NCBI GenBank assembly: GCA_015655195.1
Contig: JAATFM010000239.1
Span: 1 to 39,197, forward strand
Origin: Terriglobales bacterium
GTDB taxonomy: Bacteria > Acidobacteriota > Terriglobia > Terriglobales > Acidobacteriaceae
Length of the DNA stretch: 39,197 nt
Direction: 5' to 3'
Under the pieces are notes generated by a model. It was not told the origin of the DNA, searched no databases, and was given only the letters and a program-made list of their open reading frames with translations. This document shows positions 1-39,197 of the stretch, in pieces. The position numbers and the translations under genes were made by a program. How positions within the stretch are numbered: position 1 is the first letter of the stretch; each line of letters begins with the position of its first letter.

Positions 1-191
1 GCGGCTGCTCCGCTGCGCAGGCTTTCCAGGTCCTCCAGATCGCCTCGATGCGCCTGGGCGCCTGCGGCCTCAAGCGATTTTGCGCCTGCATCCGACCGCG
101 TCAGTCCAAGTACGTGATGGCCTGCGCCGACGAGTTCTTTCACGACGGCGGAACCGATGAATCCGGTAGCGCCGGTAACGAAAACGCGCAT
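1..191 (-). CDS. NAD(P)-binding SDR/epimerase family protein, N-terminal part only
   Basis: The leftward reading frame starts at an ATG (complement of 189-191) and is open to the window edge, giving 63 residues. It opens with a Rossmann strand and the nucleotide-binding motif GATGFIG, followed by a helix, a second strand ending LGLTRS, and then [11 protein letters not shown]. This is the classic N-terminus of extended short-chain dehydrogenases such as NAD-dependent epimerase/dehydratases and NmrA-like reductases. The Arg/Ser after the second strand hints at NADPH use, which is inference. A good ribosome site (GGGAGG) lies about 7 bases upstream. The gene is divergent from the TetR gene at 314 and shares its palindrome-bearing promoter region, so it is the likely target of that repressor. 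The substrate cannot be told. Confidence 0.85.
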
Positions 192-251
192 ATGTGCCTC
201 CCTGATCTCATTCGAGCCAATATTGACGAAAGGATGCCGCCTCAACTAAAA

Positions 252-295
252 CGGAGTCACCCTCCGAATGAATAGATAACCGGAGGCAGCCTCCG
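252..295. promoter_or_regulatory. Twin palindromic operators between the SDR and TetR genes
   Basis: Two near-identical 15-bp palindromes, CGGAGTCACCCTCCG (252-266) and CGGAGGCAGCCTCCG (281-295), lie 29 bp apart centre to centre in the 122-bp divergent intergenic region. The second is perfect around its central base. TetR repressors commonly bind such inverted repeats beside their own gene and a divergent target. The second site ends 18 bases before the TetR ATG, so binding could block both promoters. Seen: the repeats. Inferred: their role. Confidence 0.65.
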
Positions 296-313
296 GGTGC
301 AAGATTTTTTGAG

Positions 314-895
314 ATGACAAAGAAACGTTCCACGACAGCTCGCAAACCGCGCACAGACGCGCTGCGCAACCGCGAGCGTATTCTTGAAGTCGCGAAGGCA
401 GCCTTTACCCGACAAGGCGCCAATGCCAGTCTGGAAGAAATCGCGAAGATGGCGGGCGTTGGAATTGGTACCTTATATCGCCACTTTCCTACGCGGGATG
501 TGCTGATCGAAGGTGTTTACCGGAACGAAGTGGAGAAACTCGCGGCGGCCGCGCGCCGCTTCGCCGAGAAGATGACTCCGCTCGAAGCGCTTCGAGCCTG
601 GATGCTGCTGCTGGTCGATTACATTGCGGCAAAGCACATCATTGCGCCCGCGCTCAATACCATTGCCGGAGGCCCTTCCAGGCTTCATGAAGGTTCACGC
701 ACCATGATCCAAGGTGCGATCGATGGGCTCGTCAAGAGAGCCAAGAGAAGTGGCGATCTGCGAAGAGATCTGGATGCATTCGACCTGCTTCGAGCACTGA
801 TCGGCGTCTCGCATGTGGGCTCCAGCGCTGATTGGCCGCAGAGCGCCAGGAGACTGGTAGACATACTCATCGCAGGCTCACGCCCGCTCAAATAA
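314..895 (+). CDS. TetR/AcrR family transcriptional repressor
   Basis: A 193-residue protein of normal TetR length. Residues about 18-65 form the TetR DNA-binding domain: a first helix RERILEVAKAAF, then a helix-turn-helix with SLEEIAKMAGVGIGTLYRHFP, matching the family signature (IA..AGVs.gtlY.HF). The remainder is helical and resembles the C-terminal ligand-binding domain of TetR proteins related to YbjK or SACE_7040. The ligand is unknown. The gene is divergent from the SDR/epimerase gene at 191, with two matching palindromes between them, so autorepression and control of the SDR gene are likely. The ribosome site before the ATG is weak. Confidence 0.9.
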   Translation: MTKKRSTTARKPRTDALRNRERILEVAKAAFTRQGANASLEEIAKMAGVGIGTLYRHFPTRDVLIEGVYRNEVEKLAAAARRFAEKMTPLEALRAWMLLLVDYIAAKHIIAPALNTIAGGPSRLHEGSRTMIQGAIDGLVKRAKRSGDLRRDLDAFDLLRALIGVSHVGSSADWPQSARRLVDILIAGSRPLK

Positions 896-1602
896 ACCGC
901 CTCTCGCAGCACACGATCTCTCGCAGTGGACATCTGTGTCTTTCTCATACCTCTGCAACAGCAAACGCCAACCGGCCTCACGCCTTCGAGTGGTGCCAAC
1001 AGCCCGAGGCACTCATTGAGCTTGCTTGGCCCTTCGAAAGGAGAATAGGTCACAGGAATAGGTCCCGGAAACGCGCCAGCATCTCCTGATCTCCAGCATC
1101 GGTTCGGTAATCAGATTCCAGGATACTGGCCGACATCTGAACGAAGCCGTCCGGGCGGCTTCGTTCAAGTCAGCTTATGTTTACCTATGCTAACTTGGCG
1201 CAAATCTTCAACTATTGACTTCAGGCCAACACGCTCATCTACTCACAGGATGCTCGATAAGATACTTGGTTGCCGCATCACGTTTGCGCTCTCAAACGCT
1301 GCCCACGGCCGCAGTCCCTGTACTGCGGAATTGACCCCTCAATATGGCGCTCGCACCGTGCACTCGATCCAGCTTATGGTGTTCTACAATCTGGCCTCTC
1401 AAAACCGTGGTTTGAGTGATTCTTCGCAAGCCAACTCGGGAGGTAATTATCGAAAATGATGTTGAATACAAAGCAGTTAATGTGCACCAGGCTTTTGCAA
1501 TGAAGAGAACAAAAGCGTCATGAGACATTCAAGCCTGCCACCGGCACGGGATGGATGCAAATGGCCGCGGCAAATATACTGTTGCACCAGAGTGAAAATC
1601 GA
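896..1602. other. Non-coding region before the propeller kinase, with a stem-loop
   Basis: About 700 bases with no convincing gene; the short open frames show no family resemblance. A perfect 11-bp stem with a 6-base loop lies at 1139-1166 (GAACGAAGCCG...CGGCTTCGTTC). It has no T-tract, so it is not a standard intrinsic terminator, but it could end or process transcripts from the TetR gene. Bases about 1208-1241 resemble a second intergenic stretch at about 24375-24408 (about 29 of 34 identical by eye). The promoter of the kinase operon should lie in the distal part. Confidence 0.5.
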
Positions 1603-4536
1603 ATGAAGCACACTGTCCTTTTTATGCTGTTGCTTGCTGCGGGCTTCTCTGTGAACGCGCAGGCGGCAGATGTTGGCTTCAGGGGATACTCCGAGCGCCT
1701 GTGGGAGGCAAAGGACGGTCTTCCGGACCAGACTGCCCAGGCGTTTGCGCAAACCGCGGATGGAAGTTTATGGATCGGAACACGGGGCGGCCTCCTACGC
1801 TTTGATGGAGCGCGGTTTGCAACTTACGGTCGCGATGTAGCACCGCCGGCATTGGAGCGGGGAGTGAATTGTCTAGCCGTTTCGCGCGACGGCAGTTTGT
1901 GGATCGGAACGGAAGGCGGCGGAGTATTTCGATACCGCGATCACGTATTCCAGGGCTATTCGACCTCGACCGGACCTGCGAATGAGTTTGTGCGCGCAAT
2001 TTATGAAGATCACAATGGAACCGTGTGGGTTGGCGCCGATCAGGGATTATTCCAGGTCTCCGGCTCTTCGCTGGTCCGCATCGACAACACGGCCGGCGTT
2101 CCCACGATCTTCGTTCGCGCCATTGTTGAAGACACCGCTGGACATGTCTGGGTGGGCGGCACGCGGCTGCTGGAATTCAACGGACATACTTTGATTCGCG
2201 AACACGATCTTCCCAGCAACGCTCGCACCAGTTTTGTTCTCTCCATGTATTACGGACCGGAACACGTGCTCTGGGTGGGCATGCAATCTGGCCTGTATCG
2301 CATGGCAGAGTCCGGGGCGCTTGAAAAAGTGCACGGCTTATCGGCAGAGGTCAGCGTCATTCGCAGAACCCAGGATGGAACGCTTTGGGTGGGCACTGTT
2401 GGACGAGGTCTCTACTATTATCGGGAGCCGTATTTTTTTCACATTGCTCCTGCAAACCTGCCGAGCAAAACAGTTCGAGCAGTGTTTGACGACCGGGAAG
2501 GAGACATTTGGCTCGGCACTCAGGCCGGGGTGGCGCGGCTCAGCAGGACGCCAGTGAAAATCATTCCATTTCCCGGCGGCGCGGATTCGGAGTTTGAGAC
2601 CCTCTATGGCGATCAGGATGGATCGATCTGGGTGGCCGCGTCCGAGCATCTGTTCCGAATCCGCAATGGAACCGTGACGCCGTTCTTCTTTCCCGGCCTG
2701 CCGAATCTTCGCGTTCTGACGCTGCTGCGCGGCCGCGACGGCACTCTGTGGATCGGAACAGACGGAGCGGGAGTGATTCACCTGCGCGGCGGAACGACAG
2801 AGCAGTTTCGCTATGCACACGGCCTGATAAACGATTTTGTTCGTGTGATTCTGCAAGGCCGCGATGGAACGATATGGGTGGGAACCAATGGCGGTCTCAC
2901 CCATCTTTCGCCAAACGCATCGGAGAGCTTCAATACGGAAAACGGCCTCGCCTATTTCAGCGTTACGTGTCTCTTTGAAGACCGCAATCAGAACATCTGG
3001 GTTGGCACAAGCCGCGGCATAACGCGCATCTCTGGCGGAAAAATCGTCCGTGACGACGTGACATCGGCGCTGAAAGACGAGGAGATTTGGAGCATTGCAG
3101 AAGATGCAGCGGGAGAAGTTCTCTTCGGAACCAGCAGCGGCCTGTACGGGTTGAAGGCGAGCAGATTGGTGCACTTTGCCACCTCCCAGGGTTCGGCCGA
3201 TAACACCGTATATCAGATCATCGACGACAAGAGAGGCTCGGTCTGGCTCGGCGGGCGAAACAGCATTTCACGTTTTCGTGAGAGCGATATAGAGAAGTTC
3301 CGAGCAGGAGACCAACTGGAGTTGACGCTGTACGAGGATACGCATGATCTCGATTCAGCGGCTTTCTACGGGGGGATGCAGCCGGAAGGCGCAGTGGCGC
3401 CGAACGGAGACGTATGGTTTCCCAGCAACAAGGGAGCCGTACAAATTGCGGCCAGGCAGATCAGCCGCCCGACCTCCTCCCCGGTCGCCATCGAAGAGGT
3501 AAGTGCGGAAGGGCAGCCGCTTCCTCTCGGCTCGAAGATCGTTCTCAAGCCCGGCAACGGGAGACTTGAAATCTCTTACGCCGCCATTCATCTGCGCTCC
3601 CAGGGCGGACTTCGCTATCGCTACAAGATGGAAGGGCTGGAATCCTGGACCGAGGCATTTACGCGGCGAACCGCATACTACACGCAACTGCCTCCAGGGC
3701 AATATCGTTTTCGCGTTCAGGCATTTGAAATCGAAGACCCCTCCATCATGTCGGAAGCGTCGATTCTGATTGTGCAGCAGCCGCACTTTTATGCCACCCC
3801 ATGGTTCATGATCTGCTGTGCGCTGGCGTTGCTTGGGCTGGGCTTTCTGATTTATCGATTCCGCTTGCACCAGATGCGAGTGCGATTCCACGCAATCAGT
3901 GAGGAGCGAGCACGACTCGCCCGCGAAATGCACGACACAGTGATCCAAGGTTGCGTCGGAGTCTCGACATTGCTTGAAGCCGCGCAAGAGGTGGCGCCGG
4001 CTGAAGAGCCCTTGCGGCAGTACCTCCTCGGATATGCCACGGACCAAGTCCGCAGCACAATCGAGTCCGCCCGCGAGGCTGTCTGGGCACTCCGAAATAC
4101 CTCGGCCTCTACTGTGGACCCCGGCACGCTGTGCGAACAGATTGCCAGACAAGTGCAACTGGAACAGGGTATCCCGGTTCGATGCCAGGTCAAGGGAACG
4201 CCCATTAAACTCGGCGAGTTGGTAACACATGAACTGATGATGAGTGTCAAAGAAGCAGTCGTGAATGCAGTTACACACGGGAAGCCGAACCGTATCGATC
4301 TGTATGTTGAATTTACTAGCCAGAGTGTGGAGGTTCGAATCGCGGACGACGGAATCGGATTCGATCTGACGGCTGTAAACTCTCGCAACGGGCACTATGG
4401 CATAGTGGGAATGCAGGAGAGAGTGGAGCTGTTCCGCGGAAAGCTCAACATCGAGACTTCGCCGGGACGGGGCACTACGGTCAGCATCTCCGTTCCGCGG
4501 CGGCAGAGATCTACGGAAGAAATGAGTCGGTCATGA
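1603..4536 (+). CDS. Two-component sensor histidine kinase with double beta-propeller sensor
   Basis: I choose the ATG at 1603 over an in-frame ATG at 1555 because it begins a clean signal peptide (MKHTVLFMLLLAAG, cleaved after NAQA). The 977-residue product has about 14 Reg_prop repeats of the form DGSLWIGT..GL (residues about 30-630), enough for two seven-bladed propellers. A Y_Y_Y domain (about 640-725), one transmembrane segment (about 732-752), a HisKA_3 domain with phospho-acceptor His777 in AREMHDTVIQG, and a HATPase_c domain (NAVTHG, DDGIGF, GIVGMQERV) follow. The layout matches the periplasmic sensor half of Bacteroidetes hybrid systems that detect oligosaccharides, but here the regulator is a separate protein. 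It overlaps the response regulator gene by ATGA and lies upstream of the glycan genes it probably controls. Confidence 0.93.
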   Translation: MKHTVLFMLLLAAGFSVNAQAADVGFRGYSERLWEAKDGLPDQTAQAFAQTADGSLWIGTRGGLLRFDGARFATYGRDVAPPALERGVNCLAVSRDGSLWIGTEGGGVFRYRDHVFQGYSTSTGPANEFVRAIYEDHNGTVWVGADQGLFQVSGSSLVRIDNTAGVPTIFVRAIVEDTAGHVWVGGTRLLEFNGHTLIREHDLPSNARTSFVLSMYYGPEHVLWVGMQSGLYRMAESGALEKVHGLSAEVSVIRRTQDGTLWVGTVGRGLYYYREPYFFHIAPANLPSKTVRAVFDDREGDIWLGTQAGVARLSRTPVKIIPFPGGADSEFETLYGDQDGSIWVAASEHLFRIRNGTVTPFFFPGLPNLRVLTLLRGRDGTLWIGTDGAGVIHLRGGTTEQFRYAHGLINDFVRVILQGRDGTIWVGTNGGLTHLSPNASESFNTENGLAYFSVTCLFEDRNQNIWVGTSRGITRISGGKIVRDDVTSALKDEEIWSIAEDAAGEVLFGTSSGLYGLKASRLVHFATSQGSADNTVYQIIDDKRGSVWLGGRNSISRFRESDIEKFRAGDQLELTLYEDTHDLDSAAFYGGMQPEGAVAPNGDVWFPSNKGAVQIAARQISRPTSSPVAIEEVSAEGQPLPLGSKIVLKPGNGRLEISYAAIHLRSQGGLRYRYKMEGLESWTEAFTRRTAYYTQLPPGQYRFRVQAFEIEDPSIMSEASILIVQQPHFYATPWFMICCALALLGLGFLIYRFRLHQMRVRFHAISEERARLAREMHDTVIQGCVGVSTLLEAAQEVAPAEEPLRQYLLGYATDQVRSTIESAREAVWALRNTSASTVDPGTLCEQIARQVQLEQGIPVRCQVKGTPIKLGELVTHELMMSVKEAVVNAVTHGKPNRIDLYVEFTSQSVEVRIADDGIGFDLTAVNSRNGHYGIVGMQERVELFRGKLNIETSPGRGTTVSISVPRRQRSTEEMSRS

Positions 4537-5168
4537 CGAACTCGGCAGAAGCAAAAATGAAGGTACTGATTGTCGACGACCATCCTGTGGTCAGGATCGG
4601 CATTGCCACGATCATCGATACGCAGCCGGACATGACCGTGGTGGGCGAAGTCGGCAGTGGAGAAGAAGCGGTTGTGCTGTACCGCGAGCATCGGCCCGAT
4701 CTGACCGTGATGGACCTGCGCCTTGACGGGATGAGCGGGGTCGCGTGTATTCGCAGGATACGCAGCGAGTTTCCAGGCGCGCAATTTGTGGTTCTCACCA
4801 CCTATCGTGGCGACGAGGACATTCACCAGGCGCTTGAAGCTGGAGCAAAAGGCTACCTGATCAAAGGTATGCCTCGTCAATTTCTACTGGATGCTGTCCG
4901 GCGCGTTGTTCGTGGAGAAACGTATATTCCGCCCACCGTCAGTGAAGTTCTGGCAGCACGCAAGCCGGATGCAGAGTTGAGCGGCCGAGAGCGGCAGGTG
5001 CTTTCCCTTCTGGCTTCCGGAAAATCTAACAAGGAAATTGCATCCGAGCTGCGGATTGCGGAAATCACGGTGAAGTGTCACCTCAGCTTGATTTTTTCCC
5101 GCTTAGGCGTCACGGACCGAACCCAGGCAATCGTCGTTGCGGTCCAACGCGGTCTGGTCCACCTGTAA
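4533..5168 (+). CDS. NarL/FixJ-type response regulator
   Basis: A 211-residue protein: a receiver domain (residues about 10-125) with the acidic pair Asp15-Asp16, phospho-acceptor Asp61 in LTVMDLRLDG, the conserved Thr in VVLTT and Lys in GYLIKG. A LuxR/GerE helix-turn-helix follows (about 146-205; LSGRERQVLSLLASGKSNKEI). The start codon overlaps the kinase stop (ATGA), so the two are translationally coupled and form a cognate pair. HisKA_3 kinases normally pair with NarL-type regulators, which agrees. The likely targets are the TonB receptor and glycosidase genes that follow in the same direction; this is inferred from position only. Confidence 0.95.
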   Translation: MTNSAEAKMKVLIVDDHPVVRIGIATIIDTQPDMTVVGEVGSGEEAVVLYREHRPDLTVMDLRLDGMSGVACIRRIRSEFPGAQFVVLTTYRGDEDIHQALEAGAKGYLIKGMPRQFLLDAVRRVVRGETYIPPTVSEVLAARKPDAELSGRERQVLSLLASGKSNKEIASELRIAEITVKCHLSLIFSRLGVTDRTQAIVVAVQRGLVHL

Positions 5169-5453
5169 GCTGTTTTGTCTATCTCGGCGCTAACTAACTT
5201 CACACATCCAATCCCGCACTTTTCGCGCCTCATACGACACATACCTTTGTATGATTGCCAACCGTTAATTTAGCGGCGTAGAGTTCACCCGTCTTCTGAA
5301 GAAGGTCGTCAGGTGCTTTCAAATCCTGTCCAGAGCAGATTCACAGGTGGGCCAGCTCTTTCAGATGGAAACGTTTTCGTTTGCCCGTTCAGCGTAGATC
5401 AGAGCGCGTTGCGGAGACGAGGGTGCAAATTTTGTTGGCAAAGTGAGGCAGAA

Positions 5454-8400
5454 GTGAAAAACGCATATAGGTGGTTGCTGTTGGGAATCCTGTTGCCGGC
5501 GAGCATGCTGGCGGCGCAGGAGTTCACCGGACGCGTTACGGATTCCTCGGGCGCGATTATTCGCAAAGCGCAGATTACCGTTCACAACCAAAACACTGGT
5601 GTGAATGTGTCTGCCTTCACCACAGACAGCGGCGACTATACCGTGCCCTATCTGAAGTCGGGCTTATATTCCGTAACGGCCGCAGCACAGGGTTTTGAAT
5701 CGATGGCCAAGACGGATATTACCCTTCAGGTTGACCAGACGGCAGTCATCAACTTTGTCCTGAAAGTCGGGCAGGTTTCGCAGACGATGACTGTCAAAGC
5801 GGATGATGCCCTGCTCGACTTCGGCAAGGGCGATCACGGTGAAGTCGTGGAAAACACGCGCGTCACAGAAATCCCGCTTAACGGACGCGACGCGAACATG
5901 CTTGCGATTTTGAATGCTGGCGCTGTTTGGACGGGCAACATTGAATACCAACGCCCATTCGACGATACGATGCAGAACCTATCGATCAATGGCGGCGGAG
6001 CTGGGAACAACGAGATCCTGCTCGATGGAGTCTCAAATGAAGCTTCCCCCTCGAACGGTGGAAGCAATTCCAAAATAGCCTATGTTCCCCCGGTCGACGC
6101 TGTACAGGAATTCAAGATCGTTACCAATGCTTACGATGCGCAATTTGGCCGCGCAGCGGGCGGAGCTTTGGATGAGGTGCTGAAGTCCGGCACCAATCGC
6201 ATCCATGGTGATGCATACGAATTTGCGCGCCGTACTTTCCTGAATGCCAATACTTGGCAGAATAACTATTTGCTGGCAAAGGGGGGGAGCCCCTCGCAGT
6301 ACCAGCGTCCGCCCCAAAACTGGGATCAGTGGGGTGCGGAATTGGACGGGCCAGTGGTTCTGCCCAAGGTTTACAACGGGCGCGATAAGTCCTTTTTCCT
6401 CCTCCAGTTCGAGAACTTCAAGGAGAAAGTTCCAAGTTCTACAGTCACTTCTGTTCCCGATCCAGCATGGGCCAGTGGCGATTACAGTAACCTTGTGGCG
6501 GCCAATGGCTTGCCAATTTGGATCTATGATCCAAATTCAATAACCCAGAACTCGGGTGGCCAGTGGATCCGCAAGACATATGCAGAGGAAGCTGGTTGCA
6601 CCCCTGCCCCTGTTAGCTCCGGCAGTCCCACCGACCCCACGTGCCTCCCGTTCAATAAGATACCGAGTGGCAGTATTAACAAGGTTGCCCAGAACGTCAT
6701 GGCCTACTATCCCAAGCCGAATACAACACCGCCGTCAGGTGGGAATCCGTTTGCGAACAACTACGCGGCGCCGACACCGCAAATCGAGAGATATCGCAAT
6801 GTTCTGGCGAAATGGGACGAGAATCTTACGTCCGTTGACCGGTTCACCTTGCGCTATGGCTACTGGGAGCGAGTTGAGACAGGCAGCACAAACGGCATGC
6901 CCGGGGTAATTGCAGAAGGCAATTTCCCGCACGGAGAGCGCGCCCATACCTTTGCTACCCAGGAGACGCATACATTTCGTCCGAATCTGCTATTCGATTT
7001 CAGAGCAGTAGCATCCGTCCGGGCCGATTACACTTTTCCATCACCTGCCGGGTTTGATGAGTCGAGCCTTGGCTGGCCATCCTCGATGGTCTCCCAGTTC
7101 GGGTATGCGGGAAGCGTATTCCCCTACCTTCAATTCAGCGAATTTGCCTACGTCGGCGACAACGCTGCGAGTTCGGATACCACGAACTCACTTAGCCTGC
7201 TTCCAAGTGTTACCTGGATCAGGGGCAAGCATAGCATCCATGCTGGATTCGACGCGCGGTTCCTCCAATATATCGTGACGGCCAACGGGGGTGGCCCCTG
7301 GTTCTGGATTGACCGCACCTGGAGCCAGCGGAACTGGCAGACCTGGGATACAGGCAGCGGCAACAGCTTTGCATCGTTGCAGACTGGAACCGCAAGTTCC
7401 GGTAACTTCAGCATCAATTCCCAGGCATTCTGGTCACAGCACTATTGGGCGCCTTTCGTCCAGGACGATTGGAAAATTACACCAAAGCTGACGCTCAATC
7501 TCGGTATACGCTGGGACTTTAACGGGCCGCAGACAGAGCGCCAAAACCGAGGAGCATACGCCTTTGACGAAAACGCTGTGAATCCAGTGGATCCTCTGGT
7601 TAATCACGCCGACCTGCCCAATGGAGAACAAATCAAGGGAGGATACACATTTCTCGGAGTCAATGGCAATCCGCGAACCATGTACTCTCTGGTGAAAACA
7701 AACATCCAGCCTCGCGTTGGATTCGCCTATGCTCTTAGCAGCAAGGCGGTCCTGCGTGGCGGATTCGGTGAAATGTTCTCTAATCCGACTCCGGGAGGCA
7801 ACCCGGTAGGCTACAGCGCACAGACAAATTACGACTCAACAGATGACAATTACATACACCCGACCAATAATTTCTCCCAACCCTTTACTACCGTTGTGAA
7901 GCCGACTGACTCGTCTGCTGGCATGCTTACAAACCTGGGTCAAGGCGGTTCCTCTTGTAACACATGCTTCTTCGTAAATCCGCATTTCAAGATTCCGAGC
8001 TTCTGGAGCTATTCGGCGGGAATACAACTTCAACTGTCTTCTCATGACACCCTGGAGTTATCGTATGTGGGAAGCAGAAGCTACAACAACAATAGCTCCG
8101 ACAATGTTAACCACGAAACAGCAGCTTACCAGGAACAGTGCAATCCAGAACTCGGTGGAAGACCGGATACCTGCAATAACGATAATCGGCCGAATCCTTT
8201 CCAAAACGTCGCCGCATTCGAGGGTTCGGGGGCTTACTATAGCAGCTCAACGATTCAGGGCGGCAATCTCACCCGTCCATTTCCTGAATTTGGTGATCTT
8301 ACCGAGTGGCAGTTGAACGACGGCCGTTCGTGGTACAACTCGCTTCAGGTTACCGCCATGCACAAATGGAACAAGACCTTGACCTTGCATGGAACCTATA

Positions 8401-9137
8401 CATGGTCGAAGCTCATGGATGCAGGCGGATGGGTCGATGAAACCTATCGCGTTCCATCGCGGACACTCGACGGCAACGACCGAACCAACCGTATCACGAT
8501 TTCGGGAGTTTATCTGTTGCCCGTGGGACAAGGACAAAAATTCCTTGGGGCTCCTAGTGGTATTGGCGGGCATATTTTGAACGATGTAATTGGCGGCTGG
8601 GAACTCGGCGCTTTGTATATCTATGAGACCGGCAGTCCATGGGCTATTCCTAATAATCCCAATGAGCAATATCTTCATAATGCAAAGGTGAAACGGCACA
8701 TTGACAAGTCGACCGGATATATCGTGGGTGTTGCCGCCTGTGCTGCTAAGTGGAACGAGAATAGCAGTAACCAGTGGGAGATCGATTCTCTGTCTGTCAA
8801 CAATTTTTATCAATATCAAGCGGCCGGAGGAACCTGCGCTCAGACGGACTTCCTCGCGGTACCGTCGTATGGGGCGCTCCAGAACACGGTTTACTCGGGA
8901 ATTCGCATTCCAAACGATCAACAATTTGACAGCAACCTTGCCAAGAACTTTGACATTCGGGAAGGTCTCAAGCTCCAACTCAGGCTGGAAGCCTTCAACA
9001 CATTTAACCATCCTCTGTGGCAGTCGGGCTACACGGGAAGCACTAGCGATACGTACTTTGGCATGATTGAAAGAGGTGCAACAGGCCAGAGTAACCTGCC
9101 GCGCGAAGTGCAAATCGCCGCAAAAATTGTGTGGTAA
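5454..9137 (+). CDS. TonB-dependent receptor, Oar-like, with carboxypeptidase-regulatory N-terminal domain
   Basis: The GTG at 5454 is preferred over upstream in-frame starts: a GAGG lies just before it, and it begins a signal peptide (MKNAYRWLLLGILLPASM, cleaved after LAAQ). The 1227-residue product has a CarboxypepD_reg-like beta-sandwich (about 23-105; FTGRVTDSSGA). A plug domain (about 120-250) follows, with ITEIPLNGRDAN-like and LLDGVSNEAS motifs and FKIVTNAYDAQFGRAAGG. A long outer-membrane barrel ends in a terminal Trp (KIVW), as expected for BamA-inserted barrels. This class is expanded in Acidobacteria and works without a SusD lipoprotein; none is present here. It would import oligosaccharides released by the enzymes encoded downstream. 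The 285-base gap before it should hold its own promoter. Confidence 0.93.
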   Translation: MKNAYRWLLLGILLPASMLAAQEFTGRVTDSSGAIIRKAQITVHNQNTGVNVSAFTTDSGDYTVPYLKSGLYSVTAAAQGFESMAKTDITLQVDQTAVINFVLKVGQVSQTMTVKADDALLDFGKGDHGEVVENTRVTEIPLNGRDANMLAILNAGAVWTGNIEYQRPFDDTMQNLSINGGGAGNNEILLDGVSNEASPSNGGSNSKIAYVPPVDAVQEFKIVTNAYDAQFGRAAGGALDEVLKSGTNRIHGDAYEFARRTFLNANTWQNNYLLAKGGSPSQYQRPPQNWDQWGAELDGPVVLPKVYNGRDKSFFLLQFENFKEKVPSSTVTSVPDPAWASGDYSNLVAANGLPIWIYDPNSITQNSGGQWIRKTYAEEAGCTPAPVSSGSPTDPTCLPFNKIPSGSINKVAQNVMAYYPKPNTTPPSGGNPFANNYAAPTPQIERYRNVLAKWDENLTSVDRFTLRYGYWERVETGSTNGMPGVIAEGNFPHGERAHTFATQETHTFRPNLLFDFRAVASVRADYTFPSPAGFDESSLGWPSSMVSQFGYAGSVFPYLQFSEFAYVGDNAASSDTTNSLSLLPSVTWIRGKHSIHAGFDARFLQYIVTANGGGPWFWIDRTWSQRNWQTWDTGSGNSFASLQTGTASSGNFSINSQAFWSQHYWAPFVQDDWKITPKLTLNLGIRWDFNGPQTERQNRGAYAFDENAVNPVDPLVNHADLPNGEQIKGGYTFLGVNGNPRTMYSLVKTNIQPRVGFAYALSSKAVLRGGFGEMFSNPTPGGNPVGYSAQTNYDSTDDNYIHPTNNFSQPFTTVVKPTDSSAGMLTNLGQGGSSCNTCFFVNPHFKIPSFWSYSAGIQLQLSSHDTLELSYVGSRSYNNNSSDNVNHETAAYQEQCNPELGGRPDTCNNDNRPNPFQNVAAFEGSGAYYSSSTIQGGNLTRPFPEFGDLTEWQLNDGRSWYNSLQVTAMHKWNKTLTLHGTYTWSKLMDAGGWVDETYRVPSRTLDGNDRTNRITISGVYLLPVGQGQKFLGAPSGIGGHILNDVIGGWELGALYIYETGSPWAIPNNPNEQYLHNAKVKRHIDKSTGYIVGVAACAAKWNENSSNQWEIDSLSVNNFYQYQAAGGTCAQTDFLAVPSYGALQNTVYSGIRIPNDQQFDSNLAKNFDIREGLKLQLRLEAFNTFNHPLWQSGYTGSTSDTYFGMIERGATGQSNLPREVQIAAKIVW

Positions 9138-9147
9138 ATCCCAAGGT

Positions 9148-9192
9148 TGCCGAGTGGCCGCGGTGCATGAGTCATGCGCGGCCCACTCGGCA
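9148..9192 (+). other. Intercistronic stem-loop after the TonB receptor
   Basis: TGCCGAGTGGCCGCG (9148-9162) pairs with CGCGGCCCACTCGGCA (9177-9192), leaving one bulged base and a 14-base loop. It starts 11 bases after the receptor stop codon. No T-tract follows, so it may act as an mRNA-stabilising or attenuating hairpin that separates receptor from enzyme expression, rather than as a strict terminator. Confidence 0.6.
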
Positions 9193-9378
9193 GACATCTC
9201 GCCACGCAACGCAATCCGCATGTCTGGAATCCGTTATGCGCGCCAGGCCGACGTTTCGAATGTGTCGCGGCGCACTTTCCGGGTGAGTTTGGGAACAAGC
9301 TTAGCGGGGAAACAGTTCTGGGATGGATCCGGCACGCTATATGCTCTGCTAACTCGGGGGTTCATTGGAGGATTGGTC

Positions 9379-11631
9379 ATGTTTTCACTTCCGGCATTAT
9401 CGATTCAGTCCGCGCGCACCGCAGTCAGGCTTTGCGGATTGGTGTGTGTTGTTGCTCTTGGGCTCGCAGTCTCGCTCCATGCGCAGACCGTCACTGTGAC
9501 GAACGTGTTTAATAACGGCTACAACTACAACGCATTTCCCGGTGATTGCTCGTCCGGCTATAACATTCCTAGCTCGAATATCGCTACGGGCAACCACCTG
9601 GAGCGCGAGCATGTGATCTACAACGCGACGACGGACCAGTGGGTCATGTGGGCGCACTACGATAACAGCAATTACACATTGGCCGAGGCAATGGTCTTGA
9701 CCAGCACGAACGAGTGCGGGCCCTACACTGCCGTACTGGAGTTTCAACCCGACGGTGAGCAAATCCGGGACGACTACGTTTTCGAGGATACGGACGGTTC
9801 GGCGTACTTCATTGCCGCCTCCAACAAGGACGGAGGCGCGAATGACACGATGGCCATCTTCAAACTCACGAGCGACTATACGAATGTCGATCCGTCAGTG
9901 CCGGTAACGTGGGTCTTTGAAGGCGACTATCGCGAGGCGCCGGTTGTAGTCAAGAATAATGGAACATATTTTCTGCTCACATCGCAGGCGGCTGGCTGGT
10001 ATCCCAGCCAGGGTGGATACGCTACCAGCACATCCATGCTGTCAGGATGGTCGGCATTACAAAATCTCGGAAATTCGTCGACATTCGGCGGTCAGGAAAG
10101 CGACGTACTTACGATCAAGGGCACCCAGGCAACATCCTATGTGATGACGTTGGATCACTTAAGTGGACACAATGATAGCGGATCGATGTGGCTGCCTCTG
10201 ACGCTCGATGGCAGCACTCAGACAGCTACATTGAATTGGTATAGCTCCTGGAGCATTGACAAGACTACTGGATTGCTTACCCTTCCCGATACGCCGAATC
10301 TCGCATCGGCAGGAACGGCCTCGGCAGACTCTAGTTTATCCACCAATCCGCCGCAACTTGCCGCCGATGGGAACTATGCAAGCGAATGGGTCTCTGCTGC
10401 CACCGGATGCGGCGGCAATAGTTGCTTTCCAGCGTTGTGGACGGTGGATCTTGGATCGCCAAAGCCGGTTCAGGAGATCGACATTTCCTGGTATATGGTC
10501 AAGGGGTCCGAAGGCTACTACACATATAACATCGATTACAGCAATGACGGTTCTACTTGGACGACGATCGATCATATCGGCAACAAGCTTTACGGATTCA
10601 CTTTCGATCCGGTCAGCTTTACCGCAAGATATGTGAGGATCGATCTAGAAAGTGCCGTTCTCCAGAATAACCCCAACAATAATTGGTATACGCCGCAGCT
10701 TTGGGAGGTGGCGGTCCTCGGTACCCCTGCGAGCACGAGTCCAGGGGGCGGATATTTGCCGGTTACGGTGACTGCGACACCGTCTTCAGCAACCATTACA
10801 ACTAAGCAATCGCTAACAGAGGCGGTTGTCGTCAGCGGCGGAAGCGGCAATCCGACGCCCACTGGCACGGTGACGTTGACGGGCGGAGGCTATACCTCCC
10901 CGGCTACAGCCCTGATTGGCGGCAGTGTGACATTTAACGTTGCCGCCGGCGCACTTGATGTTGCATTGGACATTCTGACTGCGACCTATGTTCCCGACAC
11001 CACGAGTTCACCGATATACGGAACCAGCTTCGTATCGGCAACCGCTTCCATTCGAGTCAATACACCAGTAAAGACGATCACGCTAATCAACAGCGGAAAC
11101 AGCAATGGCAACAACCTACTGCCCCCTGGTACCAGCGGCTCGATACCATACACAATCACAGTCACCCCTTCCGGAGGCTTCTCAGGACAGGTGAACCTTA
11201 CCTGCAACGTTTCCTATCAAGGCACACTTGGCGTCGGTCCCTCGCCGGGCAGACCGCTGACCTGCGGCCTCGGCTCGGGCACAACTGCTTCGGTTACTAT
11301 CGCGGCATATACGCCGGCGACTGCGACACTTACCGTATCTTTGCCAACGACCACCAGCCAGGCGATACGGCCAAGTAAGGGACTCGTGATCGGTGGAGGT
11401 GGACTGGCATTGGCCGGCCTCCTTCTCTTCGGAATTCCAGTTCGCCGTCGCGGCTTCCGTGCGCTTCTGGTCATAGTCATCGTTGCTACTGCTCTTGGGG
11501 TGATTACGGGCTGCGGCAACTCGGCGACTATGAGAACTGCGCCGGGACTGTATTACGTGACGGTCTCGGGGGCCGACGCCGCAACAGGCTCCATTACCGG
11601 CAGTACAACCCTGAACATTGTTGTTGAGTAA
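9379..11631 (+). CDS. Secreted GH43-like glycosidase with F5/8-type C domain, Ig-like domain and C-terminal hairpin anchor
   Basis: The start at 9379 is set by GGAGG eight bases upstream and a signal peptide (cleaved after SLHAQ, about residue 36); a longer in-frame extension overlaps the receptor gene and is unlikely. Residues about 50-300 form a five-bladed GH43-type propeller (EREHVIYNATTDQWVMW, FEDTDGSAYFIAAS, REAPVVVKNNGTYFLL), similar in layout to the GH43 at 16602. An F5/8 type C (discoidin) carbohydrate-binding domain follows (about 305-455), then Ig-like segments. The C-terminus has hydrophobic segment, VRRR, a second hydrophobic segment ending ITGC (Cys codon 11512-11514), and a 40-residue tail. 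Likely role: debranching or exo-cleavage of galactan at the cell surface; the activity is inferred. Confidence 0.82.
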   Translation: MFSLPALSIQSARTAVRLCGLVCVVALGLAVSLHAQTVTVTNVFNNGYNYNAFPGDCSSGYNIPSSNIATGNHLEREHVIYNATTDQWVMWAHYDNSNYTLAEAMVLTSTNECGPYTAVLEFQPDGEQIRDDYVFEDTDGSAYFIAASNKDGGANDTMAIFKLTSDYTNVDPSVPVTWVFEGDYREAPVVVKNNGTYFLLTSQAAGWYPSQGGYATSTSMLSGWSALQNLGNSSTFGGQESDVLTIKGTQATSYVMTLDHLSGHNDSGSMWLPLTLDGSTQTATLNWYSSWSIDKTTGLLTLPDTPNLASAGTASADSSLSTNPPQLAADGNYASEWVSAATGCGGNSCFPALWTVDLGSPKPVQEIDISWYMVKGSEGYYTYNIDYSNDGSTWTTIDHIGNKLYGFTFDPVSFTARYVRIDLESAVLQNNPNNNWYTPQLWEVAVLGTPASTSPGGGYLPVTVTATPSSATITTKQSLTEAVVVSGGSGNPTPTGTVTLTGGGYTSPATALIGGSVTFNVAAGALDVALDILTATYVPDTTSSPIYGTSFVSATASIRVNTPVKTITLINSGNSNGNNLLPPGTSGSIPYTITVTPSGGFSGQVNLTCNVSYQGTLGVGPSPGRPLTCGLGSGTTASVTIAAYTPATATLTVSLPTTTSQAIRPSKGLVIGGGGLALAGLLLFGIPVRRRGFRALLVIVIVATALGVITGCGNSATMRTAPGLYYVTVSGADAATGSITGSTTLNIVVE

Positions 11632-11904
11632 GTCGCCTGTGGATGAGCAAACAATGCTGAATCTCAAACCAGTAACGTACATGCGCCACGACTCTGCCCG
11701 TAAGAGTGCCGATAATCTGTCTGCGAGCAGGAGGCTGAGAATGCTTCCCGTTTGCATGATCGAAACTGCGTGTAAGTTGGAAATCAATACGAGGATTCTT
11801 ATGTCACTCCAAGAACCAGGCCCTCGATGCAGATTCGGTGGGCCTTCGGCAAAGCGCTCGAAAGCATTGTCAGCGACCTACAGTAACCGTTCGCGGAGGC
11901 AGAT

Positions 11905-13404
11905 GTGAGACTTGCGTCAGCGCTGATCATAGGGATATTTCTTCTTGTCCCATCGAGGATCTATGCGTCTACGTTTTATGTGAACGCCAATGCAGGCAAT
12001 GATTCCAATTCTGGTACATCGCCGTCGGCGCCCTGGAAAACTCTCCAAAAAGTGAACGAACGCCGGTATAAATCGGGAGACCGTATTCTGCTTCGCGCAG
12101 GATGCCGCTGGGTGGGCCATCTCGCGCTATCAAGCTCCGGCTCCGAAGGCGCGCCCATTCTGATCGACCGATATGGAGAAGGGGTGCTGCCACGTATAGA
12201 TGGCGAGGGGAAAGTCGAGAATGTTATTGAACTGATTAACGTGGAAGAAATTGAAGTGCGGCACATTGAAATCACGAATCTCGGCGCGCAGTCCGGAGCA
12301 CGTCGAGGCGTACTGGTCGCTGTCGAAAACTTTGGCACGGCGCATCATCTCGTGGTGTCCGATCTCTATATCCATGACATCAACGGGACAAATAAGCGTA
12401 AAGAAACCGGCGGCATTCTCTTTCGAACGGCAGGCGACAAAATCCCCAGCCGTTTCGATGATCTTCTGATTGAGCGAAATATCATTTGGAAGGTGGATCG
12501 CTCAGCCATCGCTGGTCAAAGCACAGAGTTCTCGCGTGCGAAGTGGTTTCCAAGCCTTCACGTTGTCATCCGCGACAACTATGCGGAGGATATTGGCGGC
12601 GATGGAATCGTACCATGGGCTACGGATGGCGCTCTCGTCGAACACAATATTGTTGTGCACTGCAACAGCCGATCGGGAGACTACAACGCTGGCATCTGGC
12701 CGTGGAGCACGGATAACTCGACATTTCGCCTGAATGAAGCGGCGTTTACGCGCACAACCCGCGACGGCGAAGGGTTTGATTCGGACTATAACTCGCGCAA
12801 TACGCACTTCCTTTATAACTACAGCCACGACAACGAGGGCGGCTTCATGCTGATCTGCACGCCCGTCAAACGCGATCCGGCTGAAAATCTGGGTAACACC
12901 GGCACCGTCATCCGGCACAACATCAGCCGCAATGATCACAACCGCATCTTCAATCTCAGCGGCGCGGACCAGACGACGGTGGAAGAGAATGTAATTTACA
13001 CATCTCCCGAGGACGATGTTCAGGCGCTGCTTGTCAGCAATTGGGACGGGTGGTCAAAAGGAGCTGTATTCCGACAAAACACATTTGATGTGGCCGGGAC
13101 GGCGCACTATGGGCATGAGGTGCATCGCAGTCCGGATGGAAAGTATGAGATAGAGCCCGGATGGGGCGGGGCTACGGAGATTCAATTTGAAGGGAATCGT
13201 TACTTCGGCCGCAATGTCGATCTTCCGCCCGATCCGAATGCCTCGATTGATCAGAAGTATCATTCTGACAATCTGGATTGGAACGAACCGTCTTTCAATC
13301 CCGCGCATCCTGAAAACTTTTCCGCGTATCTCATGCTGCACCGTCGTTGGATGATGCGATTGTTCACCTCGCAATTCGGGCAGCCGCCGCAGTTTGGCGA
13401 CTGA
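11905..13404 (+). CDS. Secreted right-handed parallel beta-helix protein
   Basis: A GTG start at 11905 with GGAGG five bases upstream gives 499 residues with a signal peptide (hydrophobic IIGIFLLVPS, cleaved after YAS). The mature N-terminus, FYVNANAGNDSNSGTSPSAPW, is the standard opening of secreted parallel beta-helix proteins. Later coils show repeated short strands separated by Asn/Gly turns (IEVRHIEITN, LVVSDLYIHDI, LLIERNIIW, HVVIRDNYAEDIGGDGI), typical PbH1 repeats. The fold is shared by polysaccharide lyases and glycoside hydrolases acting on pectin, alginate or related polymers. Its place between a GH43-like protein and a GH35 enzyme suggests action on the same polymer, but the catalytic class cannot be fixed by eye. 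The 273 bases before it hold nothing I recognise. Confidence 0.85.
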   Translation: MRLASALIIGIFLLVPSRIYASTFYVNANAGNDSNSGTSPSAPWKTLQKVNERRYKSGDRILLRAGCRWVGHLALSSSGSEGAPILIDRYGEGVLPRIDGEGKVENVIELINVEEIEVRHIEITNLGAQSGARRGVLVAVENFGTAHHLVVSDLYIHDINGTNKRKETGGILFRTAGDKIPSRFDDLLIERNIIWKVDRSAIAGQSTEFSRAKWFPSLHVVIRDNYAEDIGGDGIVPWATDGALVEHNIVVHCNSRSGDYNAGIWPWSTDNSTFRLNEAAFTRTTRDGEGFDSDYNSRNTHFLYNYSHDNEGGFMLICTPVKRDPAENLGNTGTVIRHNISRNDHNRIFNLSGADQTTVEENVIYTSPEDDVQALLVSNWDGWSKGAVFRQNTFDVAGTAHYGHEVHRSPDGKYEIEPGWGGATEIQFEGNRYFGRNVDLPPDPNASIDQKYHSDNLDWNEPSFNPAHPENFSAYLMLHRRWMMRLFTSQFGQPPQFGD

Positions 13405-13455
13405 CCGAGCCGCGTATATGTTTGCGCGGCACACGAGTCATCGTAAGTTTTGGCC

Positions 13456-13480
13456 ATCGCGGTCATGAGAAGACCGCGAT
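13456..13480 (+). other. Stem-loop between beta-helix and GH35 genes
   Basis: A perfect 9-bp stem (ATCGCGGTC / GACCGCGAT) with a 7-base loop lies 35 bases before the GH35 start codon and is followed by a moderately T-rich stretch (AATCATTTCAGGTTTG). It could be a weak terminator or a processing/stabilising hairpin inside the operon. Confidence 0.5.
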
Positions 13481-13514
13481 AATCATTTCAGGTTTGTTCC
13501 ATGAGGAATTCCGA

Positions 13515-16487
13515 ATGCTCTTTTTTCATCGTCTCCGCTTGAGCGCATTTCTTGCGACCTCTTATTTTCTAATCGCCTACTGCTCCGTTTCCTTGAAGGC
13601 TCACGCTGACCCTCCCGCAAATGACCACATATTTCGGGCGGCAGAGGCTGCTCGGAGCGCAATCGACTTCGACGAACGGGGATTCCTGATTCACGGCCGG
13701 CGAACGTTCATCGTTTCAGCCGGTATGGAGTATGCCAGAGTCCCGCACGAACTCTGGCGCGACCGGCTGCTCAGGCTCAAGCGCGCGGGATTCAACACGG
13801 TCGAAATCTATACGTTCTGGAACTTTCACGAACCCAGGGAAGGGCAGTTCGATTTTTCCGGCGACCACGATCTCGATGCTTTCCTCAGACTGGTTCGCGA
13901 ATTGAATATGTATGTAATTGCCCGTGTCGGACCCTACTATTGCGCCGAATGGGACCAGGGAGGCTATCCGATATGGCTGCGATTCAAGCCGGATGTGCTC
14001 GTTCGTCAGCCCAATGCCGCGTTCGAGCGCTACGTGGACCGTTTCTTTGACAAGTTGATCCCGATTATTGCCGCCAACCAGGTCAATCGCGGCGGTTCCG
14101 TGATTCTGGTGCAGTTGGAGAACGAGCACCCCGCGGGCTGGGGCACAGATATGCCCAACTCCTATTTCACGCACCTTCGCGACAAAGCGGTTTCGCTCGG
14201 TATTGAAGTGCCGTACTTCCTTAGCGGGCTTCATCACGCGAGCGACCCGGCGGGCGATGCAGCGTCGTTTGATGACCCTGGCCGGCCCAATCCCTGGTTC
14301 AGCACGGAATTCTGGAGCGTATGGTACGACCATTACGGTCCGGAACCGACAGATGCGGCTGTGTTCGGACGGCGCGCATGGAAGATGATCGCGCACGGTG
14401 GTAACGGATACAACGTGTACATGGCGCATGGCGGCACCAACTTCGGATATACCAACAACCATGAAGACGCCGCCTCTTACGACTACGGCGCTGCTGTCGG
14501 CCAGGCCGGCGATTTGCGTCCTCTCTACTACAGCTTCAAACAAGCAGCATGGTTTGCGACCAGCTTTTCAAGCATCCTTGAAAACAGCACAGATGCGACC
14601 GCAGCCGCCCAGACAGTGGTCTCCAATCCTCAGGTGAAGCTCACGGCGCGGCGCAGTCCCGCCGGCACAATTCTTTTTCTGGACAATCCCACCAGTTCCG
14701 AGCAGGAAGCCGATGTAACGCTGCCGACAGGAGCGGCGACCAGAAAGGCTCATCTGGTATTGGCTCCAAGCGAGATCGTTCCGCTCCTTTCAAACGTGCG
14801 GCTTGCCGAAGGCGTTGCAGTCGAGTGGTCTTCCAGCCGCATTCTTGGCACGGCAAGCGCGGGTAATAACGTCACACTCGTCGCATATGGTCCTCCAGGA
14901 AGCACTGCCGCCTTCGATTTTTCCACGGAAAAATCGCCGCAAATCCAAACCGGCCAAAGCGCATTTCAGAAGACTCCCAGTGGATTGCACCTGAGCTTTT
15001 CGTTCTCTGACGACGATCCGGCTGAGTATACTTTCACGGCAGGCGCCCAGCGAGTCCGCATTCTCGCGGTCAGCCAGCGCCGGGCCGACGCAACATGGTT
15101 TGTCGACCTTGGCTCAAACACTTACGTTATCTCCGGGCCTTCCTATGTAGGAGAGGCTCGTACGCAGAACGGACGATTGCAACTTACGACAGAGCAACCG
15201 TTGCAGAGCCACGGCGCCCCGCTCAACGTAATTGCTTATGGACCCGGAAGCGCGCCGTTGCGGTTCTCCATGAATGCCTCGCAGACGGCGCACATAACAT
15301 CCCTGCGGACGGCGGCCTGGCAAACCGCGCCAGCGTCTCAGCCCGCTTCGATTCAGTTCAACGATGACGGCTGGAAGCAGAGCACAAATCCCGAGCAGAT
15401 GGGCGCCGATGGCGATTTGACTGCCGATGCGTGGTATCGAACGACGGTGAATGTTGTTAGTCCAGGGAAAAAACTTTTGCGGTTCGACCGGGGCGGAGAC
15501 CGCGCGACAGTATTCGTGGATGGCGTAGGTGTGGGAAAGATCGAATCGCATTCTCCGGCCTTCCCCCTCGACATTTCTGCCGGAAAGCACTCTATCGCCA
15601 TCTTCACCGCGCACGATGGCCGGGACAAACTCTACAGCTTCCTCGGCGCGTTAACGCCAACAGACGACAAGGGCATTGATGGCTCGGCGGTGCTATGGGA
15701 CGATGCTGTCATTCAAACGCCGGACTGGCGGACCGCGCCAGCGAAATGGTCTGACAACCTGCAGGCGCCTCCGGCAATCGATGCGCCCGGATGGCAGAGC
15801 TATACAGTGGGGAACGACATCTTCCATCACAAGAATGGTCTCGCATGGTTCGTGACCACCATCCATCGCTCGGTTGCTCATCATCATCTTATCGAGTTCC
15901 CTGGGGCGAACCAGGACATTACCGTCTTTCTGAACGGAGTGAAGGTTGGGAATCATCCACGATGGAACGACCCATTTTCTCTGAATCTCGACGCGGCCTT
16001 TCAGCAAGCCTCTTCCGTCAGTGTGGCGCTGCTGGTCCGCAATTACGATGCCACGGGAGGCGTGAGCACAGGCGTGCGTCTCATCCGCTATGACAACGAA
16101 ACTCCAGTCACGGGCTGGCGTATGCGCGGGGGCGCCGGCGCTGTTACTCCCAGTGATTGGCGTGACCTGACACCGAACGATCACTTCGATGGCCCTCAGT
16201 TCTTTCGAACCACATTCGATGCGCCAGCGATATCTCCCCAGCAACCAACGCTGATCTGGCGAGTTGTGGTCGCTGGATTGGGGCACGGCAATGTATGGGT
16301 CAATGGCCACAATCTCGGACGCTATCCTGAGAGGATTCCCGTCAACGGCCTATATATTCCCGAGTGCTGGTTGCAGCGCAGGGACACGCTCGAAATCTAC
16401 GACGAAGATGGGCGCACCCCGAACAATGTATCCATCCAGGTTGAGCCGGCAGCAAGTCGAGATCGCGTGGAATACGTTTCTCAATAG
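13515..16487 (+). CDS. GH35 beta-galactosidase, secreted
   Basis: The ATG at 13515 follows a GAGG and starts a signal peptide (cleaved near KAHA, about residue 31); the longer frame from 13347 overlaps the previous gene. The 990-residue product has an N-terminal GH35 TIM barrel: SAGMEYARVPHELWRDRL, FNTVEIYTFWNFHEP, ARVGPYYCAEWDQGG, the acid/base motif QLENEHP (probably Glu204) and the nucleophile motif FSTEFWSVW (Glu265). Jelly-roll beta-galactosidase domains follow, with VWVNGHNLGRYPERIP near the end, as in other long GH35 enzymes. It removes terminal beta-galactose, probably in the periplasm or at the surface. Neighbouring GH43 genes support a galactan or arabinogalactan substrate. Confidence 0.95.
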   Translation: MLFFHRLRLSAFLATSYFLIAYCSVSLKAHADPPANDHIFRAAEAARSAIDFDERGFLIHGRRTFIVSAGMEYARVPHELWRDRLLRLKRAGFNTVEIYTFWNFHEPREGQFDFSGDHDLDAFLRLVRELNMYVIARVGPYYCAEWDQGGYPIWLRFKPDVLVRQPNAAFERYVDRFFDKLIPIIAANQVNRGGSVILVQLENEHPAGWGTDMPNSYFTHLRDKAVSLGIEVPYFLSGLHHASDPAGDAASFDDPGRPNPWFSTEFWSVWYDHYGPEPTDAAVFGRRAWKMIAHGGNGYNVYMAHGGTNFGYTNNHEDAASYDYGAAVGQAGDLRPLYYSFKQAAWFATSFSSILENSTDATAAAQTVVSNPQVKLTARRSPAGTILFLDNPTSSEQEADVTLPTGAATRKAHLVLAPSEIVPLLSNVRLAEGVAVEWSSSRILGTASAGNNVTLVAYGPPGSTAAFDFSTEKSPQIQTGQSAFQKTPSGLHLSFSFSDDDPAEYTFTAGAQRVRILAVSQRRADATWFVDLGSNTYVISGPSYVGEARTQNGRLQLTTEQPLQSHGAPLNVIAYGPGSAPLRFSMNASQTAHITSLRTAAWQTAPASQPASIQFNDDGWKQSTNPEQMGADGDLTADAWYRTTVNVVSPGKKLLRFDRGGDRATVFVDGVGVGKIESHSPAFPLDISAGKHSIAIFTAHDGRDKLYSFLGALTPTDDKGIDGSAVLWDDAVIQTPDWRTAPAKWSDNLQAPPAIDAPGWQSYTVGNDIFHHKNGLAWFVTTIHRSVAHHHLIEFPGANQDITVFLNGVKVGNHPRWNDPFSLNLDAAFQQASSVSVALLVRNYDATGGVSTGVRLIRYDNETPVTGWRMRGGAGAVTPSDWRDLTPNDHFDGPQFFRTTFDAPAISPQQPTLIWRVVVAGLGHGNVWVNGHNLGRYPERIPVNGLYIPECWLQRRDTLEIYDEDGRTPNNVSIQVEPAASRDRVEYVSQ

Positions 16488-16601
16488 ATGCTGTCAATTG
16501 CTTATGCTTGCCGAACGTCAGAAATGCAACGGAACTGTCTCGAACCGAAGAGATTGTCCCGGGCCAAAACCGCGGCATGATCGCGGCCGGAAAAGGATCA
16601 G

Positions 16602-17630
16602 ATGAAAAAGTTCTCGGTATTGTTTTTGCGATCTCTTTTTGTCTTCATCTTACTTAAATCCGTGCACATCGCGCCTGCACAAGTGCTTCCTGGGGAGGTG
16701 TGGCGCGACAATCGCGGACAGCAGATTCAGGCGCACGGCGGTGGCATTTTGCACTGGAAGGGCGCTTACTATTGGGTGGGCGAGGACCGCACTCCGTCGA
16801 ACGATCCTGAAAAACGTTACGTCGCCTGCTATTCCACGAAAGACCTTGTGCATTGGGCCTTCCGCGGCCAGATACTGGTGCTTGCCGATCCCGAACACCT
16901 CGGTTCGCACTGGGTTCTCGAACGCCCGAAGCTCTTTCACAATGCCCGCACCGGCAAATTTGTTTTGTACTTCCATCTAGATGATGCCCGCTACAAACTC
17001 GCTCGCGTCGGCGTAGCCGTGAGCGACCGCATCGACGGCAGCTATGCCTATGTCAAAAGCTTTCGCCCCCTCGATCAGGAGAGCCGTGACATCGGCCAGT
17101 TTATCGATGACGACGGCGCTGCCTATTTGATCTTCGAGTCGCGCCCCACAAAAGGTTTTTTCATCGCCAGACTGTCGGACGATTACATGTCTGTCGACAA
17201 GCAGATCAGTTTTATCCCTGCACCACTCGAAGGCGGTGCCTTAGTCCACTACGACGGCCTTTACTACGTGCTTGGGTCGCACATGACCGGATGGCGCCCC
17301 AACCCGAATGTCTATGCAACTGCGCCTTCACTGAGCGGACCCTGGAGAGAGTTCAAGGACATCGCTCCACCGGAGGTAAACACCTACCAGGGACAATCAA
17401 CTATGCTCCTCAAGATCGTTGGCTCCAAGGAAACGTCCGTCATTTTCATGGGCGACATCTGGAATCCCATGGCGCTTTGGGATTCCCGTTATCTCTGGAT
17501 GCCGGTGCAGATCGGGAACGGCGAATTGCGCCTGCCCTCGCCAAATCCCTGGCTGTTGAACGTGAAGATAGGAAGCACGACGACTCTCATTCACGATGTC
17601 CCGTCCAAAGACGATAGGGGGCATCGCTAA
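16602..17630 (+). CDS. GH43 family glycosidase, secreted (galactanase-like)
   Basis: A 342-residue protein with a signal peptide (hydrophobic LRSLFVFILLKS, cleaved after APAQ). It is a single GH43 five-bladed propeller: blade motifs include HGGGILHWKGAYYWVGEDR, WVLERPKLFHNARTGKFVLY, IGQFIDDDGAAYLIFES, EGGALVHYDGLYYVLGSH and FMGDIWNP. The overall look, with FIDDDG.AYL and EGG..V.Y.G.YY, is closest to GH43 subfamilies that hold exo-beta-1,3-galactanases (GH43_24-like); the subfamily call is from memory of motifs. It lacks an added binding module. It is 114 bases downstream of the GH35 gene, same strand, and ends the glycan locus. Confidence 0.88.
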   Translation: MKKFSVLFLRSLFVFILLKSVHIAPAQVLPGEVWRDNRGQQIQAHGGGILHWKGAYYWVGEDRTPSNDPEKRYVACYSTKDLVHWAFRGQILVLADPEHLGSHWVLERPKLFHNARTGKFVLYFHLDDARYKLARVGVAVSDRIDGSYAYVKSFRPLDQESRDIGQFIDDDGAAYLIFESRPTKGFFIARLSDDYMSVDKQISFIPAPLEGGALVHYDGLYYVLGSHMTGWRPNPNVYATAPSLSGPWREFKDIAPPEVNTYQGQSTMLLKIVGSKETSVIFMGDIWNPMALWDSRYLWMPVQIGNGELRLPSPNPWLLNVKIGSTTTLIHDVPSKDDRGHR

Positions 17631-18177
17631 TAACGCATTAGGAATCAACGAGTGACGGGAGATTATGGATTCGCCGTCCTAGTTCAGGGGGAGATTTCTC
17701 CAAAATTGTGAGAACTCTTTTGGACTTGGATGAGAGTTTGTCGTTCGGGCTCACCGAGTTGGGATAGCACTCACGAAGCCACACAACAGATGGGTTAGAG
17801 CGGCTCAGCAAGCCAGAGCCTGTTATGCCTTTGGACCAGAGTGGAGATTTTTCATGTGGAGTTTCAGGTCTGAATCTGAATAGAGGGGAGCGGTTGTTCG
17901 CCCTTTAGCCGCTGCCTTAGCGGACTCTACAATGCTGTGCAAGGTCCTTACCGCAGTTTCTGGATCGCGCAGAGCGTCAGCCTACACAATGTGGATTCTT
18001 TCTTTATGCCACGAGGTCATAGCCGATCGACAAGAAAACGAGTCCCATCTGCAGTAGCAGGCGCATCGTAGACAGGTTTAATATTGACCATCGCAGTTTT
18101 TCCAATGAGAACAAGCGGTGTTCCCGTACGTACTTGAAGAAAACCAGTCACGGAGAAAATGGCGGCATTTCTTGGCC
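17631..18177. other. Non-coding region with gene debris
   Basis: About 550 bases without an intact gene between the rightward glycan locus and the leftward cupin frame. The complement of 17998-18091 encodes a DUF488-like start with a stop inside it (listed separately). Past the break, on the same strand but in another frame, an open stretch beginning ADALRDPETAV shows no family resemblance. No terminator was seen for the GH43 gene. Confidence 0.45.
17998..18091 (-). pseudogene. DUF488-family protein, N-terminal remnant
   Basis: Translation leftward from the ATG at 18091 gives MVNIKPVYDAPATADGTRF followed by LVDRL, a stop codon (18018-18020) and PRGIKKE. The DUF488 family opens with I.IKRVYD.P...DG.R.LVDRLWPRG..K, so the stop sits exactly where the conserved Trp codon (TGG to TGA) belongs. 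Homology ends soon after. This is a decayed fragment; the rest of the gene (usually about 120 residues) is missing. Confidence 0.6.
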
Positions 18178-18543
18178 TCAATTCGCGGCGGCTTTTATCT
18201 GCACAAGCAGCATTTTGACCGCTGTCTTCGCGGAAATGCCGTGGGGCAGCAGCGGGGGCATAAATACAAATGACCCGGCTTTCGCCTGAACGATGTCTTC
18301 GCCTAATTGAACCTCAGCTTCGCCTTCCAGGAAATACAGGATGGCGCAAAGCATCCAGGCTGGGTGCTGTCTTGCCGCGGGCGTTAATACCCAATGGTGG
18401 GATGCTATCGGGGACGTGGAGTTCCAGGACAGACGTCGCAGGCCGGGATATGAGGCTGCGCACAAGTTCTCGTGGACGAGATGCGCAGTCTCAATAAGAC
18501 GACCAACGATCAAGTGGAGGGCTGGTTTGAGAAAAAATTGCAC
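18178..18543 (-). CDS. Cupin-domain protein, possibly degenerate
   Basis: The 121-residue leftward frame (GTG start at 18543) contains a cupin beta-barrel in its C-terminal half: ILYFLEGEAEVQLGE, then AGSFVFMPPLLPHGI and KMLLVQIK. This matches the second half of small cupins, including the P..PHG.. metal/substrate strand. The first cupin motif is reduced (ARQHPAWMLC with a single His), and the first 40 residues do not resemble the family. It may be an intact divergent cupin or a 5'-damaged copy; nearby debris favours damage. It is not tightly linked to another gene. Confidence 0.5.
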   Translation of the reverse strand: MQFFLKPALHLIVGRLIETAHLVHENLCAASYPGLRRLSWNSTSPIASHHWVLTPAARQHPAWMLCAILYFLEGEAEVQLGEDIVQAKAGSFVFMPPLLPHGISAKTAVKMLLVQIKAAAN

Positions 18544-18776
18544 GTCAGTCCTAATTGCTGAACGGAGCCGATAGGACGCTCCCTAGAAAGCACGAGCGCC
18601 GGATTGAGCGATTCTAGTCCGGGCAGACTTGGCACAATTCTCTGTAGGAGTGAAGCCTCCGTTGAGGTTGAATAGGCTCACTGGGCAAGTGATGGGCCGG
18701 TTATCGGCATAGTAGACCGGCACTCTCGACGTTCTGCTCTCGACGCCGGGCGGCAAAGATTCAAACTGACCAAAAA

Positions 18777-19736
18777 TCAGGACTTGATGTGCAGCACGAG
18801 CTTTCCCACGACGTGTCCACGTTCAAACCTGTCGTGCGCCGCTACGATATCTTTCAACGCAAAGACTTCGGTTTTCAAAGGAACTGCCCGCGAACCGATG
18901 GCGGCATTCAATCGTTCGAATGCCGGGTGAGACATCTCTCCGTCATAGGCCAGGCTTGTATGGCCTTTCAGAACCGGCACGGGTTCTACGCCGTTGGGAT
19001 ACGCAAGCTGTGCGCTTGTCTTCAAATGCTTCAAAATGCCGGTAAGTGTATCGCCGTTCGTGGCAATAAGGGCGGCGTCGAAACCTTCCGGTGCGATCTT
19101 CCTGATTTCAGCTTCGTATTCCGTGGAGTTCGGATCGAATGCGTGGGCCGCCCCAAGATGGCGGACATACTTCTGAGCGTCCGGACGCGCTGTACCCACA
19201 ACCGTTGCTCCTTTTTCATGAGCAAGCCAAGTCGCGAAAGAGCCTACGCCGCCGCTTGCGCCAAAGACAAGAAGGCGCTGATCACGCCCAACTTTCAGGG
19301 TCTCGATGCCGGAAAGCGCCGTCAAAGCGACGCACGGCATTGCGCCGGCGACAACCATATCCAGGTGAGGCGGCAGGTGCACAACCCTGTCGGACGGAAC
19401 GCTGACATATTCCGCATTGAACCCGCCGTTGGCATTGCCGTAGCTGTAGGAATACACGCGGTCCCCGACCTTGACGTTGTCGACGCCAGGGCCCACGGCG
19501 GCAACTGTCCCGCTTCCGTCAGCCCCGAGAATGGTTCCCGGTTTGATGGTTCCAAAAGTGCCTGCCCGCTGTTCAACATCCCAGGGGCCTATGCTTGCGT
19601 ACTCGACGGCGACGATGACATGGCCGTGGGTCGGCTGCGGCGTGGGCACGCTTCGAATCTGCAGTGCCTTTGATGGCCCTGCTGCATCGATCACCGCAGC
19701 AGTCATAGTTTTTGGTAGAACCGGTACTGTCGGCAT
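18777..19736 (-). CDS. Zinc-independent MDR-family NAD(P)H:quinone oxidoreductase-like protein
   Basis: The ATG at 19736 is chosen because GGAG lies eight bases upstream and the protein starts MPTVPVLPKTMTAAVIDAAG, as the family does; an upstream start at 19799 adds an unrelated leader. The 319-residue product has the GroES-like domain (VEYASIGPWDVEQRAG, ILGADGSGTVAAVGPGVDNVK, VGDRVYSY), then a Rossmann domain with LLVFGASGGVGSFATWLA. The catalytic zinc ligands of alcohol dehydrogenases are absent, as in quinone oxidoreductases (QOR/zeta-crystallin type). It lies 65 bases downstream of the SDR gene on the same strand, so the two are probably co-transcribed, perhaps for detoxification of reactive carbonyls or quinones. 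Confidence 0.92.
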   Translation of the reverse strand: MPTVPVLPKTMTAAVIDAAGPSKALQIRSVPTPQPTHGHVIVAVEYASIGPWDVEQRAGTFGTIKPGTILGADGSGTVAAVGPGVDNVKVGDRVYSYSYGNANGGFNAEYVSVPSDRVVHLPPHLDMVVAGAMPCVALTALSGIETLKVGRDQRLLVFGASGGVGSFATWLAHEKGATVVGTARPDAQKYVRHLGAAHAFDPNSTEYEAEIRKIAPEGFDAALIATNGDTLTGILKHLKTSAQLAYPNGVEPVPVLKGHTSLAYDGEMSHPAFERLNAAIGSRAVPLKTEVFALKDIVAAHDRFERGHVVGKLVLHIKS

Positions 19737-19801
19737 TTTGGAGACTCCAGAATGAGATACGTGCCTCAGAGGAAAGAATACGCCGCAGCACGTCCACAAA
19801 T

Positions 19802-20662
19802 TTAGTGGCTATCCTGAAACTCGGGATAGTCAGCGCCGAGCGTCACACTTCGCCACTGCTCGAAGTCTTTCTTCAGCGCATCCAGTTTCTTATACGCAAG
19901 CTCCAGTGCGGGCTTTCCCAGGAGAAGATGAAGCGGCGGATTATCGGAAGCGACAGCTTCGAGAATTGCCTGCGCGCCACGGGCGGGATCACCCTGCTGT
20001 TTGCCACTGCGCTCCCGGCTCTGGCGCCGCCGCTGGCCCGCCGTGGCATCATAATCGTCGATGACGGTCTTCGACTCAAGCAACGAGCGTCCAGCCCAAT
20101 CGGTTCGAAATGGACCCGGTTCAACGATCAATACTTTGATGCCAAGCGGAGCAAGCTCGATTGAGAGAGACTCGGAGAGCCCCTCCACCGCATACTTGGT
20201 GGCGTGATAGTAGCCGGTGGCGGCAAAGCTCGTGAGGCCGCCGATTGACGAAAAGTTTACGATGCGTCCGCTCCGGCGCTTACGCATGCCGGGCAGAATC
20301 GCGTTGGTCAGGGCCACCAGACCGAAGAAGTTGGTCTCAAACATCTTACGGACTTGATCGTCCTCACCCTCCTCAATCGCCGCCAGATACCCATATCCGG
20401 CATTGTTCACCAGGACGTCGATGTGACCAAACTTCTCCTCGGCCTGCCGCACGGCCTCGGCTATCTGATGCCGGTCTGTCACATCGAGCGCGAGCCCGAG
20501 TGCGCTCTCCTGATAACCGGACACCAAATCTCTCAACTGGTCGGGATTGCGCGCCGTAACCACGGCACGCCAGCCTTGAGCCAGCACAAGTTTCGCAAGT
20601 TCCTTACCAAAGCCTGTCGAACAGCCGGTGATGAACCATACCGGCGACTGTTGCTGAGTCAT
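19802..20662 (-). CDS. Short-chain dehydrogenase/reductase (classical SDR)
   Basis: A 286-residue classical SDR: the cofactor motif TGCSTGFG (residues about 12-19), the NNAG motif (LVNNAGYGYL), catalytic Ser in VNFSSIGG and the YxxxK motif in GYYHATK. Arg in VTARN after the second strand suggests NADP(H). The start has a strong ribosome site (AGGAGATCC before ATG). The protein resembles the many broad SDR proteins annotated as oxidoreductases with an extended C-terminus; the substrate is unknown. It is the first gene of a leftward pair with the MDR oxidoreductase. Confidence 0.93.
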   Translation of the reverse strand: MTQQQSPVWFITGCSTGFGKELAKLVLAQGWRAVVTARNPDQLRDLVSGYQESALGLALDVTDRHQIAEAVRQAEEKFGHIDVLVNNAGYGYLAAIEEGEDDQVRKMFETNFFGLVALTNAILPGMRKRRSGRIVNFSSIGGLTSFAATGYYHATKYAVEGLSESLSIELAPLGIKVLIVEPGPFRTDWAGRSLLESKTVIDDYDATAGQRRRQSRERSGKQQGDPARGAQAILEAVASDNPPLHLLLGKPALELAYKKLDALKKDFEQWRSVTLGADYPEFQDSH

Positions 20663-20821
20663 GAGGATCTCCTACCCATTCGATGTCGATCAGAGCCGAT
20701 TGGTATCGGAATCGCTGGATGATGGTTGTGTTCCCATCCGAAATAAGCTTGCTCCACATTGAAGCGGGGGATAGCTCTAAGGCCGCCTTGTAAGTTTCGA
20801 CGCAGTGCGAGGACAGAGAGC

Positions 20822-20950
20822 ATGGCCGAAGAACGAATCGATTTCGATCTGGTCAACGATTACCGGGAAAAGTACGTGGCCTTCCTTGATTTACTCGGTC
20901 TTAGCGATCTGGTCAACAGAGCCGGTAGAGACCTAGGGGCGAAGGAGTGA
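20822..20950 (+). pseudogene. Truncated hypothetical protein (YVAFLDLLG type)
   Basis: A 42-residue frame starts at the ATG at 20822 after GAGGACAGAGAG. It contains YREKYVAFLDLLGLSDLVN, which resembles the extreme N-terminus of large uncharacterised proteins that open with (R/K)YVAFLD(I/L)LGF. It stops at 20950, where such proteins would continue for hundreds of residues. It is probably a fragment left by a deletion. Confidence 0.4.
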
Positions 20951-20984
20951 CCTAATTGCCATCTGTGCTGACCTGAATCGAAAT

Positions 20985-21296
20985 GTGTCTTCTCTTGGCC
21001 CGGACCTCCGGCGCAAGCCTGTTCGGCGCCGATTTAGTCGTGAATGGACAAGCCGCTACCGCAGAGACTGGCCGAGCGGGTTTCAACTTGGATCGATCTA
21101 CAGCAACAACCGCGCCGACAACGCTTACATTCCGGGCGCCGTGATTCCGGGATACATCATCATCAAACCGGATTTTCCGGAGTGCATCGACGACTTCGGA
21201 TTCCTCTGGTACGAGGATGAAGTAGTCGTGGCGGGGTCGGCAAGCGGGGTCGTGGCCGGCAACGCTGCGGAAGCGATCACTAAAGAACCGAAGTAG
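20985..21296 (+). CDS. Hypothetical protein ending at an intrinsic terminator
   Basis: A frame of up to 103 residues (GTG at 20985). The second half (about residue 40 onward: NAYIPGAVIPGYIIIKPDF, WYEDEVVVAG) has a plausible protein composition; the first 35 residues are very Arg-rich and look out of frame. A second frame from an ATG at 20983 (53 codons, MCLLLARTSGASLFGAD...) looks more protein-like in the first half, so a frameshift near 21120 is possible. A strong rho-independent terminator begins 11 bases after the stop, which supports a transcribed rightward gene ending here. No family recognised. Confidence 0.4.
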   Translation: MSSLGPDLRRKPVRRRFSREWTSRYRRDWPSGFQLGSIYSNNRADNAYIPGAVIPGYIIIKPDFPECIDDFGFLWYEDEVVVAGSASGVVAGNAAEAITKEPK

Positions 21297-21307
21297 GTCC
21301 GGTGCAA

Positions 21308-21350
21308 GAAGAGCGCGGCACCCGGAGAGTGCCGCGCTCTTCTTTGTTTT
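21308..21350 (+). terminator. Rho-independent terminator
   Basis: A perfect 14-bp GC-rich stem (GAAGAGCGCGGCAC / GTGCCGCGCTCTTC) with a 7-base loop is followed by TTTGTTTT. It lies just after the small rightward frame that ends at 21296 and about 170 bases before the group II intron. Confidence 0.9.
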
Positions 21351-21894
21351 GAAAGAAGCCTGTTGCGACGTAGCCTTCAATCGCATCTACGAGAAGGGCC
21401 TCATACAGGAGGTCGGATTCGGGCGCATGTACGCGCAAGATTTACGCAGGGACATCGATAGCTAACGACGAGTCGGCCAGTATTCATGAGTATGCCGCTC
21501 GATGAGTGGGTTGGCGATAGTGCGCTGTGCGCCGGGATAAACCGGCATGTTGTAGGGGGGTGCAAGTCCCCTGCAGGAAAGGAAGTAGTGAATCCATCCT
21601 GACCTCTAGTTTTGCATGGGGCATCGCGAGGTGTTCGGTGAAGCGTAGGCCGGAGGCATCGGTGGGCGGGGTGATTGAGCTTCGAAAAATCGCAGATCAG
21701 GATGCCGACTCCCTAGTGAGCAGGAGGAAGGCAAAACGGCAGTTGCGGTATCCGCGAGTGACTGTCCGGTCCTGCGTAGTCGTGAGAGCCCGCGCACGCT
21801 GAGAAACAACATGCACGAGAACCGGGAGATCTCCAGTGCGCCTTCGCCACTTGGCGAAGGCCGGTCCGCGAAGGCCTCAAGCCGAACGGCGGAC

Positions 21895-23290
21895 ATGCAC
21901 GTGTTGGAGAAGTCGGACTGTGCCGTAGTACCTGTGAACCAGCCGAACAAAGCAGCGATAGCTGCGGCGGAGGCGGGGGAGGGAAGGGCGCAGATGAAGG
22001 AGAACATCGGTCAGCCACGCATGCTCCCGACTCAGAGCGGGAACCGCATGCCCCAGGGACTGGACGGTGTGCGTAAGGCAGCAAGGAAACAGGAACGGTT
22101 CACTTCCTTGCTCCACCACGTGACAACATCGCTGTTGCGCGATAGCTTCTACGCTCTCAAGCGTCAAGCTTCGCCGGGAGCCGATGGTGTCCGGTGGCAG
22201 GAGTATGAATCTGGACTGGAGGATCGGCTCGTTAATCTTCACAGCCGGGTTCACCGCGCAGCGTTCCGGGCGCAGCGTTCAGGCGAGTCTATATACCGAA
22301 GGCCGATGGGCGGCGACGTCCGTTGGGTATCGCGGCACTGGAAGACAAAATCGTCCAGCAGGCCGTGGTGATGATCCTCAATCAGATTTATGAGGTCGAC
22401 TTCAATGGCTTCTCCTACGGGTTCCGTCCGGGCCGCAGTCCTCATCAAGCGCTGGATGCGCTTGCGGTGGGACTGGAGCGGAAGAAAGTGAACTGGGTGC
22501 TCGATGCGGACATCCGCGGCTTCTTCGATAACATGAGCCACGAGTGGACGACTAAGTTCATCGAGCATAGGGTGGCCGATCGCCGAATACTTCGCCTGAT
22601 CCGGAAATGGCTCAGGGCGGGAGTATCGGAGGATGGCCAGTGGTTGGAAACGAAGCAAGGTACACATTAGCGAGCAGTGGTCTCACCGCTGCTCGCTAAT
22701 GTGTATCTCCACTACGTGTTCGACCTATAGGCGGATGCCTGGCGCAGGGAAGTGGCAACCGGCGATGTCATCATCGTTCGTTATGCCGACGATCTTGTGA
22801 TGGGCTTCCAGCATCGAGCCGAAGCAGTGCGGTTCCTTGACGAGTTTAAGGAGCAGTTGGCGAAGTTCGGCTTGGAACTCCACCCGGAAAGGACTCGGCT
22901 GATCGAGTTCGGGCGCTATGCAGCCCACAAACGGAAACAGTGGGGCAAAGGGAAACCAGAGATCTTCACGTTCTTGGGCTTCACCCACTACTGCGGGCGT
23001 TGCCACAAGACCGATACCTTCACCGTCTGGCGGATTACGCCGAAACAGCGAATGGTAGCGAAGCTGAAGACCATCAAGGTTGAGCTTCTCCGCCGGAAGC
23101 ATGATCGTATCAGCCAAGTTGGTGCATGGCTTCGGAAGGTGGTCACTGGCTACTACCAATACCATGCTGTTCCTGGGAACATCGGCTCGTTGCGCACCTT
23201 CAGACAGCGCGTCAATCGGCTCTGGCGGAATGTTCTCGTCCAGCGTCCCTACCGGGGCCACAGATTTCATTCAAGAGTTCGAGGCAGTGG
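21895..23290 (+). pseudogene. ltrA: Group II intron reverse transcriptase/maturase, frameshifted with two stops
   Basis: The reading starts near ATG 21895 (MHVLEKSDCAVVPVNQPNK) and shows SPGADGVRWQEYE. It breaks near 22281, where one lost base shifts the frame, and resumes with RRVYIPKADGRRRPLGIAALEDKI, GFSYGFRPGRSPHQAL and VLDADIRGFFD. A TAG at 22668-22670 replaces Gln of the GTPQGA motif; a second TAG at 22728-22730 replaces Trp in FDLWADAW. The catalytic box YADD is intact (22782-22793), followed by GLELHPERTRLIEFGR and FLGFTH. The maturase region fades after RLWRNVL (about 23230), so the C-terminal X/DNA-binding part is missing. It cannot give a working enzyme. Confidence 0.9.
22661..22705. 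repeat. Perfect inverted repeat inside the reverse transcriptase pseudogene
   Basis: TACACATTAGCGAGCAG (22661-22677) is the exact reverse complement of 22689-22705, and two further base pairs lie inside across one mismatch, leaving a 5-base loop. The right arm codes the normal LLANVY segment; the left arm overlies the expected GTPQGA codons and is where the first stop lies. The arm looks copied from its partner. Confidence 0.85.
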
Positions 23291-23502
23291 CTCCTCTCAG
23301 CCAGTTGTTACAAAACATACAAACAATTTCTTTGAAGGAAAGACTTTTTTGAAGAGAAGCCGCCGGGAAATTGATATTCTGTGAGGGCCTTTTCATTTCC
23401 CCTAGTCACAATTCCCCGTCTCCCGATTCTGCAGGTCCGCGTTTCGAAGGAGCTTATTGCAGGGGCTACTGAATCAAGTTAACCCAAGGTGGAGTCTGCC
23501 CG

Positions 23503-24351
23503 ATGAGTCGAATTACTCGTATTCTATCCGTGGTCTTTTTCGCCGCGATCATGTACCTGATTCTGGCGGAAGCGGCAACGCCCTGGATCAAGCTTCCCAT
23601 GCTCGGAAACATTGGATTTGTGCTGTTCTTTGTCCTCTTTTCCGTATTCCATTGCTGGGCCGTGGAAGGACCGAAACGCACGGGGATTTTCTTTGCGGTC
23701 TCCGCGATCGTTACCTACGCGATGGAAGAAATAGGAGTGCGAACCGGGCTGGTCTTCGGGGCATATCACTACAGCGATATGCTCGGAATCAAGCTTGGCC
23801 ATGTGCCGGTCCTCATTCCCCTGGGGTGGTTCATGATGATCTATCCCTCGCGCGTGGTAGCCAAAGCCATTCTCCGTACGAGCGATGTGCGCTCGATTCC
23901 GGGAATCACCGTTCTGGCCGCATTGTCGGCGATGGTGATGACAGCATGGGATCTGGTCATGGACCCAGCCATGTCAACGCTTGCGCGCAACTGGGTATGG
24001 GAGAAGGGCGGAGTCTATTTTGGTGTGCCGGAGCGCAATTATCTCGGATGGCTGCTGACGACTTTTCTGGTTTATTGTCTGGTTGGATTGCTCTGGCGGA
24101 CGGATGATGCAAAGAGCACAACCACCGGGGCCTTCGCGGCGCTTCCTGTGATCGTCTATGCGTTCTTCGCTATTCGCTACGTGGCCACGAACGCCTTTCC
24201 TCCTCTTCAGGTAGTCGCGGTCTTTTCCATGGGCCTGCCCGCTTTCGTGTCTCTAATCCAGATCTGGATGAATCGCAGCGTTGACGCGCAGAACGCAGGA
24301 AATGCCGCGGATGTTACAGCCACAGCCGCGGAAGATACGCCCTCTATCTGA
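23503..24351 (+). CDS. Carotenoid biosynthesis-type membrane protein (CruF/DUF422 family)
   Basis: A 282-residue integral membrane protein with about seven hydrophobic segments. Conserved family features are seen: AMEEIGVRTGLVFGAYHYSD, LGIKLGHVPVLIPLGWFMM, MVMTAWDLVMDPAMS, and GVYFGVPERNYLGWLLTTF. These match the CruF-like family (DUF422), whose characterised members hydrate the psi end of gamma-carotene or lycopene; some members have other lipid or pigment roles, so the exact reaction is not certain. The ATG at 23503 starts the first membrane helix; the ribosome site is weak. The C-terminal 30 residues are Ala/Thr-rich and likely disordered. It stands alone: no other carotenoid gene is in the window. 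Confidence 0.85.
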   Translation: MSRITRILSVVFFAAIMYLILAEAATPWIKLPMLGNIGFVLFFVLFSVFHCWAVEGPKRTGIFFAVSAIVTYAMEEIGVRTGLVFGAYHYSDMLGIKLGHVPVLIPLGWFMMIYPSRVVAKAILRTSDVRSIPGITVLAALSAMVMTAWDLVMDPAMSTLARNWVWEKGGVYFGVPERNYLGWLLTTFLVYCLVGLLWRTDDAKSTTTGAFAALPVIVYAFFAIRYVATNAFPPLQVVAVFSMGLPAFVSLIQIWMNRSVDAQNAGNAADVTATAAEDTPSI

Positions 24352-25152
24352 TCGTATGGGGAACGGATTAGCCCTCAACTGTTGCCGTCAGGCCAATACG
24401 CTCATCGAGCCGTGAAGAGAAGCGTTCTTCACTGTGAGTTCTTTAGGTTTGTTAATTTCCATAGACAATGATCCTGATTGATACCCCCGTTTTACTCTGG
24501 GGTGAAAAATAGGATACCCTCGCATGTGCTCCCGGTCAGCATCGGCTTCACATGGAGAGCGATGGACGGGCGCGGACGTCCATTCTTTATTTTCAATGAT
24601 TTGCAGAGGTTCCAACATACTTGACTCACCAAGTCATTTGCGTAGGCGTAGCGACCCTCGATCTGCGAGTTTTCGATGAATTTGCTCGTTCCTGTGATGC
24701 ATGTGGACCTGTTTGGTCGAGCTAAACGCATTTTGGATGTCGGCTTCCTTCGATTGGTGAGTCAAGTATGTTGGTGCCTTTGCAGAGTAGGGGCGAACGG
24801 GAAGAGACGACTATGGACAGCTATGGAAGGATGTTGGCGGAGAAGGGGAGATTCGGACTGAAAGCATGGATGGCCTTTAGTAATTCCGATTGATGTTATG
24901 GTAAATCATTCATTATATTATATTAAACAGTGAAAACTGCATAACAGAATTCCTCGCGCGTGGTAACGTCAGTTGTCCCTGATTTACCTAAGTGCCCCCG
25001 AAAATACCCCCGTTTTCTGGACAGTCTGCCCATTGATGATTTTCGCGGAATTAACCTCGTGCGGTTTTGGGGCTCGTCAACCTTAAGCGCAGGAAGAATT
25101 TCGAGTTGCATCTGTATTTAGTTCATTGTGAACGACCTAACAATCAACGGCC
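24352..25152. other. Repeat-bearing non-coding region
   Basis: About 800 bases between two convergent genes with no credible coding sequence. It contains a stretch (about 24375-24408) resembling 1208-1241, the inverted repeat pair at 24612/24754, three C-rich motifs (ATACCCCCGTTTT at 24483 and 25003, GTGCCCCCGAAAA at about 24991) that look like recombinase arm sites, and an AT-rich tract near 24895-24935. Together they suggest a scar of a mobile element, but no integrase or transposase is readable. Confidence 0.45.
24612..24774. repeat. Inverted repeat pair flanking 121 bp
   Basis: CCAACATACTTGACTCACCAA (24612-24632) and its exact reverse complement (24754-24774) enclose 121 bases. Similarity continues imperfectly outward for about 11 bases on each side (7 of 11). 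The size and layout fit a small non-autonomous element or the remains of an inverted duplication. No target-site duplication is evident. Confidence 0.75.
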
Positions 25153-27603
25153 TCAATGTGAAATATTTACGATATTTGTGTGTGAAAGGCTGCTCCGACT
25201 GACCTCAAGCTGTCTGAGTGAGGGGAAGCCCGCGTCTGCGCCACGCCATGTCTCGGCGGCAAGATCGTATGCCTTTGCGGCGCCGCGGGAGTCGCCTTCA
25301 AGAGCGAGTGTTTGCCCTAAGGAGAGAGCGGCCAGACCCAGATAGATCGAGTCAGCGGCTATGCCGCGATTCTGCAAAATCTGCTGAAAAGTTTCCGCTG
25401 CCTGAGGAAGCTGGTGGTTTTGCAGATAGGCCACTCCCAGATAGTAGGCAGGCGCGAATTTCATGGGCGCGAAAAGCAGGAATGATTTGGATGGCTCCAG
25501 ATATGCGACAGCCTCTGCCGGATGGTGATGGTGGAGTGCGAGGATTGCTTTGACAGTGGGTAGCCCGAGCCTGCTGATGGCATCGTTCATCTCCGCCTGC
25601 CGATACGTGGATTCTGCGGCTTTCAAGGCGAGATCGTCTCGCCTGGCGATGGCCAGAATGATAGAGGCATAAGCTTGCGCCTCAATATCATGGGGGATCG
25701 TCTTGAGTGCCTTCTGAACGCTGTTGGCGGCCAGTCCCGCTGAGCCGAACTCCGCATCTCCGATGGCCTCATCCAGATCCATCACTGTGGCGATCTCAGG
25801 CAGCTTGTTGGCCAGGGCATTGCTCCGCGCAGTGGAAAAGATCTGGTGGGCTTCCCGGATCTTTCCGCTGCCGAGATCCGCGGAAGCTGCAGTGTCGAGC
25901 AGGAGACTTTCCTGAGGATTGCCTTTGGCCCACGTCAACTGGCGCTGCATGGCGGAGTCGTCATGTTGCGCGAATGAGCCTAGAAAACAGATGTTGTGGA
26001 ATGTAATGAGATTGTTATGGCCGTGTGCGGGATCGCTGCAGAGCGCGTTCAGTTGCTGAGAATCGTTGCGTTCGAGATAGGCCTGGGCCAGAGTCGAGGT
26101 GGAGAGGACGGCGTTTGGATTGATCTGTGCTGCCGCGCGGGCGTACACCAGGGCTTTTTCCGGCCTTCCAAGCAGGTCGTAAAGATTGGCCAGATTATTT
26201 AGTGGTCCCCAGTCCTGCGGGTATAGCGTCGTCCATAGATCGTAGGTCTCAATCGCGTGCTGCAACTCGCCGGTGACATCTGTGTAGTAATGTGCAGCAA
26301 TATAAAGCCTTTCCTTGTCGGTTGTCGTGTCTCTGAGCTCAAAAGCCTTCCGGATATATTTCGCCGCTGATACCGGCTCCTGTGCATTCAGATAGATGGT
26401 TCCCAGCTTGGCATATCCGAGTGCGAAGTGCGGGTCCAGGTCTACAGCCGTCTTGAAGTTCGATATAGCTGCCAGGCTGTTGCCTGCTTTCAGCTTCTGT
26501 TCCCCTTCGGTAAACTCCTTCAGAGCGGCCAGGGAGATGGTCGTGGACTCGACAAGGGGCATGTTGAATCGCCGCAGGGAACTGGCGGGTTCTCCGAGCC
26601 GTTTTCGCATCTTCTCTGTTACTGTGTCGATAGCCGTAAGCAGAGATGCTTCAGAGTCCGCATCCGCCTGCTGCGTCGTCAATATCTTGCCGTCAGAGCA
26701 GCGTGAGGCCGTCAGCAGTATGCGGTATCCGCTGGCATTGGGCCGCAGTTCACTCAGCAGCAACAACTGGCCGCCGAGAGAGGAGCATACTTGCAACTCG
26801 CCTTCCCGACCGTTAATGGCAGGGTCTCGCTTGATGCGCGCAATCTGCTGATCTGAAATGAGGGTGAGGTAAGGGGACTGCTGAAGCTTCAGTTGCACCA
26901 GAAAGGCAAGCATCTGGTTAAAGTGAGACGGCTGCGACGCATCACTCGGGCTACCAACCATAATCGTCTGCGGAGGAGCATAAATGGGGCGCCGGGCATA
27001 GAAATACAGCCATGCGCCTGCCACGCAGCATAGCAGGAATCCAGCCGCGAGGGACAAGGAAATTCTCTTCGTGGCGCGAGCGGCGGCGGTTGGGGGCAAG
27101 GACAGCGGCAGGCTGGTTTGGGGAAGCTCAGGCTGCGTGGCGATGGCATGAGATTTCTTCTCGGCCAGCAGGGAGGCACGCTCCGCATCGCCCTCTTCTG
27201 TATATTCCGCGTTCGCTTGCGGGGAATCGAGCGGAGCTGGAAGCGGAGGAGGCAGCACCTGGGTAATGGGGCCGATGAACTGGTAGCCTCGTCCGGATAT
27301 GGTCTTGATAAAACGAGGGGTGACGGCATTGTCTCCGAGCAGGTCCCGGAGCTTGCCGGCGATGACATAGAGATTCTGATCGACCTCGACAAAAGTCTCG
27401 GTACCCCAGAGGCTATCCCGCAATTCCGCTTTGCTGACGACACGCCCCTGCTGCTTGATGAGGAGAAGCAGCATTTGAAAGGGCTGATCCTGAATGCGGA
27501 CAAGCGTCCCATTCCGATATAAAGCATGATTGGCAGCAGACAGCTCGAAAGGCCCAAATCGATAAATTGTGTCAGTGCAGTCGGTGTCGGAATGCTCTTC
27601 CAT
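25153..27603 (-). CDS. CadC/ToxR-type winged-helix regulator with transmembrane and TPR domains
   Basis: An 816-residue protein read leftward from the ATG at 27603. Residues about 14-112 are an OmpR/PhoB-type winged helix (YRFGPFELSAANHALYRNG, LLLLIKQQGRVVSKAELRDSLWG, VRFIKTISGRGYQFIG-like). A Pro/Ala-rich linker, one transmembrane segment (about 172-192, LAAGFLLCCVAGAWLYF), a globular region and at least six TPR-like repeats (GYAKLGTIYLNAQEPVSAAKY, LNNLANLYDLLGRPEKALVY) follow. The DNA-binding domain is cytoplasmic and the TPR part periplasmic, the usual design of acidobacterial CadC-like regulators. It is divergent from the FG-GAP gene with an inverted repeat between, so it probably regulates that gene. 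No ribosome site is obvious. Confidence 0.92.
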   Translation of the reverse strand: MEEHSDTDCTDTIYRFGPFELSAANHALYRNGTLVRIQDQPFQMLLLLIKQQGRVVSKAELRDSLWGTETFVEVDQNLYVIAGKLRDLLGDNAVTPRFIKTISGRGYQFIGPITQVLPPPLPAPLDSPQANAEYTEEGDAERASLLAEKKSHAIATQPELPQTSLPLSLPPTAAARATKRISLSLAAGFLLCCVAGAWLYFYARRPIYAPPQTIMVGSPSDASQPSHFNQMLAFLVQLKLQQSPYLTLISDQQIARIKRDPAINGREGELQVCSSLGGQLLLLSELRPNASGYRILLTASRCSDGKILTTQQADADSEASLLTAIDTVTEKMRKRLGEPASSLRRFNMPLVESTTISLAALKEFTEGEQKLKAGNSLAAISNFKTAVDLDPHFALGYAKLGTIYLNAQEPVSAAKYIRKAFELRDTTTDKERLYIAAHYYTDVTGELQHAIETYDLWTTLYPQDWGPLNNLANLYDLLGRPEKALVYARAAAQINPNAVLSTSTLAQAYLERNDSQQLNALCSDPAHGHNNLITFHNICFLGSFAQHDDSAMQRQLTWAKGNPQESLLLDTAASADLGSGKIREAHQIFSTARSNALANKLPEIATVMDLDEAIGDAEFGSAGLAANSVQKALKTIPHDIEAQAYASIILAIARRDDLALKAAESTYRQAEMNDAISRLGLPTVKAILALHHHHPAEAVAYLEPSKSFLLFAPMKFAPAYYLGVAYLQNHQLPQAAETFQQILQNRGIAADSIYLGLAALSLGQTLALEGDSRGAAKAYDLAAETWRGADAGFPSLRQLEVSRSSLSHTNIVNISH

Positions 27604-27650
27604 AGATTTTGATTAAATTTACCATGAATCGCCCAGCGAAATGAGGCCGG

Positions 27651-27736
27651 GAAAAATCTAAACTGCTATCGCCCGTAACGCATTATGTCATTTATTTCCA
27701 GCGATATGCGGGAGATCTGCGGGATTTAGATTTTTC
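27651..27736. promoter_or_regulatory. Inverted repeat in the CadC/FG-GAP divergent promoter
   Basis: GAAAAATCTAAA (27651-27662) and TTTAGATTTTTC (27725-27736) are exact reverse complements separated by 62 bases, in the AT-rich divergent region between the winged-helix regulator and the FG-GAP gene. Variants of AGATTTT...ATTAAATT recur at 27604-27620 and 27728-27747. They are candidate binding sites for the winged-helix protein; function is inferred. Confidence 0.5.
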
Positions 27737-27821
27737 TAGATTAAATTAGTTGACTCCCGGGCAGACTGACAAATTAAGTAGCCATATGGAAATCAGGTTT
27801 CTTACCGGGGGTTCACATAGA

Positions 27822-30800
27822 ATGCACATCACATCGTGTTTGCGCTGGGTGTTTGCGGCGACGCTCGTCGGTTTGCTCGGAGGACAGTCGACGCAGGCTG
27901 CCGGCCTCCAGGCAAAACAGAACTCCGCTCGTCCGATCTCTCCTTCCCCAAACACCCCATTCGAGGCGGTCATCGGTTCCCACCTTGCGGATTGGGTGAA
28001 GCAGGGCAGGCAGGCGGCGGAGAGTGTGCCTCAGGGCAGGCAGGCAGCTTCGGTTGCCGCGAGCAGTGTACGCGTGAATGCCCCCGCATTTGTCGCTCCT
28101 CCTTTTCTTGCCTTCGGAGCGGCACTGGTGAATCCTCTGGCGGCAGACTTCAACAACGATGGCAAGGTCGATTTTGCCAATGTTGAAGGCGATGGCACGA
28201 TCATGGTCTTGCTGAACCCCGGCTCTTTCTCGAATCTTGCCGCCCTGCAGCCGCTGGGTCCGAATACCAGCGCAACCGCCGGAGGCAAGGGCCGCAACAT
28301 CGTGCAGGCTCTGGTTGCCGACATGGATGGGGACGGAAATGCGGATCTGATTGCTCTCGATACGGCGAATTCGTCGGTGGTCGTGTGGCATGGCAACGGG
28401 GACGGTACCTTTGGAAATGCCACGGATTATTCCATAGCGGCGGCGTCCGGAGCGGCACCGGAAGCCATTGTCATTGCGGATTTCAACGGAGACGGCAAGC
28501 CGGATGTAGCGACGGTTGACCTGACTCCTGCCACTCCGAACGCCACCACCAGCACCATTACCGAGCTGACGCTCCTGAATCAGGGCGGAGGCGTACTCGC
28601 TCCCGGCAAGGAAGTAGATACGACGGTAAACGAAGCCTTCGGAATGTGGACGGGAGCTGCGGATGTGATTAGCCAAGGCGGTAAGCCGACCGGGCTTGCG
28701 TTTGTTCTGACAGATTCGGGATATACGAGCCCTTCCGGACCGGGCTCCTACGTTTTCGTTCTCTCAAGCAACGGAGACGGCTCCTTCACCGCTGCTGTAA
28801 AGCCGGGCGCGCCGTTGATCTCAAGCGAATCGCCGATAACGATCATCGCTACGAACCTGATCTCGGGCTCCGCCGGCAGCCAGATGGCGCAGGCCAAGCG
28901 AAGCCATCGTGCACTGCTATCGTCGAACAGTTCGACCGGGGCAGCGATCTCGACCACGGATCTGGTCATTTCTGCCGGGAATGGCGCCTTGTACGACGTA
29001 CCGTATGCCGGCGGATCAGGCAATCCTGCCTCCGCAATCGCTCTGGTTGGAACCCCGGACAATTTGAGTGCAACATCCGGGTTGTTCCCATCGTCTCCGG
29101 GGGCTTTTCCTCTTATTCCGAATACCGGCCTGGTCGTAGCGGATTTTGATGGAGATGGTTTTCTCGATCTTCTTACCACCACAGCGGCAACGGCGTATGT
29201 CTTTCCAAACAGCGGGAACCGTACCTTTAGCCGGGCTCCGGTGCAGGTTTCGGGAGCGAGTGCCGGCAATGTCGTGGCCGCCGATTTTGATAACAGCGGC
29301 TATCCCTCCCTTATCTGGGCCGATGACGTCTTGTCGCAGATCGGATATTTTCAGAACCTGGGATCGACGAATCCCTCGCAAAGCGGCTTGTTTTATGCGG
29401 CCCCGGCAGTATCCGGCCCAAGTACGAATGGCGGCAGTGATTACTATGCGTTTGGCGCCAACATTGGGGTCCAGGCGGTGGCCGATGTGAACGGCGACGG
29501 CCTGGAAGATGTGATTGCCACAGATTCCTCCTACGTATATCGAGATGGCCTCCCGGTGCATCTTAACGCGGACATTGTTCTGGGGATCAACAATGGCGCG
29601 GGCATCGGCAACAATGAGAGCAACGGCTTTACCTTCAGCACCGTAATTTCCGGAATCAGCCTCGGAGCCCTTGGCTTCAATCCGCTTCTTGAGCCAGTTG
29701 CCATCAAGACGACGGCGGGAACGACTGTGTTGCTTACGATCGCCAGCCCCCCGGCTTTGTACACAATAGCGATCGATAACAAAGGGAATGCGGGGGCTCC
29801 GCAAGCGCTCAACTTCGGGAGCGTAACGCCGGCTTGTACCGTGTATTATGCCGACGCTGGCGACGTAAATGGCGATGGAAATGCGGACATTGTGGTTGCG
29901 TATTCGGGAGATTTCCTCTGCACCGGCGGAACGCCTGGGCAAGGGGCGGTCAACTCTGGATTCTTCACCTTCCTGGGCAATGGAGATGGCACCTTTCAGG
30001 CAGGGCAGTATACGCCTGTAGGGACAGCGCTGTTTAAGGTGAAGCTGATCGACCTTACCGGCGCTCCGGGAAAACTAGATGTTGTCGCGATTGACTCCTA
30101 CACGCCGGCTTCGCAGCAGCCCGGCCCCATCGGTCCCGGCGGCCCATCGAGTGCCCCGCCAAGCCACCACACGTATGTCATTCCTGGAAATGGCGATGGA
30201 ACCTTTCAGGCATCAGCCGCGGCAGACGCTGCTCCGAACTATATTGTGTCGGACATTATTTCCGGCGATTTCAACCAGGACGGAATCCAGGATCTTATCC
30301 TCACCACGGAGGGGCAATACAACAGTGCGACTCAGGGGATGATTGCGAACACTTCCGGTGTTCTCCTGCTGCCTGGAAATGGCGACAGGACATTCGGGGC
30401 GGGACAGTTGATCGATCAAGGGTTCTATCCGGCTACTGGCAAATTGGGCGATTTTAATGGGGACGGTACGCCGGACCTTGCTGTCACCCAATTCACCTCC
30501 AGCAATGCTCTTATTCCCTTTACGCCGATACTGGAGGTTTTCCCAAACCTTGGAGGAGGAGTTTTCGGACCGTCCTATGGCGAGTTTCAGGCTCCGTTCA
30601 ACTGGGTGCTTGAAAGCGGGCTGAAGACTGTTAACATCCCTCTCTTTACGGGAGCATTCGGCGCGGTCGGCAGCACGGATCTGCTCTTGTCCAATGGATA
30701 TAATTCCACGCTGTTTCTGAATCAGGGCCAGCCTGCGCTACAAGTGACCGCTGCTCCCACTACGGTCAGCCAGGGAGCGCCGGTGACACTCACTGCCGCC

Positions 30801-31550
30801 TTGCTGTTGGGCGGCAACACGGTCAGTTCAGCCACAGGGGCCGTAACGTTTTCGATCAATGGAACGGCGCTCGGTTCTAGCCCGCTTGAAAATGGCACCG
30901 CCACCTTCATTACCAGCAATCTTCCCGCAGGCAGTGATGTTGTAAATGCCGCCTATTCCGGAGACGCGAACAACAACCCGGCGACGGGAAGCGCGACCGT
31001 GACCGTTACCGCGCTCGCGCCTGCCTTCACGATGACGGCATCTCCGGGCAGTCTTTCTCTTGTGCCAGGTGCAACGGGCACGGCCACGTTAGCGTTGACC
31101 TCGAATGCAGCCTTCAGCGGAGCGATCAGCTTTACCTGCACGGGTGCGCCGTCAGAGGCAAGCTGCACTGTCGTTCCGAGTACGTTGACGATAAGTGCGA
31201 ATCAGACCGGCAATGTGGCCGTTGTGGTTGCTACGACGGCAACGAATAACCAATATCAGGGAGCGGTGCATCTGCTGTGGAAGACGGCAGCGGCGGGCGG
31301 TGTCAGCCTTGCTGGCGTACTGTTGTTGCTTCTGCCGCGCCGTCGCCGATATGCAGGCATCTGGAGTGCTCTTGCTCTGATTCTGCTTGCCGGCGGCTGC
31401 ACCGGACTACTGACTGGCTGCGGCAGCGATGGCGGGAACAAATATCCCGGCACACCTATGGGCACGAGCACATTAACGATAACCGCTACTGCGGGAACGC
31501 TATCTGTGAGCCAGACCATCACCGTCAACATTGGGCAGGCACAGCAATAA
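27822..31550 (+). CDS. Secreted FG-GAP/VCBS repeat protein with Ig-like domain and C-terminal hairpin anchor
   Basis: I prefer the ATG at 27822, which begins a compact signal peptide (MHITSCLRWVFAATLVGLLGG, cleaved after TQA) with GGGGG about ten bases upstream; 27786 is an alternative. The roughly 1242-residue product carries at least nine FG-GAP-type repeats with calcium-binding D.N.DG.D motifs (ADFNNDGKVDF, ADMDGDGNADLI, GDVNGDGNADIV, GDFNGDGTPDLA), forming one or more beta-propellers. An Ig-like domain follows (SGDANNNPATGSATVTV), then a CTGAPSEASC segment. The C-terminus has a hydrophobic segment, PRRRR, a second hydrophobic segment ending LLTGC (Cys codon 31419-31421) and a 43-residue tail. 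Likely an adhesive or binding surface protein; it has no clear catalytic domain. It is followed by a sedolisin gene on the same strand. Confidence 0.85.
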   Translation: MHITSCLRWVFAATLVGLLGGQSTQAAGLQAKQNSARPISPSPNTPFEAVIGSHLADWVKQGRQAAESVPQGRQAASVAASSVRVNAPAFVAPPFLAFGAALVNPLAADFNNDGKVDFANVEGDGTIMVLLNPGSFSNLAALQPLGPNTSATAGGKGRNIVQALVADMDGDGNADLIALDTANSSVVVWHGNGDGTFGNATDYSIAAASGAAPEAIVIADFNGDGKPDVATVDLTPATPNATTSTITELTLLNQGGGVLAPGKEVDTTVNEAFGMWTGAADVISQGGKPTGLAFVLTDSGYTSPSGPGSYVFVLSSNGDGSFTAAVKPGAPLISSESPITIIATNLISGSAGSQMAQAKRSHRALLSSNSSTGAAISTTDLVISAGNGALYDVPYAGGSGNPASAIALVGTPDNLSATSGLFPSSPGAFPLIPNTGLVVADFDGDGFLDLLTTTAATAYVFPNSGNRTFSRAPVQVSGASAGNVVAADFDNSGYPSLIWADDVLSQIGYFQNLGSTNPSQSGLFYAAPAVSGPSTNGGSDYYAFGANIGVQAVADVNGDGLEDVIATDSSYVYRDGLPVHLNADIVLGINNGAGIGNNESNGFTFSTVISGISLGALGFNPLLEPVAIKTTAGTTVLLTIASPPALYTIAIDNKGNAGAPQALNFGSVTPACTVYYADAGDVNGDGNADIVVAYSGDFLCTGGTPGQGAVNSGFFTFLGNGDGTFQAGQYTPVGTALFKVKLIDLTGAPGKLDVVAIDSYTPASQQPGPIGPGGPSSAPPSHHTYVIPGNGDGTFQASAAADAAPNYIVSDIISGDFNQDGIQDLILTTEGQYNSATQGMIANTSGVLLLPGNGDRTFGAGQLIDQGFYPATGKLGDFNGDGTPDLAVTQFTSSNALIPFTPILEVFPNLGGGVFGPSYGEFQAPFNWVLESGLKTVNIPLFTGAFGAVGSTDLLLSNGYNSTLFLNQGQPALQVTAAPTTVSQGAPVTLTAALLLGGNTVSSATGAVTFSINGTALGSSPLENGTATFITSNLPAGSDVVNAAYSGDANNNPATGSATVTVTALAPAFTMTASPGSLSLVPGATGTATLALTSNAAFSGAISFTCTGAPSEASCTVVPSTLTISANQTGNVAVVVATTATNNQYQGAVHLLWKTAAAGGVSLAGVLLLLLPRRRRYAGIWSALALILLAGGCTGLLTGCGSDGGNKYPGTPMGTSTLTITATAGTLSVSQTITVNIGQAQQ

Positions 31551-31564
31551 CTCTTCAGGAGCGA

Positions 31565-31590
31565 AGACCTGGACAGGAGTGTCCAGGTCT
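31565..31590 (+). terminator. Stem-loop after the FG-GAP gene (terminator-like)
   Basis: A perfect 11-bp stem (AGACCTGGACA / TGTCCAGGTCT) with the 4-base loop GGAG begins 15 bases after the FG-GAP stop codon. The following sequence (CCACCTTTC) is poor in T, so termination may be partial and allow readthrough into the protease gene. Confidence 0.6.
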
Positions 31591-31641
31591 CCACCTTTCA
31601 ACATGCCCCGTCAACATTTTCATCGTGGAGAATTCGCGACT

Positions 31642-34600
31642 ATGAAGCGTTCCCTGGTCTTCCGGCTTTTCGCTTGTTTTGGCATCACACTTTTTCTTCT
31701 GATCCTTGGTTCTTCGGTGGGTGTGGGCTACGCACAGATTGTTCCATCCATCTCGTCTGCTGCTCCGGTTCAGCCTGTGCCTCTCATCACGCAGAGCATC
31801 GAGGATGGCGGCCTCGTGACTTTGCACGGCACCGTGCATCCGCTGGCAACGTCCGCAGCCGATCAAGGCGCGGCGCCTGATTCGCTTCCAATCGGCCGCA
31901 CGATGCTGCTGCTGAATCGCGGCGCGAAGCAGCAGCAGGCGCTTGAAAAGCTGCTGGATGACCAGCAGAATTCCAAGTCTCCGAATTATCACCACTGGCT
32001 CACGCCGGCACAGTTCGGGCAGCAGTTTGGCGCGGCGCCCGAGGATGTGCGGAAGATCACGCAGTGGCTAGAGAACTATGGATTTCAGGTTGAGCCGCCG
32101 ATGGCCGGACAGGATCTGATCGTGTTCTCTGGCACGCACGCGCAGTTGAAAGCGGCGTTCCACACCGAGTTGCATCGCTATCTGCAGAATGGGCAGACCT
32201 ATTACGCAAACTCAGTCGATCCGCAGATTCCTGCCGCACTCGCGCCCGCGATCCGTGGCTTTGTATCGCTGAATAATTTTCCGCGCCATACTCTGCACTC
32301 GGCTCCGAGGCTGGTGAAACGCGAGGATGCCAAATGGAAGTCCGCGGACCCGGGGGCTGACAGGACACACCCGCAGCTCACAGCAGTGTCGGGGAACGAG
32401 ACCCTGCACGCGATTGCTCCATACGATCTGGCGACTCTCTACAATGTGCAGCCCCTATGGGATTCCGGGATTGACGGCACAGGTCAGACGATTGCCATTG
32501 TCAGCACGTCGGATATTAATCCCGCGGATATTGATTCCTTCCGTTCGAGTTTTGGTTTACCGGCCAAGAAGCTGAACATAATTTATGTTGGACCCAATCC
32601 TGGAATGGCTTCGATGGGGGCGGAAGGCGAGGCCGATCTCGATGTAGAGTGGGCCGGCGCCGTGGCCAAGGAGGCCACGATTGACTTGGTGGTGGCGGGT
32701 AATACGCCGACTTCCGGCGGTGTTGAAGGCGCGGCGGCATATATTGTCAACAACAATCTTGCCTCCATCATGAACGTCAGTTACGGCGCATGTGAGTATG
32801 AGCTGGGCGCTGCCGGCAATCAGTTCTATGCGGCAATATGGCAGCAGGCCGCGGCTCAAGGCATCACTGTCTTCGTTGCCGCAGGCGACTCAGGATCGGC
32901 ATCCTGCGATGTAAACGTATCGATTGCACAGTATGGATTGTCGGTAAGCGGAATTGCTTCCACGCCATATAACGTTGCGGTTGGCGGAACGGATCTTTAC
33001 GGCAGCTATACCGCTCCGAGCCAGTATTGGAATGATTCGAATGAACCCACAACATTCCAGTCATTGAAGTCATATGTTCCTGAGTTGCCATGGAACAACT
33101 CCTGTGCCAGTCCTCAGATACTATCCGCCTTGCAGGCACAGGGCCTGACGGATGCCACACCGGAGGCTCTCTGTAATGACTTTCTTGTTCGACAACAATA
33201 TTTGACCGTAGCTGGCGGTGCCGGCGGCGCGAGTGGCTGTATTACAGGCGGAAGCGACGGTGTCACATCCTGCTCAGAGGGGTATCCCAAGCCGGCCTGG
33301 CAGAGCGGAGTCGCCGGAATTCCTGCCGATGGCGTACGCGATCTGCCGGATGTCTCCCTGATGGCAGGCAGTGGGCTCTGGAGCTCCTTCTATGTCTACT
33401 GCCAGTCGGATACTACGCCGTCAAAGACCTGCGATGTGAGCACGGAGATCGAGGGCGCGGGCGGCACATCCTTTGCCAGTCCAATCTTTGCCGGAATTCT
33501 GGCGCTGGTACAGCAACAGACCGCATCGGCGCAAGGAAATGCGAATTATATTTTCTACAAGCTGGCTGCGACACAGTATGGGGCGAGCGGAAATGAATCC
33601 AGTTGCAGTTCCGCGAACGTGGCGGCTGGAAATGCGTGCATCTTTTACGACATCACACAGGGAACCAATGCCGTGCCATGTCTGAGTAGAAGCCCCAATT
33701 GCACAATCAGCAACCCGATAGATTTCACGGGTATTCTGTCCGGCTACAATGCCGGCACTGGATACGATCTGACAACAGGACTGGGCTCGGTCAACGTTGC
33801 GAATCTTGTCAATAACTGGAGCAGCGCGGCCTCGGCGTTTATCTCGACGGATACAAGCCTCACAGCTTCAGGAAGTACAAGTGTGCAATATGGCTCGTCC
33901 ATCACGTTGAACGTGACTGTTTCCCCGGCAGGCTCCAGCAGCATTACTGGAACACCGGGAGGAATCGTTGGCATTACCACGAACAGCACGACCGGCAGCA
34001 ACGCGGTTGGGAGCCTTCCCCTTACCGGTGGTCAGGCCAGCGGATCCGTCACCACGCTTCCGACCGGCAGTTATCAACTGTTTGCTCACTATGCCGGAGA
34101 CACTACCTTTGCGTCCAGCCAATCCGCGGGGTTGGCAGTTGCAATTACTCCCGGAGCCGCGATCACATCCATCTCCGCCGGCCATGCAACAGTGTTATCC
34201 GGGCAAAAGTCCGGCGTGTCGATCCTGGTTGCAGGAATACCGGATGGTGCCACTCCAACCGGTACGGTAACCATTACAAATACAAGCACGGGAGCTGTAT
34301 TGGGTTCAGCGGCACTCGCCCCAGACTCGGAAAGCGGAAGCTCACCGTCCGCAGTTGTTTACATCACGGTCCCCTCCAGTCAGCTTACGATGGGACCGAA
34401 TACCATCACCGCAAGTTACTCCGGGGACGGAAACTATCTGCCGGTTGCTGCATTCTCGACGACGATCAATCTGGTGGCGGCGTTTACGGCCTCAACTAAT
34501 CCGGCTGCGCTGACGCTTGCCCCAAATGCTTCTGGAACCGTTACGGTGACGGCAACGCCTGCTGCATCTGAGACATTGAATCCCGTCGGTTTCAGCTTCT

Positions 34601-35265
34601 CGTGTCCGGCAAATATGCCCGCGGGATTGACGTGCTCCTTCAGCACTCCAACCGCAGCAGCCGGTGGCGCAGTTACATCAACACTCACTCTGCAGTCGGC
34701 ATCTCCGTTGTTGACCCACATGACGCAGGTAGCATCTGTGCCGGAACGCTGGCTGAGCGCAGGAGCAAGTCTGGCAGTGGCAGGGCTGCTCCTGCTGGGC
34801 GTTCCTGTTCGGCGCCGCCATATTTTCTCTGCGTTGTCCATGGTAGCCCTTGTATCGCTCTTCTGGCTGAGTGGATGCGGCGGCGGAGGGTCCTCTCCGA
34901 TTTCCACGGTGACCACACTTTCGGTTACGCCGAAAAATCCGGCCTTTCAGAGCCAAGTCACTCTCACAGCACAGGTGACGCCAAGTTCCGGCAGCGGGTA
35001 TCCGACGGGAACGGTGACATTCTCAAGCGGAAGCACGACTATCGGAACGGCAACGCTGTCGTCCGGGACTGCGAGTTTCAGCACGAGCTCTCTGCCTATC
35101 GGCAATAGCTCTTCGACGGCTTCTTACAGCGGCGATTCCAAATACTTATCATCAACATCCTCATCGAGCAGCCTGGATATCGTTTACACCACGAGCCTGG
35201 CCATCACGGCAAAGGATAGTGCTGGCAATAGCAGTGTTGCGAATCTCGCCTTGACGATCCAATAG
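31642..35265 (+). CDS. S53 family serine-carboxyl peptidase (sedolisin/pro-kumamolisin) with Ig-like repeats
   Basis: The ATG at 31642 follows GGAG and starts a signal peptide (cleaved after GYAQ). The 1207-residue product has a pro-kumamolisin activation domain (about 45-210; NYHHWLTPAQFGQQFGA) and the S53 catalytic domain. Catalytic Glu330 and Asp334 lie in GEADLDVEW, catalytic Ser610 in GGTSFASP, and the calcium site near FYDITQGTN and GYDLTTGLGSVN. Ig-like repeats follow (SGDANY-like YAGDTTFASSQS, YSGDGNYLP). Unusually, a hydrophobic segment, VRRR and a second hydrophobic segment ending WLSGC (Cys codon 34876-34878) precede one more Ig-like repeat and the C-terminus. S53 peptidases act at acidic pH outside the cell, fitting an acidophilic soil bacterium. 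Probably anchored at the surface. Confidence 0.93.
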   Translation: MKRSLVFRLFACFGITLFLLILGSSVGVGYAQIVPSISSAAPVQPVPLITQSIEDGGLVTLHGTVHPLATSAADQGAAPDSLPIGRTMLLLNRGAKQQQALEKLLDDQQNSKSPNYHHWLTPAQFGQQFGAAPEDVRKITQWLENYGFQVEPPMAGQDLIVFSGTHAQLKAAFHTELHRYLQNGQTYYANSVDPQIPAALAPAIRGFVSLNNFPRHTLHSAPRLVKREDAKWKSADPGADRTHPQLTAVSGNETLHAIAPYDLATLYNVQPLWDSGIDGTGQTIAIVSTSDINPADIDSFRSSFGLPAKKLNIIYVGPNPGMASMGAEGEADLDVEWAGAVAKEATIDLVVAGNTPTSGGVEGAAAYIVNNNLASIMNVSYGACEYELGAAGNQFYAAIWQQAAAQGITVFVAAGDSGSASCDVNVSIAQYGLSVSGIASTPYNVAVGGTDLYGSYTAPSQYWNDSNEPTTFQSLKSYVPELPWNNSCASPQILSALQAQGLTDATPEALCNDFLVRQQYLTVAGGAGGASGCITGGSDGVTSCSEGYPKPAWQSGVAGIPADGVRDLPDVSLMAGSGLWSSFYVYCQSDTTPSKTCDVSTEIEGAGGTSFASPIFAGILALVQQQTASAQGNANYIFYKLAATQYGASGNESSCSSANVAAGNACIFYDITQGTNAVPCLSRSPNCTISNPIDFTGILSGYNAGTGYDLTTGLGSVNVANLVNNWSSAASAFISTDTSLTASGSTSVQYGSSITLNVTVSPAGSSSITGTPGGIVGITTNSTTGSNAVGSLPLTGGQASGSVTTLPTGSYQLFAHYAGDTTFASSQSAGLAVAITPGAAITSISAGHATVLSGQKSGVSILVAGIPDGATPTGTVTITNTSTGAVLGSAALAPDSESGSSPSAVVYITVPSSQLTMGPNTITASYSGDGNYLPVAAFSTTINLVAAFTASTNPAALTLAPNASGTVTVTATPAASETLNPVGFSFSCPANMPAGLTCSFSTPTAAAGGAVTSTLTLQSASPLLTHMTQVASVPERWLSAGASLAVAGLLLLGVPVRRRHIFSALSMVALVSLFWLSGCGGGGSSPISTVTTLSVTPKNPAFQSQVTLTAQVTPSSGSGYPTGTVTFSSGSTTIGTATLSSGTASFSTSSLPIGNSSSTASYSGDSKYLSSTSSSSSLDIVYTTSLAITAKDSAGNSSVANLALTIQ

Positions 35266-35280
35266 GATTAGGTGCTCAGT

Positions 35281-35329
35281 CTGTCTGGCAATTTCGCTTG
35301 TCTCGTACCGGGATGAAATTGCCAGACAG
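35281..35329 (+). terminator. Stem-loop terminator after the sedolisin gene
   Basis: A perfect 15-bp stem (CTGTCTGGCAATTTC / GAAATTGCCAGACAG) with a 19-base loop starts 16 bases after the protease stop and is followed by CTATTCTTGTTT. The modest T content makes it a probable, not certain, intrinsic terminator. Confidence 0.65.
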
Positions 35330-35404
35330 CTATTCTTGTTTATCCGCTGAACGCTGAGTCTTCTCCTGTTATGCGAACTTTGCCGGTTGCTGAACAGTTT
35401 AATC

Positions 35405-35572
35405 TCAATGTCCCGATCCGGGCCGGACCGACGGAATCCGCGGCGCCCTGCGCGTAGCATGGTCCCGCACCCAGCGATCGGATATGCCAAGCCAGGCTGC
35501 GACTTGTCTGGGGGGCAGGAGATATTCGAATCCCGCATGTGAAACCGGTGCTGAATCATGTGTGCTTTGCAT
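35405..35572 (-). CDS. Small helix-turn-helix (excisionase/AlpA-like) protein, truncated
   Basis: The leftward frame from the ATG at 35572 gives 55 residues containing LLPPRQVAAWLGISDRWVRD followed by HATRRAPRIPSV. This matches small winged/helix-turn-helix proteins found next to integrases, whose pattern is (L)L...EVA.WLG.S..WVRDHAT...P.IP.V.LG..LRF. The usual ending (LG.LLRFR..DI..W) is missing: the frame stops after PGSGH, probably by a frameshift. It is likely a remnant of an integrative element; the integrase itself is not present. A small AGG ribosome site lies eight bases upstream. Confidence 0.6.
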   Translation of the reverse strand: MQSTHDSAPVSHAGFEYLLPPRQVAAWLGISDRWVRDHATRRAPRIPSVRPGSGH

Positions 35573-36146
35573 AATATACCTATCTTGCTTCTCACCTTCC
35601 TTTTGGGTTTCGCGACAGTGACCTACTTAGCGTCTGAGCGTGATTCTTCTGGGCGTTAGACTGAAACTTCCTTTTCCCAGTTCTTCGGGTATCAGATCCT
35701 AGGCATTCACGGGCTCATCAATGCACGATCCCAATCTGAGCGGCCCTTTGCTGCTCCCGTTCATTTGTGGCCCGGTGCAGCAGGTGCCGAGGACAATGAT
35801 TGAACATTCATTAAGCTGAGAAAGCAATCGATGAGGATTGGGGGCCGCGCCAATTGCCTCTTCGCCGCTTCTGACACATTCAACAATCATGGAATTGTGA
35901 CTCTATGGAAGCAGCGCTATTCCGATAGTCGGAGCGTTAACCGAGAGATTCCTAAAGCTATTGCCGAAATCTGGTGGTGTGTTGATCGATTTCAATGGAA
36001 ATTGAATCGTTTTGTATCGGAGGTCTCCAGCGATGGACTTAACTTGATCTACTTCTTATGGCCGCTATAGTAACCATCGTCCTATTGTCGAGCGGCCGGC
36101 CTCGATCACTCCCAGGTGAAGTTTCTATCGGCCAAATCTGCAATAG
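35573..36146. other. Non-coding region without recognised genes
   Basis: About 570 bases. Short open frames on both strands (for example a 63-codon leftward one ending at 35699 and a 79-codon rightward one from 35831) show no family resemblance, and no hairpin or clear repeat stands out. It lies between two pieces of gene debris and may itself be eroded coding DNA. Confidence 0.35.
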
Positions 36147-36368
36147 CAGGGAGGAAGACGAGATGCTCACACCGAGAATGCAGGGCTACATGTCACACAT
36201 TGCGCGATGGGCAATGAATTCGCGCTAAACCATGCAGCACTGAGTTTTGGGTTGATAACAGAAACCGACTTCGACCGCATCGCTGATTCCGTAGCTATGG
36301 TTCACCTCCACAACGCGAACGCAATTGATCAGATCGTGGCCTTGATTCTTCGACACGGGCCAAAATGA
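36147..36368 (+). pseudogene. C-terminal remnant resembling class II fumarase/aspartase
   Basis: An open frame with no start codon, preceded by a stop at 36144-36146 and ending at 36366-36368, contains HTENAGLHVTHCAMGNEF, then ALNHAALSFGLITETDFDRI and VAMVHL. This follows the C-terminal pattern of the fumarase/aspartase family (ENAA.IA..A......L.EAAL.LG...E.DFDRIVDP..MV). The remainder of the gene (about 400 residues) is absent. It ends 14 bases before the malic enzyme start, a sensible metabolic neighbour (fumarate to malate to pyruvate). By-eye homology only. Confidence 0.5.
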
Positions 36369-36382
36369 ACTAAGGAGAGAAT

Positions 36383-37687
36383 ATGGCGACAAGCAAACGC
36401 GGCATTGAATTGCTCTACGATCCATCTCTGAATAAGTCAACGGCGTTCACGGAGGACGAGAAGCAAGCCTTGGGTATTATCGGCTTGCTCCCAGACGCAA
36501 CAGAGACTGAAGATTTACAACTGAGCCGCGTCATGATGCAGTTCGGCAATAAGAATACAGACCTGGATCGCTATATTTACTTGATCAATTTACTCGATCA
36601 CAATGAGACGCTTTTCTATCGCACCGTTATGTCCGACCCTTCTCGCTTCTTGCCAATCGTCTATGACCCGACAATCGCGGAAGTCTGCCTTAAGTTCGGC
36701 CATATTTATCGGCAGGCTCGCGGCATGTATCTTTCGATGGCGCGCCGAGGCAGAGTTAAGGAGATATTGAGGAACTGGCCGCAAAAGGACGTGCGATTCA
36801 TCTGTGTTACGGATGCTGGGCGCATTCTGGGACTAGGAGACCTTGGCGCAAACGGAGCTGCGATTCCGATCGGCAAGCTGCAGCTATACACCGCCTGCGC
36901 CGGAGTGCCGCCCCAATATCTGCTCCCGATGTATCTTGACGCGGGCACGAACAATGAGCAGTATCTTCGAGATCCCTTGTATCTCGGTATGCGCAAGACC
37001 CGTCCATCGACCGAAGACTTGTTTTCCTTTGTAGACGAGTTTGTCGATGCCGTTCAGGAGGTGTTCCCGAAGTGCTGTATTCACTTTGAAGATTGGACAG
37101 GCGTAGACGCGGTCCATCTTCTTGAGCGCTATCGTGACAAGTACTGCGTTTACAACGACGACGTGCAAGGGACTGCGGGCATCACCCTTGCAGGAATGAT
37201 CAATGCGACCAAGCTAAAGGGCACAAAGCTGAAGGACGAGAAATATCTCTTTCTCGGCGCAGGGTCGGCTGCCATTGGCCTCGCCAATCTGCTTTGTTCC
37301 GCTCTTGTTTCACAAGGGCTCACGCTCGAAAAAGCACAGGCTCAAGTCTACATGTTCGACGTGAACGGGCTCTTGGAGTCCACCCGCAAAGATCTCGTTG
37401 ATTTCCAACAGCCTTATGCGCACCAACACGCGCCAACACGGGACTTCGTCGCAGCTATCGAGAGCATTAAGCCCACGACGATCATCGGGGTGAGCACGAT
37501 TGGCGGTGCCTTCAACCAAAAAGTCGTCGAGGCCATGTCGAGAATTAATGACCGGCCAGTGATCCTTGCTATCTCTAACCCGACCGCGCATGCCGAGTGC
37601 ACGCCTGAACAGGCTTATACATGGTCTAAGGGGAGAGCGATCTATGCAGCTGGAGTTCAGTTTGCCCCGGTCCACCTGAACGGCTAG
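36383..37687 (+). CDS. NAD-dependent malic enzyme, truncated by a nonsense codon
   Basis: A 434-residue frame with an AAGGAGAG ribosome site. It is a clear malic enzyme: KRGIELLYDPSLNKSTAF, the Tyr of FGHIYRQARG, the Lys of AIPIGKLQLYTACAG, metal ligands in HFEDWTGVDA and YNDDVQGTA, and the NAD motif GAGSAAIGLANL. Malic enzymes of this class run to about 540-570 residues. The frame stops at TAG (37685-37687) after FAPVHLNG, yet the next codons read AFLPGQQN, still matching the family (G-K-T-F-x-P-G-Q-G-N-N). So Lys AAG became TAG and homology is lost soon after. The missing Asn-Asn pair contacts malate in characterised enzymes, so this product is probably inactive. Confidence 0.85.
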   Translation: MATSKRGIELLYDPSLNKSTAFTEDEKQALGIIGLLPDATETEDLQLSRVMMQFGNKNTDLDRYIYLINLLDHNETLFYRTVMSDPSRFLPIVYDPTIAEVCLKFGHIYRQARGMYLSMARRGRVKEILRNWPQKDVRFICVTDAGRILGLGDLGANGAAIPIGKLQLYTACAGVPPQYLLPMYLDAGTNNEQYLRDPLYLGMRKTRPSTEDLFSFVDEFVDAVQEVFPKCCIHFEDWTGVDAVHLLERYRDKYCVYNDDVQGTAGITLAGMINATKLKGTKLKDEKYLFLGAGSAAIGLANLLCSALVSQGLTLEKAQAQVYMFDVNGLLESTRKDLVDFQQPYAHQHAPTRDFVAAIESIKPTTIIGVSTIGGAFNQKVVEAMSRINDRPVILAISNPTAHAECTPEQAYTWSKGRAIYAAGVQFAPVHLNG

Positions 37688-37801
37688 GCCTTTCTGCCAG
37701 GACAGCAAAACGGAAATTCGTAACCCATTGAAACCAGGCGTAGCGGATGGCTCCTGAAGCGCCCTAAAACCCCCAAAGTAACCCTTATTGCACCCTTATC
37801 G

Positions 37802-37854
37802 AACCCGCGACCTCTGTCCAAACGACCTCTTTCTTTGGACAGAGGTCGCGGGTT
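37802..37854. repeat. 21-bp perfect hairpin with tRNA T-arm-like sequence
   Basis: The arms 37802-37822 and 37834-37854 are exact reverse complements around an 11-base loop. On the complement of the left arm the sequence reads AGAGGTCGCGGGTTCGA, like the variable loop and T-arm of a bacterial tRNA, but no tRNA can be folded around it. Direct repeats of ACCCTTAT lie just upstream (about 37775-37800). It sits in the 427-base gap between the broken malic enzyme and the toxin-antitoxin pair, where I see no other gene. It could be a bidirectional terminator or an integration scar. Confidence 0.75.
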
Positions 37855-38085
37855 TGTTAAGCCCTCCAAATGGGTGCAACGAATCTGCTCAAAGGTTGGG
37901 TTCATTTCACAATCCCGCACGCTAGGCGTGGTTCCGCTTTTCGACCTATGCCCAAATCTGGGTGGGATTCGAGAAAACGTCTCTCTGCCTCAGAAATTGT
38001 CGCCGCAAGTTCCCAGCGGTGCAATATTGTCCCCCCATTCCCACCGATACTGCTTTCCATAGGCGTAATCCTAGCGCCCCGACCA

Positions 38086-38108
38086 ATGTTATCATCCCGT
38101 GATAATAT
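38086..38108. promoter_or_regulatory. Palindromic operator/promoter of the toxin-antitoxin pair
   Basis: ATGTTATCA (38086-38094) and TGATAATAT (38100-38108) form an imperfect palindrome (8 of 9 pairs, 5-base spacer) ending six bases before the first gene's ATG. It includes a GATAAT that could serve as a -10 element. Antitoxins commonly bind such a palindrome to repress their own operon. Confidence 0.55.
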
Positions 38109-38114
38109 TGGAGC

Positions 38115-38474
38115 ATGGACCGGGATCATAGTCTCGACACGCTTCTCCAGCTTGACGGAGAGACGTTCGTTGTCGAGGGCAACTTTTGGGTCAAATTTGA
38201 GGTGAAGCAGGTTCCCGTCAGCCCGGAAAAGCCGCACGGTCTGGACTATTCGCTGACGCTACACGACGGGGACGGCGAACGTCTGTTGGGTTTCGACAAT
38301 GCGCATCCCATTCGGGAAGGTACGGGACCCGGAGCCAAGACGCGAATTGAATACGACCACAAGCACAAGGGAGAGCGCGTCCGTTTCTATGACTACGAAG
38401 ATGCGCTCACTCTGTTGACGGATTTTTGGGCAGAAGTGGATTCGATTTTGAACGAAAGGAGTACAACGTCATGA
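38115..38474 (+). CDS. TumE-family toxin (DUF6516-like) of a toxin-antitoxin pair
   Basis: A 119-residue protein with GLDYSLTLHDGDGERLLGFDNAH followed by a Lys-rich DHKHKGERVRFYDY segment and a C-terminal helix (ALTLLTDFWAEVDSIL). This is the pattern of the TumE/DUF6516 family, where the D.N.H...H.H core is shared with small toxins encoded just before an HTH antitoxin. The start at 38115 is the first possible one in frame (a stop lies at 38103-38105). GGAG is only one base upstream, so translation may be leaderless or inefficient. Its stop overlaps the next gene's start (ATGA). The toxic activity is not known to me. Confidence 0.75.
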   Translation: MDRDHSLDTLLQLDGETFVVEGNFWVKFEVKQVPVSPEKPHGLDYSLTLHDGDGERLLGFDNAHPIREGTGPGAKTRIEYDHKHKGERVRFYDYEDALTLLTDFWAEVDSILNERSTTS

Positions 38475-38833
38475 AGACTTTGCGAGTTGGAATTGCCTCT
38501 CGGGAAACCTACAAAAAGCGGACGCTAGCGATAGCGAAGGGAGAATATGTCCCGACAAAAGACGAACCGAAGATTTGGTTTGAATCTCTAGGAACGTTGT
38601 CACAAGTGCTTTCCGACCAGAATCGGGACTTGCTCAAGCTGATTCTTGAAACTCATCCCCAGTCTCTCAGTGAGTTGGCGGAAAAATCAGGAAGAGCGAC
38701 CTCAAATCTTTCACGAACGCTGAGAACCATGGAACGATACGGTTTGGTGCATTTCGAGCAAGGCCCAAATCGTCAACTTGTCCCTCGTGTTGACTATGCT
38801 GGGGTCGAGTTGGAAATGTCTTTCCAAAGCTGA
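38471..38833 (+). CDS. TumA-like / HVO_A0114-family DNA-binding antitoxin
   Basis: The ATG at 38471 overlaps the toxin stop (ATGA) and has AAGGAG about ten bases upstream. The 120-residue product has an N-terminal segment typical of the family (VGIASRETYKKRTLAIAKGE, KIWFESLGTLSQVLS) and a MarR-like winged helix: RDLLKLILETHPQSLSELAE, GRATSNLSRTLRTMERYGLV and the wing FEQGPNRQLVPRV. This is the HVO_A0114 pattern paired with TumE-type toxins. It probably neutralises the toxin and binds the palindrome at 38086. Base composition is more AT-rich than in the glycan locus, consistent with acquisition. Confidence 0.8.
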   Translation: MKTLRVGIASRETYKKRTLAIAKGEYVPTKDEPKIWFESLGTLSQVLSDQNRDLLKLILETHPQSLSELAEKSGRATSNLSRTLRTMERYGLVHFEQGPNRQLVPRVDYAGVELEMSFQS

Positions 38834-38915
38834 ACAATGACTCCGCTGGAAATAGCGGGGATTTTGCTGTAGAACCGGTTGTCAACCTTGATCCTAGAAT
38901 GATTCAGGAGGAAAA

Positions 38916-39155
38916 ATGTCAGATTCAGATACAAAAAAGATCGTGAATACGACGAATCATCGCGGAATTGCCTTGGACCATATGACAGTAGTTAATGCAG
39001 AGAATGCTCTGCGTAGTAAGACAGCAAATTTGTCATCTGCCAGCGCAGCCTCCCGCCTAGCAAGAGCCACGGCTCCCGTAAGCCAAGCAACAGCACAACA
39101 GCCACCAACTATACCAACAACTCCGACGGCGAGCCAACCGAACGGAAAGAAATGA
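38916..39155 (+). CDS. Small hypothetical protein with Ala/Thr/Pro-rich tail
   Basis: A 79-residue frame with a strong ribosome site (AGGAGG four bases before ATG). The first half is polar (DTKKIVNTTNHRGIALDHM), the second a low-complexity Ala/Ser/Thr/Pro/Gln tail ending NGKK, with no membrane segment. I recognise no family. It is 82 bases after the antitoxin, and its stop overlaps the start of the next frame (ATGA at 39152-39155), so it is part of a short operon running off the window. Confidence 0.65.
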   Translation: MSDSDTKKIVNTTNHRGIALDHMTVVNAENALRSKTANLSSASAASRLARATAPVSQATAQQPPTIPTTPTASQPNGKK

Positions 39156-39197
39156 TGGCGTATGCGACAGCCTCAACTGCAAATGACGTATGGCCGA
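39152..39197 (+). CDS. Start of an unidentified gene, cut by the window edge
   Basis: The ATG at 39152 overlaps the preceding stop by four bases, with GGAAAG upstream, and the frame (MMAYATASTANDVWP) stays open to the end. A second ATG at 39155 is equally possible. Fifteen residues are too few to assign a family; the overlap suggests translational coupling with the 79-residue protein. Confidence 0.5.
   Translation, partial: MMAYATASTANDVWP

Follow-up and report, generated by a model that had tools for sequence, protein, structure and literature searches.

A putative C-terminal anchoring hairpin set within the last Ig-like domain of secreted proteins from Terriglobales

Related signals and the window proteins

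The type II (lipoprotein) signal peptide shares with the C-termini considered here a basic start, a hydrophobic run and, mostly, a closing [T/S/A][G/A/S]C. Unlike such a peptide, the signal in our sequences is internal, lies near the C-terminus, and is preceded by another transmembrane (TM) helix. A second described system, MYXO-CTERM/myxosortase (TIGR03901), is a C-terminal anchor in which, as here, a TM helix and a cluster of Arg accompany an invariant Cys. Excerpts of the published account (PMC11980579) place the invariant Cys first, then one TM helix, and the Arg cluster last; they name Lgt as the proposed acylating enzyme and give no defined lipobox. Compared with what those excerpts describe, the order in our proteins is reversed: the Cys follows the second TM helix, sits in an ordinary lipobox, and has two strands after it. 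The window proteins thus fall outside MYXO-CTERM as defined by a Cys before a single C-terminal TM helix with the Arg cluster at the end.

A signal of the present kind already has a name. NCBIfam release 20 (June 2026) contains NF058595, 'invert_tail, lipo-invert putative C-terminal anchoring domain', a model of 113 positions with a curated cut-off of 37 bits, and the original prediction that no such signal had been described therefore does not hold. Compared by its name and its matches rather than its description text, NF058595 has the same layout as the window C-termini; at E ≤ 1e-3 it recognises 33/33 rows of A4, a wider alignment that we built. The model starts at about the last strand before the hairpin, which is why the split in the Ig-like domain reported here is not visible from it. 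No publication on the signal was found in the open-access literature, a coverage that leaves out most subscription papers and bioRxiv preprints. What is already known, then, is a putative anchor named by NCBIfam; what is new is the split-Ig anatomy, which makes the mechanism testable.

The window, the stretch of DNA analysed, is a whole contig of 39.2 kb (C106) from a genome of 4.76 Mb in 327 contigs, 96% complete. Three of its proteins (3/3) share a C-terminal layout of hydrophobic run, Arg-rich loop, second hydrophobic run, [T/S]GC and tail, the second run ending ITGC, LTGC or LSGC. The open reading frames (ORFs) and endings are as originally described; reading from 11370, the start given at that time for the first ending, is out of frame and meets stops, and the in-frame reading is 11068-11628. 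The features are as follows.

9067..11631, + strand: GH43 / F5_8 type C secreted protein with C-terminal split-Ig hairpin (Pfam)
11068..11352, + strand: ORF 9067-11631, predicted terminal Ig-like domain, first part (strands before the insertion), approximate borders (alignment A2)
11383..11511, + strand: ORF 9067-11631, hairpin; TM1 11383-11442, RRR 11443-11451, TM2 11452-11511 ending VITG
11512..11628, + strand: ORF 9067-11631, lipobox Cys (11512-11514) and tail, 39 residues counting the Cys; A2 aligns the tail with the last two Ig strands
27750..31550, + strand: FG-GAP / Big_3_5 secreted protein with split-Ig hairpin (Pfam, NF058595)
31020..31235, + strand: ORF 27750-31550, predicted terminal Ig-like domain, first strands, model residues 20-91 (AlphaFold model and VIA-align)
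31278..31418, + strand: ORF 27750-31550, hairpin; TM1 31278-31337, RRRR 31338-31349, TM2 31350-31418 ending LLTG
31419..31547, + strand: ORF 27750-31550, lipobox Cys (31419-31421), linker and predicted last two Ig strands (31461-31532) (AlphaFold model)
31531..35265, + strand: long-tailed sedolisin bearing a split-Ig hairpin (pro-kumamolisin activation domain and Big_3_5 by Pfam)
34474..34698, + strand: sedolisin, predicted terminal Ig-like domain, first strands, model residues 14-88 (structure model)
34750..34875, + strand: sedolisin, hairpin; TM1 34750-34809, RRRH 34810-34821, TM2 34822-34875 ending WLSG
34876..34878, + strand: sedolisin, lipobox Cys
34894..35187, + strand: additional Big_3_5 domain placed within the sedolisin tail (Pfam; structure match 154..251, Z 11.3)
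35191..35262, + strand: sedolisin, final pair of strands, which by prediction completes its split Ig-like domain (2/50 VIA-align rows)

By sequence score, ORF 27750-31550 is a member of NF058595 (48.8 bits in hmmscan, 54.7 in the genome search), and the two other window proteins fall under the cut-off with what appears to be the same anatomy. ORF 9067-11631 reaches 27.1 bits in hmmscan and 31.7 in the genome search, where its match spans 11320-11625, and A2 gives it the same layout. The sedolisin, ORF 31531-35265, has no hmmscan match at E ≤ 1 and scores 22.4 bits in the genome search. The start codon of ORF 9067-11631 is uncertain, and a signal-peptide-like run lies inside its listed N-terminus.

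A predicted Ig-like domain in two parts

The three proteins were originally presented as having no catalytic domain in common yet ending alike. The shared ending stands, but all three also share a terminal Ig-like fold, formed by what had been called the "beta-rich segment" together with the tail. Homology and structure prediction, rather than a solved structure, make it almost certain that these are two parts of one Ig-like beta sandwich, with the hairpin inserted before the last two strands. One line of evidence comes from alignment A1, for which the hairpin was excised from 16 own-genome C-termini and the remainder aligned; its 118 positions include neither hairpin nor Cys. The A1 profile has 91 matches in the own genome. 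Uninterrupted copies at C121:7882-8181 (positions 5-117 of 118), C121:8185-8490 (4-116) and C245:8060-8350 (6-117) match almost its full length and leave no space for a hairpin, and the two on C121 are the C-terminal domains of another protein, by eye a sedolisin, that lacks the hairpin. In hairpin members, the first piece ends at about position 79-101 of A1 and the tail piece, where listed, starts at about 68-85. Two weak rows also span most of A1, C45:5431-5763 (E 3e-4) and C152:11624-11986 (E 4e-4), the latter overlapping a known hairpin; both are left out of the counts.

Structure prediction points the same way. An AlphaFold model of positions 30963-31547 (40 native sequences, pTM 0.63) gives ORF 27750-31550 a set of strands at residues 22-91 (block pLDDT 96-98) and two more at 167-177 and 180-190 (block pLDDT 90-98), with helices at 111-123 and 131-145 of modest confidence (block pLDDT 63-73). 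In VIA-align, the model from residue 20 to 191 superposes on the Ig domain 404..502 of Micromonospora sialidase (1eut/2ber), with 98 residues aligned, rmsd 1.8, Z 13.7 and 20% identity; a 99-residue Ig domain is thereby matched by two model pieces, with the hairpin looped out. The sialidase domain has the same fold, but is uninterrupted and without membrane helices. For the sedolisin, a model of window 34435-35262 (8 sequences, mean pLDDT 77.9) aligns over residues 14..276 with the Vpr Ig domain 592..700 (104 aligned, rmsd 3.1, Z 9.7) and over 12..276 with a Rib domain (Z 9.6), both by VIA-align. The two outer parts are joined in only 2/50 structure-match rows, weaker support than for ORF 27750-31550. 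Judging from this model, the sedolisin probably carries both the hairpin and a whole extra Big_3_5 domain in the same Ig loop. Searched by sequence, the excised Ig domain gives weak matches only, to Pfam (best E 3e-4 over 16 rows) and to PDB sequences (best E 0.002).

Conservation and spread of the hairpin

In the own genome, the NF058595 genome search gives 72 places at E ≤ 1e-3, 48 of them over the cut-off; five of 14 control genomes have matches, none over the cut-off. Read in frame by eye, 68 of the 72 are C-terminal hairpins, some cut by contig ends, and four are ordinary N-terminal lipoprotein signals (C266, C163, C94 and C298:22300). Since the model also matches these four, TM2 looks like such a signal. 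The 68 places correspond to about 66 genes, because in two pairs (C7/C93:10943 and C317/C201) the ends overlap identically where contigs break, and each pair is probably a single gene. When 3250 six-frame ORFs from 425 kb of own-genome DNA were scanned with a pattern, 64 matched, three of these being judged spurious by eye; this figure is not a genome-wide rate, because the scanned loci were chosen for holding model matches. Hairpin endings are more than chance. They occur on varied proteins: 17 further own-genome carriers that were scanned comprise six sedolisins, three FG-GAP proteins, two NHL proteins, one with a lamin-tail domain, and five with only Ig-like domains.

The conservation of Cys and RRR had been singled out as a check on the idea, and the two fare differently. 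For the Cys, we read the 30 loci returned by A1 searches of the own genome and the 30 returned from 19 other family genomes. These 60 loci comprise 45 interrupted copies (28 in the own genome, which overlap the 68 places, and 17 in relatives, which include two row pairs from near-identical genomes, G094 and G163) and 15 uninterrupted ones. The Cys is present at the end of the second helix in 45/45 interrupted copies, even though the profile that found them contains neither the hairpin nor the Cys. A second set was found by a motif in the first part of the Ig-like domain: of 324 stretches that fit the pattern, 32 were confirmed by tblastn with a hairpin-bearing query, a choice that may favour interrupted copies. 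All 32 of these named GTDB loci have the hairpin and the Cys, and the confirming match stops before the Cys in 14 of them. The models used to find two further sets include the Cys itself. Among the 49 hairpin domains of one set, taken from 48 loci of the family, the only columns conserved in at least 97% are the Cys (49/49) and one Gly of the Ig part (48), and in 19 class-sample domains (18 from families f70, f71 and f73, one from f1) the Cys (19/19) is one of 15 such columns. Lipobox counts over 55 rows were selected by a Cys regular expression, and are not used as proof.

Pooling 67 of the 68 own-genome places, the 17 relatives and the 32 named loci gives 116 located hairpins, in which one gene appears twice (C7, C93:10943) and one own-genome place, cut at a contig end, is left out. 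Residue -1 relative to the Cys is G/A/S in 116/116, as against 34% inside TM2; the rule used to find the Cys gave a small bonus for G/A/S at -1. Residue -2 is T/S/A/G in 92/116, as against 38% inside TM2, whereas position -3, aliphatic in 103/116 as against 82% in the rest of TM2, is not clearly above helix background. Beside the conserved Cys and G/A/S at -1, the next two positions are mostly G. RRR as such is not invariant; what is constant is the net charge of the loop region, which is positive in 116/116 (+2 to +9). The residue directly after the Cys is never Asp or Glu (0/116), and 115/116 tails have no further Cys in the next 60 residues. In the Cys-anchored alignment, no position from -40 to -2 is conserved beyond 44%, and no conserved TM1 motif was found in the aligned hairpins; some TM1 helices begin with GG. 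After the Cys there are 33-139 residues in 113/116; of the other three, one is truncated by the end of its contig and two have tails of 232 and 605 residues. These data support the proposal that the C-termini have an anchoring signal in common, with a second helix arranged as in a type II signal peptide. These proteins resemble lipoproteins in having a lipobox-like Cys after a hydrophobic run, and differ from them in that this signal is not at the N-terminus.

NF058595 matches over the cut-off occur in 20/20 family genomes. At E ≤ 1e-3, the 19 other family genomes have 5 to 18 matches each, and the own genome is the richest of the 20. The first hint of a restriction to this family came from a phylum sample of 199 genomes, where NF058595 at E ≤ 1e-5 matches 20/20 family members and 12/179 others; over the cut-off it matches 23/199 genomes, three of them outside the family, and one of 14 controls matches, below the cut-off. 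That restriction is rejected by a class sample of 151 genomes, in which hairpin-spanning A4 matches occur in more families. At E ≤ 1e-10, A4 matches 96 of these genomes, 29 from f1 (the window's own family), 28 from f70, 28 from f71 and 11 from other families, the f70 and f71 figures covering matched genomes among the matches listed rather than every member. The whole hairpin is spanned by the listed best A4 matches of f1, f70, f71 and one f73 genome. Outside the class, with up to 17 candidates scored per genome, all matches at E ≤ 1e-6 in 29 A4-matching genomes cover the Ig part (ending at or before position 82) or, once, the tail alone. Among 87 domains in 30 outside-class loci, one covers the hairpin columns, and by eye it is an N-terminal lipoprotein. 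Named carriers include Granulicella aggregans and bins labelled Candidatus Acidiferrales, Terriglobia and Acidobacteria. Three loci bear other metagenome-bin or assembly labels, Rhodanobacteraceae (L161), Deltaproteobacteria (L163) and Ignavibacteria (L173), and may be misbinned. As read from sequence, the pattern, its conservation and its spread are shown by these comparisons.

Proposed mechanism and alternatives

The signal may be handled by general enzymes. LspA is present in 40/40 genomes, comprising the 20 family genomes, each with a single copy, and 20/20 comparison genomes. Lgt is likewise present in 40/40, and its copy number does not separate family from comparison genomes; in the own genome only part of it is matched, where contig C220 (12,504 bases) stops, which fits an assembly break. 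Exosortase, the partner expected for PEP-CTERM, occurs in 16/20 family genomes and has no match in the own genome (96% complete) or in three other family genomes. For GlyGly-CTERM, no genome of the 40 has a rhombosortase (TIGR03902) match over the cut-off; weaker matches to that model occur in 38/40 genomes and 14/14 controls, a level given by general rhomboids. The window signals are accordingly assigned to neither system. The suggested co-occurrence with a dedicated enzyme was not borne out for the four families compared (LspA, Lgt, exosortase and rhombosortase), none of which looks dedicated; the general lipoprotein enzymes suffice for the model that follows.

We favour, as the probable reading, a C-terminal anchor in which a two-helix hairpin sits in the last Ig-domain loop, the Cys is acylated by Lgt and cut by LspA, and the tail is held by its strands. 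In the predicted topology, an N-terminal signal peptide would export the protein body, TM1 would act as a stop-transfer sequence, the Arg-rich loop would be cytoplasmic, and TM2, working as an internal type II signal peptide, would bring the chain back to the outer face. The positive-inside rule is the basis for this orientation of the loop. Ordinary Lgt would most likely diacylglycerylate the conserved Cys, and ordinary LspA would probably cut before it. The last two strands, after the Cys, would pack against the remainder of the Ig domain; because they complete that domain, the cut tail would remain bound. Strand complementation would keep the cut chain together, with lipid and hairpin both holding the protein. 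The parts of this scheme differ in strength. From the sequence pattern, we consider lipidation of the Cys likely, and LspA cleavage plausible, with the balance slightly in its favour. It is a more tentative suggestion that these are self-splitting lipoproteins, in which internal Lgt/LspA cleavage yields a body and a lipidated two-strand tail joined by beta-strand complementation.

One caveat to this scheme concerns the benefit of the lipid. Even after an LspA cut, TM1 and TM2 would keep the body in the inner membrane, and the lipid would then add little unless TM1 were also cut. TM1 shows no conserved motif for such a cut, and no partner protease was found among the four enzyme families examined. 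The final membrane is similarly a matter of prediction. Under the Lol rule of E. coli, Asp after the Cys leads to inner-membrane retention. As no Asp follows the Cys here (0/116), the rule would not retain these proteins in the inner membrane, whereas an uncut TM1 would.

It is also possible, if rather unlikely, that the Cys is lipidated in place by Lgt and the chain stays uncut, a single chain with its hairpin and a lipid on the outer leaflet. Lgt is present, and the chain goes on to supply strands that the Ig domain needs, for which no cut is required. Recognition of a site by LspA involves G/A/S at -1, however, and the presence of such a residue in 116/116 is as expected if LspA also recognises this one. 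A plain two-helix membrane anchor, its Cys serving for a metal, a disulfide or S-acylation or being a relic, is improbable. Two hydrophobic runs and a loop of net positive charge (116/116) would be enough to anchor a protein, but they would leave unexplained a Cys in every located hairpin, with G/A/S at -1, where positions -40 to -2 are at most 44% conserved, and the next 60 residues contain no second Cys in 115/116.

Release of the tail by LspA as an independent lipoprotein, leaving the body as a hairpin, was the outcome first envisaged and is in keeping with the lipobox layout. We now regard it as very unlikely, because the other Ig strands precede the hairpin: the tail carries the last two strands, the domain is incomplete without it, and 100/116 tails are only 33-70 residues long. 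A separate tail lipoprotein made from an internal translation start was also considered and rejected; Met occurs at -34 to -15 in 52/116 hairpins, and in at most 14 at any one place. It is scarcely credible that TM1 and RRR act as a tag of the PEP-CTERM or GlyGly-CTERM type for cleavage by a sortase-like protease: GG at the start of some TM1 helices and exosortase genes in 16/20 family genomes speak for it, but the own genome, the richest with 72 matches, has no exosortase match, nor do three other family genomes, rhombosortase is over the cut-off in 0/40, and TM1 has no conserved motif.

Large secreted proteins of a major soil lineage carry the signal, from several to dozens of them in each genome, and the domain-splitting layout suggests how the named signal could work. 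If the split-Ig reading is true, processing of lipoproteins can take place at a distance from the N-terminus and yield a protein of two chains, and the retention of two strands after the lipobox would be explained, as these are a structural part of the last domain. If these proteins do split themselves as suggested, the same layout would let the general lipoprotein enzymes alone give any secreted protein a C-terminal lipid anchor.

Long-tailed hairpin proteins

In a long-tail subtype, made up for the most part of sedolisins, an additional Ig-like (Big_3_5-type) domain follows the lipobox and precedes the last two strands. Its members are found in the window (34435-35262) and at the own-genome loci L044, L051, L052, L061, L064 and L078. 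Tails are longer yet at loci L174 (605 residues) and L179 (232 residues).

Other matches and possible remnants

TcdB_toxin_midN gives weak Pfam matches to the window protein encoded at 27750-31550, where the match is under the family cut-off, and to the protein at locus L038. In both, the matches overlap FG-GAP repeats, and we see no grounds for identifying either protein as a toxin. Elsewhere in the window (21811-23384), a group II intron reverse transcriptase appears, by eye, to have been broken into pieces: the ORF at 21811-22371 resembles its front part and the ORF at 22752-23384 its back part.

A recurrent tandem gene pair and copy number

The window carries two hairpin genes in tandem (27750-35265):

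27750-31550, + strand, FG-GAP / Big_3_5 hairpin protein
31531-35265, + strand, sedolisin hairpin protein

Relatives of both proteins are encoded in the same order and strand arrangement at six other own-genome loci (L052, L061, L067, L070, L075 and L078), and at locus L069 the order is reversed. In profile searches, NF058595, the model of this putative C-terminal anchoring domain, has 72 matches in the own genome versus 5-18 in relatives. Recurrence of the tandem pair may account in part for this difference.
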